The translations under genes and the position numbers were made by a program. The notes beneath the pieces are model-generated. The model had not been told where the DNA came from. It worked only from the letters and a program-made list of their open reading frames with translations, and did not search any database. Positions 1 to 40,832 of a stretch of 40,832 nucleotides of DNA are shown in pieces. The first letter of the stretch is position 1. Each line of letters opens with the position of its first letter. The stretch lies in IMG/VR virus record IMGVR_UViG_3300038660_000044, positions 1 through 40,832 of that record, one strand, 5' to 3'. This DNA is from a virus.

Positions 1-127
1 CGCGCGTCCCCGGCTCTACCGTGACCATCGAAAGCGGGTCGATGATGTCCGTAAAATCAACAACTGATTGGCGCTGGAAGATGACAACTTCGTCTTCAGG
101 GTTAATCACCCTCACCGCGACATGAGA
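1..127. repeat. 127-bp terminal direct repeat (left copy)
   Basis: Bases 1-127 are identical to 40706-40832. A reading frame on the minus strand (304 codons) runs without interruption when the two copies are merged. This shows that the sequence is a circular assembly or a unit with terminal redundancy. The odd length of 127 is a common assembly overlap, so it is more likely an assembly trace than a biological end. Confidence 0.95.
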
Positions 128-469
128 CGCTTTCACGCCGATTACACCAACTGCTCTAATAAGCACTTCCGGGGCCAGCGTATACTGAATGCCGCCTGTT
201 TTGGTGACAGGCGCGGAAAGCACCCCATCGAACGCCCTCCAAGGATTTGTCGCCATGACGGGAACCCAAAACGTGGATGCCACTTCATCCGGCGCGTTTC
301 CAAGGTTGGACCCTTGCACGCTTTCATAGACCATCTTTTTTGCGGAAAGGATCACACGATCACGATCCGCGTAGGTGGTCAGATTGTCCCATTCAGGCGC
401 GTCATTTTCCGGCGCATTTGTTGAAATTAGAACTTCACTCGTAACTTTTATCGGCGGAATTACTTTCAT
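1..469 (-). CDS. distal tail / receptor-binding protein, N-terminal part (continues at 40832)
   Basis: ATG at 469 overlaps the tape measure stop as ATGA. The frame runs to base 2 and continues across the circular join at 40832 to a stop at 40260, giving a 304-residue protein whose residues 1-156 lie here. Residues about 27-75 have the pattern W-x5-Y-(x)n-V-x6-YES-(x)5-GN-P-(x)n-FW, which resembles the small carbohydrate-binding-like modules of tail tip and fibre proteins. The position directly after the tape measure fits a distal tail or baseplate component. I do not recognise a named family with certainty. Confidence 0.75.
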   Translation of the reverse strand, partial: MKVIPPIKVTSEVLISTNAPENDAPEWDNLTTYADRDRVILSAKKMVYESVQGSNLGNAPDEVASTFWVPVMATNPWRAFDGVLSAPVTKTGGIQYTLAPEVLIRAVGVIGVKASHVAVRVINPEDEVVIFQRQSVVDFTDIIDPLSMVTVEPGTR

Positions 470-3400
470 TCGCGGGCCTCCGGCAATCCATCGATGTCAA
501 ATTTCTCTAGAACCTTTGCGCTTCTGCGTGTCTCAGAAATCACCGAACGCCCGATCTCTCGATCTTGCTGGCGAATCGCACGGATCTCTGCAAGGACATC
601 ACGCAAGAGGGCTTCACTGGTTCCGCTCTGATCGCTTGGGCGATCCACCATGCGCTTTGACAGATCATGTGGGATCACATCCGTTCCGTTTGGCAGACGC
701 ACAATCTCGCCACCCACGCCATCGTGGATACGAGCAAGACCGCCAGCAAAGTTTGAAACACCGCCCGCAAAGGATGGAACGCCCTGCGTCTTGAGCCACT
801 CCGTCCAACCCGCATTTACCGATGCAGACCCGGCATTGCCTGCGGAAAGCCAAAGCATCTCGTCCGACGCAATCGCCCCCATCTGTCGAAGCGCGCTCTC
901 GACATCGGTGCGCAGTTTGTTGGTACCTTTGGCCGCGCCGCTGGCCCACTTCAGCGAAACATCCAAGGCTTTGGACAACTCGTACAGGTCCGAGAAACTT
1001 GCCTCGAACGCACCGCTGCCCTGCCAGCCCGTAGAACTGGTAAAGGTCGCGTCTGCGTTGAAGCTGGTCCCGTCCAACGCGGCATTGACCGACCTCAGCT
1101 TGGTATCCGCGACCAATGCTGCCGCAAGACTATCGGACGCTGCCGCCCCATCAGCCGCCGACTTCGCAACCGCTGCTGACAGGTCCGCAAGGCTGGTGCG
1201 AAGATCCGATATGGGTGCGTTGATGTTCGTAAAGGTCGTATTGCCAAACCACGTCGAGAACCCGCCCGATGGATCGAATCGAAACGATCCGCCAAGGGTG
1301 ACGGTGCCGTTTGCAGTGCCGGTAACTGCGTTGAGCAGTGCAAGCTGTTGTGTGGACAGGCGAGACGTATCAACCGCTCCGGTGAAGGTCTTGAGCACCG
1401 CCTCGTTACCCATGCGAAACAGGTCCCACTTGTCGGCAGTCATGTCGCGGAACCAAAGCACGCCCGCAACATTCTTTTCGTAAGCCTCGTTTCGCATGTG
1501 GAACAAACGCCAGTCTTCGACGCTCATGTCTTTGAACCAGACATTGCCGATGATGCCTTTGGTGATCTGGCTGGCCTGCATTTCGAGTAACGCACGCTGC
1601 TCTGGTGTCAGGCTGGCACCATAGGCACCAAGGATCGTGACTACACGCAGCGCGCTGGTGTTGCCCTGCAAAACAATAACCTTCATGGCATCGCTCACAC
1701 TGGACGCCAGTACCGCGTTTACGTTGAGCGCAAAATCCCCCTGTTGACGCAGCAAGGCGTTGCGCGCCCATGTCGGTATGTCAGCGGCAAGCGAGGCTTG
1801 GATAGACGCAGAGTAAATACCAGCATCCCCAAATACGATCTTGCGCACTTCGTCGCTTACGGACGGGGCCAGAGACGCCTGCACAGCCACATTGTAGAGG
1901 CCAACGCCACGCAGCGCCAACTGCATCGCGGTCGCATCGACATTCGACCCCAGCGCCACGTTTACAGTACGGGACAGCTCCGACGCCCCCGCAAGGGCAA
2001 TCCGGCGCGTCTCTGCATCCAGTGTCGCACCCGTCAGCAGGTTAATGGTCTTGTCCAACTCACTTACGCGGGTGACAGCCATCCATCGGGTGTCTTTGTC
2101 GATCGTGTTCTCAGCCACGAACTTGAGCGTGCTGATATGCTCAGACGATCCCGTTAACGCCAGCCACCGCAGATCGGGCGTCAGGTTGGGCGCACGCACG
2201 ATGTAGTCAATCGTGGCCGTGATGCCCGTGGCTGTGTTTGCTAGAAGATCGCGGATGGGTTCTGGAATATCGGCGGTCGCCACCAGATCTACAGCCACAT
2301 TCAGACGCTCCTTCAGGAACGCATAGTTGATCATTTCCGCAGCTTTGATTGCGCCTTCCAGCGCGCCCAGCTGGCCGTTCAGCCCGTCTATGTCGGACGG
2401 GGATAGCGGGTTGCCGCTGTTGATCGCGTCCCGCACGTTGCCCAGTAGATCAACCTGATGACCCAGTAGACCGGCAATCACGTCATGCCGCGCACCCTCA
2501 ACGTCAGATACGCCTGATACCAACTGCAAGTCGGACAGGACACGCGCCTCGGCACGGGCAACTTCAAGCGACGTGCGCGCGGTGGCCTTCGTGTTGTCCA
2601 GCAACGTCCGCGCTGCCGCCGTCAGATCGCCTGCCGCCTCGTTGTCGCCACCGATGGCAGAGGCCAGAAGCGTCTGGAACCGCATTTCAGAGAACGCGCG
2701 CGCCCGCGATCCAGACACAAGCGCCGATGCTGTCCCGCGCATATCAGCAATGAGGTCGCGCAAGGTCTGGCTGGTGCGATACCACAGCGCCGCCGCCTGC
2801 TCATTGGCCTGCATCGCTGTACTGGTATCGCCGATCATGGCGTCGATCTGTGTAGAAATCACGCCAGCCATCTGAGCAATCTCTGCCGTGAAGCTGGCGA
2901 CCGATGGCAGCACAGCATCGAGCGCGCCCGCCAAAGACAGAAGCGACACGTACATCGCCCGCCCGCTCTCTGTGGTCACGTCCACTGCCTCAACCATTGC
3001 GCGGAATTGTGTGCGTGATGCGGGCATTGCCACGTTCAGCGCCGCAAACTGTTCTGCGATCTGCCTGTGTGCTGTAGTGAACCTCTCTGCATCGCTGTAG
3101 AAGCCTTGATAATATGCGTTACTGATCGCTGTGAGGTTATCTAGACCGCCCGCAAGATCAGCGATTTCGGCCGCAGCGCGTCCGCTTGTAAGTGACAATT
3201 CTAGCGTGTCGCGCCCCAGTGTGTCAAATGTTTGGTTCAGTAGCACCAGAGAGTTGGCAAGCGCGGTCAGCTCTTCAAACATTCCGCTGTTATCAAACGT
3301 CGTGATTTCGCCCAGTGGTATTCCCAAAACTCTGACCGCAGCTTCTTTCACCTCGGTGCCTACGCCAAGGATCATAGCTGCCATTTCGTCTCCAAGACCT

Positions 3401-6309
3401 TCAAGCGCATCGGCAACGGCTTGCTGTTTCGCCGCCTCATCTAGACCTTTGAGGGAGATGCTAAAGTCATGGGTGAACCCGTCAAAAGCATCAGCCGCAA
3501 AACCAAGCTGTGCCGCCGCCGCGACCACGCTACCCTGTACTGCATCTGTCGCTGCAATAAGAGGCTGAGCATCTCTTTCAGACAGATCCGAAAAGCTGGT
3601 GCGAACCTTCTTCGACAAGCCCCAAAACTTCTTCTTCTCCAGCGTCTGGAACGACTGCACAAGCGTGTCCATGCCATCGACGGTAAACCGCAGGCCCGCG
3701 TCCAGCTCTTTGGTTTTGCTCTTAAAGAAGCTGAACACCGCTGCGACTGCCAGCAATGGGAGTGCGACCGCGCCCGCCGCTGCCGCAAAAGCCCCAATAG
3801 ACGCCGTTGCACCCGTGGTCACAGCAGACAGGTACGTGCCCGCTGCCGCAAACCCGCCACCACCACCGAAGGCTGTCAAAAGGCCGCTCGCACCAGATGC
3901 AAACGACGCACCGATACCGCCAAGGCCCAGCAAGTTGCCCGCGCCCCCCATAGCGCCGCCCGCTGGCGCGCCTGCTACCTGACCCGCTGCCGCCTGTCCC
4001 GCGCTCACAGACCCGCCTGCCAACGCCAGCTTGATCGGGTTCGCAATTGCCGTGGCAATCATCTGCTTGATCATGTTTTTGAAGCTGTCCAGCAGATCGC
4101 CAAAGTTGCGCATCCCGCCCGCCACGAAGTCCCCGATTGCATCGCCAATACCAGAGATAAGCGGGTCGCTGTTTGCAAATTCTTCGTTGAGGTCTTTGAC
4201 GGCTTTTTCGTATGCGCCATCGGTCAACTTAGATGTACCGTTACCGACCAGCAACTCGTCAAGCCTCGCCAATTCGGCGTTGTACTTCTTGATAGGGTCG
4301 GCGTCGAACTCTAGGCGCTCGATTTCGTCGGCCATCTTGTCGAGTTCTTTGGCCGCGTCTTTGGTCGCTTTAGACAGGCCACCGCCTCCACCACCGCCGC
4401 CGCCGCCAAGCGATTTTGACAATTCGTCAGCTAGTTCTTTTGCGGTCTTAGCCGCCTTTGAAGTCCTGTCAGTCTCAAGTGTGACGGTCGGCAGCGTCAT
4501 AACGATCTCTTCGGACGCTAGTTTGCGATCACGGATAGCGGTGGCCAGTGCCTTCTCCGCTGCGGTTTGGGCTTCTATCGCCTCACGTACTAGGCGCTCA
4601 TTGCCCAGTATTGCGCCCCTGCGAGAACGCCCGCCGCCCGCCACAGCTTCAGCCTCGCCCAGCATAGCCCTACGCTTCGCCAGCTCTGCCGTAGCAGCCT
4701 CATATGCGCTGTCAGCCAGCTTCACGTTGTTGTTCGCCAATGCGATCACAGCGGCGCTGGAGGCTGGCTCTGCCAAAGTCACTGCGTCCAGCGCGTCCGC
4801 TAAGGCTTGGGTCCCTTCCTCAGCGTCATAAGCTGCTGTCCCTGCTGTCCCTGCATTGTCTCCGAACAAAAGAAACGCACCAGCCGCAGCGCCAAGCAAT
4901 CCAAAGACAATACCAATAGGACCGCCAAGCGCGATCAGCGCAACGCGCGCCGCCGTGGCCGCTGCTGTCATTACACCTGTAGCAACGCCTGCCGCAGTAA
5001 TACCCGCCGCGTAGGTGGCAAGTGCAGCAACAGCACGCGGAATAGCGGTGGCCGCTATGGCTGTTAATGCCACGGCCAGAACATCACTATTGTCCGCCAA
5101 GAACGAAACAGCTTGTGCCGCCGCCTCGAAAGCTGGCACGATCACCGCAATCAGCGCGTTCCCAAGGCTAAGAGCCACGTTCTGCGCTTGCGCAACAACG
5201 ACGTTCCACCGCTGGTTTAGGCTTTCTGACATTTTTATATAGGCTTCGTCTGTCGCGCCCGCCTTGTTTCCCATGTCCTCTAGGATGTTTGAGAATGTCC
5301 CGCCTGCACCGCCTGCAAATGCCAGCACCGCCCCCAACGCCTCAACGGACCCGAAAAGCTGCGCCATCGCCTCTTGGTTTCCGCCCGTTTTGGCAATCAC
5401 ATCCTCTAGGAACCCTGACAACCCGTTGGCCTTGATAGCCTGAACATCGAACTGGATACCAAGTGCTGCAGCCGCGTCCGTCGCTTCCTTTGTCGGCTTC
5501 AGCACGGACGCAAGAACCTGCCGCAACCCTGTGGTTGCAGCCGATGTTGAAAGGCCCTGTGTGGTGAGCGCCGCGATGCCTGCCGTGACCTCATCGAAGG
5601 ACACGCCAACAGATGACGCGATGGGCACGATCTGCCCCAAGTTTCCGGCCAATTCGCCGATGGTCGTCTTGCCTGCCCGCATGGCGACGAACATTGCGTC
5701 AGAGGCTTCTGCCGCACTCAACACATCCGGCCCATACGCGTTCATTGCAGTCGTCAGGGCGTCAACGCCTGTCGTCACATCAGTGACACCGCCGACCGCA
5801 AGTTTGTTCGCTTGGTCCAGCACGGTAGTCGCCCCAGCCACGCCATCTGCTCCCGCTGAAAGGGCTTGATAAAATGCTTTGACCTGCGCGGTGGCGCTAC
5901 CGCCAAACTCACCAGACATTGATTTCGCAGCAGCCTCGATTTCTTTTAGCTGCTGCGGAGTACCTTCGATCAGTGTTGAGGTTTCAGCCATAGCTGCATT
6001 AAAGCTGCGCGCCATCGTTACCGAAGCGCCGATTGCCTGCATGGAAACGAAAGCGCCCGCAAGCCCGACAAGAACCCGCGTAGCTGCGACTGCGGCCCCT
6101 TGCGCGGCGCTTGTCGCCTTACCGAAACGATCAACCTGTGGCGCGGCCCGTCCGGCACTGTCGCCAGCCTTCTTGAAACCCTTTTCGGTGCCGCCAACGG
6201 CTTTTTCCGTCTGCGCGCCCGCCTTAGTGGTGGCTTCGAGCGCGTCCTTACCTTTGAGCAGGCCGCGCGTGTCGGCACCAAGGATCAGATCGGCAAAATT
6301 CTGGCTCAT
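466..6309 (-). CDS. tail tape measure protein
   Basis: This 1947-residue protein sets tail length and is expected to be ejected into the host envelope. Residues about 85-330 resemble the TP901-type tape measure core. A hydrophobic stretch of several likely membrane segments follows (about 380-480). A run of ten glycines (about residues 633-642) precedes a helical segment. A second hydrophobic Gly/Ala-rich block lies near 750-860. Residues about 1343-1676 are twelve degenerate ~28-residue repeats (separate entry). The C-terminus is polar. ATG at 6309 has an AGGA-type ribosome site about 9 bases upstream. The stop overlaps the next gene as ATGA. It is by far the longest gene and lies after the G/GT pair, the standard position. 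Confidence 0.96.
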   Translation of the reverse strand: MSQNFADLILGADTRGLLKGKDALEATTKAGAQTEKAVGGTEKGFKKAGDSAGRAAPQVDRFGKATSAAQGAAVAATRVLVGLAGAFVSMQAIGASVTMARSFNAAMAETSTLIEGTPQQLKEIEAAAKSMSGEFGGSATAQVKAFYQALSAGADGVAGATTVLDQANKLAVGGVTDVTTGVDALTTAMNAYGPDVLSAAEASDAMFVAMRAGKTTIGELAGNLGQIVPIASSVGVSFDEVTAGIAALTTQGLSTSAATTGLRQVLASVLKPTKEATDAAAALGIQFDVQAIKANGLSGFLEDVIAKTGGNQEAMAQLFGSVEALGAVLAFAGGAGGTFSNILEDMGNKAGATDEAYIKMSESLNQRWNVVVAQAQNVALSLGNALIAVIVPAFEAAAQAVSFLADNSDVLAVALTAIAATAIPRAVAALATYAAGITAAGVATGVMTAAATAARVALIALGGPIGIVFGLLGAAAGAFLLFGDNAGTAGTAAYDAEEGTQALADALDAVTLAEPASSAAVIALANNNVKLADSAYEAATAELAKRRAMLGEAEAVAGGGRSRRGAILGNERLVREAIEAQTAAEKALATAIRDRKLASEEIVMTLPTVTLETDRTSKAAKTAKELADELSKSLGGGGGGGGGGLSKATKDAAKELDKMADEIERLEFDADPIKKYNAELARLDELLVGNGTSKLTDGAYEKAVKDLNEEFANSDPLISGIGDAIGDFVAGGMRNFGDLLDSFKNMIKQMIATAIANPIKLALAGGSVSAGQAAAGQVAGAPAGGAMGGAGNLLGLGGIGASFASGASGLLTAFGGGGGFAAAGTYLSAVTTGATASIGAFAAAAGAVALPLLAVAAVFSFFKSKTKELDAGLRFTVDGMDTLVQSFQTLEKKKFWGLSKKVRTSFSDLSERDAQPLIAATDAVQGSVVAAAAQLGFAADAFDGFTHDFSISLKGLDEAAKQQAVADALEGLGDEMAAMILGVGTEVKEAAVRVLGIPLGEITTFDNSGMFEELTALANSLVLLNQTFDTLGRDTLELSLTSGRAAAEIADLAGGLDNLTAISNAYYQGFYSDAERFTTAHRQIAEQFAALNVAMPASRTQFRAMVEAVDVTTESGRAMYVSLLSLAGALDAVLPSVASFTAEIAQMAGVISTQIDAMIGDTSTAMQANEQAAALWYRTSQTLRDLIADMRGTASALVSGSRARAFSEMRFQTLLASAIGGDNEAAGDLTAAARTLLDNTKATARTSLEVARAEARVLSDLQLVSGVSDVEGARHDVIAGLLGHQVDLLGNVRDAINSGNPLSPSDIDGLNGQLGALEGAIKAAEMINYAFLKERLNVAVDLVATADIPEPIRDLLANTATGITATIDYIVRAPNLTPDLRWLALTGSSEHISTLKFVAENTIDKDTRWMAVTRVSELDKTINLLTGATLDAETRRIALAGASELSRTVNVALGSNVDATAMQLALRGVGLYNVAVQASLAPSVSDEVRKIVFGDAGIYSASIQASLAADIPTWARNALLRQQGDFALNVNAVLASSVSDAMKVIVLQGNTSALRVVTILGAYGASLTPEQRALLEMQASQITKGIIGNVWFKDMSVEDWRLFHMRNEAYEKNVAGVLWFRDMTADKWDLFRMGNEAVLKTFTGAVDTSRLSTQQLALLNAVTGTANGTVTLGGSFRFDPSGGFSTWFGNTTFTNINAPISDLRTSLADLSAAVAKSAADGAAASDSLAAALVADTKLRSVNAALDGTSFNADATFTSSTGWQGSGAFEASFSDLYELSKALDVSLKWASGAAKGTNKLRTDVESALRQMGAIASDEMLWLSAGNAGSASVNAGWTEWLKTQGVPSFAGGVSNFAGGLARIHDGVGGEIVRLPNGTDVIPHDLSKRMVDRPSDQSGTSEALLRDVLAEIRAIRQQDREIGRSVISETRRSAKVLEKFDIDGLPEARE
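1279..2283 (-). repeat. twelve ~28-residue repeats in the tape measure C-terminal third
   Basis: Residues about 1343-1676 divide into twelve consecutive units of 26-29 residues. A typical unit starts with a hydrophobic residue, a short acidic turn, then an R/W-x-x-A-L helix, a small turn (G-x-S-E), and a strand-like T-V/I-N-x-x-L segment. Example cores are 'LTPDLRWLALTGSSE', 'IDKDTRWMAVTRVSE' and 'LDAETRRIALAGASE'. Two late units share 'WF[KR]DM[ST]'. Nucleotide identity between units is low, so the array is old and maintained at protein level. Confidence 0.85.
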
Positions 6310-6344
6310 TTAATCTAATCCTAGCTTTTACATTCTGCTGATTA

Positions 6345-6366
6345 GACGCCCCGCTAACGGGACGCC
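6345..6366 (-). other. RNA hairpin enclosing the GT stop codon
   Basis: On the minus strand a 9-bp stem (GGCGTCCCG with CGGGGCGTC, two G-U pairs) closes a 4-nt loop that contains the TAG stop of the GT frame. The G-U pairs exist only in the minus-strand RNA, which is the coding strand. There is no U-tract, so it is not an intrinsic terminator. It may separate chaperone and tape measure expression. Confidence 0.45.
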
Positions 6367-6719
6367 TTTGGCCTATCTACCGGAGCAATCGCCAGCGCGT
6401 TGACGCCGCTTTCGCGCTCGGCATGGTAGCCTTTGAACATCTCAGCCAAGATGCTGGTATCGTCCTCATCCAGACCCTTGGCGGATGCGTAGGGCCAGAG
6501 AATATCCCAGTCGGTCGGACCTTCGGACATGCCGTTACTGCGTGTCGGGCCTAGATCGAAGAACAGCCCGACTAGATATTCCTCTGCGTCCAGATCCGGC
6601 AAGCCGAAGTCTGTCACGCCAGCATCGGACCATTGCGCCATGCGCGTTTTCTCTTGGTCCTTCGGTCTGGCGTGCAGGTAGCCGATCTGTCTGGCGTAGA
6701 GCTTTAACCCTTCGGCCCG
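6354..6719 (-). CDS. tail assembly chaperone T-domain, expressed by -1 frameshift (gpGT-like)
   Basis: This is the frameshift extension of the upstream chaperone. An internal ATG at 6641 would give only 95 residues. The same frame is open back to the slippery heptamer at 6719-6725, which lies near the end of the 169-residue G frame. A -1 slip there adds 121 residues and gives a fusion of about 286 residues. This matches lambda gpG/gpGT, where the T part recruits tail tube protein to the tape measure. I see no strong reason to think the internal ATG is used on its own. Confidence 0.85.
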   Translation of the reverse strand, partial: RAEGLKLYARQIGYLHARPKDQEKTRMAQWSDAGVTDFGLPDLDAEEYLVGLFFDLGPTRSNGMSEGPTDWDILWPYASAKGLDEDDTSILAEMFKGYHAERESGVNALAIAPVDRPKASR

Positions 6720-7213
6720 TTTCCCAAGCGATTAGCCTGCGTTCCTGCAAACTCGCCGATTTGCTTTGCAAAAGGGTTGTTTTTCATTTCGAACACAGGC
6801 GAACCGTCTTTGTCTGTAACTTGCTCGCCGTCTGCATCCTCTTTGACGCCCATTTCGGGGAACGTCAGGTCAAGGAACCACATCGCGTCATCAGCAGTCG
6901 CGGGCTTTGTACCGTTCATCACGTTCTCAAAGCCGACAATGAAAGGTGCAGCGCCTTCGCAAAGCTGCATATGAACATCCTCCATTACGCGCGCCTCGTC
7001 GTCATCCTTGTCGCCCTTTGCCTTTTTGCTCATCATCGCGGCTTTTTGCTTGGCACGCATTGCGGCCTGAACCGACTTCGAAGCGGTGCCGCGCACGATC
7101 ACCTTGCACGGTTTATCGCCGTCCATCATCGGATCACCTGTCCACGGGTCCATGATCTGCATTGCAGATCCAGCTTCGGCATAGGCACGGGCGTTAAATT
7201 TGTTGAAATCCAT
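6704..7213 (-). CDS. tail assembly chaperone (gpG-like)
   Basis: This 169-residue soluble, charged protein lies between the tail tube gene and the tape measure, the invariant position of tail assembly chaperones. These bind the tape measure during tail assembly and are absent from the virion. The C-terminal codons contain the heptamer G GGA AAC in the correct reading phase (TTG GGA AAC), five codons before the stop. The middle of the protein has a Lys-rich and Asp-rich stretch (about residues 55-75). Start ATG at 7213. Confidence 0.88.
   Translation of the reverse strand: MDFNKFNARAYAEAGSAMQIMDPWTGDPMMDGDKPCKVIVRGTASKSVQAAMRAKQKAAMMSKKAKGDKDDDEARVMEDVHMQLCEGAAPFIVGFENVMNGTKPATADDAMWFLDLTFPEMGVKEDADGEQVTDKDGSPVFEMKNNPFAKQIGEFAGTQANRLGNGPKG
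6719..6725 (-). promoter_or_regulatory. programmed -1 ribosomal frameshift slippery site GGGAAAC
   Basis: The minus strand reads G GGA AAC in the zero frame of the chaperone, matching the X XXY YYZ rule and differing by one base from lambda's GGGAAAG. After a -1 slip the codons CGG GCC GAA follow, and the frame stays open to the stop at 6354. The zero frame ends at 6704, a few codons downstream. Confidence 0.9.
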
Positions 7214-7295
7214 TGTGTTTGTCCTTGGGGTTCTGGTTCATTGCGGGGTGCGACGGTAGAACCATCCGCGCCGCACCCCTAGCCGCCGTAGCGGA

Positions 7296-7781
7296 TTAAG
7301 CTGGCTCTGCCGCCTTCACGGTCAGGTCGTTCTGCTTAAAATTATAAACAGCGCCTTCGTAGCTGGAATCAGTTGCCTGATTTTCCTGATACGAGTGAAC
7401 ATAGCCCGCTGCGTATTCCACCGGATCGCCGGACACCAATGCTTGAGCCGCGCCGGAACCTGTGCCGATCTTGACTGCGCAAGCGCCGCTTGGCCCGTCG
7501 CACAGCGTCTTGAACGCGGCCTGACCTGTCGCCAGTTCGCTGCCGTCGATGCGGAACGAGCCTTGGCTGTCAACGCCGGATGCTGAACCCTTGGTCCCTT
7601 TCGTGAAGCCTGACTTCAGGTCGGGAATGTCGATGTTGTTGTTGGTAACACCGAATTGCGGGAGCGTTTCGGGGAACTCCAGTTCGACCCATGTCAGCGC
7701 CTCAAAGCCTGCGGCGTCGTTGGTCGCGGGGAGTGCGGTAGAGTAAAAGATGCTCTTACCGATGTTATTTCTGGTAGCCAT
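7296..7781 (-). CDS. major tail tube protein
   Basis: This 161-residue, mostly beta-type, Gly/Ser-rich protein polymerises to form the tail tube. It lies directly upstream of the tail assembly chaperone, the standard site for siphophage tube proteins. ATG at 7781 has an AAAGGG ribosome site. Features such as an N-terminal 'MATRNNIGKS' and a late 'YEGAVYNFKQNDLTV' strand fit a tail tube fold, but the call rests mainly on size and order. Confidence 0.8.
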   Translation of the reverse strand: MATRNNIGKSIFYSTALPATNDAAGFEALTWVELEFPETLPQFGVTNNNIDIPDLKSGFTKGTKGSASGVDSQGSFRIDGSELATGQAAFKTLCDGPSGACAVKIGTGSGAAQALVSGDPVEYAAGYVHSYQENQATDSSYEGAVYNFKQNDLTVKAAEPA

Positions 7782-7807
7782 GATATTGCCCTTTCATTTG
7801 GCAAAGC

Positions 7808-7840
7808 GGACAGGCCCGCCTGAGCGGGTGTTGTCTGTCC
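7808..7840 (-). other. stem-loop in the tail tube leader
   Basis: On the plus strand GGACAG at 7808 pairs with CTGTCC at 7835, and CCCGC at 7815 pairs with GCGGG at 7824 with a 4-nt loop, giving a two-level hairpin. A second GC-rich inverted repeat lies at about 7864-7892. There is no U-tract on the minus strand. It sits in the 116-bp gap before the tail tube gene and could stabilise mRNA of this abundant protein. Confidence 0.4.
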
Positions 7841-7897
7841 AGAGTTGGGGAATTGCCTACCGTTCGCCCCGTGGGGCAGCCCGCAGGCGGGGCAAAC

Positions 7898-8080
7898 TTA
7901 CTCGGCGTCGATCCAACCGATTGCGCGCCATGCGGCTGCGTCTTTTTGCAACGGGCGCGCGATTGCGCCGATTGCGCCGTTTCCGGCTTTGGTGTTTTTC
8001 AGCGTTGCGCGTTTGGGCGTTGCGGCCTTTGGCGCTTCAACAGCTTCTTGCACCGCCGGAGCGGTTTTCTTCTTTGCCAT
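7898..8080 (-). CDS. small basic protein before the tail tube, unknown
   Basis: This 60-residue protein begins at ATG 8080, chosen because a perfect AAGGAGG lies 5 bases upstream; a longer frame to 8119 lacks such a site. The N-terminal half is Lys/Ala/Pro rich and probably disordered. The C-terminus is 'AAAWRAIGWIDAE'. It lies between the tail terminator and tube genes. I do not recognise a family. Confidence 0.7.
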   Translation of the reverse strand: MAKKKTAPAVQEAVEAPKAATPKRATLKNTKAGNGAIGAIARPLQKDAAAWRAIGWIDAE

Positions 8081-8090
8081 GACGGCCTCC

Positions 8091-8495
8091 TTATGATGTT
8101 TCATAGTCAATCTGGACATCTGTTCGCCAATCCGAACCGTCGCGTATGCCCTTCAAAATGTTTGGCTCATCTATTATTGCGACCGTTCCTGCTGCGTCCG
8201 TCATGCGCAAAGCCTTCGGGAAATGCAGCGCGATACTTCCTGAAACTGTCAGCGCCAATGTGTCGAATTGGTCGAGGTCGGTAATAACCGTGACTTGAAA
8301 GAATCCCCGCGCAATTACTCCGCTTGCGCCGCCTTTGACGCCGGGATTGCGACGCGAAACACGAATAACGTCTGTCACCAAATAGGGCCGCATCATTGCC
8401 TCCGGCTTGTCTTTGTTTTCGTACAGGATCGGATATGCGGGCGTTAGGGTTTTGAGGCGGGCGCGTAGAACGCGGCTTATGTCGGTTTCTTTCAC
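8091..8495 (-). CDS. tail terminator-like protein (DUF4128 type)
   Basis: This 134-residue protein starts with 'MKETDISRVLRARL', followed by a Pro-rich segment and strands ending in 'DVQIDYETS'. This resembles the DUF4128 / lambda gpU-like family that caps the tail tube and joins it to the head. Its ATG overlaps the stop of the preceding HK97 gp10-like gene by 4 bases. Its position between the tail completion and tail tube genes supports the call. Confidence 0.75.
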   Translation of the reverse strand: MKETDISRVLRARLKTLTPAYPILYENKDKPEAMMRPYLVTDVIRVSRRNPGVKGGASGVIARGFFQVTVITDLDQFDTLALTVSGSIALHFPKALRMTDAAGTVAIIDEPNILKGIRDGSDWRTDVQIDYETS

Positions 8496-8929
8496 TTGCT
8501 CACCTCTTTGGCGCGCGCCGCCACGAACTCGGGGAACTTGCGGGCGTTGGCCCCGACGAAGTGGCGTCCCGCTTGATTGTAGGTCCGGCCCTTGCTGTCC
8601 TCACCTGTAAACCCCAACTCCATCCTGAGTGCGTAAGGCGCGGTCCAAGCAAATGTGAGCGTGTCGCCTATATCATACGCCCCCAGCGCCACCGTATAGC
8701 TTGTCTCGCCCTCGGTGCCGTTGGATGTCAGGCTGTTCTTTAGGTTCTTCGTTTTGCCTTCGGGTATCTTGCCCTCGACAAACGAAGTCGCGCCTAATGT
8801 GATGCCGCGCTGTGCCGTTTGAGCTGCTGATACCACGTCCTGAATTGCCTCGACTGCCACATATTTCAGGTTCTGCGTGGTCAGCTTTTCAAAGTCCGCA
8901 AGCTGCGCTGTGAATGTCTTGCCTGCCAT
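8492..8929 (-). CDS. HK97 gp10-like tail completion / neck protein
   Basis: This 145-residue protein has an N-terminal helix and the motif 'APYALRMELGFTG' followed by 'GRHFVGANARKFPEFV'. That pattern of Y-x-x-x-x-E-x-G, then a Gly/Phe element and a C-terminal helix, is typical of HK97 gp10-like proteins. These form the head-tail interface. It overlaps the next gene by 4 bases. Confidence 0.78.
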   Translation of the reverse strand: MAGKTFTAQLADFEKLTTQNLKYVAVEAIQDVVSAAQTAQRGITLGATSFVEGKIPEGKTKNLKNSLTSNGTEGETSYTVALGAYDIGDTLTFAWTAPYALRMELGFTGEDSKGRTYNQAGRHFVGANARKFPEFVAARAKEVSK

Positions 8930-8932
8930 GGG

Positions 8933-9949
8933 CTATCCCTTCGGAACTCGCACGCGATAGAACGTAAAACACGAGCATTTGACGTTGTGCTTTGGCCCGC
9001 CCGCCGGATCGTGGCTGTGCTTCATTTGGGCGTCTGGAAAGTTGAACGTCTCGTTGAATTCAATCACCGTACCGTCCATCGCGCTGTGGTCTTCACGGGG
9101 GTCGTCTGCAAAGCCGCGCCGCCATTCTTTGGTAACGCCCTCAACATCATCGCGCTCAAGCATTTGCGCATAGGCTTCGTCGCGGCCTTGGGTTTGGGCC
9201 TTGAATGCCTCGGCCTCTGCTACGCGCTTTGCCCGCGCGCCTGTGGCCTTTGTCTTGTACGCCTCAACCAATCTGTCAGCGTCCGCTTGGCTGAGTGCCT
9301 TGCCGTCTTTGATCGCCTTGCGCACCATGCCGTCAAAGCGGCGGTTGGCCTCTTTGTAGCGAGGCGTTTTCATGCCCTTGTCTTTGAAGTATTCGCCTAT
9401 GCGGTCGGGGTCACTCAACATGGATCGCAGGTTTATCATGCGGTCTGTTTGCGGGCCGTCCAGCCCGATGATGCCCACGCGCCGCGATGATTTGAGCCGC
9501 CCGCCTAAGTCTCTGGCGATTGTGCTTGTCGATCTGTTGTTTTGCAGCCCGTCCACAATGACCTTGCGCGCGTTCAGGATTGCGTCGTCACCTACATTCG
9601 TGACCAACGACGCCGCTTGTTCTGTGGCAATCGCAACTGCCCGCGCATGGTTCCCGTCGAACGAAAACCGCCCCGCCAAGCCATTCGGCAAGTCCTGCGT
9701 TACCGCCAACCCACCGCCAATGAAAGCGTCCTGAATCGCGCGTTGGAGCGGGTACATCACGCCGCTGTCGATCTTAAACAGCGCCGCCGCTGCCTCGATG
9801 TTGCCCGCTTCTAGCAGCCGGACCAGCGCCGCTGTGTCGATTGCACCGCTGGCCTTTGCCGTGGCCTCGGTGAACGCCTTGCGGATGGCTGCGGTCTGTT
9901 GGCGTAGAAGTGCCTCCACGCGGCGTTGTTGTGCTGTTTTCGCGGCCAT
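8933..9949 (-). CDS. Mu gpF-like minor head protein
   Basis: This 338-residue protein is Ala/Lys rich and helical at the N-terminus. It ends in the signature of the Mu F / SPP1 gp7 family: 'REDHSAMDGTVIEF', then 'DPAGGPKHNVKCSCFTFYRV'. Such proteins sit on the portal or inside the head and can be ejected with DNA. They normally follow the portal gene directly. Here the gene lies after the neck genes, just before gp10, which is unusual. ATG at 9949 overlaps the upstream stop as TAATG. Confidence 0.85.
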   Translation of the reverse strand: MAAKTAQQRRVEALLRQQTAAIRKAFTEATAKASGAIDTAALVRLLEAGNIEAAAALFKIDSGVMYPLQRAIQDAFIGGGLAVTQDLPNGLAGRFSFDGNHARAVAIATEQAASLVTNVGDDAILNARKVIVDGLQNNRSTSTIARDLGGRLKSSRRVGIIGLDGPQTDRMINLRSMLSDPDRIGEYFKDKGMKTPRYKEANRRFDGMVRKAIKDGKALSQADADRLVEAYKTKATGARAKRVAEAEAFKAQTQGRDEAYAQMLERDDVEGVTKEWRRGFADDPREDHSAMDGTVIEFNETFNFPDAQMKHSHDPAGGPKHNVKCSCFTFYRVRVPKG

Positions 9950-10161
9950 TATTGCACCGCCACGCTTTGAAAGTCGCTCAACTCAAGAGTGACCCAAAAC
10001 TCTTTCCGGTATTCATCCTTGCACGGCCCAACAACTGCAAAGATAGCGTCCTGCGATTCACATTCCTCACCATCATCGTCCAGCCACACAGACACAGGCC
10101 AAGTGCAGCCATCGCACATCAGCACAATCCCTGCGTCTCTGTTGATTGCTTCGACAGCCAT
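9949..10161 (-). CDS. small acidic protein, unknown
   Basis: This 70-residue acidic protein begins 'MAVEAINRDAGIVLMC' and contains a possible metal or disulphide pair 'CDGC' and a later cluster 'DDDGEEC'. The start codon follows the upstream stop directly (TAAATG). It is cotranscribed with the Mu F-like gene. Function is not recognised. Confidence 0.65.
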   Translation of the reverse strand: MAVEAINRDAGIVLMCDGCTWPVSVWLDDDGEECESQDAIFAVVGPCKDEYRKEFWVTLELSDFQSVAVQ

Positions 10162-10392
10162 TTACTCTGGCACCTTGCCCATCGCCAACAGGATCGGCGG
10201 ATGTGCGGAACCCAACAGCGTCACATGGATAGGCGCTCCTGCGACAATCGCTTCAATCTCGGCGGGCGTCGGTTGCCATGATGTTGTCATGGCGGGGCTT
10301 CCTTCGATGGTGTGATCCTTCAACGGCAGGCCAAGATATCCTTGCGACTTGCCAATTCTCCGCGTTGCGCCCTCGATTGCGTTAATGAGCAT
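10162..10392 (-). CDS. conserved small phage protein, unknown
   Basis: This 76-residue protein starts at ATG 10392, supported by a GGAAGG site just upstream; a longer frame to 10422 runs into a hairpin. The C-terminal half has the pattern W-x-P-T-x-A-E-I-x-x-I-x-A-G-A-P-I followed by 'HPPILLAMGKVPE', which I have seen in small proteins of unknown function in many phages. It may assist head or neck assembly given its place. Confidence 0.65.
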   Translation of the reverse strand: MLINAIEGATRRIGKSQGYLGLPLKDHTIEGSPAMTTSWQPTPAEIEAIVAGAPIHVTLLGSAHPPILLAMGKVPE

Positions 10393-10415
10393 GGTGGTTC
10401 CTTCCACGCGCTTAG

Positions 10416-10431
10416 GCCGCACGGATGCGGC
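10416..10431. other. GC hairpin downstream of the inserted DNA-binding gene
   Basis: GCCGCA at 10416 pairs with TGCGGC at 10426 around a 4-nt loop. On the plus strand it is followed by GTTTCGTT, a weak terminator tail; on the minus strand there is no U-tract. It marks the downstream boundary of the gene at 10456-11022. Confidence 0.35.
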
Positions 10432-10455
10432 GTTTCGTTGAATTGTCGGGGGTGG

Positions 10456-11022
10456 TTAGGGCTTAGATACCTTCGCGCCGCGCTTTAGGATCGTTTGCCT
10501 AGATAATCCCGTTATGTGCGTTGCCTCTTTCCAGCCAAAGAAAACAGCGCCATCAATCTCAATCCGCTTGCGCTTCTTTTCAGAGTTTGCCGCGATCTGG
10601 TCTGGGGTCAAGTTGCTGCCCTTGCCATTTCCGACCGTATCAAGCCGACCCAAGGCCTTGGCGCTCTTAACGGTGCTGATACTTACCCCAAGCGAGTCGG
10701 CTGCGGCTTGAGCGCCGTTGTATGTAACGCCTCGGATGGTTACTGGCTTTTTTAATGCCTTAGACAGATTTTGGGACTTTGCGGCTGCGGCGGCACGAAA
10801 CGCCTCTAGTTCAGACATTAACGCCGTTTCTATCTTGGCGTTATCATCATTTATCGCTGCGATCGCCGCTACGGCGTGGCACAGAAATATTCGAGACGTT
10901 TGGGCGTCAACATCAGACCAATGGCTTTTGTCGGCCCATTTTTGCCCCGAAACTCTCAGGCAATAGGCGTGCCAAATGCGACTTGCGACGTATTCAATTC
11001 TTTCGTTTGGGCCTGTCATCAT
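10456..11022 (-). CDS. orphan DNA-binding protein with two NUMOD1/IENR1-like modules
   Basis: This 188-residue protein carries two helix-turn-helix modules of the kind attached to homing endonucleases. The first (about 94-132) has 'RGVTYNGAQAAADSLGVS' followed by a T-V recognition helix. The second (about 150-185) has 'KRIEIDGAVFFGWKEATHI' followed by 'LSRQTILKRG'. No HNH or GIY-YIG nuclease motif is visible, so it may be a degenerate or repurposed element. It interrupts the neck gene cluster and has its own promoter and operator-like repeats upstream. Regulation of or by these repeats is a reasonable inference. Confidence 0.65.
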   Translation of the reverse strand: MMTGPNERIEYVASRIWHAYCLRVSGQKWADKSHWSDVDAQTSRIFLCHAVAAIAAINDDNAKIETALMSELEAFRAAAAAKSQNLSKALKKPVTIRGVTYNGAQAAADSLGVSISTVKSAKALGRLDTVGNGKGSNLTPDQIAANSEKKRKRIEIDGAVFFGWKEATHITGLSRQTILKRGAKVSKP

Positions 11023-11042
11023 GGTTCTCCATTTTGACGCTC

Positions 11043-11071
11043 AGTTTATTCCCAATTTACAGGCTTTTCAA
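11043..11071 (-). promoter_or_regulatory. sigma70-type promoter of the inserted gene
   Basis: On the minus strand TTGAAA (11066-11071) and TAAACT (11043-11048) are separated by exactly 17 bases, just upstream of the start at 11022. The -35 box matches 5 of 6 and the -10 box 4 of 6 consensus positions. An internal promoter in an otherwise tightly packed structural operon is typical of a moron. Confidence 0.55.
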
Positions 11072-11110
11072 CAGTCCAGAACTGTCCTTTGCTGTCCGGA
11101 ACTGTCCTTT
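11071..11110. repeat. two tandem 20-bp repeats (putative operator)
   Basis: The units 11071-11090 and 11091-11110 match at 17 of 20 positions and share 'GAACTGTCCTTT'. They lie immediately upstream of the -35 box of the internal promoter and end at the stop codon of the preceding gene. They are good candidates for a binding site of the adjacent DNA-binding protein. Confidence 0.6.
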
Positions 11111-11315
11111 ATCTCATCATCCCCATCACATAGCCTAGCAGAAACGCTGCCTCTATCTGCTGATCATACGCCGCGAACACTTCCGGCGCAATCATGTGGA
11201 GCGCCCATTGCGCCTCTGCGGTGCGTCCTGCGTCTAGGTGCGACTGGACCAGCCACCTCTGCGAGAAGTGAGCCAGTGACGCTATTTCGGACGCTGTGGG
11301 CAGGTTAGTCGGCAA
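11109..11315 (-). CDS. small neck-cluster protein, unknown
   Basis: This 68-residue helical protein begins 'MPTNLPTASEIASLAHFSQR' and ends 'FLLGYVMGMMR'. Its ATG at 11315 overlaps the preceding gene by 11 bases. Its location between head-closure-type genes and the tail completion genes suggests a minor assembly role. Family not recognised. Confidence 0.6.
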   Translation of the reverse strand: MPTNLPTASEIASLAHFSQRWLVQSHLDAGRTAEAQWALHMIAPEVFAAYDQQIEAAFLLGYVMGMMR

Positions 11316-11685
11316 GCATTACCTCATGTTTGACCTCAACGCCGGAAAATAGCAGCGTCTCCACGCTTTCGACCTGCAAGAACTTCGTCGCGCTGGTCAC
11401 GTCTGCGCTTGTCACGTTGAGTGCGATGTAATCCGCCTTGGTTGGCTTAACACCTAGCGCGCCGATTGTCAGCATGGTTTTAGTGACGCCGATCAACATG
11501 CCAGACGCATCCCGCATCATTATGGGCTTTGGCGATACCAGAATATCAAAGTGAACGGGGCTGGTGTTCACCGGAACATCTGGATCAGTCTGCACCGCGC
11601 CTTTGCGGCGCAACACGCATGGCGTTCCGATGCTGGCGATACCTTCGGCCACGTCCTTTGCGGCTGCTATTGCCTCTCCGCTCAT
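11305..11685 (-). CDS. putative head closure (stopper) protein
   Basis: This 126-residue protein starts at ATG 11685 because that codon overlaps the upstream stop as ATGA; the longer frame to 11793 would overlap the adaptor gene by 112 bases. The sequence is mixed alpha/beta with a 'SPVHFDILVSPKPIMM' strand pair. Its size and order (after the gp6-like adaptor, before gp10-like) fit a stopper protein, but no motif proves this. Confidence 0.6.
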   Translation of the reverse strand: MSGEAIAAAKDVAEGIASIGTPCVLRRKGAVQTDPDVPVNTSPVHFDILVSPKPIMMRDASGMLIGVTKTMLTIGALGVKPTKADYIALNVTSADVTSATKFLQVESVETLLFSGVEVKHEVMLAD

Positions 11686-12077
11686 GACCGCAACAACGTC
11701 TTGGTATTGCCGCCGATGAATGGCCTCATCATTCCGTCGATCCGCGTGCTTTTCGGCACCTGCGAACCGCCCTTGCGCCCGGTAAACTCCCACCGAATAT
11801 CGCCAACGCCTGTCAGCACCTTGTCGCCCGCATCGCTGTAGGTTTTGGAGAACACGTTAGGCTCTGCCAACTCCAGACGCGCCGCCTCATACGTTGCGGC
11901 CTCTACGGCGCCTGGCAATGGGTCCACGAACGCAGGCAAGAACCGAGCCACATACTCCGCCGCGATGTAGTCGCCCGCCCGCACAAGAGCCGCCTCTGCG
12001 TCTGTGTCAGTCGCCGCTGTCGGTGCGCTGTCGCCCCTTGCAAGGGCGTATGCGCGGAATGATGCAAGATCAGTCAT
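11682..12077 (-). CDS. head-tail adaptor (gp6-like / DnaT-like family)
   Basis: This 131-residue protein, starting 'MTDLASFRAYALARGD' at 12077, resembles the phage adaptor family often labelled 'DnaT-like'. It has a lead helix, an A-L-V-R-A-x-D-Y-I element, then 'PGAVEAATYEAARLEL', and a C-terminal Gly-Arg segment. These bind the portal and open the head-tail connection. The longer frame to 12131 would run into the hydrolase gene, so I prefer 12077 (8-base overlap). Confidence 0.7.
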   Translation of the reverse strand: MTDLASFRAYALARGDSAPTAATDTDAEAALVRAGDYIAAEYVARFLPAFVDPLPGAVEAATYEAARLELAEPNVFSKTYSDAGDKVLTGVGDIRWEFTGRKGGSQVPKSTRIDGMMRPFIGGNTKTLLRS

Positions 12078-12501
12078 TATGGTCTGTCTCCACAATCTCT
12101 GCACGCCCGCCGCATCCGCTGGAAAGTGCAATGGCGGCGCTTACTGCCTCGGCGGCGGTCGCGCCCATGTGCAGCGCACCAAAGGCTATATGCTGGCCCG
12201 ACCCTATCGCATAGAATGGGGCTTGGTATTCAAACCAGTCGCTTTCGCCGTACTTCTCGCAGACCGTGCCGTCTGATTTTAGCCATAATCCGGCATCTAC
12301 GGAAAACCCGCTTGCCTGTCTATCAGCCATTGCTTTCAACGCCGATGACGCTTCGCCAAGTTCGCCCGAAAATCCAGCAAATCCGCCGCCTATGTCAGGA
12401 TGGACCGCTGTCCACTTACGGATTTCGCCGCAATATAAGTCATCGCCGGATACTTGCGTATCGCAGCACATTACGCCGTCTCTGACCACAATAACAGTCA
12501 T
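12070..12501 (-). CDS. HslV/proteasome-like Ntn hydrolase
   Basis: This 143-residue protein matches the proteasome-beta/HslV fold in order. Thr2 would become the N-terminal nucleophile after Met removal (HslV also begins M-T-T-I-V). Asp14 in 'GVMCCDTQ' matches the Asp17 position. Lys29 in 'GEIRKW' matches Lys33. 'GGGFAGFSGE' matches the HslV 'LAGFAGGTAD' element, and 'YAIGSG' matches the HslV 'AIGSGG' loop. A C-terminal helix and 'GGRAEIV' close the fold. It is shorter than HslV (about 175). It sits between capsid and adaptor genes, so a role in head maturation or internal protein cleavage is possible but inferred. Confidence 0.75.
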   Translation of the reverse strand: MTVIVVRDGVMCCDTQVSGDDLYCGEIRKWTAVHPDIGGGFAGFSGELGEASSALKAMADRQASGFSVDAGLWLKSDGTVCEKYGESDWFEYQAPFYAIGSGQHIAFGALHMGATAAEAVSAAIALSSGCGGRAEIVETDHND

Positions 12502-12731
12502 TAAAGGCCCGTGAAAATGGCCGCTTTGACCATCCCGCGCATATCCTGAATATTGGCTCCCTTGGGGATCTCAACGCCGTGGGCTTCGGCCATGTCCCGC
12601 AAGTCGCCCTTGCTCATGGCGTCAATCGTTTCTGGCGTGAACGCTTCGGGTTCTGCTGGTGATGGTGCGCCCAATGACTGCGCCGTGTACCGCGCCTGCA
12701 TGTCTAGCTGTTGCTTGATGTTCATATTCAT
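12501..12731 (-). CDS. small protein with HeH/SAP-like helix-loop-helix
   Basis: This 76-residue protein has a disordered Pro/Glu-rich middle and a C-terminal segment 'SKGDLRDMAEAHGVEI' followed by a second helix, resembling the HeH/SAP/LEM fold. Such small proteins are common beside phage capsid genes. Its stop overlaps the hydrolase start (TAATG). Alternative starts at 12731 and 12725 are equally plausible. Confidence 0.65.
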   Translation of the reverse strand: MNMNIKQQLDMQARYTAQSLGAPSPAEPEAFTPETIDAMSKGDLRDMAEAHGVEIPKGANIQDMRGMVKAAIFTGL

Positions 12732-12781
12732 TCTCCGCTGTGCTTTGTGACGGGGCGAACAATGCCGCCCCGCTTCAAAAA

Positions 12782-13810
12782 TCAGCCGTTTGTGACGATC
12801 GAAGCAAGTGGCACGAGCTTACGTTCGATCACGCGGTCCCAATTTGCAGCCAAACGAAGCTGCGCCAGAGTGGCGTTTCCGTCTGTCAGCGTGGTGTTTG
12901 TGAATGCAGTGCCGAACGGGTGGATCACCCACGATTTGCGCTCCCAAAGCGTCTCAATGCCTGCACCGTTGCCCTGAGCCGCTTCACGCTCCAGTTCCAC
13001 CGGAACCTTCGGGCTGCGCTCGCCATAGCCGATCAGGCCAGTGCCGAACAGATAGCTGGTGTAGGTCGCGGCTGCATCGGTGCCGCCCGTACCTGCTGCG
13101 GCTGTCATGGGCAGGCTGTCATCGACAACTAGACGGCGGCCAAGGAATGACGGGATGGTGAGCTGCCCGTTGCTGTCCGCAAGGAATTCAATATCGTTAT
13201 TGTCCACCATGCGCTTGGCTACAACGGAATGCACGGCGAACACCGCGTAATCGTCATAGTGGTCGCCAGAGGTAAACGCCGCTGCGGTGAAAACTTCGCG
13301 CCCGAACAAGGTCCCAGTCGCCACGTCCGCATTGGTAGCGCCTGCGACGTTGTTGACCATATCGCCATCGTCGTTTGCCACGTTGTCGGCAATGACGCCT
13401 TGCAGCGATGCAATGGTGCGGCGCTGCCACTGGCGCATCCAATAAGTGCCGAAGCGATTGCGCACCTGTTGCATGGGGTCAGACCCGGCAAGTTCGCCTG
13501 TCATGTCCGCAGACGAATAGCCTTGGTTAAGGCTGGCCATACGTGCAACCTGCGTGCCTGTCTCGATCTTCGCAGGAACGGCAATATCGGCCGGATCGTC
13601 GGTACCGTAGTTTGGCTCGTCGGATGCATCCAGATCTTTCCAGAACGGCAGTTCAGCAATGCGCCCGCCGTCTGAGAACATGCCAGCAAGGGCTGGGTTT
13701 GCAACTGCGATACCGCTGTCAAAGAAAACAGTCTTTTCAGGGCCGTTTACGGCTGTGTACGAGGAGTAGACCTCGGGGACATATACGTCAGAGATTTGTG
13801 TGGTAGCCAT
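12782..13810 (-). CDS. major capsid protein
   Basis: This 342-residue protein follows the scaffold gene and carries features of an HK97-fold shell protein: an N-arm, a spine-helix region near residues 115-150 ('RNRFGTYWMRQWQRR'), and a C-terminal 'ERKSWVIHPFGTAF' strand seen in several capsid families. It builds the icosahedral head. ATG at 13810 has a GAAAGGAAAG ribosome site. The family was assigned from position, length and these features. Confidence 0.88.
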   Translation of the reverse strand: MATTQISDVYVPEVYSSYTAVNGPEKTVFFDSGIAVANPALAGMFSDGGRIAELPFWKDLDASDEPNYGTDDPADIAVPAKIETGTQVARMASLNQGYSSADMTGELAGSDPMQQVRNRFGTYWMRQWQRRTIASLQGVIADNVANDDGDMVNNVAGATNADVATGTLFGREVFTAAAFTSGDHYDDYAVFAVHSVVAKRMVDNNDIEFLADSNGQLTIPSFLGRRLVVDDSLPMTAAAGTGGTDAAATYTSYLFGTGLIGYGERSPKVPVELEREAAQGNGAGIETLWERKSWVIHPFGTAFTNTTLTDGNATLAQLRLAANWDRVIERKLVPLASIVTNG

Positions 13811-13828
13811 GAGGCTTTCCTTTCGAGA

Positions 13829-14542
13829 TTATGTGCCGGCTAATTGCCGGAATGTTTCGGGGTCGCTGTGGAATAGAGCCGTGCGCTCTTTGTCGCCCAT
13901 CTTTGCGAATGTCTCCGCATTAGCTGGGGCGTTGCCGTTCTTGCCACCCGTTGCGCCGCCGCCTGAAGCGGGGGTCACGAAGTCCTTGCCTTCACCAGCC
14001 GCCCATCGCTTAACGTGATCGACCAAGGCCAACGGCCCCATGTCGGTATCCACGAAGGGCTTGCCATCGTCGCCGATCTTCACATCGCCTGCCAGCATGG
14101 TGCGCGCCGCTTTTGCAAATGACGTGTTTGTGACGCCCGCGCCGTTAAGCGCGTCCGTCAAATCACGGTCGAGTGCGTTTTTCAGCGCGCGGCCTTGCTC
14201 GGCTTCGTACTTGCCTTTGTACTCGTCGCGCTCTGCTTCGAGTGTCTGGCGTAGCTTGATAAGCGCGGCCTCGTCGGCTTTCCCGTCCTTGAGTTTTGCC
14301 CACTTTTCAGCGTCAAAATCTTCGGGGAATTCCTTGGCGAGTGCTTTGGCCGCATCGCGCTCGGAACGTGCCGCATCGCGGTCGGCCTTCGTGCGCTCAT
14401 ATGCTGATTTGAGATTGGCAACATCGGGGTGATTATCTACGCCGGACACTTGCAAGATGAACTTGCCGTCTGTTTCGGTGTAGAATGGCTTAACAGCATC
14501 ATCAATGCCGTCGAGAGTGTCGAGAACGGTTTGCAAAGCCAT
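13829..14542 (-). CDS. scaffolding protein
   Basis: This 237-residue protein is strongly charged, with a long coiled coil (about 40-110) of Lys/Glu/Arg/Ala and a Gly/Asn/Ala-rich linker (about 190-210) before a short basic helix at the C-terminus. That is the typical layout of a head scaffold, with the C-terminal helix binding capsid protein. It lies between portal and capsid genes. Confidence 0.88.
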   Translation of the reverse strand: MALQTVLDTLDGIDDAVKPFYTETDGKFILQVSGVDNHPDVANLKSAYERTKADRDAARSERDAAKALAKEFPEDFDAEKWAKLKDGKADEAALIKLRQTLEAERDEYKGKYEAEQGRALKNALDRDLTDALNGAGVTNTSFAKAARTMLAGDVKIGDDGKPFVDTDMGPLALVDHVKRWAAGEGKDFVTPASGGGATGGKNGNAPANAETFAKMGDKERTALFHSDPETFRQLAGT

Positions 14543-14586
14543 CGGCTTAATTCCTTTAAGTTATGGGTGTGGCCTCGCCACGGTGA

Positions 14587-15921
14587 TTACAGGCTGTCAG
14601 CCCGAATATCGCCGCCCTCAATGAGAGCGTATTCTTCATCAAACGTGCGCTCTTGGCTGGCAATACCGCCCGCCTGAATGCGCTCGTAATATGTCTCTTG
14701 TGCAAGCCCGCCGCTTTCGACCAGCGAGAACAGCGCAACGGCGTCCTGTGGCGTGAGCGTGGCGTCCAGCAAGTCCTTGGGAGGCGTGACCGTGATAGCC
14801 TCAATCACCGCGTCCGACTGCCCCAGCATCCGCGCGATGTTGCGCAAGGACGCCTCCAGCAATGAGCAGGATGATTGCGCCACCGTCTTTAAGTTTGCTG
14901 TCTCTGAGCGAAACCGCATCTTGCGCGCCGTTCCCGATTCATTGGCCTGCCCCGATTGCTCAAACAGACGCGCGCCCGCTTGAATGGCGATTGTCCGATT
15001 ATCTTGGATTGCCTCAAGGTGCGCCTGAATACCTGCGCAGGTTGGCGATACGTATTTCAGATCCGGCGTTGTATTGTCATCGCCTAGCATTTCGTGCACC
15101 ACGCCCGCGCCTACTGCGGTGGGTGCAGGCCCGTTGATTGCGACAAGCGTTTCCTGTCCGCTCATGTAGAGCTGCAAGCGGTAGTCTGCGGAAAGCTGGT
15201 ACATGGACAAAGCCGCGCGGGCGATGCCGATCATCGGCGGGGCTTCCAGATCCGGCCCCATGTCTTTTGCAGACGCGACCGCAAACGGTATCCTGTTGAG
15301 TGCGCCGCCGCCAAGTCGCGTTGGCGTTGCGTCCGTTTCGCCGTCAGACTTGTGTAAAGTCGCGGTGTAAACGCCATCGACAATCTGCAAAACGCGGTAC
15401 TTTTCTTCCTGCGCCCATACGAAGCCATCACGCACCGACTCGCTTTCATTCAGCACGAAGAACCCAACGTCCCAGTTGATAATCGTGTCGCCGCGATAGC
15501 CTGCGAGGAATGGATCACCGCCGCCTGTCGGTGCATCTGCAAGAACGCCGTAGCGCCCCGACACCAGCAAGTTGCGCGTTATGTTCTTGTGAAAGTCGTT
15601 GAGCGTAATGCCCTCGCCGTCAACATCCTCGAACAGATATTCCATGTTGCTTGGCAATTCGACCGCGATTTCTTCGCCGTGAATGATGCCGACCATAGCG
15701 CCAACGCTTGTCGCCAGAACCTCGGGGAACTGCGCCCGCATCTTGTATGCCGCATAGGCCGCGATGCCGTTGTCGCCGTGCGTCGTGTAGCCGGACGGCA
15801 TGGGCAGGTATGTGGTGCCGCGTTGCTTTACGTCGCCCTCGCCTTGATAGGCGTCATAGCACAGCCGCCAATCGTCAAGCACTTGGCGCGTGATTTGTGG
15901 ATGCAGCGAATTAACGGCCAT
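14587..15921 (-). CDS. portal protein (DUF4055 type)
   Basis: This 444-residue protein forms the dodecameric DNA channel at one head vertex. It resembles the DUF4055 portal-like family: N-terminal 'AYKMRAQFPEVLATSVGAM', a middle 'KNITRNLLVSGRYGVLAD', and a C-terminal helical region with 'ESGTARKMRFRSETANLK'. It follows terL directly (stop and start are adjacent) and precedes the scaffold. Confidence 0.9.
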   Translation of the reverse strand: MAVNSLHPQITRQVLDDWRLCYDAYQGEGDVKQRGTTYLPMPSGYTTHGDNGIAAYAAYKMRAQFPEVLATSVGAMVGIIHGEEIAVELPSNMEYLFEDVDGEGITLNDFHKNITRNLLVSGRYGVLADAPTGGGDPFLAGYRGDTIINWDVGFFVLNESESVRDGFVWAQEEKYRVLQIVDGVYTATLHKSDGETDATPTRLGGGALNRIPFAVASAKDMGPDLEAPPMIGIARAALSMYQLSADYRLQLYMSGQETLVAINGPAPTAVGAGVVHEMLGDDNTTPDLKYVSPTCAGIQAHLEAIQDNRTIAIQAGARLFEQSGQANESGTARKMRFRSETANLKTVAQSSCSLLEASLRNIARMLGQSDAVIEAITVTPPKDLLDATLTPQDAVALFSLVESGGLAQETYYERIQAGGIASQERTFDEEYALIEGGDIRADSL

Positions 15922-17316
15922 TTAATACAATCCTTTGACCGTTGTCGTGGTTGTTTTCGGTTGGCGCTTGTTGGCTAAGAAGTTGAAAGCCTGCGCTGTG
16001 CTGTCTGCGTCGTCATCATGCCCAGTTTCGGGCGGGAAGTTCTCCAACTCAGAAAACCACCTATCATTCCACTTGCCGCGCAAGACAAACACGTTGCCCG
16101 CCTCAGCTTGTGCAGAGAATCCCGAAAACCTTGTTACCTTATCGCCCGTCACAGTGGCAAAGCGGCAATTATAGCCAGTCAACAGCTTGCTGTAGGTCGC
16201 CACTTGCGCCTTACCGGATTGGCCGGGGTCTTGCGGCATATCAATCGCCACGTCTTTTCCGTCTTGATCTGCGGTGCCTTTCACAAGGCGCTCCACGTCC
16301 ATCGGCCCCTTGCGGTCATAGACGTGATCTAGGACGAAGTAACGTCCATCTGGCGTAACGCCCATCTTTGTGCCGCACGTCCAGTCTGGATCATTGCTTT
16401 CAATCTTTGGCGTCCCTGCCAAGTCCCACCCCCGCACAATGCGCAGATCAGATGGGACGGCATCAACTACCTGCGTCCAGTGGCGCTGGAAGTATAGGCC
16501 CGCCGCTGGTCTGATTTTCCAGTTACCGCCTAACAGACGCTCACGCTCAACCGTTGGCAACGCCAGCAATGACGCCATGTAGCTTGGGTCAGCAGCCATC
16601 AGCGCCTTGTTGTCTGTTAGGCTGGCCGAGACGAACGTGACTGACTTTGCCGGGATTGGCTGGGGGTCGCCGTTTTCATCCGGCATTGTGTATTGCGTCA
16701 AGTCATCAGGGCCATTGCCCCATATGATCGTATCGCCAACTCGAATGAACCAACGAAGAACGCCGGACCGCTCAGGAATGGCAAGGCCCGTTTCTTGGTC
16801 AATCCACCATGCGATGAATGATGCAACCCAACTATCTGCGTCGGGGTTGCACGTTGCCCTGATATACGGCTTCACACCACACATCGAACGGTTGCGCGAA
16901 AGCATATACCAGAATTGCGTTTCACTAAAATGCGTCAACTCATCAAAACAGATCAGCGGGATCTGCGAGCCTTGCCAGTTGAACCTCGTCTTGTCGTGTT
17001 CCAGATGTGCAAACGATATGTTAGCGCCGGAAGGAAAGGCCCATGTGGCGTTATGCTCTTTTGGGTCGGCTGCGATGATCGGGTATAGCTTCGCGCTCTC
17101 GTCCCACAAGCCGCCTTCGTTTTTGACCTGCACCATAGAGCGGCGAAAGAATACCGCACCAAAATCTTTGTTTGCAACGTGTCGCAACGGCTCCAGCAGC
17201 AAGGCCCATGTCTTGCCGCCTCCTGCGCTGCCCCCGTAAATCGCTATATCTGCCCCGCTGGCTAAGAACCGCTCTTGCGGCCCCTCCTGCGGCTTAATTG
17301 TCGTTACTGCGGCCAT
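15922..17316 (-). CDS. terL: terminase large subunit
   Basis: This 464-residue packaging motor has an ATPase domain with Walker A 'GGSAGGGKT' (28-36), Walker B 'LICFDE' (121-126) and a coupling motif 'ATCNPD' (154-159). The RNase H-like nuclease domain shows Asp298 in 'VRGWDLAG', Asp359 in 'VAIDMPQDPG', and acidic residues near 434-437 in 'GHDDDADS'. All key residues are present and length is normal. It overlaps terS by 23 bases. Confidence 0.97.
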   Translation of the reverse strand: MAAVTTIKPQEGPQERFLASGADIAIYGGSAGGGKTWALLLEPLRHVANKDFGAVFFRRSMVQVKNEGGLWDESAKLYPIIAADPKEHNATWAFPSGANISFAHLEHDKTRFNWQGSQIPLICFDELTHFSETQFWYMLSRNRSMCGVKPYIRATCNPDADSWVASFIAWWIDQETGLAIPERSGVLRWFIRVGDTIIWGNGPDDLTQYTMPDENGDPQPIPAKSVTFVSASLTDNKALMAADPSYMASLLALPTVERERLLGGNWKIRPAAGLYFQRHWTQVVDAVPSDLRIVRGWDLAGTPKIESNDPDWTCGTKMGVTPDGRYFVLDHVYDRKGPMDVERLVKGTADQDGKDVAIDMPQDPGQSGKAQVATYSKLLTGYNCRFATVTGDKVTRFSGFSAQAEAGNVFVLRGKWNDRWFSELENFPPETGHDDDADSTAQAFNFLANKRQPKTTTTTVKGLY

Positions 17317-17590
17317 TGTCTGGAAGCTGATAGACCGTGACGGGCGGTGACATGCTGCCGTCTGTTGACTTGTGATCCACCGTTGCCAGCTTGGAGTGAA
17401 CGTAAGGCGCGGCCTTGTGCGCTGCGTCTACCCTTTCGGAACGCTCTGCATCTTCATCACGCATCACAGACAGCAGATAATCCAGCGGCGTAAGCCCGCT
17501 TTCAATAACCGCCTCTCGCTGCTCTTGCGTTGCCTTGTTCACAGCGCCGGGCTTGCGGCCCGCGCCATCACGCTTGCCACCTCGTGCCAT
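17294..17590 (-). CDS. terS: terminase small subunit
   Basis: This 98-residue protein begins 'MARGGKRDGAGRKPGAVNK', a basic lead seen in many small terminases, followed by helices that would form the oligomerisation core. It recognises the packaging site and stimulates terL. An AAAGGA ribosome site lies upstream of ATG 17590. It is the first gene of the late operon after a long untranslated leader. Confidence 0.85.
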   Translation of the reverse strand: MARGGKRDGAGRKPGAVNKATQEQREAVIESGLTPLDYLLSVMRDEDAERSERVDAAHKAAPYVHSKLATVDHKSTDGSMSPPVTVYQLPDNGRSNDN

Positions 17591-17976
17591 GCTATGATTT
17601 CCTTTGATTTTTTATCAGCCCCAGCGTTGAAGCTTGCGCGCATTGGTAGCAATGTCGGCTGCGAGGGTTCGCCGTGTGGAGAGGCTGAGAGTGTGGGTTG
17701 AGCGGGCGATGGACTTGAACCAATTCGCGGGGTTACGGCCCGCTACCGACTTGCGCCGCATTTCCACCTTGCCGGGTGCTTTCCGCGCTCATGAAGGCAG
17801 ATTAGCTTTGGCTGTCCTGCGCGGTGGGTGCATCACCCGCCTCGGTCATCCTGCTCTATCTGGCCACATGAAAGCGGCTTAGAATTGCAGTAGCACCCAG
17901 CCGCAAACAAGATGCAGGGGTGCAATCGCCCTAACGCTCGGTCACGCTTGGGGGTCTGCTTCGCAGCATATCGCTA
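17591..17976 (-). promoter_or_regulatory. 386-bp structured, gene-free late leader between nusG-like gene and terS
   Basis: No convincing gene is seen on either strand. The minus strand RNA can form several hairpins: GCACCC/GGGTGC (17893-17898 with 17918-17923), an 8-bp stem around 'CAT' (17823-17841), CTGC/GCAG (17956-17966), and a 7-bp stem AGCGGGC/GCCCGCT (17701-17707 with 17738-17744). It follows a NusG-type gene and precedes the late operon, so it may hold the late promoter, an antitermination RNA site, or the packaging site. I could not define a clear promoter in it. Confidence 0.5.
17701..17744 (-). other. tRNA-like hairpin (3' half resemblance only)
   Basis: The minus strand contains a T-arm-like element 'GGTTCAAGTCC' followed by 'GCCCGCT', and a preceding AGCGGGC that would pair with it as a 7-bp acceptor-like stem. 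An alternative stem GCGGG/CCCGC encloses 'CCGTAAC'. A normal cloverleaf cannot be built: no matching 5' acceptor lies at the right distance, two T-stem pairs are mismatched, U33 is absent and no CCA follows. I treat it as a tRNA-like or relic structure, not a tRNA gene. Confidence 0.3.
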
Positions 17977-18564
17977 TTATTTGCCGTTTGCAAGCCTTTG
18001 AACATCGTCAACATCGGCATCGCCTTGCATGGTTCCCACTGCGGTGACTGCTTTGTACCATACGCGCCCATATTCTGTGCGGGTCACGTCCACGCGGAAC
18101 CCGTCGAACAGCCCACCGCGCAACTCTACCTGCTCGCCTATGTCTGGTGTTTTGGCTGCGATACGTGCTTTTTCTAGTTCGTCCTCGACTTCGGGCAGGT
18201 TGCACATCGCACGAACCACCGCATCATCAAGCTGGACGGGGTGAACGCCATTGCAGAATACGCCTGTGATGATTTTACGATCCTTCATCACGTCCCAATG
18301 AGGCGCATATTCAAACTGAGCGTAGACAATCCGGCTTATCATCGGGACTTGGTATTCGTATTTTTTGCCGTTGTGATGCCTTACCCGATCATCGACGGGA
18401 TACTCGACGGTGACGCCCGCGTTCTTTAGCTGGTTGGCTGTCCTCTTTTCCTTTTGCGGACCGACCACCAGCGCGAACCACACTGGCGACTTTAGCGGCA
18501 TGCCTGTCAGCCCTCGCGCCGATTTGAAGGGCCACGGGTCGCCTATCTTTAGATGGCTGCTCAT
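17977..18564 (-). CDS. NusG-like transcription antitermination protein
   Basis: This 195-residue protein has an N-terminal NGN-like domain: 'SPVWFALVVGPQKEKRTANQL', then 'YPVDDRVRHHNGKKYEYQVP' leading into 'SRIVYAQFEY'. A C-terminal KOW-like element follows: 'PDIGEQVELRGGLFDGFRVDV'. NusG paralogues such as RfaH and LoaP bind RNA polymerase and suppress termination. ATG at 18564 overlaps the upstream gene as ATGA and has an AGGGAAAG site. Position right before the late leader suggests a Q-like role for the head and tail operon, by inference. Confidence 0.8.
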   Translation of the reverse strand: MSSHLKIGDPWPFKSARGLTGMPLKSPVWFALVVGPQKEKRTANQLKNAGVTVEYPVDDRVRHHNGKKYEYQVPMISRIVYAQFEYAPHWDVMKDRKIITGVFCNGVHPVQLDDAVVRAMCNLPEVEDELEKARIAAKTPDIGEQVELRGGLFDGFRVDVTRTEYGRVWYKAVTAVGTMQGDADVDDVQRLANGK

Positions 18565-18725
18565 GTTTCTTTCCCTATGTGCCATTTACTGCAAACCTTG
18601 CACCGATATGTGCCGACATAAACCCCGCGCTTACTTTGCCTGCGTGCGAGTGCGCGGGCTTCGTTGCGTGCCATGGGTTGTTTGCCGTTGCAGTGGGCTG
18701 CGACGACGACCTTAACGAATGTCAT
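18561..18725 (-). CDS. 54-residue Cys/His mini-protein
   Basis: ATG at 18725 overlaps the upstream stop as ATGA, and the stop overlaps the NusG-like start the same way, so the three genes form an unbroken chain. The protein is basic and ends in 'YRCKVCSKWHIGKET', a C-x2-C-x3-H knuckle with an earlier H-C pair near residues 11-12. It may bind zinc and nucleic acid. Function unknown. Confidence 0.75.
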   Translation of the reverse strand: MTFVKVVVAAHCNGKQPMARNEARALARRQSKRGVYVGTYRCKVCSKWHIGKET

Positions 18726-18979
18726 AGTCCGGCCCCAGAACCACGTTTCATCACGTAATCAACGGCCGCCCTATCTACGCCGGTGGCGTGTGACCCTTTG
18801 TTCATCTTTTCGGTCCATCCGCGTCTTTTGCACGAGCTAATGATCGTCTGGTAGTGCAGCCCCGTCTCGTCAGCCAGATCCCTCATTGTGCAATCCCACC
18901 CGACGGATTCAGCCGCGCGCCATATTCGAAAGTCATTTGCGGCCTTGATCGCCTTCATGTTTTCGCCCTGTCCGCTCAT
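18722..18979 (-). CDS. small HTH protein
   Basis: This 85-residue protein starts at ATG 18979, which overlaps the upstream stop as ATGA. The longer frame to 19189 would overlap that gene heavily. The segment 'TMRDLADETGLHYQTIISSC' is a plausible helix-turn-helix, with a Trp-containing lead. It is probably a regulator or replication accessory protein. Family unknown. Confidence 0.7.
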   Translation of the reverse strand: MSGQGENMKAIKAANDFRIWRAAESVGWDCTMRDLADETGLHYQTIISSCKRRGWTEKMNKGSHATGVDRAAVDYVMKRGSGAGL

Positions 18980-19326
18980 ACCATCATCCCCGCTTCTTGC
19001 TCCGCTACGTGCTTTGGATATCCCCTTGCCACCATGGCCGCGATTTTGCGCTGTCGTGCCGCTGCGGCCTTGTGTGCCTTGGCGTGTTCCGGCGACTTGC
19101 GCACTTTGACCTTGGGCGGCTCTGGTTCCGGCGCTTTGGTCCTGCCGCCGGATTTGTGCTTCTTGATGTCCACGCCGTACCGCTTGCACATCCGGTAGAG
19201 TGTGCCGACCTGCATTTGCGATACGCGGGCGAGGTCAGTGCCGTACATGCCGGACGCGATGAGTTCTTGCAGCCATTGCTTGCGGCTGTCGTGCTCGTGC
19301 TGCTTTTGCTCTGCGTAGGTTCTCAC
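18976..19326 (-). CDS. small HTH protein, GTG start
   Basis: The protein has 116 residues if translation starts at GTG 19326, which overlaps the upstream stop as GTGA. The frame itself extends to 19359, but that would overlap the previous gene more. Residues near 25-50 ('YGTDLARVSQMQVGTLYRMC') look like a helix-turn-helix. The C-terminal half is rich in Lys, Pro and Ala. Function unknown. Confidence 0.65.
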   Translation of the reverse strand: MRTYAEQKQHEHDSRKQWLQELIASGMYGTDLARVSQMQVGTLYRMCKRYGVDIKKHKSGGRTKAPEPEPPKVKVRKSPEHAKAHKAAAARQRKIAAMVARGYPKHVAEQEAGMMV

Positions 19327-19691
19327 AGCCCGCCCACCTTTGCGCCCTTGAGGCGCCACAGCGCCCCGCGTGAGTTACGGGACCGCTTTTCGACCATATC
19401 GCGCATCTTGCCTTCCAGCCGATCGCGCACGCCTTGCGGCCATACGTTGCGGCCCAGCTTTTCACCAGCGGCGCGGGCGATTTCGGCTGCTGTCATTTCG
19501 CCGGATAGCACGTTGAGGATGGCGGGGCTTATATCATCAACGATGGTTTTGCCGGGTGGTGGCTTGCGTGGCCCGCGTGGGCGGCGTATCTGGCCTTCCG
19601 CGTAGCACATCAGTTGCATTGCGGCGGCATACTGGCGCTCTGTGTAGCCCTTGCCTTTGTGTGCGGCGACGATTGGTGCATGATGGCTCAT
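19323..19691 (-). CDS. putative winged-helix protein
   Basis: This 122-residue protein starts at ATG 19691 with an ATGA overlap to the methyltransferase stop. The C-terminal part, 'LSGEMTAAEIARAAGEKLG' followed by 'VRDRLEGKMRDMVEKRSR', fits a winged-helix DNA-binding domain. It belongs to a chain of translationally coupled small genes. Its specific role is unknown. Confidence 0.65.
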   Translation of the reverse strand: MSHHAPIVAAHKGKGYTERQYAAAMQLMCYAEGQIRRPRGPRKPPPGKTIVDDISPAILNVLSGEMTAAEIARAAGEKLGRNVWPQGVRDRLEGKMRDMVEKRSRNSRGALWRLKGAKVGGL

Positions 19692-20380
19692 ATGTCCATG
19701 CCTTCCTGTGTTGGGGCTTTGGGAGGTGCAACGAAAAGGTCCGGCTGGTCGTATGCTTTCTGCACGCGGTCGCAGGCGATCTGGAAATAGTCTGGATCTA
19801 GCTCGATTCCGATGCCCTTGCGGCCCAGCTTGGCGCACGCGACTAGCGTTGTGCCGCTGCCCATGAATGGATCTAGGATGGTTTGGGAGGTTTCTGGAAG
19901 GTGGTGGATGCACCACTCAATGACGCCCAGAGGCTTTTGCGTGGGATGCCGTCGCACATCGTCGCCCTTGCGTATCATCCCTTTCCAAAGCCAGTTTATG
20001 CGGCGAACGGCTTTATTGAGATTCGTCCATGCTAATTCACAATCGGCAAAGTCGTTTGTGCCGTTTTGCTTATCCCAGACAAGCCAGCACGTTGTCGGTG
20101 GGAGGTCATAACAATTACCCCCAAAAACGATGGCTTTATCAGCCATGGAAACTGCCATACTCACATGCTCGTCCAGCGTTATTTCGTCCCATTTTTTGTG
20201 AGCGTAAAGGTCGGCTTCCGCCAGTTTGCTACGACTTGCCGACTTCGCGCCACTCTCCCCGATCCCATAAGGCGGGTCAGTCACCACCGCATCCACCTTT
20301 CCCAGCAGCGGCATAATAGACAAGCAATCGCCCAGAATGAGGCGGCAATCGCCTATGCGCTCCTCGCGGATAATGCTCAT
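19688..20380 (-). CDS. DNA N6-adenine/N4-cytosine methyltransferase (beta class)
   Basis: This 230-residue enzyme has catalytic motif IV 'TDPPYGIG' (34-41), a conserved 'HPTQKP' (145-150) and the AdoMet-binding motif I 'DPFMGSGTT' (170-178). The order IV before I is the beta arrangement. It transfers a methyl group from S-adenosylmethionine to adenine N6 or cytosine N4, probably to protect phage DNA from restriction or to time gene expression. No restriction partner is nearby. ATG at 20380 overlaps the HD gene stop as ATGA. Recognition sequence unknown. Confidence 0.92.
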   Translation of the reverse strand: MSIIREERIGDCRLILGDCLSIMPLLGKVDAVVTDPPYGIGESGAKSASRSKLAEADLYAHKKWDEITLDEHVSMAVSMADKAIVFGGNCYDLPPTTCWLVWDKQNGTNDFADCELAWTNLNKAVRRINWLWKGMIRKGDDVRRHPTQKPLGVIEWCIHHLPETSQTILDPFMGSGTTLVACAKLGRKGIGIELDPDYFQIACDRVQKAYDQPDLFVAPPKAPTQEGMDI

Positions 20381-20853
20381 AGCCCAGCCTCCATTTGCGC
20401 CACGGCCCATTCCCGCGCGTTGAACTTGTCGGACATGACGTTAATGCAGGTCCGCGCTTCGTCCCATTCCTGCCCTGTGACGCCGCGCGACATGGCGAAC
20501 ATATACGCGTCCAACTTGTCGCATAGTTGCAGCATCTGTTTCTCCTTGGCGGTAAGCGTCCACGTCAGGCCCATCTCATCCAGAATAACGCGCTCGGCTT
20601 GTGCGTAGGCTTCTGCCAATGCTACAAACCGCGCTTTGGCTGGTGACGGCATATCGCCCAGAACGCGCTCGGCCTCGTCGTGCGATGCGGCTGCGATAAG
20701 TAGATCACTGCCGGATAGCGGGTGGCCCATATGCGCGGCAAGGGACAGACACAGCGTTGTCACGCGGCGCTGGTGCGCGTCGATGGTGTCTCCGGCGTCA
20801 CGCAGGCGTGGGTCGGCGTTTGCGTGCCATCTTCGCGGTGATGTGTCGGTCAT
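20377..20853 (-). CDS. HD-domain phosphohydrolase (YfbR-like nucleotidase)
   Basis: This 158-residue protein has the HD signature: His27, the His58-Asp59 pair in 'ASHDEAERVLGDMPSPAK', and Asp112 in 'CDKLDAY'. The 'HDEAE...GD.PSPAK' string matches the YfbR family of 5'-deoxynucleotidases, which also includes phage dNTP hydrolases. It would dephosphorylate deoxynucleotides in the cytoplasm. An AGGAGATC site precedes ATG 20853. Substrate cannot be told from sequence. Confidence 0.82.
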   Translation of the reverse strand: MTDTSPRRWHANADPRLRDAGDTIDAHQRRVTTLCLSLAAHMGHPLSGSDLLIAAASHDEAERVLGDMPSPAKARFVALAEAYAQAERVILDEMGLTWTLTAKEKQMLQLCDKLDAYMFAMSRGVTGQEWDEARTCINVMSDKFNAREWAVAQMEAGL

Positions 20854-20989
20854 TGTGATCTCCTGTCACTGTCCCGGTTAATAGTCGCGCGGCAAACCGA
20901 TGGGAGGGTCGGTGTTCGGCGTAAGTCGATCAAACATCACCTAGCCGCGCTTGGTTATACTGGCTTTTTTTCACCAATATTGCAACGCT
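20854..20989 (-). other. 136-bp intergenic gap upstream of the HD gene
   Basis: This gap separates the 69-residue HTH gene from the HD gene. It contains a TATAAC box and A/T-rich run (about 20955-20975) that could be part of a promoter, but I found no -35 at normal spacing. No terminator was seen. Confidence 0.3.
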
Positions 20990-21199
20990 TTATTGCCGCT
21001 TGCCCTGCTGTGGGGGCGTCCATGGGATGCAGTTGCGCGAAAGAAAGTTGCTGAGATTGCCCAGCGTCATGCCGAGGCGTTGCGCTGCCTGCGTCTTGGT
21101 GCGGCCCGCGTCACGGTGCCGTGCAACCTCCTCTGCGCGGTAAAGCGCAAAGGAGTCGTGCATTTCGTCCCATGTGGTTTCCTGCTGTGGGAAAATCAT
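20990..21199 (-). CDS. small HTH protein
   Basis: This 69-residue protein starts at ATG 21199, which overlaps the preceding stop as TGATG; a GTG at 21211 is an alternative. 'AGRTKTQAAQRLGMTLGNLS' is a clear helix-turn-helix of the homeodomain-like type. It could be a small regulator. It is coupled to the SSB-like gene. Confidence 0.7.
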   Translation of the reverse strand: MIFPQQETTWDEMHDSFALYRAEEVARHRDAGRTKTQAAQRLGMTLGNLSNFLSRNCIPWTPPQQGKRQ

Positions 21200-21654
21200 C
21201 AGATGCGCCACTCTGCGGCAAAGGGTATGCTGTCCCCGTCCAGATCCCGCGCGCCGCCTGAGCCGCCGCCGTGGTCCGGCGCGTCATAGTTGATGCGCCA
21301 CTCTGCGGCAAAGGGTATGCTGTCCCCGTCCAGATCCCGCGCGCCGCCTGAGCCGCCGCCGTGGTCCGGCGCGTCATAGTTGCCGCCCGATTGCTGAGAA
21401 TTGCTGCCGCCTGAACTTCCACGCTGGTTGTCATTATCGAAAATGGAAACCATCACACGGTCGCCTGACCTGCCGCCGTTGTTGTCCGCAAGAATTTTCT
21501 GCTGCATCAGCACGCCCGCCAAATTAACAGCAGGATCAAGCAACGCATATTCGCCATTGTCGTTGGAAAGAATCACCCCGACTTCAGTGTATCGCCCCTT
21601 TGTCTGGCCGTCTTTCTGGTACTCGCCAGTTTTCACCATCAATCGTTTAACCAT
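21199..21654 (-). CDS. SSB-like protein with duplicated acidic C-terminal tail
   Basis: This 151-residue protein has a compact N-terminal beta-type domain ('RYTEVGVILSNDNGEYALL', about residues 20-40), then a Gly/Ser/Asn/Gln-rich linker, then the segment 'DLDGDSIPFAAEWRI' present twice. Linker plus acidic I-P-F tail resembles bacterial SSB, whose tail docks replication and repair proteins. The fold assignment is tentative. ATG at 21654 has a GGAAGG site. The last 60 residues are encoded by the 90-bp tandem repeat. Confidence 0.6.
   Translation of the reverse strand: MVKRLMVKTGEYQKDGQTKGRYTEVGVILSNDNGEYALLDPAVNLAGVLMQQKILADNNGGRSGDRVMVSIFDNDNQRGSSGGSNSQQSGGNYDAPDHGGGSGGARDLDGDSIPFAAEWRINYDAPDHGGGSGGARDLDGDSIPFAAEWRI
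21202..21381 (-). repeat. perfect 90-bp tandem duplication (two copies)
   Basis: Bases 21202-21291 and 21292-21381 are identical. The unit is 30 codons, in frame, and starts immediately after the stop codon of the SSB-like gene. The lack of any difference means the duplication is recent or kept identical by recombination, or is an assembly artefact. Confidence 0.97.
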
Positions 21655-21655
21655 G

Positions 21656-21919
21656 TTATTTGCCTTCCAAGGCTTGTTCATACATTTCCAGCACGGCTTC
21701 TTCCTCAGCCAGGTCGTCGGCCTCACGCTTCCGGCGTGCGATGACCTTGCGCACAACGGCGGTATCGTACCCACGACCCTTGCACTCGGCATAGACTTCC
21801 TTGGATTGCTCCGCGATGTCTTGCTTTTCGCTCGCCAGCCGTTCCAGCCGCTCCACGAAGGCGCGCAATTCTCCCGCCGTGACCGAATAGCTGGCGTCCT
21901 GTGTCTGTGTGTCGCTCAT
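21656..21919 (-). CDS. GapR-family nucleoid-associated protein (DUF2312)
   Basis: This 87-residue protein matches the DUF2312/GapR pattern along most of its length: 'AGELRAFVERLERL', 'IAEQSKEVYAECKGRGYD', 'VRKVIARRKREADD', 'EAVLEMYEQAL'. GapR is an essential alphaproteobacterial protein that clamps overtwisted, AT-rich DNA ahead of polymerases and stimulates topoisomerases. Phage versions may help replication or transcription of phage DNA. It lies next to the SSB-like and initiator genes. Confidence 0.88.
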   Translation of the reverse strand: MSDTQTQDASYSVTAGELRAFVERLERLASEKQDIAEQSKEVYAECKGRGYDTAVVRKVIARRKREADDLAEEEAVLEMYEQALEGK

Positions 21920-21974
21920 GTGTCTGTCTCCTTTGGTGTGTCGGGTGTGTCAAAAGTGTGGGCCATAGTTTATT

Positions 21975-22547
21975 CTACCATTCATCGCCGTTCGTGGCCG
22001 GGGCGGCTGGCTCCGATGTTGCTTTGCTTGGGAAGTAAGGGGCGACGATAGCGCCGTATTTTGAATACATCGCATCCGCCGCCTTGTGGCCTAGTGTGTC
22101 CAGCCAAGCCTTGACCGATGCGTTGCGGTAAGTGTCCAAATGGCGGTGCGGTAGCTTAGAGGCAAGCTGACCCCAGATTGCGGTTTCAGGAACGGGTTGT
22201 CCCTTCTCCATGCGCCCCTCGATCATATCGGCCTCGCTCTTTGGGTTGAACGTCTCCGCCGCTGCGAATTGCGATTGCTCACGGTTTGGCATTGCCATGA
22301 CAAAAGCCGCCTGTGGTGGCCATGTGTTGCTCTGGTGCGTGTCCATGATGCGGGTCAGGACTGCCGCAACCTTTTCTTCATAGCTTCCATCTGTCGGCAT
22401 CCGGCGCGCGAATGAATCCGATATTTGAATGATTCGGGTGGCGAGCTGCTTTTCATCCAAACCGCGAGGCGGGGAAAACATATCTAGGAAAGTGACTACC
22501 GCAGATCTAGCAGAATCCTTGCGCTGCTGAAAGTTAAGTTGGCTCAT
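21975..22547 (-). CDS. replication-module protein, possibly helicase loader
   Basis: This 190-residue protein overlaps the initiator stop by 4 bases. It is helical, without a Walker motif ('MPTDGSYEEKVAAVLTRIMD', 'DTLGHKAADAMYSKYGAIV'). Its place after an initiator with internal iterons resembles lambda O-P, where P loads the host helicase. That role is inferred from order only; the family is not recognised. Confidence 0.6.
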   Translation of the reverse strand: MSQLNFQQRKDSARSAVVTFLDMFSPPRGLDEKQLATRIIQISDSFARRMPTDGSYEEKVAAVLTRIMDTHQSNTWPPQAAFVMAMPNREQSQFAAAETFNPKSEADMIEGRMEKGQPVPETAIWGQLASKLPHRHLDTYRNASVKAWLDTLGHKAADAMYSKYGAIVAPYFPSKATSEPAAPATNGDEW

Positions 22548-23038
22548 TTGTTCATCTCCAGATATTTCTTAACACCCTCAGAAACTCCAAAAACTCTCGC
22601 CCCCCTTTTGGGGGGTTGGGGGGAAGGTTCATTTACTGGTTTATTTACAGAGTTAGTGGGCAAATTTTGCCTACGGTTACTACGTGAATTTGCCGACGGT
22701 GATTGCGAAGTTCTGCCGACGGCAGGATTTGCCGACGGTTTAGCTTCATGTTGTGCAAAATCAGGGTCACACCCCAATATGTAGGCATTGCTGGAATACT
22801 TGCCCGATGCCGCCTGAAACGTCTGAGATACCACCTTCAGCAGCCCCAAACGCTCCAAGATTGTGATCTGGTCATAGACGGACCTAACCGACATTTCACA
22901 GTCGTGTGCCAGCATCTCCTTGCTTGGGAAGCATCCATTGTCGGGGTGGTATCGGTCACATAGGTGCCAAAGCACGACCTTTGCAGCAGGCTTCAACCCG
23001 CGCTGCTTAATGGCCCAATTTGTTGCGTCGTGGCTCAT
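22544..23038 (-). CDS. replication initiator-like protein with N-terminal winged helix
   Basis: This 164-residue protein has an HTH_36-type domain: 'GLKPAAKVVLWHLCDRYH', 'GCFPSKEMLAHDCEMSVRSV' and 'ILERLGLLKVV'. The middle (about 95-130) is a low-complexity Ser/Asn/Arg region encoded by four iteron-like repeats, as in lambda O. It would bind these repeats and recruit the host replisome. A relic of a second allele of its first codons lies at 24229-24300. Confidence 0.8.
   Translation of the reverse strand: MSHDATNWAIKQRGLKPAAKVVLWHLCDRYHPDNGCFPSKEMLAHDCEMSVRSVYDQITILERLGLLKVVSQTFQAASGKYSSNAYILGCDPDFAQHEAKPSANPAVGRTSQSPSANSRSNRRQNLPTNSVNKPVNEPSPQPPKRGARVFGVSEGVKKYLEMNK
22600..22615. other. G/C hairpin (CCCCCC TTTT GGGGGG)
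   Basis: A perfect 6-bp G-C stem with a 4-nt T/A loop lies in the initiator coding region, about 50 bp from the iterons, with a further G-run after it. It may affect melting near the origin or simply encode 'PPKRG'. Confidence 0.4.
22666..22739. repeat. four iterons; putative replication origin
   Basis: The core TGCC(G/T)ACGG occurs at 22668, 22691, 22714 and 22730, in the same orientation, with spacing 23, 23 and 16. Three share the longer form TTTGCC(G/T)ACGGT. Regular spacing of about two helical turns inside an initiator gene is the lambda-type origin design. A/T-rich sequence adjoins at 22630-22670. Confidence 0.7.
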
Positions 23039-23931
23039 TTGTGTTTCTCGTTTTGCTCAACATCAAATGCGCTTGGCTTGATAGTTACATCATAGCCCCT
23101 CCACTGAAACGACATTTCGCCGCGAAGGTGAGCCGGGACGTGCTTAAAACTGCCAGTTTTTGCGCGTCTGATATGTTGCGAAACCCAATGCCTTAGCGCC
23201 GCCCTACGGTCACGATCTTCCGGCTTGTCCCTGTCATTGAATAACTCAAGTATGCCCCTTGGCGTGGTAGGCACAATAACCTTTGGCGAGTTTGGTATAC
23301 TAAACTGCGCGCCCCATTCATATCGCATCGTCAAGGCAATGCTTTGCCCTAATGCGGCCTGTATCCCTACATCATCTTCTCCTGTGTCAGAAAACATCTG
23401 CACAGGAGCCATGCCAGCGCCCCTTACATTTCTGATGAACGCTTCGTTGTATCGCAACCTGCGGCAGCTACGCCACTTCGCTCCATCCCATCCCGCATAT
23501 TCAACCGCAGATAAAAACTCTCCGTCAGGCGCAAGTATACCAGTGTAAAACCCTATATTTTTACGACCTACAAATTTGTATTTTCCTCGCAAATTCGCAC
23601 CATCAACGGTTTGCCAATAATTGAACCGTATTTCACGGCCAAACTCTTTTGATGTGGAGTATGAAAGTTTTCCGATCCTCATAGGCCAGCATATGTCTGG
23701 GCTGTTTACGTCCTCGGGCGCTGAAAATAATGTGTCATTGTCTAAAAGAGGCGAAACCCACATTGGGCCAAAGTCTTTAGGCAGGAACAGGCAGTCAGAA
23801 CGAGAACCTTTGACAGATATAGATCTAGCACGCATTGTCCTGTCGATCATGTCTGAAACCGCATCTTCTGTTACCAGCTTGCGGTGCTCTTTTGGCGGGA
23901 TTTTACCGCCTACTATTTTATGCAGTGTCAT
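23035..23931 (-). CDS. 298-residue early protein, unknown
   Basis: I chose ATG 23931 because the structured leader and a GAAGGG site lie just upstream; the frame continues to 23967 inside that leader. The C-terminal part, 'PRGILELFNDRDKPEDRDRR' followed by 'LRHWVSQHIRR' and 'VPAHLRGEMSFQWRG', looks like a protein seen in other alphaproteobacterial prophages, but I know no function. Its base composition seems more A/T-rich than neighbours. It is the first gene after the paired RNA element A. Confidence 0.75.
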   Translation of the reverse strand: MTLHKIVGGKIPPKEHRKLVTEDAVSDMIDRTMRARSISVKGSRSDCLFLPKDFGPMWVSPLLDNDTLFSAPEDVNSPDICWPMRIGKLSYSTSKEFGREIRFNYWQTVDGANLRGKYKFVGRKNIGFYTGILAPDGEFLSAVEYAGWDGAKWRSCRRLRYNEAFIRNVRGAGMAPVQMFSDTGEDDVGIQAALGQSIALTMRYEWGAQFSIPNSPKVIVPTTPRGILELFNDRDKPEDRDRRAALRHWVSQHIRRAKTGSFKHVPAHLRGEMSFQWRGYDVTIKPSAFDVEQNEKHK

Positions 23932-23934
23932 TTT

Positions 23935-24073
23935 CAGCCCTTCATGTATGGGCTGTGCCTTGCGCATTATTGCGCGGTATGTTACCTATGGCACAGCGTC
24001 TGAACACCGCTACCCTACCTCCTCCCGAGGTAAACGTCAAGCCCTGCCGTGAGTTATCCGGCAGGGCTTTTTT
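23935..24073 (+). ncRNA. structured intergenic element A (candidate small RNA)
   Basis: On the plus strand there are four hairpins in order. CAGCCC/GGGCTG (23935-23940 with 23950-23955, loop TTCATGTAT). GCGCA/TGCGC (23962-23966 with 23971-23975). AGCG/CGCT (23995-23998 with 24008-24011, loop TCTGAACAC). A 10-bp intrinsic terminator AGCCCTGCCG/CGGCAGGGCT (24040-24068) followed by six T. It is homologous to element B at 27217-27354. On the minus strand the same DNA is the leader of the gene starting at 23931. Either strand could be the functional RNA; the T-tract favours plus. Confidence 0.5.
24040..24073 (+). terminator. intrinsic terminator (plus strand)
   Basis: Perfect 10-bp GC-rich stem, 9-nt loop and a T-tract at 24068-24073 on the plus strand. 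All genes nearby are on the minus strand. The stop codon of the nuclease remnant (24072-24074) overlaps the T-tract. Confidence 0.8.
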
Positions 24074-24228
24074 ATCTTAACCCCTTCACCATACGCGCAA
24101 ACGCGGTAGCATCCTCTATCGTGCGCATGATGGTATGATCGCCACGCCATGTCTCCAAGAACGTCTCCTGCGGCCCTGTCAGCTTGCCCTCGGTCGTCTT
24201 TATCTCGACAAGGTACGAGCGGCCCCCC
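24072..24228 (-). pseudogene. C-terminal remnant of a VRR-NUC-like nuclease
   Basis: The minus strand encodes a C-terminal piece: 'GRSYLVEIKTTEGKLTG', 'PQETFLETWRGDHTIMR', 'TIEDATAFARMVKGLR', then a TAA stop. It carries the E-x-K catalytic motif and the Q-x-x-F-x-x-x-W element of VRR-NUC/Holliday-type nucleases. There is no start codon: upstream in frame are stop codons and a run of seven G. It is the truncated end of a gene brought in by recombination. Confidence 0.75.
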
Positions 24229-24300
24229 CTAGCCTATCAGTGCATCGGCAGGCTTCAATCCGCGCTGCTTAATGGCCCAATTTGTTGCATCATGGCTCAT
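24229..24300 (-). pseudogene. 23-residue relic of a second initiator allele
   Basis: ATG at 24300 (ATGA overlap with the gene upstream) starts 'MSHDATNWAIKQRGLKPA', identical in protein to the initiator at 23038, then diverges to 'DALIG' and a stop at 24229. Over 53 bp (24248-24300 against 22986-23038) only three bases differ, and all three are silent third-position changes. This means the copy came from a diverged but functional relative. Confidence 0.8.
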
Positions 24301-24596
24301 GGCACACCTGCCAGTCTTTTTAGCCTTCTATGAGACCAATAAACCATGCCATTCTTGCCCCAGTTTTCGTGCCTGTGGTTCTCAACACCGCACAATTCTG
24401 AAATGTCATTCCCAAACAAACCCGTAGGGCAATCATCGGGGCATCCATGCTTCAGGTCTCGCAGCGTCTTGGCGAGTTGCGCCGCCCCTCTCTCTGTTAG
24501 GGCAGCGCGCTTGTGTTTCTTGCGGTAGGCTATGAAGCTATCAACAGCATCGGCGTCTGCGTGGTGGCTCAGTATGTCGGCAGGGGTTTCAATCAT
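24297..24596 (-). CDS. small early protein, unknown
   Basis: This 99-residue protein is basic at residues 20-45 ('FIAYRKKHKRAALTERGAAQ') and has a Cys/His-rich middle ('HGCPDDCPTGLFG', 'CGVENHRHENW') that could bind metal. ATG 24596 overlaps the preceding 53-residue gene by 8 bases. Family not recognised. Confidence 0.7.
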   Translation of the reverse strand: MIETPADILSHHADADAVDSFIAYRKKHKRAALTERGAAQLAKTLRDLKHGCPDDCPTGLFGNDISELCGVENHRHENWGKNGMVYWSHRRLKRLAGVP

Positions 24597-24750
24597 CCCG
24601 AAGCGCCCACTTGATAAGCTGCACCGCGTACTGCGGATCAGTCATAACGACCTTGCCCGCATCCTCTGCGCTTGCCTTCGATTCCTTGAATTTCTCATAG
24701 TCTGCGGCTGGTATTGCAAGCCGCATGTGCTTGCGCCCATCATTTGCCAT
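24589..24750 (-). CDS. 53-residue protein, unknown
   Basis: ATG at 24750 overlaps the end of the ParB-like gene, and the stop overlaps the start of the next gene, so it is in a coupled chain. The start 'MANDGRKHMRLAIPAADYEK' has a basic strand then a helix, and the C-terminal helix is 'YAVQLIKWALRDD'. This could be a small ribbon-helix-helix-type DNA binder, but that is a guess. Confidence 0.6.
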   Translation of the reverse strand: MANDGRKHMRLAIPAADYEKFKESKASAEDAGKVVMTDPQYAVQLIKWALRDD

Positions 24751-25546
24751 TGAAAATCCCCATTGTCATAAAATTATCACTAGGAACACGAAGAATTTTA
24801 ATGTCTGTTCCTTTCTGATACGCGTGGAAGGCACGCAGCAACACCCTGTAAGCCTTTACACGATCTGGGCCACCACGGTTCGCCCCATGTGTAATCATGT
24901 AGTTTCTAGCTCGTATAATTACCGCATCATTTCCGCCCTCCGGCATACCAGAGGTCAATATACGACAAATTTTGTCCACCAAATTGATAGGCATGTTGCA
25001 ATACGTGGTTGCAACAGCAGCCCTTGTTATGCTGCTTTTCAGACCGTTACCCGCAAGCCCAGTTAAAGAACTTGATGAATAGTTTATTGCATCCGAAATG
25101 CACTCAATTGCGTCTGCTGTTTCTTTTACGGTCATTGTTCCAATGCTTCCGACTTCTGCCTGCCTAATCAATTTGACAATAGCTACAGCATGTTGATGAT
25201 ATTTTTCTAAGGATACCAGACCGCCAATCTTTATCGCATCAGAAACAGACCTTGCGCGGCCTTGGTCAATTACACTGCCATCTGTCTTGCTAAGCCCAGT
25301 CGCGACAAACATTTCCACTTCGACTCCTGCGCGCACAACCGCCGAAAGTCTGTGCTGGCCATCTGCCAAAATTCCGCCATCATAAAACGCAATTACGTTT
25401 TGATGTATATCTCTCCAGTTTCCAGCCTTCATATCCGAAGAATACTTATTGACCGTATGTTGTGAAATATTCCTGTTGCTCAGATTTGATAGGTCCAACC
25501 ACTCCTGAGCCATAGCAGGAGTGACATTTACTTTTTCGATTTCCAT
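24740..25546 (-). CDS. ParB/Srx-fold protein with DGQHRL motif
   Basis: This 268-residue protein has an N-terminal ParB/sulfiredoxin-like segment: 'YSSDMKAGNWRDIHQNVIAF', then 'YDGGILADGQHRLSAVVRAG', then 'VEMFVATGL'. The DGQHRL loop is typical of the ParB N-terminal (nucleotide-binding) superfamily, also seen in DndB-like proteins. The C-terminal half is helical. It may bind DNA or act on nucleotides. It has its own promoter (25584-25612) and appears A/T-richer than the structural genes. Confidence 0.72.
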   Translation of the reverse strand: MEIEKVNVTPAMAQEWLDLSNLSNRNISQHTVNKYSSDMKAGNWRDIHQNVIAFYDGGILADGQHRLSAVVRAGVEVEMFVATGLSKTDGSVIDQGRARSVSDAIKIGGLVSLEKYHQHAVAIVKLIRQAEVGSIGTMTVKETADAIECISDAINYSSSSLTGLAGNGLKSSITRAAVATTYCNMPINLVDKICRILTSGMPEGGNDAVIIRARNYMITHGANRGGPDRVKAYRVLLRAFHAYQKGTDIKILRVPSDNFMTMGIFNGK

Positions 25547-25583
25547 GATATAAATCCTTTATGGGTTGCTTGGTCGCACCCTT

Positions 25584-25612
25584 ACTATCAATTAGCGCCG
25601 CGCACTTGTCAA
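25584..25612 (-). promoter_or_regulatory. sigma70-type promoter upstream of the DGQHRL gene
   Basis: On the minus strand TTGACA (25607-25612, perfect -35) and GATAGT (25584-25589) are 17 bases apart. The -35 box lies in the loop of the plus-strand terminator hairpin at 25594-25625, so promoter and terminator overlap. Transcription would start near 25577. Confidence 0.7.
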
Positions 25613-25630
25613 CAGTCGCGGCGCTTTTTT
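25594..25630 (+). terminator. intrinsic terminator (plus strand)
   Basis: AGCGCCGCG (25594-25602) pairs with CGCGGCGCT (25617-25625), followed by six T on the plus strand. A smaller hairpin AATCC/GGGTT (25553-25567, one U-G pair only on the plus strand) precedes it, giving a short element similar in plan to A and B. Confidence 0.75.
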
Positions 25631-26045
25631 ATTGGCGATTGCCCTTTATTTTATGACTGGCATTTGCTTTAGACATAGCCCGACACCCGTTACTGCCCCC
25701 GATATACAGAGCAGCACCTAACCCTCCTGATCTGTATCCATGCGATGCCTTTTATCGGTGGCCAGCCGCTGCCCGGTGTGATTGCTCTAGTACACCTACC
25801 GCAACGCGCGGCACCTATCGGGGTTTATGTTTCGCATTTCGCGCGCCGCCTAGTTAGGACCGGATGGCGCAGGGACGGGTGATGGCCCCAGATCATATCC
25901 CATTGCTTAGAGCGCATAGGGCAAAGCTGCCTCGGTTTATTGTAAACCGTCAAAAATCAGGAGGGGTTCTTGTTGCAATTCGCCCGTGTAAACGGTATAT
26001 TTGCGTCAGATGCGCGATGACCCGTCCAAAGGTCGCGTGTCTCAA
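25631..26045. other. gene-poor interval
   Basis: About 415 bp without a convincing gene. A plus-strand frame 25864-26091 (75 residues, basic, Arg/Cys rich) has no clear ribosome site and ends inside a terminator hairpin, so I do not call it. No tRNA or repeat was recognised. It could hold a small RNA ending at the 26046-26089 terminator. Confidence 0.4.
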
Positions 26046-26089
26046 GGCGGCGCATGATCTTGAATGGTCGCGCCGCCGCTTTCTTTCTT
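26046..26089 (+). terminator. intrinsic terminator (plus strand)
   Basis: GGCGGCGC (26046-26053) pairs with GCGCCGCC (26070-26077), followed by the T-rich tail GCTTTCTTTCTT on the plus strand. It lies just after the stop of the minus-strand gene 26096-26551 and is a third plus-oriented terminator in a minus-coded region. Confidence 0.6.
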
Positions 26090-26095
26090 AGAGCA

Positions 26096-26551
26096 TCAAT
26101 TCTGCGCAGTCAACTGAACACTGCCATCCCCATTTTCTTTGCGCTGTAGAATGTAAGCCCTGATTTCCTTGGCGTGCTTGCGCAGCCCCCTGGCTTGCTT
26201 GCCAAACTCATCGGCGCGGGCCTCCAGTTCCTCATCAGTGCAAAACTGAATAGGGACAAGCAAGTGATCCCCATTGCGGTGAATGGGATATGCCGTCTTG
26301 AGTTGCTCAAAACCTTCCATCAGCGGCGTGTCGGCTTCTGGCGTATCGTACTTATTCACCGCCGCTTTCACCATTCCGTTGATCGTCTCGCGCGCGCAGA
26401 TGATGTAAAAGTCAGCGTCAGCGCCTTCAATTTCTGCATGGTCGCTAATCACGCGCGCCGTGAAGAAATCAACGTGACCGATTGCGCCGCTTTCAACGGT
26501 ATCTTGCACCAGCTTGCGAATATCGGCCTTGATCTGCTTTATGTCTTTCAT
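26096..26551 (-). CDS. conserved early protein, unknown
   Basis: This 151-residue protein is mainly helical: 'MKDIKQIKADIRKLVQDTV' at the start and 'CTDEELEARADEFGKQARGL' near the end, with a central 'ETINGMVKAAVNKYD'. The style is common in alphaproteobacterial phages, but I know no function. An AAGGAT site precedes ATG 26551. It follows the 219-residue gene with a 2-base gap. Confidence 0.7.
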   Translation of the reverse strand: MKDIKQIKADIRKLVQDTVESGAIGHVDFFTARVISDHAEIEGADADFYIICARETINGMVKAAVNKYDTPEADTPLMEGFEQLKTAYPIHRNGDHLLVPIQFCTDEELEARADEFGKQARGLRKHAKEIRAYILQRKENGDGSVQLTAQN

Positions 26552-26553
26552 GG

Positions 26554-27213
26554 TTAAATCCTTGTTGCGATTTTGTCTGTTACAGCATCAATGCGATTGA
26601 TTGCGGCCCGCATCCGTTGCCGCTCCTTGTCGTTGAGCGTTGGCAATATCAGATCGTGACTTTGCCGCTCCAACTCTTTCGCCGCTTCCTCGAAGTCAGC
26701 AACATAATGCAGCGCGCGGTTAAATTCGTGAGGGTCACGGCCTTCCAGATCGACAATGTTTTCGCGCTTCTTTGTGCCCTGTGCCGCAAGCTGTGAAAGG
26801 GTAGGCGGGTTGTCGCTTTCAACTTGTGATTCAAAAACATCGGAAGGGATATTACCTATTCTAGCCATTTGCATTTGCTGATGCTTAGACATTCCGGCAT
26901 CACGGGCGGCTGATTCTCGGCTGAATTGAGTATGCCCACCCTCACCTAATTCAGGCTTTGGCCCCGGCTTTCCCGGCTCAATCTGATTGTACAATTCAGA
27001 CGCGCGCCGTATTGCACGCGCCCTGATACGCTGCGCCATCCGTTCAAGCTCTTGGTCTTGAGATTGCCGCGCATAGCTTGCAAGAGCGGCGGCTTTGTCT
27101 GCCCAGTCTTTGCACTCATCAACTTGACTGCACTGCGAAAGCGCAATCTGAGCATTCTGATAGGTCTGCGGCAATGATGCGCCCGACACTGATATGTTAG
27201 CTGGTAAATTCAT
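26554..27213 (-). CDS. partition/ParB-like helical DNA-binding protein
   Basis: This 219-residue protein opens with 'QVDECKDWADKAAALASYAR' and 'RMAQRIRARAIRRASELYNQ', a pattern common in phage and plasmid proteins next to ParB-type HTH segments. Residues about 100-125 ('SRESAARDAGMSKHQQMQMA') form a helix-turn-helix. The C-terminal third is helical. It probably binds DNA. Its leader is structured element B, with the ribosome site inside a hairpin. Confidence 0.65.
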   Translation of the reverse strand: MNLPANISVSGASLPQTYQNAQIALSQCSQVDECKDWADKAAALASYARQSQDQELERMAQRIRARAIRRASELYNQIEPGKPGPKPELGEGGHTQFSRESAARDAGMSKHQQMQMARIGNIPSDVFESQVESDNPPTLSQLAAQGTKKRENIVDLEGRDPHEFNRALHYVADFEEAAKELERQSHDLILPTLNDKERQRMRAAINRIDAVTDKIATRI

Positions 27214-27216
27214 TTT

Positions 27217-27354
27217 TAGCCCTTCATGTTTGGGCTACACCTTGCGCGGATTGCCCGCTTAATGGTATACAAGATATAGCGCGTGAACACCGCTATCTTG
27301 CGCCATAACCGGCAAAAGAGCAAGCCCTGCCCGTTAAATCAGGCGGGGCTTTTT
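27217..27354 (+). ncRNA. structured intergenic element B (candidate small RNA, homologous to A)
   Basis: The plus strand carries the same order of hairpins as element A. TAGCCC/GGGCTA (27217-27222 with 27232-27237, loop TTCATGTTT). GCGG/CCGC (27246-27249 with 27255-27258). A bulged 10-bp stem (27270-27281 with 27291-27300, loop CGTGAACAC). A terminator (27323-27350) with five T. The closing pair of the first stem is C-G in A and T-A in B, a covariation. A U-G pair in the terminator exists only on the plus strand. Length (138) equals that of A (139). Confidence 0.5.
27323..27354 (+). terminator. intrinsic terminator (plus strand)
   Basis: AGCCCTGCC (27323-27331) pairs with GGCGGGGCT (27342-27350) including one U-G pair, followed by TTTTT. 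No plus-strand gene precedes it, which supports a short RNA or protection against antisense transcription. Confidence 0.7.
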
Positions 27355-27518
27355 CGCGGAAACATATGCGCAAGCTGGCCCGATGCGCGCAATTCCTGCA
27401 ACTCATAGCGAACCCCAGAAAGCGGTATCCGGTACATCACCGCAATATCCTCAACGCCATATTCGGCGGCGATCTGCTCGCGCACAATGCAGGCGCGGGT
27501 GGCTGTGGTCATAGTCAT
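27339..27518 (-). CDS. 59-residue HTH protein
   Basis: ATG 27518 overlaps the stop of the VRR-NUC-like gene as ATGA; the longer frame to 27575 would overlap it more. 'YGVEDIAVMYRIPLSGVRYE' fits a helix-turn-helix, followed by 'LQELRASGQLAHMF'. The 3' end overlaps the terminator of element B. Function unknown. Confidence 0.65.
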   Translation of the reverse strand: MTMTTATRACIVREQIAAEYGVEDIAVMYRIPLSGVRYELQELRASGQLAHMFPRKSPA

Positions 27519-27859
27519 GGCCTTGGCCCCTCTGCAAAAATACACGGGGCGAAAGTTGGCAAGCCGCGCATCCACTTTGCAAGCTGTGTCGCCTCATCAA
27601 TGTCTTTGACCGTATAAACGTACCCTCCCCAAGCCTCATGCCATTCTACTTGACCCTCCGTTCTTCCGTCTGGCGGAAACCGCTTTAGCTTCTCGGGCCC
27701 AATAACTTCAACGGGGAAGGTATACCCGCTTCGAGACACAATAAGATCAGGAACGCCTTTCTTGCCAACCGCGCTAAGATCTTGAACTGTTATCCCGTAA
27801 GATTTGAATATGGTTATAATTTCTTTTTGGTTGCTATCAACTTTTGCGGCATATTTCAA
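27515..27859 (-). CDS. VRR-NUC-like nuclease with altered active site
   Basis: This 114-residue protein has the start 'MKYAAKVDSNQKEIITIFKS', 'LSAVGKKGVPDLIV' (Pro37-Asp38) and 'TEGQVEWHEAWGGYVYTV', matching VRR-NUC/phage Holliday-type nucleases. The usual E-x-K catalytic triplet reads Glu51-Val-Ile, so the Lys is replaced. It may be inactive or use another residue. The remnant at 24072-24228 retains E-x-K. ATG overlaps the upstream stop as ATGA. Confidence 0.72.
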   Translation of the reverse strand: MKYAAKVDSNQKEIITIFKSYGITVQDLSAVGKKGVPDLIVSRSGYTFPVEVIGPEKLKRFPPDGRTEGQVEWHEAWGGYVYTVKDIDEATQLAKWMRGLPTFAPCIFAEGPRP

Positions 27860-28239
27860 AACTCAATCCCCATATGTGAAAGTGCCGCGCGCGTTGTCTG
27901 GATATGCGCGTAGTCCGGCCCGTACCGCCGCGCAAACTCGCCATGATTGCGATGGAACATATCATGGCACCCCCGGCAAAGCGGTATGGCGTCTAAGTCT
28001 GCCGATCTGTCAGAAATGCCGCCAAAGTAGCGATACACTGACACGTCAGCGGGTGGCCTGTCCATGCAATGATGCCCGTCAGACGGCCCAGCAGCGCCAC
28101 AACAGCAGCACGGTAGCGACTTGACGCCAGCGAAGTACACGGCGTCCTCTAGCGGCCCTGTGGCGCTCTTGCGAGTGCGTGGCTTGCTGGCCTTGCGCTT
28201 CATTGGCTTGCGGGTGCTGGTAAAGCTGGTGCGCTTCAT
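27856..28239 (-). CDS. HNH-type recombination endonuclease
   Basis: This 127-residue protein has a basic N-terminus, then 'LPCCCCGAAG' (Cys44-47), the His56-His57 pair in 'DGHHCMD', and 'IPLCRGCHDMFHRN' (Cys88, Cys91, His92, His96). This is the zinc-ribbon HNH layout seen in DUF968/NinG-like phage recombination proteins. It lies between NinB-like and VRR-NUC-like genes, so a role in branch resolution is likely. Confidence 0.8.
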   Translation of the reverse strand: MKRTSFTSTRKPMKRKASKPRTRKSATGPLEDAVYFAGVKSLPCCCCGAAGPSDGHHCMDRPPADVSVYRYFGGISDRSADLDAIPLCRGCHDMFHRNHGEFARRYGPDYAHIQTTRAALSHMGIEF

Positions 28240-28679
28240 CTTTGCTCCATTCCGCGCAATTCAGGATCGGTCAGGAAAACACCCTGCTCCGCATAGTCAA
28301 TTTTCATCGCGTCCATGTACTCCGTCAATTCCTTTACCGTCATGCCGCTGGATATGTTGAGCGTGCCGCTGGCGAGATATTTGCATTGCTGGTCATAGGT
28401 CAGCTTTTCGCCAGTCTGCTTCCAAACCCATGCGAATTGCTCATTCCGGCGCTTGATCGGCAGGCCGTGCTTATGATGGCACTGGCCCTTGATCTGTGCC
28501 GCCGTCATGTCTCCGAAGTGCCGCGCAACCTCGCCGAACCACTTATGCAAAAGTGCGTTTTGCGAAAGGGACCGCGCGTCACCATCTCCAACGGTCAGCG
28601 AGAAGGGCAGGGGCAGGCCGGCTAGCATTTGTGCCAGCCGTTCTGCGTGCTCCTTGGTGACTGCGCGATAAGGCTTCAT
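28236..28679 (-). CDS. NinB/Orf-like recombination mediator
   Basis: This 147-residue protein contains 'ARSLSQNALLHKWFGEVARH' and 'TAAQIKGQCHHKHGLPI', matching the NinB (lambda Orf) family, which loads annealing proteins onto SSB-coated single strands. ATG 28679 overlaps the previous stop as TGATG. It pairs naturally with the ERF protein encoded upstream. Confidence 0.82.
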   Translation of the reverse strand: MKPYRAVTKEHAERLAQMLAGLPLPFSLTVGDGDARSLSQNALLHKWFGEVARHFGDMTAAQIKGQCHHKHGLPIKRRNEQFAWVWKQTGEKLTYDQQCKYLASGTLNISSGMTVKELTEYMDAMKIDYAEQGVFLTDPELRGMEQR

Positions 28680-29377
28680 CAATATGCCTCTTTGTCTTGC
28701 CAGACGCGCACGCCGTCGATGGTCTTTGCCTTGTGGTTGCGCTTAACATAGTCCTGGATAAACGCGGTCATAGCATCGCGGTCCTGCGCAGCAATCCAAT
28801 GCAACGCCTTCTTGTGGTCCTCGATCTCATACCGCGTAACCTTGCGCATCCCTTTGACGTTATCGGCCTTTGCATCCCGCGCAGCCTTCTCTGCGTCAAG
28901 CGCCGCCTGCTGTGCCGCCTGAGCCTCACGTTGCGCCTCAAGGTTAGAAGCATCAGCCTTGCGCGCCTTTTCCTCGGCCTCACGGCGCAGGCGGTTGGTT
29001 TCCTCCCATGCGGCCTTCTCGGCAGCGGCTTTTTCAGCAGCCAGCTTGCGCTTGAACACGTCAACAGTCGCAACCAGGCATCCTTCGATGCGCTTGGCGT
29101 CCTCAATCGTCGGCTTCCATCGGTTGCGCTCTGCTACCAGAATATCGTTGAGCGGCTTGGTCGCGTCCTTTTGTCCCCTCTCCAGATCAAGACGCCATTG
29201 GCGCATGGCACCCCGAAGGGCGTCCACCTCCTTCATTTGCGCTTCATTCTCTACGGGTGCGCCGTCCGTCCAGTTTTCCGCCTCTTCGCGGTCGGTCGTA
29301 TAAACCTCTGTGATGGTGTCAATCGGATCTGGCGGGCTGTTGTCACCGATGACTGCGCGGGTGTTTGTATCGCTCAT
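28679..29377 (-). CDS. coiled-coil protein of the recombination module
   Basis: This 232-residue protein begins 'MSDTNTRAVIGDNSPPDPID' and contains a long Ala/Glu/Lys/Arg coiled coil (about 105-175), ending with 'DGVRVWQDKEAY'. Proteins of this design commonly lie beside phage annealing proteins, but the function is not known. It overlaps the ERF stop by one base. Confidence 0.72.
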   Translation of the reverse strand: MSDTNTRAVIGDNSPPDPIDTITEVYTTDREEAENWTDGAPVENEAQMKEVDALRGAMRQWRLDLERGQKDATKPLNDILVAERNRWKPTIEDAKRIEGCLVATVDVFKRKLAAEKAAAEKAAWEETNRLRREAEEKARKADASNLEAQREAQAAQQAALDAEKAARDAKADNVKGMRKVTRYEIEDHKKALHWIAAQDRDAMTAFIQDYVKRNHKAKTIDGVRVWQDKEAY

Positions 29378-30117
29378 TAGTTTGCCCCCTCATATGGAAT
29401 GGCATCGCCGTCCAGATCGTCTGACATTGTATCGGCAACAGCTTGGATTGCATCGCGTCGTTTGTTCTTTGCGGCCTCGATCTCTGCGAACATATCGGCG
29501 CTGGCGGCCTTCACCTCGGCAATAGTGTCGCGTTCTTGCGTCCACCGTTCTTTCAGATCGTCCAGCGTTTCGGACAGGGCCAGCTTGCCCTTGATGCGCT
29601 TCGTTGCAGCGGCAGCGTCAAACTTAGGCGCTTGATGCTGTTCTGTCGCGTTAAGGTCAGCATCGTCCTTGTCGCCTGTCGGGATCATCAGCATGGCGCG
29701 GAAGAATTGCTTTAGAGCATAGCTTTGCGCTGACCCGCTAGATTGCGCTCCGTTCATCGGCACTGCTACCATCATGTTGACCGGGCCAAGCGTTTCGCCG
29801 CTTTCGTGGTGCATCGTGACATCGTAAAAGAACCGCGCCCATACAGACTTGCCGCCCTTGCTGTTTACGTTCTCGTAAAACTCAACCTCTCGCTGTGACA
29901 CAATCGGGAAAAGCCCGTTGCGCCCGCATATCGGGTTAACAAGTGTCAAAAACTTGTCGATACCTGCGAAGTCGTAACCGTCAAATTTATTGCGGTCGCT
30001 TTTCCCGATTACGCGAACCTCCCGCACTGCGGATGCGATTGCAGCGGCGATGCTCTTGTGTGCCGGAGCGGCCTCTTGCGTGGCTTCGTCCTTTGGTGTT
30101 TTATTCTCAGCAGTCAT
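29377..30117 (-). CDS. erf: ERF-family single-strand annealing protein
   Basis: This 246-residue recombinase has the ERF core: 'FDGYDFAGIDKFLTLVNPIC', 'GAQSSGSAQSYALKQFF' and 'MLMIPTGDKDDAD'. It anneals complementary single strands during phage recombination and circularisation. The C-terminus 'DDLDGDAIPYEGAN' resembles the acidic tail of the SSB-like protein encoded here. It is normally used with a 5' exonuclease; none is recognised nearby. Confidence 0.9.
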   Translation of the reverse strand: MTAENKTPKDEATQEAAPAHKSIAAAIASAVREVRVIGKSDRNKFDGYDFAGIDKFLTLVNPICGRNGLFPIVSQREVEFYENVNSKGGKSVWARFFYDVTMHHESGETLGPVNMMVAVPMNGAQSSGSAQSYALKQFFRAMLMIPTGDKDDADLNATEQHQAPKFDAAAATKRIKGKLALSETLDDLKERWTQERDTIAEVKAASADMFAEIEAAKNKRRDAIQAVADTMSDDLDGDAIPYEGAN

Positions 30118-30143
30118 GGTGCGAGTTCCTTTCGCGGTGTGAT

Positions 30144-30180
30144 GGGGCTGGCGGTGATGCGCTGGCCCCGTTTATGATTT
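30144..30180 (+). terminator. intrinsic terminator-like hairpin (plus strand)
   Basis: GGGGCTGGCG (30144-30153) pairs with CGCTGGCCCC (30160-30169) using two G-U pairs that exist only on the plus strand, followed by GTTTATGATTT. It occupies the leader of the minus-strand ERF gene. Confidence 0.5.
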
Positions 30181-30375
30181 GGCGTCGAGCGAATAGCAGG
30201 CAACCATCGCGCCCCCGTCCGTCTCAACCATCGTCTTGGTAATGCCGTGGCCCGATTGCTTTAGGTCATAGATGCGTGCGCTAAGGCGAAAGCACGAGAA
30301 GTCCCGCAGCGCGTCAATCGGGGTGAGGCGGCGACCTGACTTTAGTGCGGCGAGGATTTGCTGTGTCTGTGTCAT
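30172..30375 (-). CDS. small winged-helix protein
   Basis: This 67-residue protein follows the pattern 'LKSGRRLTPIDALRDFSCFR' then 'LSARIYDLKQSGHGI', a winged-helix domain often seen in early phage operons (helix, recognition helix, wing). ATG 30375 overlaps the cytosine methyltransferase stop as ATGA. Probably a DNA-binding regulator. Confidence 0.75.
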   Translation of the reverse strand: MTQTQQILAALKSGRRLTPIDALRDFSCFRLSARIYDLKQSGHGITKTMVETDGGAMVACYSLDAKS

Positions 30376-31148
30376 TCCGTGTCCTCCGCTTGCAGAATTG
30401 CGCGGCCTATGAGTTCGGGGATTTGGGGGACAACGGCGTTTCCGGCGGATTTTATTCTGCGTCTGTCCACTGCGCAGGAAACCCCATCGCTATTTCGTAC
30501 AGGTGCGCCACGTTCTGCCATGCGACACCAGCCATCAATGCTTCCGTCGAAAGGGACGGAGAATGGCGTGAACGCGCTGCTAAAAACGCAGTCGTCCGCG
30601 ATAGGTCTTTGCCGTCTCTTGCGTTTGGGGTAGGCAATAATCCAGATACGTTCGCGGCGATGAGCACCGCCCAAGGCCGAAGCGGGTATATTGTGCCACT
30701 CCGCATCATACCCGATTGCGGCCAGGTCGGATAGGATTGTGGCGAACCATGCGCCGGCGTTTCCATTTGGTCCAGAAAGCAAGGCGCTGACATTTTCCAG
30801 GACAATGTAATTAAGTCGTATTTCGCAAGCCAGTCTAATGACATGCGCATAAAGCCCGCTTCGCGTTCCTTCTCCAATGCCAGCTTGACGCCCTGCAATG
30901 CTAACATCTTGGCATGGAAAGCCTCCTGTGAGCACGTTTGGGGCAATTCCGTCTCTTGCCAAAATGTCGCCTGTGAGTTTGGTAACGTCATGATAGCACC
31001 TTATGTCAGGCCAATGTTTCGCTAGCACCTTGCGCGGGAAAGGCTCAATTTCGCAGAACGCCACAGTTTCAAAACCGCCTGTGCGCTCTAGGCCAAGGCT
31101 GAAACCGCCTATTCCGCTGAACAGGTCCAAGACACGCAGCTTGCTCAT
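30372..31148 (-). CDS. DNA (cytosine-5) methyltransferase
   Basis: This 258-residue enzyme has motif I 'DLFSGIGGFS' (8-17), the catalytic Cys79 in 'GGFPCQDVS', motif VI Glu118-Asn-Val, motif VIII 'RRERIW' (164-169) and motif X 'SAGNAVVP' (234-241). The region between VIII and X that reads the target is short (about 65 residues), so it is compact compared with Dcm or M.HhaI. It methylates cytosine C5, probably against host restriction. ATG 31148 overlaps the upstream stop as ATGA. Confidence 0.95.
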   Translation of the reverse strand: MSKLRVLDLFSGIGGFSLGLERTGGFETVAFCEIEPFPRKVLAKHWPDIRCYHDVTKLTGDILARDGIAPNVLTGGFPCQDVSIAGRQAGIGEGTRSGLYAHVIRLACEIRLNYIVLENVSALLSGPNGNAGAWFATILSDLAAIGYDAEWHNIPASALGGAHRRERIWIIAYPKRKRRQRPIADDCVFSSAFTPFSVPFDGSIDGWCRMAERGAPVRNSDGVSCAVDRRRIKSAGNAVVPQIPELIGRAILQAEDTE

Positions 31149-31354
31149 TCCGTAGCCTCCAGCGCCGCAATACCGCTTGGAGTAATTGTCCAATCATCAT
31201 ACAGACCAGCAAACCCGCCGGATGCGCGGCGAATGTAGCCCATGCGCTCCAGTGCGCCTAGGACGTTGCCATGATCGGTTATGTCAGCGCCTAGCCGCCA
31301 TTCTCCGTCTGACATGCGGGCCAGTGTCGTGCGTCGTTGTGGTGTGAGGGTCAT
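31145..31354 (-). CDS. small winged-helix protein
   Basis: This 69-residue protein begins 'MTLTPQRRTTLARMSDGEW' and continues with 'VLGALERMGYIRRASGGF', a winged-helix pattern with a C-terminal 'TPSGIAALEATE'. It sits directly after the Cro-like gene with an ATGA overlap, so it is likely an early regulator. Confidence 0.72.
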   Translation of the reverse strand: MTLTPQRRTTLARMSDGEWRLGADITDHGNVLGALERMGYIRRASGGFAGLYDDWTITPSGIAALEATE

Positions 31355-31551
31355 TGATCCCACCCACAAGCTGGCACATCGCCGCCTGTAACCATTTCAA
31401 TCGCCATACGTTGCGCTTGCGATGCTGTTGTGCGTCCGGCGACGATAGCCGCCGACTGCGAAGGGCCAATGCCAATTTGCTTGCCTAGCCATGTGGCGCT
31501 GCGGTCGTTTGCAGTCAGCCAAGATTTGATTGAGTTTTGATTTTTTTCCAT
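31351..31551 (-). CDS. Cro/CI-type HTH regulator
   Basis: This 66-residue protein has a lambda-repressor-like HTH: 'RSATWLGKQIGIGPSQSAAI' followed by 'VAGRTTASQAQRMAIEM'. It is the first gene of the early minus-strand operon and diverges from the plus-strand genes, so it probably binds the operators at 31552-31688. It lacks an oligomerisation or cleavage domain and is thus Cro-like. No ribosome site is visible upstream of its ATG. Confidence 0.78.
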   Translation of the reverse strand: MEKNQNSIKSWLTANDRSATWLGKQIGIGPSQSAAIVAGRTTASQAQRMAIEMVTGGDVPACGWDQ

Positions 31552-31559
31552 GTTTTGAC

Positions 31560-31586
31560 GCTATAGCCTACGGGGTTAGAAGTCAA
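31560..31586 (-). promoter_or_regulatory. early promoter (minus) with possible leaderless start
   Basis: TTGACT (31581-31586) and TATAGC (31560-31565) are spaced 15 bp. The -10 box is only 8 bases from the ATG at 31551, so the transcript would begin almost at the start codon. This explains the missing ribosome site. The short spacer makes the promoter weaker or dependent on a factor. Confidence 0.45.
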
Positions 31587-31620
31587 TAGCTATAATTGTG
31601 CGCTGTGGCGCAATTAGGTG

Positions 31621-31650
31621 TTTACAATCATGTCCGCATAAGCCTATAGT
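31621..31650 (+). promoter_or_regulatory. promoter of the plus-strand operon
   Basis: TTTACA (31621-31626) and TATAGT (31645-31650) are separated by 18 bp. Each matches 5 of 6 consensus positions. It would drive the divergent small-gene operon beginning at 31689. Confidence 0.7.
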
Positions 31651-31662
31651 CAATCCATAGGC
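31642..31662. promoter_or_regulatory. operator-like inverted repeat over the -10 box
   Basis: GCCTAT (31642-31647) pairs with ATAGGC (31657-31662), separated by 9 bp, and covers the -10 box and start of the plus promoter. A related motif AGTCAATA lies at 31581-31588. This is a natural site for the adjacent Cro-like protein. Confidence 0.5.
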
Positions 31663-31688
31663 CACAACGGCACATGAGGGAAAAGACA

Positions 31689-31922
31689 ATGACAAACGCA
31701 ATCGAACGCACCGCAGCCCGCGCCGACCAAATGGCAGCGTTAAAGAACGCTCCTAAATCAATCGCGCCGATGGGAAACCTGATCCGCTACGCAAAAGGTC
31801 CGGTTGGCCTGAGCTGGATTGCAGACAACTGCGAGGCGCAGAGCAAGGCGCAGACGCGCCACGATCACGCCGCAATGTTTCGCGTTATTGCAAAGCGCAT
31901 CCGTCGCGCAATCGCAGCATAA
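31689..31922 (+). CDS. first gene of the divergent operon, unknown
   Basis: This 77-residue basic, Ala-rich helical protein begins 'MTNAIERTAARADQMAALKN' and ends 'FRVIAKRIRRAIAA'. ATG 31689 has an AGGGA site. It is the first gene after the plus promoter, where phages often place host-takeover or regulatory proteins. Family unknown. Confidence 0.7.
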   Translation: MTNAIERTAARADQMAALKNAPKSIAPMGNLIRYAKGPVGLSWIADNCEAQSKAQTRHDHAAMFRVIAKRIRRAIAA

Positions 31923-31970
31923 CCCCAACGCGGGGCAATCACGCCCCGCACCACACACCGGAGAACCACA

Positions 31971-32120
31971 ATGACCAGCACAGTTTATGCACTTAGCAAT
32001 GATAAAGCACAGATTTGCCACAAGCGGGCTGTGTTTTACAACGACCCCGAAACGGCTGGCGACGTTGTGGCAATGTGGAAAGCGCAAGGCTTTCTGGTAC
32101 GCATCGAAAATGAAACATAA
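31971..32120 (+). CDS. 49-residue protein, unknown
   Basis: ATG 31971 has a GGAG site 8 bases upstream. The protein starts 'MTSTVYALSNDKAQICHKRA' and ends 'MWKAQGFLVRIENET'. It has one Cys-His pair. No family recognised. It is too short for usual ORF cutoffs, but spacing to neighbours supports it. Confidence 0.65.
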   Translation: MTSTVYALSNDKAQICHKRAVFYNDPETAGDVVAMWKAQGFLVRIENET

Positions 32121-32132
32121 AGGACCGACACA

Positions 32133-32480
32133 ATGACAATCATCAAAACAATCACCGCCCTGACAGTAGCCGCCACAATGGCGGGTTGCGCCGCATCGCC
32201 CGAAAGCATCGCACCTGCGTATGTCAGCCCCACGGCATACAGCGGGCAATCATGCGGCCAGCTTAACGCCTCTGCGGCGCAACTCAACGCACGACTGGCG
32301 ACTGCCACCGGACAACAGGCAAAGCAGGCAAGCAATGACGCGGCCATGACGGCGGTGGCCCTCTTGCTTTTCTGGCCCGCAGCGTTTGCGATTGGCGGCA
32401 ATGACCAAGCCCCGGCGATTGCACAGATGCGCGGCGAAGCGCAGGCGATCCAGTCCGCAGCCGTAGCGCGCGGGTGCTGA
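32133..32480 (+). CDS. putative outer-membrane lipoprotein
   Basis: This 115-residue protein has a signal peptide with lipobox 'ATMAGC' (Cys18), so it should be lipid-anchored in the envelope. It then has an 'YSGQSCGQLNASAAQLNARL' helix and a hydrophobic 'AVALLLFWPAAFAIGG' segment, and ends in a Cys. Close relatives occur in proteobacterial genomes as small lipoproteins. In a phage, expression early after infection could block superinfection; that is inferred. AAAGGA site upstream. Confidence 0.8.
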   Translation: MTIIKTITALTVAATMAGCAASPESIAPAYVSPTAYSGQSCGQLNASAAQLNARLATATGQQAKQASNDAAMTAVALLLFWPAAFAIGGNDQAPAIAQMRGEAQAIQSAAVARGC

Positions 32481-32481
32481 T

Positions 32482-32664
32482 GTGACCGCAGCCACCTACC
32501 CCGCCGGATACATCACTTGCAGCGAGTGCAGTGGCACCGGAAGTCCATCGACGCATTACGACTATGCGCGAGGCAACAACCACACGCAGTTCTGCGCACG
32601 GTGCGATGGCTATGGCCGGGTATACGTAGGACAACATGCGGCACTTGTCGCAATTTCAGAATAG
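32482..32664 (+). CDS. zinc-ribbon protein, DnaJ-central-domain-like
   Basis: This 60-residue protein has two C-x2-C-x-G-x-G knuckles, 'CSECSGTGS' and 'CARCDGYGR', as in the zinc-binding region of DnaJ. GTG at 32482 follows the lipoprotein stop by one base. It probably binds zinc and a protein or nucleic acid partner. No J domain is present. Confidence 0.72.
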   Translation: MTAATYPAGYITCSECSGTGSPSTHYDYARGNNHTQFCARCDGYGRVYVGQHAALVAISE

Positions 32665-32674
32665 GGAGAATGAT

Positions 32675-32860
32675 ATGACAATGAGTTCAAACATGCACGG
32701 CGTTACAGGCATGGAAGCAGGATCGAACGGCGGAACAACGTGGCTCTATATAACATCAAAGGCCGGTCACTACACGATTTTCATGCCGCTGCACGTCGCC
32801 GAAGCAACAGCGCTCGCTTTCAATGTCGCAAATGTTATCAGCAAGGAGACTGCACAATGA
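32675..32860 (+). CDS. small protein, unknown
   Basis: This 61-residue protein starts at ATG 32675 after a GGGAG site. It has strands 'TTWLYITSKAGHYTIFMPL' then a helix 'VAEATALAFNVANVIS'. Its stop overlaps the next start as ATGA. Function unknown. Confidence 0.65.
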   Translation: MTMSSNMHGVTGMEAGSNGGTTWLYITSKAGHYTIFMPLHVAEATALAFNVANVISKETAQ

Positions 32861-32949
32861 TCCGCAACCTACTCAAAGACGCCGCCGCGCTGATCTGCCT
32901 TTGCGTGATTATCTACGGGGCGATGCTTTTGCCGCTGGTGCTGTCATGA
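32857..32949 (+). CDS. 30-residue single-helix membrane peptide
   Basis: ATG 32857 and the stop at 32949 both overlap neighbours by ATGA, which supports translation. The peptide is 'MIRNLLKDAA', then a hydrophobic stretch to the end containing 'LICLCVIIYGAMLLPLVL'. It would insert in the inner membrane. Such peptides can modify host membrane enzymes or exclude other phages; role unknown. Confidence 0.6.
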   Translation: MIRNLLKDAAALICLCVIIYGAMLLPLVLS

Positions 32950-33341
32950 GCGCGCCGGAGAGGATATGGGCAACAGGCAACGCAACAAGCGGCTCATGGA
33001 ACGACAGGCAGCTTACAAACGCCAGAATCGACTATGACGAAAAGTTATACATTCGCGCCGATCTTGCCCCGCAATGGCAGGACATAGCGACCGCGCCGAA
33101 GGATGGGACCGACATATTTATTTATCGAAAGGATTGGGATTGCGCACCTGTAGCGCAGTGGATGGATTACCCGTCAAATCCGGTTCTGGACGCAAGCGGT
33201 GACTATAGCTGGATGCAAGGATGGGGCCATGACACCATGTTTTTTTGCGTAGGCGAGGAAGATTATTGGCTGGGTTGGGACGGAGACCCCATGCCCACCC
33301 ACTGGATGCCCCTACCCACCTCACCGGAGCCAGCGCCATGA
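32946..33341 (+). CDS. DUF551-like protein
   Basis: This 131-residue protein contains 'PQWQDIATAPKDGTDIFIYR' and the C-terminal 'THWMPLPTSPEPAP', the hallmark of DUF551-like phage proteins. Trp-rich throughout. ATG 32946 overlaps the previous stop. Function of the family is unknown. Confidence 0.72.
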   Translation: MSAPERIWATGNATSGSWNDRQLTNARIDYDEKLYIRADLAPQWQDIATAPKDGTDIFIYRKDWDCAPVAQWMDYPSNPVLDASGDYSWMQGWGHDTMFFCVGEEDYWLGWDGDPMPTHWMPLPTSPEPAP

Positions 33342-33532
33342 TCCGCGCGATATGGCGTATCCTACGCCGCCCGAAGCCACCGCGCCGCAAGGCCATGCCA
33401 TACGTGCAGACGGTCAAGCACAGCAACATGCGGCCCAGCACAGGACCGCGCGACCAGTGGGAAATGGATCAAATCGCAAGAGCCAATGAAGGTCAGATAG
33501 AGGACACGACATGCAATCTACAAAAGAAGTGA
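33338..33532 (+). CDS. small basic protein, unknown
   Basis: This 64-residue protein starts at ATG 33338 (ATGA overlap). The N-terminus is strongly basic ('IWRILRRPKPPRRKAMPYV'); the C-terminus is acidic. It could bind nucleic acid. The longer frame from 33245 is inside the previous gene. Family unknown. Confidence 0.6.
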   Translation: MIRAIWRILRRPKPPRRKAMPYVQTVKHSNMRPSTGPRDQWEMDQIARANEGQIEDTTCNLQKK

Positions 33533-33690
33533 AGCGCCAGCGCCGCAATGAAATAGGCCAGCGCCTTTTGAACATCGCCGCAATCATCAGCCTTATGTTT
33601 ATGGCGCTTTACGTAATTCATATCAGCGTGTCTGTTTTGGATTTGTCTGATTTGCCTGAATGGCTTGCGCTGGAAAAGGGGCTGATATGA
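33511..33690 (+). CDS. 59-residue single-helix membrane protein
   Basis: ATG 33511 lies inside the end of the preceding gene. The protein has a basic N-terminus and a transmembrane helix 'LLNIAAIISLMFMALYVIHI', then a short acidic tail. Its stop overlaps the next ATG as ATGA. It may be an envelope-targeting accessory protein; nothing indicates a holin. Confidence 0.6.
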   Translation: MQSTKEVKRQRRNEIGQRLLNIAAIISLMFMALYVIHISVSVLDLSDLPEWLALEKGLI

Positions 33691-34169
33691 CACCGGAACA
33701 AATTGAGCTGCCAACCGTATCTAATGTTAACCAAGATTTGCAGTGCGAGCCTGATATTCGTGAGGGTTATCTGCTGGTCGGTGGGCCAGTTAAGTGGGTG
33801 CCGTACAAGCCGCAAGGCGCAAAGCAAATGAAGCGTAAAGGCCGGTGGAAGGCCATGAACGAATACGGAGGCTGGGATAACTGCGAAACACCCGCGCAAA
33901 TATGGTCTGGCTTTATTTCATACGAAGAAATGGCCGCGCACACCATCGCCCAGCGTGAGCAGATCGCAGCCCTAGAGGCGCGCGTGAAGGCGGCGGATGA
34001 ATTGGCTAAGTCGGTAGATGACCTGATTGCGCATAGCGATGGCGTTTCTGGCCTGCATAACAATGGCGACATTGCGCCGTGGTCGGATCTGGAAAAGGGT
34101 GGATCGTTTGGCGCATGGCTATCCGCTCTTGAGGATTACCGCGCCACAGGAGGGCAGGACAATGAGTGA
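33687..34169 (+). CDS. early accessory protein, unknown
   Basis: This 160-residue protein has an N-terminal beta-rich part ('REGYLLVGGPVKWVPYKP', 'GRWKAMNEYGGWDNCETP') and a C-terminal coiled coil ('REQIAALEARVKAADELA'). The coiled coil is related in style to that of the next gene product. Function unknown. Confidence 0.68.
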   Translation: MTPEQIELPTVSNVNQDLQCEPDIREGYLLVGGPVKWVPYKPQGAKQMKRKGRWKAMNEYGGWDNCETPAQIWSGFISYEEMAAHTIAQREQIAALEARVKAADELAKSVDDLIAHSDGVSGLHNNGDIAPWSDLEKGGSFGAWLSALEDYRATGGQDNE

Positions 34170-34581
34170 GGTTGATACGAGCGCGGTGCGATGGCGATGG
34201 CCGCGCGAGATATGGGCAGAGGAGCGGGGTGAATTTATGCACGAGGGTGTTCACGTCTATCACCCTGCTGCGACAGTGCCGCGCTGGGAAGACGACCGTC
34301 CGGGTCCATATCATAAATATATCGACGTAGATATTTATGACAGCTCGGAGAAGCACCACGCGGCTAGATATCACGTCCTGGCCGCCGAACGTAACGACCT
34401 ACGCGCCCAGCTTTCCGCCGCACAAACACAGCTACAGACGGCGCGGGATGATGCGCTGCGTGAGGCTATTGCCCTTTGCGATTGGGATACCAGCGACAGC
34501 GAACTTTTCGCGCTGGAAAATAAACTGCGCGCCCTGATCCAAACCACAGAACCCCGCAACGATGCGGCAAAGGAGGAATAA
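34162..34581 (+). CDS. early accessory protein, unknown
   Basis: This 139-residue protein starts at ATG 34162 after a strong AGGAGG. The first half is Trp/His/Pro-rich ('VRWRWPREIWAEERG', 'VYHPAATVPRWEDDRPG'), the second half a coiled coil. It resembles small eaa-type or DUF phage proteins in layout only. Function unknown. Confidence 0.68.
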   Translation: MSEVDTSAVRWRWPREIWAEERGEFMHEGVHVYHPAATVPRWEDDRPGPYHKYIDVDIYDSSEKHHAARYHVLAAERNDLRAQLSAAQTQLQTARDDALREAIALCDWDTSDSELFALENKLRALIQTTEPRNDAAKEE

Positions 34582-34582
34582 A

Positions 34583-34906
34583 ATGACTGGCCTGAAACAG
34601 CACCTAGAAGATTATGAATGCTCTATCCCGATCAATGGGAGACCAGACCTTAATGACAACGAAGAAAATATTCTTCTTATTAGGATGATTGATTTTGCCC
34701 ACCGAAACAAGGTTCTGCATGAGTCTCTGGCGCAACTGAAACAGGGTCCGATCTGGGACGGTGATGTTGTCTCAAAATCAGAAAGAAACACGCTTTTGCA
34801 AGTTGGGGCTTGCGCAAAAGTCAGCATGAAGGGCGAGCAAGGTTATAACGCCTGCACTTATTTCGGGTGTGAACTTCTGTCAGTTTTTGATTGGCTTTAC
34901 CAATGA
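34583..34906 (+). CDS. early accessory protein, unknown
   Basis: This 107-residue protein begins at ATG 34583 with AGGAGG six bases upstream. It has a helical middle ('IRMIDFAHRNKVLHESLAQL') and three Cys near the end. No family recognised. Its stop overlaps the next start as ATGA. Confidence 0.68.
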   Translation: MTGLKQHLEDYECSIPINGRPDLNDNEENILLIRMIDFAHRNKVLHESLAQLKQGPIWDGDVVSKSERNTLLQVGACAKVSMKGEQGYNACTYFGCELLSVFDWLYQ

Positions 34907-34995
34907 CCCCAGCACAGACAGACGAAGCAATCACCGTCAAATACACAAATTGGCGCGGGGAGACAGATGTGCGTATGCTGCAAAGGTGTTGCTGA
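34903..34995 (+). pseudogene. truncated small phage protein ('WRGE' family)
   Basis: ATG 34903 overlaps the previous stop as ATGA. The 30-residue product has 'ITVKYTNWRGETDVR', the start of a small protein family common in phages that is normally 60-80 residues. It ends at a stop at 34995. A second frame (34869-35147) stays open to 35147 and encodes 'AYAAKVLLNALGNEYGPKCP', with no good start, so a frameshift or fusion is likely. Confidence 0.5.
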
Positions 34996-35156
34996 ATGCG
35001 CTTGGCAATGAGTATGGCCCAAAGTGTCCAATCTGGGGCAGGATAATAGACGCCATTATGTCCGACCGGATTGGAATGAAGGTGAGAGGCAGTGACGGCA
35101 TACTGATTGCCCTCCGCGCCCTATCCAAGGAGACACCCGATGCGTGATTTCGAACA

Positions 35157-35192
35157 CAAAAAAAGCCCGCGCAACCATTACGGCGCGCGGGC
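35157..35192 (-). terminator. intrinsic terminator of the late/lysis operon
   Basis: GCCCGCGC (35165-35172) pairs with GCGCGGGC (35185-35192). On the minus strand it is followed by seven T. It ends the minus-strand operon where it meets the convergent plus-strand genes and may work in both directions. Confidence 0.85.
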
Positions 35193-35292
35193 AAGGTGTT
35201 TTGGTTATCCGTACAGGCAAGTGCGAAAACCGAATGAGAAAACAGAGCCTTTCTTTAGTTTAGTGAAATGCGGCTGGTCCCCGCCGCCGGGA

Positions 35293-35499
35293 TTACAAAT
35301 CATTGCCCTTTTCGCAGCGCACGGATGCAAACAGCACAACCGCGCCCAGATCGCCCGCCACGCTCACCAGAACTTCACGCACAGGGGCGAGCATCTCGCG
35401 GCAGGCTTGGGGCGCATGATACGGCCCGCGCGCGTCACGGCGGCACTCTGCGTCTGTGGCGCTGGTCTGGATGCATAGCGTTGCGATGAGGAGCCACAT
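35293..35499 (-). CDS. small secreted Cys-containing protein of the lysis region
   Basis: This 68-residue protein begins with a signal-like 'MWLLIATLCIQTSATDA' and contains four Cys (9, 19, 33, 62). It overlaps the upstream stop as TGATG. Location suggests an envelope role in lysis, perhaps spanin-like, but no lipobox or coiled coil is clear. A plus-strand frame overlaps it, so some doubt remains. Confidence 0.55.
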   Translation of the reverse strand: MWLLIATLCIQTSATDAECRRDARGPYHAPQACREMLAPVREVLVSVAGDLGAVVLFASVRCEKGNDL

Positions 35500-35933
35500 C
35501 AGCGCGTTACCGTGAAATGCACAGGCGGGTACGGCACACCCACGGGGAACATCCGCTGCATCCAGCTACAGCGCGGCACTTCGGTCACCTGATAAATCGC
35601 AGGCCCCTCCGCAATCCGCAACGGAACGGGCACGATTAACTCGAATGACACAGGCCCAAGGCCGCTACTCGGAAGCGCGCCGAAAACCAGCGTTGTCAAA
35701 TTGGTCACCACATTATCGCTGTCAATGATAACCCGCCTGATGTTGACATCACATGAGCGCATAAGGTCGGCAGACAACCTGTAAATCAGATTATCCCCAG
35801 TCGTGAACGGCTCTGCCACGACCTCTACACCGATGTTGCGCGCGGTCCCCTGATTGTAGTGCAGCGCAGGAAGTGCAAGCCACACGGCGAACAGAAATAC
35901 CGCACTGCACAATACTACGAAATTCCGCGTCAT
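35499..35933 (-). CDS. membrane-anchored protein of the lysis region
   Basis: This 144-residue protein has an N-terminal anchor ('FVVLCSAVFLFAVWLALPAL', residues 5-24) and a beta-rich outer domain with strands 'VSFELIVPVPLRI' and 'AIYQVTEVPRCSW'. It starts at ATG 35933 (ATGA overlap). It probably sits in the inner membrane facing the periplasm. Function unknown. Confidence 0.65.
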   Translation of the reverse strand: MTRNFVVLCSAVFLFAVWLALPALHYNQGTARNIGVEVVAEPFTTGDNLIYRLSADLMRSCDVNIRRVIIDSDNVVTNLTTLVFGALPSSGLGPVSFELIVPVPLRIAEGPAIYQVTEVPRCSWMQRMFPVGVPYPPVHFTVTR

Positions 35934-36181
35934 AGCGCAGCCCCCAGCCATGACAGCAACTGCGGGGCAGCGGATGCAACGGCAGTCACAACGGCGATCA
36001 ACAAAAGTATATCCTTGCCGTGGTTTCGGGCCTTCTCTTTGCGCCTTACGCTTTCAATATGCATGGTCACCATTTGCTCCAAAATCTTTCGCCGTGACTT
36101 ATCATCGAGGTGCGTCTGTGGCTGCTCGAACCACCTTTGGATACACGCAAGCAATACCTTGGTGTCTTCGTCATTCGTCAT
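35930..36181 (-). CDS. small membrane protein, possible holin partner
   Basis: This 83-residue protein is charged over residues 1-55 and has a C-terminal transmembrane helix 'DILLLIAVVTAVASAAPQLL' (57-76). It lies directly after the holin. The topology resembles antiholin or spanin-like accessory proteins, but there is no specific motif. Confidence 0.6.
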   Translation of the reverse strand: MTNDEDTKVLLACIQRWFEQPQTHLDDKSRRKILEQMVTMHIESVRRKEKARNHGKDILLLIAVVTAVASAAPQLLSWLGAAL

Positions 36182-36249
36182 CTATCGTGCCTCAAGTCAG
36201 ATTTCATGCATGGGGACGCACGCCTTACGCACGACCCCGATGTAGTGTT

Positions 36250-36585
36250 TTAATGGCCAAGCCGCTGCATTTGCTCCATGACGTACCGCTCGGCAATCCG
36301 GTCCAAAACGGTATCGCCCGGAACAAGCGCGCGAATTGCGTCTGGAACAGATTGCTTTGCATAAGCTATGGCACTGGCCTTCACGTTGTTGGCCCCCGCC
36401 CCGGCACCATCTTTAATGGCAGACTGCACCCCAGTCAGGATTGCAGAATGCAGGGCGCGCATATGCTTTTCCTCAATGCGGACGCCAGTCCAGCGACTGA
36501 ATTGCAGCGCTGCAAACGGAATGGCGATGGTCAGCACAATCTCGGTGATGTGCGGCGCGAGTGCGATGAGTGTATCTTGAAACAT
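36250..36585 (-). CDS. LL-H-type phage holin
   Basis: This 111-residue protein has one N-terminal transmembrane helix ('EIVLTIAIPFAALQFSRW', about 15-32), a polar helix 'EKHMRALHSAILTGVQ', an Ala/Gly/Asn linker and a C-terminal amphipathic helix. This fits the holin family found near endolysins of Lactobacillus phage LL-H and many proteobacterial phages. It would open the inner membrane to release the amidase. AAAGGA site before ATG 36585. Confidence 0.75.
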   Translation of the reverse strand: MFQDTLIALAPHITEIVLTIAIPFAALQFSRWTGVRIEEKHMRALHSAILTGVQSAIKDGAGAGANNVKASAIAYAKQSVPDAIRALVPGDTVLDRIAERYVMEQMQRLGH

Positions 36586-36602
36586 GGGGTATCCTTTCAG
36601 GA

Positions 36603-36662
36603 TCAGGTTAGGATGAAGACCAGTACCACAGCAGCGATGATGGTCACGATGAAAATTGTCAA
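36603..36662 (-). CDS. possible 19-residue membrane peptide (TTG start)
   Basis: A TTG overlapping the amidase stop (TTTGA) would start 'TIFIVTIIAAVVLVFILT', a pure transmembrane helix, ending at 36603. It fills the gap between amidase and holin. Translational coupling is possible, but the length makes this uncertain. Confidence 0.3.
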   Translation of the reverse strand: MTIFIVTIIAAVVLVFILT

Positions 36663-37363
36663 AGAAGTGCGGCCCACGTCATTCTGCCGACGATGCCGTC
36701 AGGCAGTAGGCCGTTGCGAATCTGAAACTTGACCACGGCGGCATAGGTATTCGGCCCGAAGTCGCCATCGACGGTGACGCCTAGAGCGGCCTGCGCTGCG
36801 CGGACATGGTAGCCGGTCGATCCCCGGCAGAGCATCTCGCGGGGTTCAACGGGTTCCTGCACGACCGTGCCGTTCATCGCGTTCAGGATCTCCTCGCGGA
36901 TCTCGTCACCAATGCCGACAGGATCTCGGGACGCTCCGCCGCGCGGGTTGTAGTCGAAATCCCACTTGTTCCGCTGGCGGACGCCAAGCGTGATCTCCAC
37001 TTCTGCGTGAGAAAGGACTGTGCGGCGCCTAATCGGGATGCCGTAGCTTTTCGACAGATCGGCGACTTCACGTACCAACTCGTCAACCTGCGCGTGCTTC
37101 ACGGGGTACTTACCGCCGAACGGGTCACTCCACTGCCCGCCGCCCATTGCGCAGATCGAGACGCCAATCGAGCCGGTGTTGAGGCTGAGCGTGTGTGGCG
37201 CATACGCGCCTTTTTGAATCTTGCCTGGGGCGTTGGCCTCTATGGCGAACACGCCATCGTGCGCCCTGCCTTCCCCATCAATCAGCCGGTGATAGGCTCT
37301 GCGGTCAGTAGAGTTTGGCGAGTATGTCCCGCCCGTGTGGTGCAGGATAATCCGGTTCATCAT
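36659..37363 (-). CDS. N-acetylmuramoyl-L-alanine amidase endolysin with PG-binding domain
   Basis: This 234-residue endolysin has an N-terminal Amidase_2/PGRP domain: 'IILHHTGG' (zinc His8 or His9), 'VLSHAEV' (His119) and 'NKWDFDYNP' (Asp135, the usual third zinc ligand position). The C-terminal PG_binding_1 domain (about 180-234) reads 'LCRGSTGYHVRAAQAALGV' and 'DGDFGPNTYAAVVKFQIRNG'. It cuts the amide bond between MurNAc and L-Ala in the periplasm. No signal peptide, so it needs the holin. ATG 37363 has GGAGAAA upstream. Confidence 0.93.
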   Translation of the reverse strand: MMNRIILHHTGGTYSPNSTDRRAYHRLIDGEGRAHDGVFAIEANAPGKIQKGAYAPHTLSLNTGSIGVSICAMGGGQWSDPFGGKYPVKHAQVDELVREVADLSKSYGIPIRRRTVLSHAEVEITLGVRQRNKWDFDYNPRGGASRDPVGIGDEIREEILNAMNGTVVQEPVEPREMLCRGSTGYHVRAAQAALGVTVDGDFGPNTYAAVVKFQIRNGLLPDGIVGRMTWAALL

Positions 37364-37384
37364 AGTATTTCTCCAATGTTTTCG

Positions 37385-37401
37385 GCCCTCCGTAGCAGGG
37401 C
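37385..37401. other. hairpin between amidase and tailspike genes
   Basis: GCCCT (37385-37389) pairs with AGGGC (37397-37401) around a 7-nt loop in the 70-bp gap upstream of the amidase. No U-tract on the minus strand. It could slow or process the mRNA. Confidence 0.3.
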
Positions 37402-37433
37402 AGTTCTGTTGATATTTCGGAATCAAAAATGCT

Positions 37434-39101
37434 TTAGTAGCGTATGCTCATTGTCACGAACCCACGATCCGATGCGGACCCGGATGATATAATCGTATAT
37501 CTGAACGAACACTGATTGGCGGTTGGCTGCCCGATAAGGCTCACCACAGCGGCGGGCGTACCAGCCGGTGTGCCACCCGCACCGTCATCAAACACGAAAC
37601 CGTAAGAAACGTCCTCTGGGTCTGGCGGAAACGGGATATTATGAGCGATTGTGATGACGCCCGTAGATCCAGCCGCGCCAGTCGCATCGAAGGATGCGCC
37701 CGACTTTTTACGCTGCCGTGTGAAAAATAAATTCTGGCCAACCCGCGCGGTTATGCTCCAAGATGAGGTTTCTTTGTTGAGCGCGGCACCGCTTACAGGC
37801 TCAACCCCAGAAAACAGTGATTGCCCCTCTTTGAGATCAGCACGTATTCTCGCATGAACGCCTATAGCAGCGGCCCCAACATTTATCGCAGTGGTGCAGT
37901 CATCAACCGTGAAGTCATAATCATTCCAGTCGCCTGACAAATCAAGGGCGCGGCCCCCGGCGAGATTGAAGCCATTGACATGGCCAATGATCTTGTTCGA
38001 CTTGCCAGTATTGCGAAAGCCAGTTTTTCCGGATTTACCCTGCCCATCACAATGAACTGTTATGTTCGAGCGATTAGCAGAACAGTGAACACCGCCTTCT
38101 GCGTTCCCACTATCCCGCGTCTCGATATGGCCGATTGTGTGGCCTGCACCCTCAATATAGGCATTATATTCTCGACCCGTACCGACAGACCGAATGCCGT
38201 TGCGGTAGGCTTCCGTCTTTCCAATCTGAGCGGCAAACCCTGCTACCAAGACACCCTCTTCGTCACAGCTTTCCCCAATTAGGTGCGTGGCCGTGCCACC
38301 AGCGCTCCAGACAATACCCTTGCCATAGCAACCATAGACATGCATGAAATCGACATCGCACTTCCCGTTGTAGGTCGCACCATCAGTCACGAATTTCGCA
38401 CCGTAACCGTCCGAACTGGCTACAACAACAGACCGGATGCGCCCATCGTGCGGGCCTTTGTAAATCATACCATGGCTTGTTCCGGCACCACGCTGACCGG
38501 GCCGGCAAATAAACATTGAACCCATGTCGCCTTCGGGCAAGTCCTCAACGCCTTCTTGCCCCCCTTTGAAAGCACACTCAGAATACCAGCCTTCTTGAGC
38601 GGTGTTGAAAATGATGAGGCGGTCGTAAAAATAGCCCTTGCCGTACACGTTCCAACCGCGCCCGGCTGTGTTGTTCGCTTTGTTCCCGTCTAGAAACATA
38701 TCAAAGAGGCCGAACCCGTAAGGGACGCCCTCGGACACTAGCCAACTATTGGTACCTTTAAGGTTATTAAAACCTTCTGTCTCAATTATGTGATCGTTCA
38801 CGTCGTCAGCTAGGACGATGCCGTCCGAAAACGGGCTGAAGCCTGCGAATAAAACCTTTGACGCACTTACCAGCTTTTGCTCGGTCAGGTATTTACCCGT
38901 GAGCCTAACCTTGCCACCGCCCTTGCTTTTGCAATAATCGTGCGCAGCTTGGATTGCTGTCCCCATATATGTTTTTCCGGGCTTGGTATTGGATGCAAAA
39001 TCGTCAACAAATACTTCAACCTTATTTGACGAAAATGCCGATAGCCGGGAATTTGCCCGCTCGAACTCTTCTGCCGTGCTGATTTTCAGAGAGAACCCCA
39101 C
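37434..39101 (-). CDS. tailspike with right-handed beta-helix
   Basis: This 555-residue protein has an N-terminal adaptor region with 'FVDDFASNTKPGKTYMGTAI', typical of the first turn of pectate-lyase-like tailspikes. Residues about 100-420 are short strand repeats rich in G, N, D and V ('LIGESCDEEGVLVAGFAAQI', 'AEGGVHCSANRSNITVHCDG'), as in a beta-helix. The C-terminal ~120 residues form a separate beta domain, possibly a trimerisation or binding cap. It likely binds and may cleave host polysaccharide. GTG start at 39101 overlaps the upstream stop as TAGTG. Confidence 0.82.
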   Translation of the reverse strand: MGFSLKISTAEEFERANSRLSAFSSNKVEVFVDDFASNTKPGKTYMGTAIQAAHDYCKSKGGGKVRLTGKYLTEQKLVSASKVLFAGFSPFSDGIVLADDVNDHIIETEGFNNLKGTNSWLVSEGVPYGFGLFDMFLDGNKANNTAGRGWNVYGKGYFYDRLIIFNTAQEGWYSECAFKGGQEGVEDLPEGDMGSMFICRPGQRGAGTSHGMIYKGPHDGRIRSVVVASSDGYGAKFVTDGATYNGKCDVDFMHVYGCYGKGIVWSAGGTATHLIGESCDEEGVLVAGFAAQIGKTEAYRNGIRSVGTGREYNAYIEGAGHTIGHIETRDSGNAEGGVHCSANRSNITVHCDGQGKSGKTGFRNTGKSNKIIGHVNGFNLAGGRALDLSGDWNDYDFTVDDCTTAINVGAAAIGVHARIRADLKEGQSLFSGVEPVSGAALNKETSSWSITARVGQNLFFTRQRKKSGASFDATGAAGSTGVITIAHNIPFPPDPEDVSYGFVFDDGAGGTPAGTPAAVVSLIGQPTANQCSFRYTIISSGSASDRGFVTMSIRY

Positions 39102-39421
39102 TAATTGACATCCGAGACGGAACGCCTAACCGGATCAGGCAGCGGCCCATTCTCAATATCGAAAACAGGATGTGAACTACCTTGATCAGAGAGGGCAGTG
39201 ACGGGATCGAATTGCCATATCACAGCCGCGTTAATTTCATCTAGGGGTCTTGTAATTGGACCTATAAAAGGATGATCGCCTTCTGGCTCCCCAACGCCCC
39301 CAACAGGCACATCGGAAAGATCATAATCAATACCGCTATAGGTCAGTACATCGCCGTTTACGGAAACAACAGGCTCGACGCATCCTGGCAGGCCCGCGAT
39401 CACGTGGATTGTTATTTTCAT
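39101..39421 (-). CDS. small tail-associated protein, unknown
   Basis: This 106-residue acidic protein contains 'VLTYSGIDYDLSDVPVGGVG' and 'HPFIGPITRPLDEINAAVIW', a pattern I recognise from small proteins encoded beside tail fibre genes in many phages. It may be an assembly factor. GAGGTG site upstream of ATG 39421. Confidence 0.68.
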   Translation of the reverse strand: MKITIHVIAGLPGCVEPVVSVNGDVLTYSGIDYDLSDVPVGGVGEPEGDHPFIGPITRPLDEINAAVIWQFDPVTALSDQGSSHPVFDIENGPLPDPVRRSVSDVN

Positions 39422-39430
39422 TTTTTCACC

Positions 39431-40270
39431 TCAACGCCAACGACCATGTGCCTCAACCTCGCATAGATAAGGCCCGGGCAACGATGTCGCAGACATCAGT
39501 CTTAATTTCCCACTGCTGCCGGATATTGTCCTTCCACGCCCCCAGAGAACGCCAGCGGCACGCACACCGGGCATCCCGCATACGACCCCAGTTGCGTTGA
39601 GAAACTGCGCGGGAAACGTCCAATCTACCTCTGCGGCGGTGCTGAATATGTTTCCGGTCGCTACATTGACGTTTGAAATTGAAATCAGGTGGCGACATAC
39701 CTGCTCCCCACTCGCGTAGCGCTCCCATTCTCCGTTCGGGCCTTCGCCAGCTTGCATGGGCGCTCCAGTATTAACACCACCCGAAAACGATACCGTGCCG
39801 ACGATGTTGCCGCTGTGAGTGTGCCTAAGCCAAGGGGTCCAGCTTGCTCCGTCAAACTCACGAAAAAACATATCATTCGGGGTCATGGCAACCTGTGTCG
39901 TGTTCCCATGCGGACTGGCCCCACGCCTTAAGATCACCAGATTAAACGCCGTGATCCCTTCCGGCTTTGTGCCAGTCGCACTGCCAAGCACGCGGTAGTA
40001 ACCATTCGGCAGATCCGCAGGGTTATTAACGTTGCCGCCAAATTCGATCATGCTACCACCGAGGCCAAAAGCGCCGACTTTCATCAGTCGATTAACCGTG
40101 GTGTCTGTGAGCGTTGACTGAACGCTGAAAAAATCATTCGCATCTATGTTTTGGAGAAAGGTTCTGAACTCTCCGCCCAAATACGAAAACCACGCCAGCG
40201 CCCTTGCATTGTAGGTTGACGCATTTCCAATATCTGGCTGCTCTGGTGGTGTCGGTGGATTAATCCCCAT
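39431..40270 (-). CDS. tail fibre protein with pyocin-knob domain
   Basis: This 279-residue protein has an N-terminal segment likely to attach to the tail, then a knob region: 'NPADLPNGYYRVLGSATG', 'TQVAMTPNDMFFREFDG' and 'ASWTPWLRHTHSGN'. The Y-Y-R-V and F-F-R-x-x-D-G-x-S-W-T-P-W elements match pyocin-knob domains, which bind surface sugars or attach other fibre parts. The C-terminal 130 residues are beta-rich. It overlaps the previous stop by 11 bases. Confidence 0.78.
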   Translation of the reverse strand: MGINPPTPPEQPDIGNASTYNARALAWFSYLGGEFRTFLQNIDANDFFSVQSTLTDTTVNRLMKVGAFGLGGSMIEFGGNVNNPADLPNGYYRVLGSATGTKPEGITAFNLVILRRGASPHGNTTQVAMTPNDMFFREFDGASWTPWLRHTHSGNIVGTVSFSGGVNTGAPMQAGEGPNGEWERYASGEQVCRHLISISNVNVATGNIFSTAAEVDWTFPAQFLNATGVVCGMPGVRAAGVLWGRGRTISGSSGKLRLMSATSLPGPYLCEVEAHGRWR

Positions 40271-40832
40271 CGTAGGTTGCCCCTCTTACTTTTAATTCCA
40301 TGTCCGATACGTTTGGCCCAGACAGCAGCATTTCCAAGCTGTCATATTTGCCAAGAACGGTTGTCCCGTAGTCCTGCTCATCTGCCGTGAAGTAGTAGAG
40401 CGCAAATTGAGCGCGAATCTTTGCAAGGCTGCGGCGAATACGGCGCGTTGAACCTGTGTTCATACTGACAATAAATCTTGTGGTGTCCCTGTATCCGCGT
40501 TGGACAATTTGCACGTTTCCGAATTGATCTTCTTGAAATTGGCTAAAGTCGTCTATTCCAATCCCACTGCCAAATACTGCGGTTCCCAGATCTATCGCAT
40601 CACCCACGATGATCTCCGAGACGCTGACATCACCAGTGCCTTCGCCAATGTTGATCTGGATAGTGTTGCCGGGCTGGCACAAAATATCCTCGAAGATAAC
40701 CGTCTCGCGCGTCCCCGGCTCTACCGTGACCATCGAAAGCGGGTCGATGATGTCCGTAAAATCAACAACTGATTGGCGCTGGAAGATGACAACTTCGTCT
40801 TCAGGGTTAATCACCCTCACCGCGACATGAGA
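40260..40832 (-). CDS. distal tail / receptor-binding protein, C-terminal part (continues from position 127)
   Basis: This piece holds residues 115-304 of the 304-residue protein that starts at 469. A GTG at 40820 inside the frame is not needed as a start once the circle is closed. The sequence is beta-rich with an acidic 'IIVGDAIDLGTAVFGSGIG' segment and an R-rich 'GSTRRIRRSLAKIRAQFALY' helix, and ends 'ELKVRGATYDGD'. It directly precedes the pyocin-knob fibre. Confidence 0.75.
   Translation of the reverse strand, partial: SHVAVRVINPEDEVVIFQRQSVVDFTDIIDPLSMVTVEPGTRETVIFEDILCQPGNTIQINIGEGTGDVSVSEIIVGDAIDLGTAVFGSGIGIDDFSQFQEDQFGNVQIVQRGYRDTTRFIVSMNTGSTRRIRRSLAKIRAQFALYYFTADEQDYGTTVLGKYDSLEMLLSGPNVSDMELKVRGATYDGD
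40706..40832. repeat. 127-bp terminal direct repeat (right copy)
   Basis: This is the right-hand copy of the sequence at 1-127, with no differences by eye. Removing one copy gives a circle of 40,705 bp. The repeat lies inside the distal tail gene, not at the terminase end of the map, which argues against it being a true packaging terminus. Confidence 0.95.

Follow-up and report, generated by a model that had tools for sequence, protein, structure and literature searches.

Plasmids and bacteriophage lambda provide the classic cases of short counter-transcripts at replication genes; the role of the 77-nt lambda OOP RNA is debated. To our knowledge, few phage parallels to such counter-transcripts have been described. 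Coliphage 186 has opposed, face-to-face promoters that interfere with each other, as proposed for the elements reported here; its pR and pL drive the lytic and lysogenic operons, however, and not a short terminated RNA. In lambda, a short terminated RNA leaves a site just upstream of O and is opposed to O transcription; the opposed promoter pO lowers the output of pR, and loss of pO impairs replication (PMC3985674). In repABC replicons, where the ctRNA (inc-alpha) belongs to the repB–repC region, a large stem-loop in the leader leaves the Shine-Dalgarno (SD) sequence free unless the ctRNA pairs (PMC3155836). The SAS/ESAS of cluster K mycobacteriophages are conserved sequences located 3–7 bp before the starts of unrelated genes, with an inverted repeat upstream; the SAS measures 13 bp and occurs in 11–19 copies per genome (PMC3203893).

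Here we analysed a virus record of 40,832 bases over its whole length (the window), which contains two related intergenic elements, A and B (Table 1). The two are homologous, with 70% identity over an alignment of ~145 bp, and nothing else in the 40,832-base record matches them. Their outline had been recognised in a first-pass annotation made from the letters of the window, and most of that description holds. As delimited there, the elements were to begin 3–5 bp past a start codon, and they do so 4 bp beyond 23931 (A) and 4 bp beyond 27213 (B). The loop sequences TTCATGT-T and TGAACAC are found in both, the plus-strand terminators are present, including the U-G pair of B, and the minus-strand ribosome site GAAGGG does lie in hairpin 1. 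The gene downstream of A adjoins an O-like replication gene (22544–23038).

Table 1. Positions of elements A and B, their predicted parts and their downstream genes in the window.
Feature	Position	Strand	Details
Element A	23932..24073		142 bp; between the stop codon of the upstream minus-strand gene and start codon 23931
A, P+ (plus promoter-like)	23960..23988	+	-35 TTGCGC 23960-23965, 17 bp, -10 TACCTA 23983-23988
A, predicted counter-transcript	23995..24073	+	~80 nt; from promoter and fold
A, H3 (5' hairpin of counter-transcript)	23995-23998/24008-24011	+	loop TCTGAACAC
A, hairpin P1	within 24014-24034	+	core TACCTC/GAGGTA
A, terminator	24039-24049/24059-24069	+	followed by T-run
A, P- (minus promoter-like)	24012..24040	-	-35 TTGACG 24040-24035, 17 bp, -10 TAGGGT 24017-24012
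A, predicted mRNA leader from P-	23932..24005	-	
A, helix H2	23990-23997 with 23952-23959	-	in leader
A, hairpin H1	23950-23955 with 23935-23940	-	overlaps H2; 3' arm is Shine-Dalgarno GGGC beside ATG 23931
Gene downstream of A	23035..23931	-	298 aa; no family match
Element B	27214..27354		second copy; abuts start codon 27213
B, P+	27242..27271	+	-35 TTGCGC 27242-27247, 18 bp, -10 TATACA 27266-27271
B, predicted counter-transcript	27278..27355	+	~80 nt; contains H3, P1 and terminator
B, H3	27278-27281/27291-27294	+	loop CGTGAACAC
B, terminator	27322-27332/27341-27351	+	includes U-G pair
B, P-	27295..27323	-	-35 TTGCTC 27323-27318, 17 bp, -10 CAAGAT 27300-27295
B, predicted mRNA leader	27214..27288	-	
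B, H2	27270-27280 with 27234-27244	-	
B, H1	27232-27237 with 27217-27222	-	holds Shine-Dalgarno
Gene downstream of B	26554..27213	-	219 aa; phrog_33995, weak AbiEi_1 match

Eighteen further members were found in virus contigs and one cultured phage, which brings the family to 20 with A and B. Because the members are related to one another, and the covariance models used to find them derive from members already known, counts over the family are not independent. Pattern scans of viral contigs yielded four more close members (L008, L018, L035 and L063). An exonuclease alignment from the phages of the close members led to 58 related loci, among which the first covariance model identified five remote members. 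The replication protein of L365, used as a tblastn query, led to Octadecabacter Antarctic DB virus 2 (OANV2, MW805364), a phage isolate that lyses infected cells (PMC9239159); its host is Octadecabacter IceBac 430, and both of its predicted start sites lie within 29748–29882. A final protein search added eight members. Median identity among 14 representatives is 0.61. Terminator-only side matches aside, the 15 related records tested carry one element each; OANV2 likewise has one, its second match being the terminator palindrome only. Two elements occur in the window and in its near twin L017, and the single-element phages lack the genes lying between A and B. Covarying homologues, the absence of which the first-pass annotation would have held against its reading, are present in related phages.

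A further motif scan of the viral contigs, made with a relaxed hairpin-1 pattern, gave no extra members. R1 and R2 were also searched against 397 whole genomes from a single host family; among the matches listed, all were short or terminator-driven, and absence there is weak evidence because the fast first pass of the search scores few candidates. Rfam returned no match at the gathering threshold for the whole window, and neither element was matched at E ≤ 1 in 23900–27400. The elements of A, B, L359 and L409 have no DNA similarity to known phages or plasmids beyond terminator-like fragments, and a literature search for such an element found no description. As to the phage itself, a Mu-like identity was rejected, its genes being ERF, exonuclease, O-like and endolysin.

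In all members the element lies between one gene's stop codon and the next gene's start codon, and it always abuts the latter. The downstream gene encodes a DUF1376 or an O-like/DnaD-like replication protein in most cases, and Dam, Lar, T5orf172 or unknown proteins in the others. The upstream genes (VRR-NUC-like, SSB, small HTH and others) are unrelated between phages and overlap the element by the terminator at most. Because the flanking genes on both sides change from phage to phage, the element behaves as a portable cassette. It most often heads the replication module; some members have an unrelated gene downstream or are separated from the initiator gene by ~300 bp to kilobases. Upstream of the replication genes of L366, L378, L346 and L333 the model gave no match. 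Other, non-homologous promoter-plus-terminator arrangements are seen in these four, reading away from the replication genes, and are perhaps further OOP-like units.

Two promoter-like sequences face each other within ~80 bp of the element. The minus-strand motif P- (TTG-17-xAxxxT) occurs once in each of the 20 members, while any other spacing is found in at most 6 of 20. The plus-strand motif P+ (TTG-17/18-TA) is likewise present in 20/20, with a spacing of 17 in 16 members and of 18 in the rest. Every P- has the second A and the last T (-7) of its -10. In most members P+ is without this last T, and a missing -7 T is common in Alphaproteobacteria (PMC8407463). The predicted start sites of P+ and P- overlap by 8–12 nt in every case. 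Within the window, the paired signature in this orientation is confined to A and B, against 0.1 expected per strand from mononucleotide shuffles, an expectation that may understate chance, as two pairs occur elsewhere in the opposite orientation. A generic sigma-70 consensus scan at 9/12 listed neither P+ nor P- of A and B, and the case for these promoters is therefore comparative. They were first read off 11 members and all nine members found later conform, although this conformity is only partly independent, since the model that found those nine had been built from whole elements including the promoters.

The counter-RNA predicted from P+ measures 77–83 nt in all members, folds as H3, P1 and a terminal intrinsic terminator, and has a fold energy lower than that of shuffles by 2 to 9 standard deviations. 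Weak U-tracts are seen in L360, L362 and L365. The leader predicted from P- is 67–79 nt long throughout. Covariation was assessed by a swap test on 14 diverged representatives, in which own and swapped windows were searched alike. It was seen for H2 and the terminator (both p<0.0001), P1 (p=0.003) and H1 (p=0.014); the value for H3 was p=0.057. Read on the plus strand, the interior wobbles are 8 GU to 1 AC in the terminator and 1 GU to 9 AC in H2 (Fisher p=0.001, with cells that are not independent because close relatives share some wobbles). This places the terminator in the plus-strand RNA and H2 in the minus-strand RNA. P1, which lies in the P- spacer, could act as an operator in the DNA instead of forming an RNA hairpin, and its wobbles do not distinguish between the two. 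TAGCG-N9-CGCTA, considered as a genome-wide repressor operator, occurs nowhere but inside the elements and is now read as H3; within the elements it may have a DNA-operator role.

In the minus-strand RNA, the 3' arm of H1 is the SD sequence directly before the start codon, and H1 shares 2–6 nt with H2 in 20/20. When the first H2 strand was removed, predicted H1 pairing rose or was unchanged in nearly all folds, reaching at least 0.89 in 18 of the 20 members; the exceptions are L423, without a predicted H1, and L371, where it is weak. The predicted counter-RNA starts 2–3 nt inside this first H2 strand in every member. At the level of sequence, the comparison thus establishes homology, both motifs with fixed spacing, overlap of the predicted starts, covariation, the strands of the terminator and H2, and the overlap of H1 with H2. 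In the close members, the minus strand over the ribosome site reads ATG AAG GGC and then a stop or near-stop (23934–23948 and 27216–27230), a possible three-codon leader peptide (MKG and stop) that is present only in the close group and absent from remote members.

These results modify the earlier description in several respects. The closing pair of hairpin 1, reported there as covarying, does differ between CAGCCC/GGGCTG in A and TAGCCC/GGGCTA in B, but is weak as covariation because it is not kept on the plus strand in the close relatives L018, L063 and L035; convincing covariation comes from H2 and the terminator. Nor do the hairpins form a set of four within a single RNA: H1 and H2 are features of the minus-strand RNA, the terminator of the plus-strand one. 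A small RNA and a regulatory leader had been offered as alternatives, and the comparison supports both at once on opposite strands, with a predicted promoter and ~80-nt terminated transcript on the plus strand and a predicted promoter and structured, SD-holding leader on the minus strand. The small RNA would indeed be antisense to the intergenic region and, within the leader, to its outermost 5' end. It would leave the ribosome site uncovered, however, because its predicted start at ~23995 lies inside the element and excludes hairpin 1.

We propose that A and B are probably two copies of a compact control module, one that mostly heads phage replication genes and in which two opposed promoters compete, one for the mRNA and the other for a counter-RNA of ~80 bases. 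P- would make the mRNA of the downstream gene, and its leader would fold into H2 and the overlapping, SD-holding H1. As H1 overlaps H2, the two would compete and set translation. P+ would make the ~80-nt counter-RNA (H3, P1 and terminator), stopping near the stop codon of the upstream gene. Since the promoters face each other and the 5' ends of their RNAs overlap by ~11 nt, polymerase could hardly use both at once, and firing of P+ would lower expression of the gene through occlusion and collision. A second possible effect is pairing of the counter-RNA, over the length of the element, with operon read-through mRNA, whose stretch immediately preceding H2 would then be covered. Such pairing would disturb the strand needed for H2 and favour H1, and we infer that the counter-RNA closes H1 in this way. 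The overlap of H1 with H2 fits a repABC-like leader switch by the predicted counter-RNA. That both promoters fire, that they interfere, that the RNAs pair and that replication timing is what is controlled are likewise steps that we infer. The most likely function is the control of replication-gene expression by mutually exclusive transcription combined with an RNA switch.

Other readings of the element give more weight to one of its parts. It is unlikely that the plus RNA is chiefly a trans-acting small RNA, pairing with phage or host mRNAs through the loops of H3 and P1, and that its position at replication genes is incidental. A three-hairpin, Rho-independent RNA of constant length would suit this role, as would the unrelated genes up- and downstream and a P1 loop that is often ACC-rich and reads CTCCC in A. 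The loops are not strictly conserved over the family, however, P- and the SD hairpin are conserved as well as P+, and the element invariably abuts a start codon. Rather improbable is a portable expression cassette in which the minus strand alone matters, through P- and its structured leader, and the terminator merely ends spurious opposed transcription. The strict spacing of P-, its conserved -7 T and the H2 wobbles favouring the minus-strand RNA agree with such a cassette, but the TTG and TA of P+ are invariant in 20/20 at 17–18 bp, and the plus RNA is constant in length, with a terminator that covaries.

A role as primer or at the origin was first proposed for lambda oop, and the element could be tied to a replication origin in the same manner, with the plus RNA as primer or with transcription from P+ activating the origin. 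The element does head replication genes, and loss of pO impairs lambda replication (PMC3985674), but the members that precede unrelated genes or lie at a distance from the initiator gene make this very unlikely. We give the least credence to the idea that the element, like SAS/ESAS, is a repeat associated with start codons or a linker for recombination, which spread as gene cassettes were exchanged by homology. The position between the stop and start codons of unrelated genes and the lack of the genes between A and B in one-element phages would suit a linker. The family's element is ~140 bp long, however, and usually occurs once per phage, with one copy per record in the relatives as opposed to the 11–19 per genome for SAS. 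There is also little support for mRNA hairpins from SAS repeats, whereas the helices of the family covary, and covarying helices and two promoters would be unexpected in a mere linker.

The proposed module of competing promoters shares features with both lambda and repABC. As with lambda pO/OOP, the P+ motif of all 20 members stands, in most, directly before DUF1376/O-like genes and would read away from them, giving an ~80-nt RNA with an intrinsic terminator. In contrast to the family, which has both predicted promoters within ~80 bp and overlapping 5' ends of their RNAs, lambda has a distant pR and no dedicated O promoter opposite pO. The antisense target of OOP is the 3' end of cII, whereas the family's upstream gene varies and is not cII, and the family adds the proposed switch of the SD-holding hairpin. 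No sequence homology between lambda pO/OOP and the family was established. With the repABC ctRNA the family shares an alphaproteobacterial replication gene, a short intergenic counter-RNA and an SD-freeing stem-loop in the leader (PMC3155836). It differs in that its gene has its own promoter facing the counter-promoter, in that the replicon is a phage without RepC, and in that the alternative structure of the leader is an SD hairpin and not a terminator; nor are the neighbouring genes repB or repC. With no cII upstream and no repB/repC beside it, the module falls into neither the lambda OOP nor the repABC class.

What appears new in these sequences is the compact form of a proposed counter-transcription control of replication genes, with two facing promoters. 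We tentatively suggest a new family of control elements in relatives of known Octadecabacter/Sulfitobacter phages. Each would be a portable cassette of 140 bp whose two promoters, mutually exclusive in use, may set initiator expression together with the H1/H2 translation switch, with the counter-RNA acting by occlusion and pairing, as a phage counterpart of plasmid copy-number control. A family that combines both promoters, the counter-RNA and the SD switch in 140 bp would offer an independent comparative test of the role of such RNAs in phage replication, and it is directly testable because one member comes from a lytic phage that is in culture, as is its host.

Several observations concern the surroundings of the elements. 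Next to A, the minus strand at 24080–24300 holds what by eye is a short VRR-NUC-like gene, seemingly broken near a C-run at ~24223; nuclease genes resembling it adjoin the element in L400 and L420. A 640-bp gap between VRR-NUC and HNH genes in Sulfitobacter phage phiGT1 (L406:16365–17005) has no annotated features, and the model gives no match in it. In the window, the ~550-nt intergenic region 25547–26095 is without a clear minus gene and shows, on the plus strand, a hairpin with a T-run at ~25598–25631 and at ~26047–26090; nearly the same sequence is found in L289. A minus promoter-like sequence, TTGACA-17-GATAGT, lies at 25612–25584, before the gene 24740–25546. A further promoter-like sequence, TTGACT-17-TATAGC (31551–31586), immediately precedes the ATG at 31551 with which a small gene resembling a repressor begins (phrog_1468, E 0.006), and possibly gives a leaderless early transcript reading through B and A.
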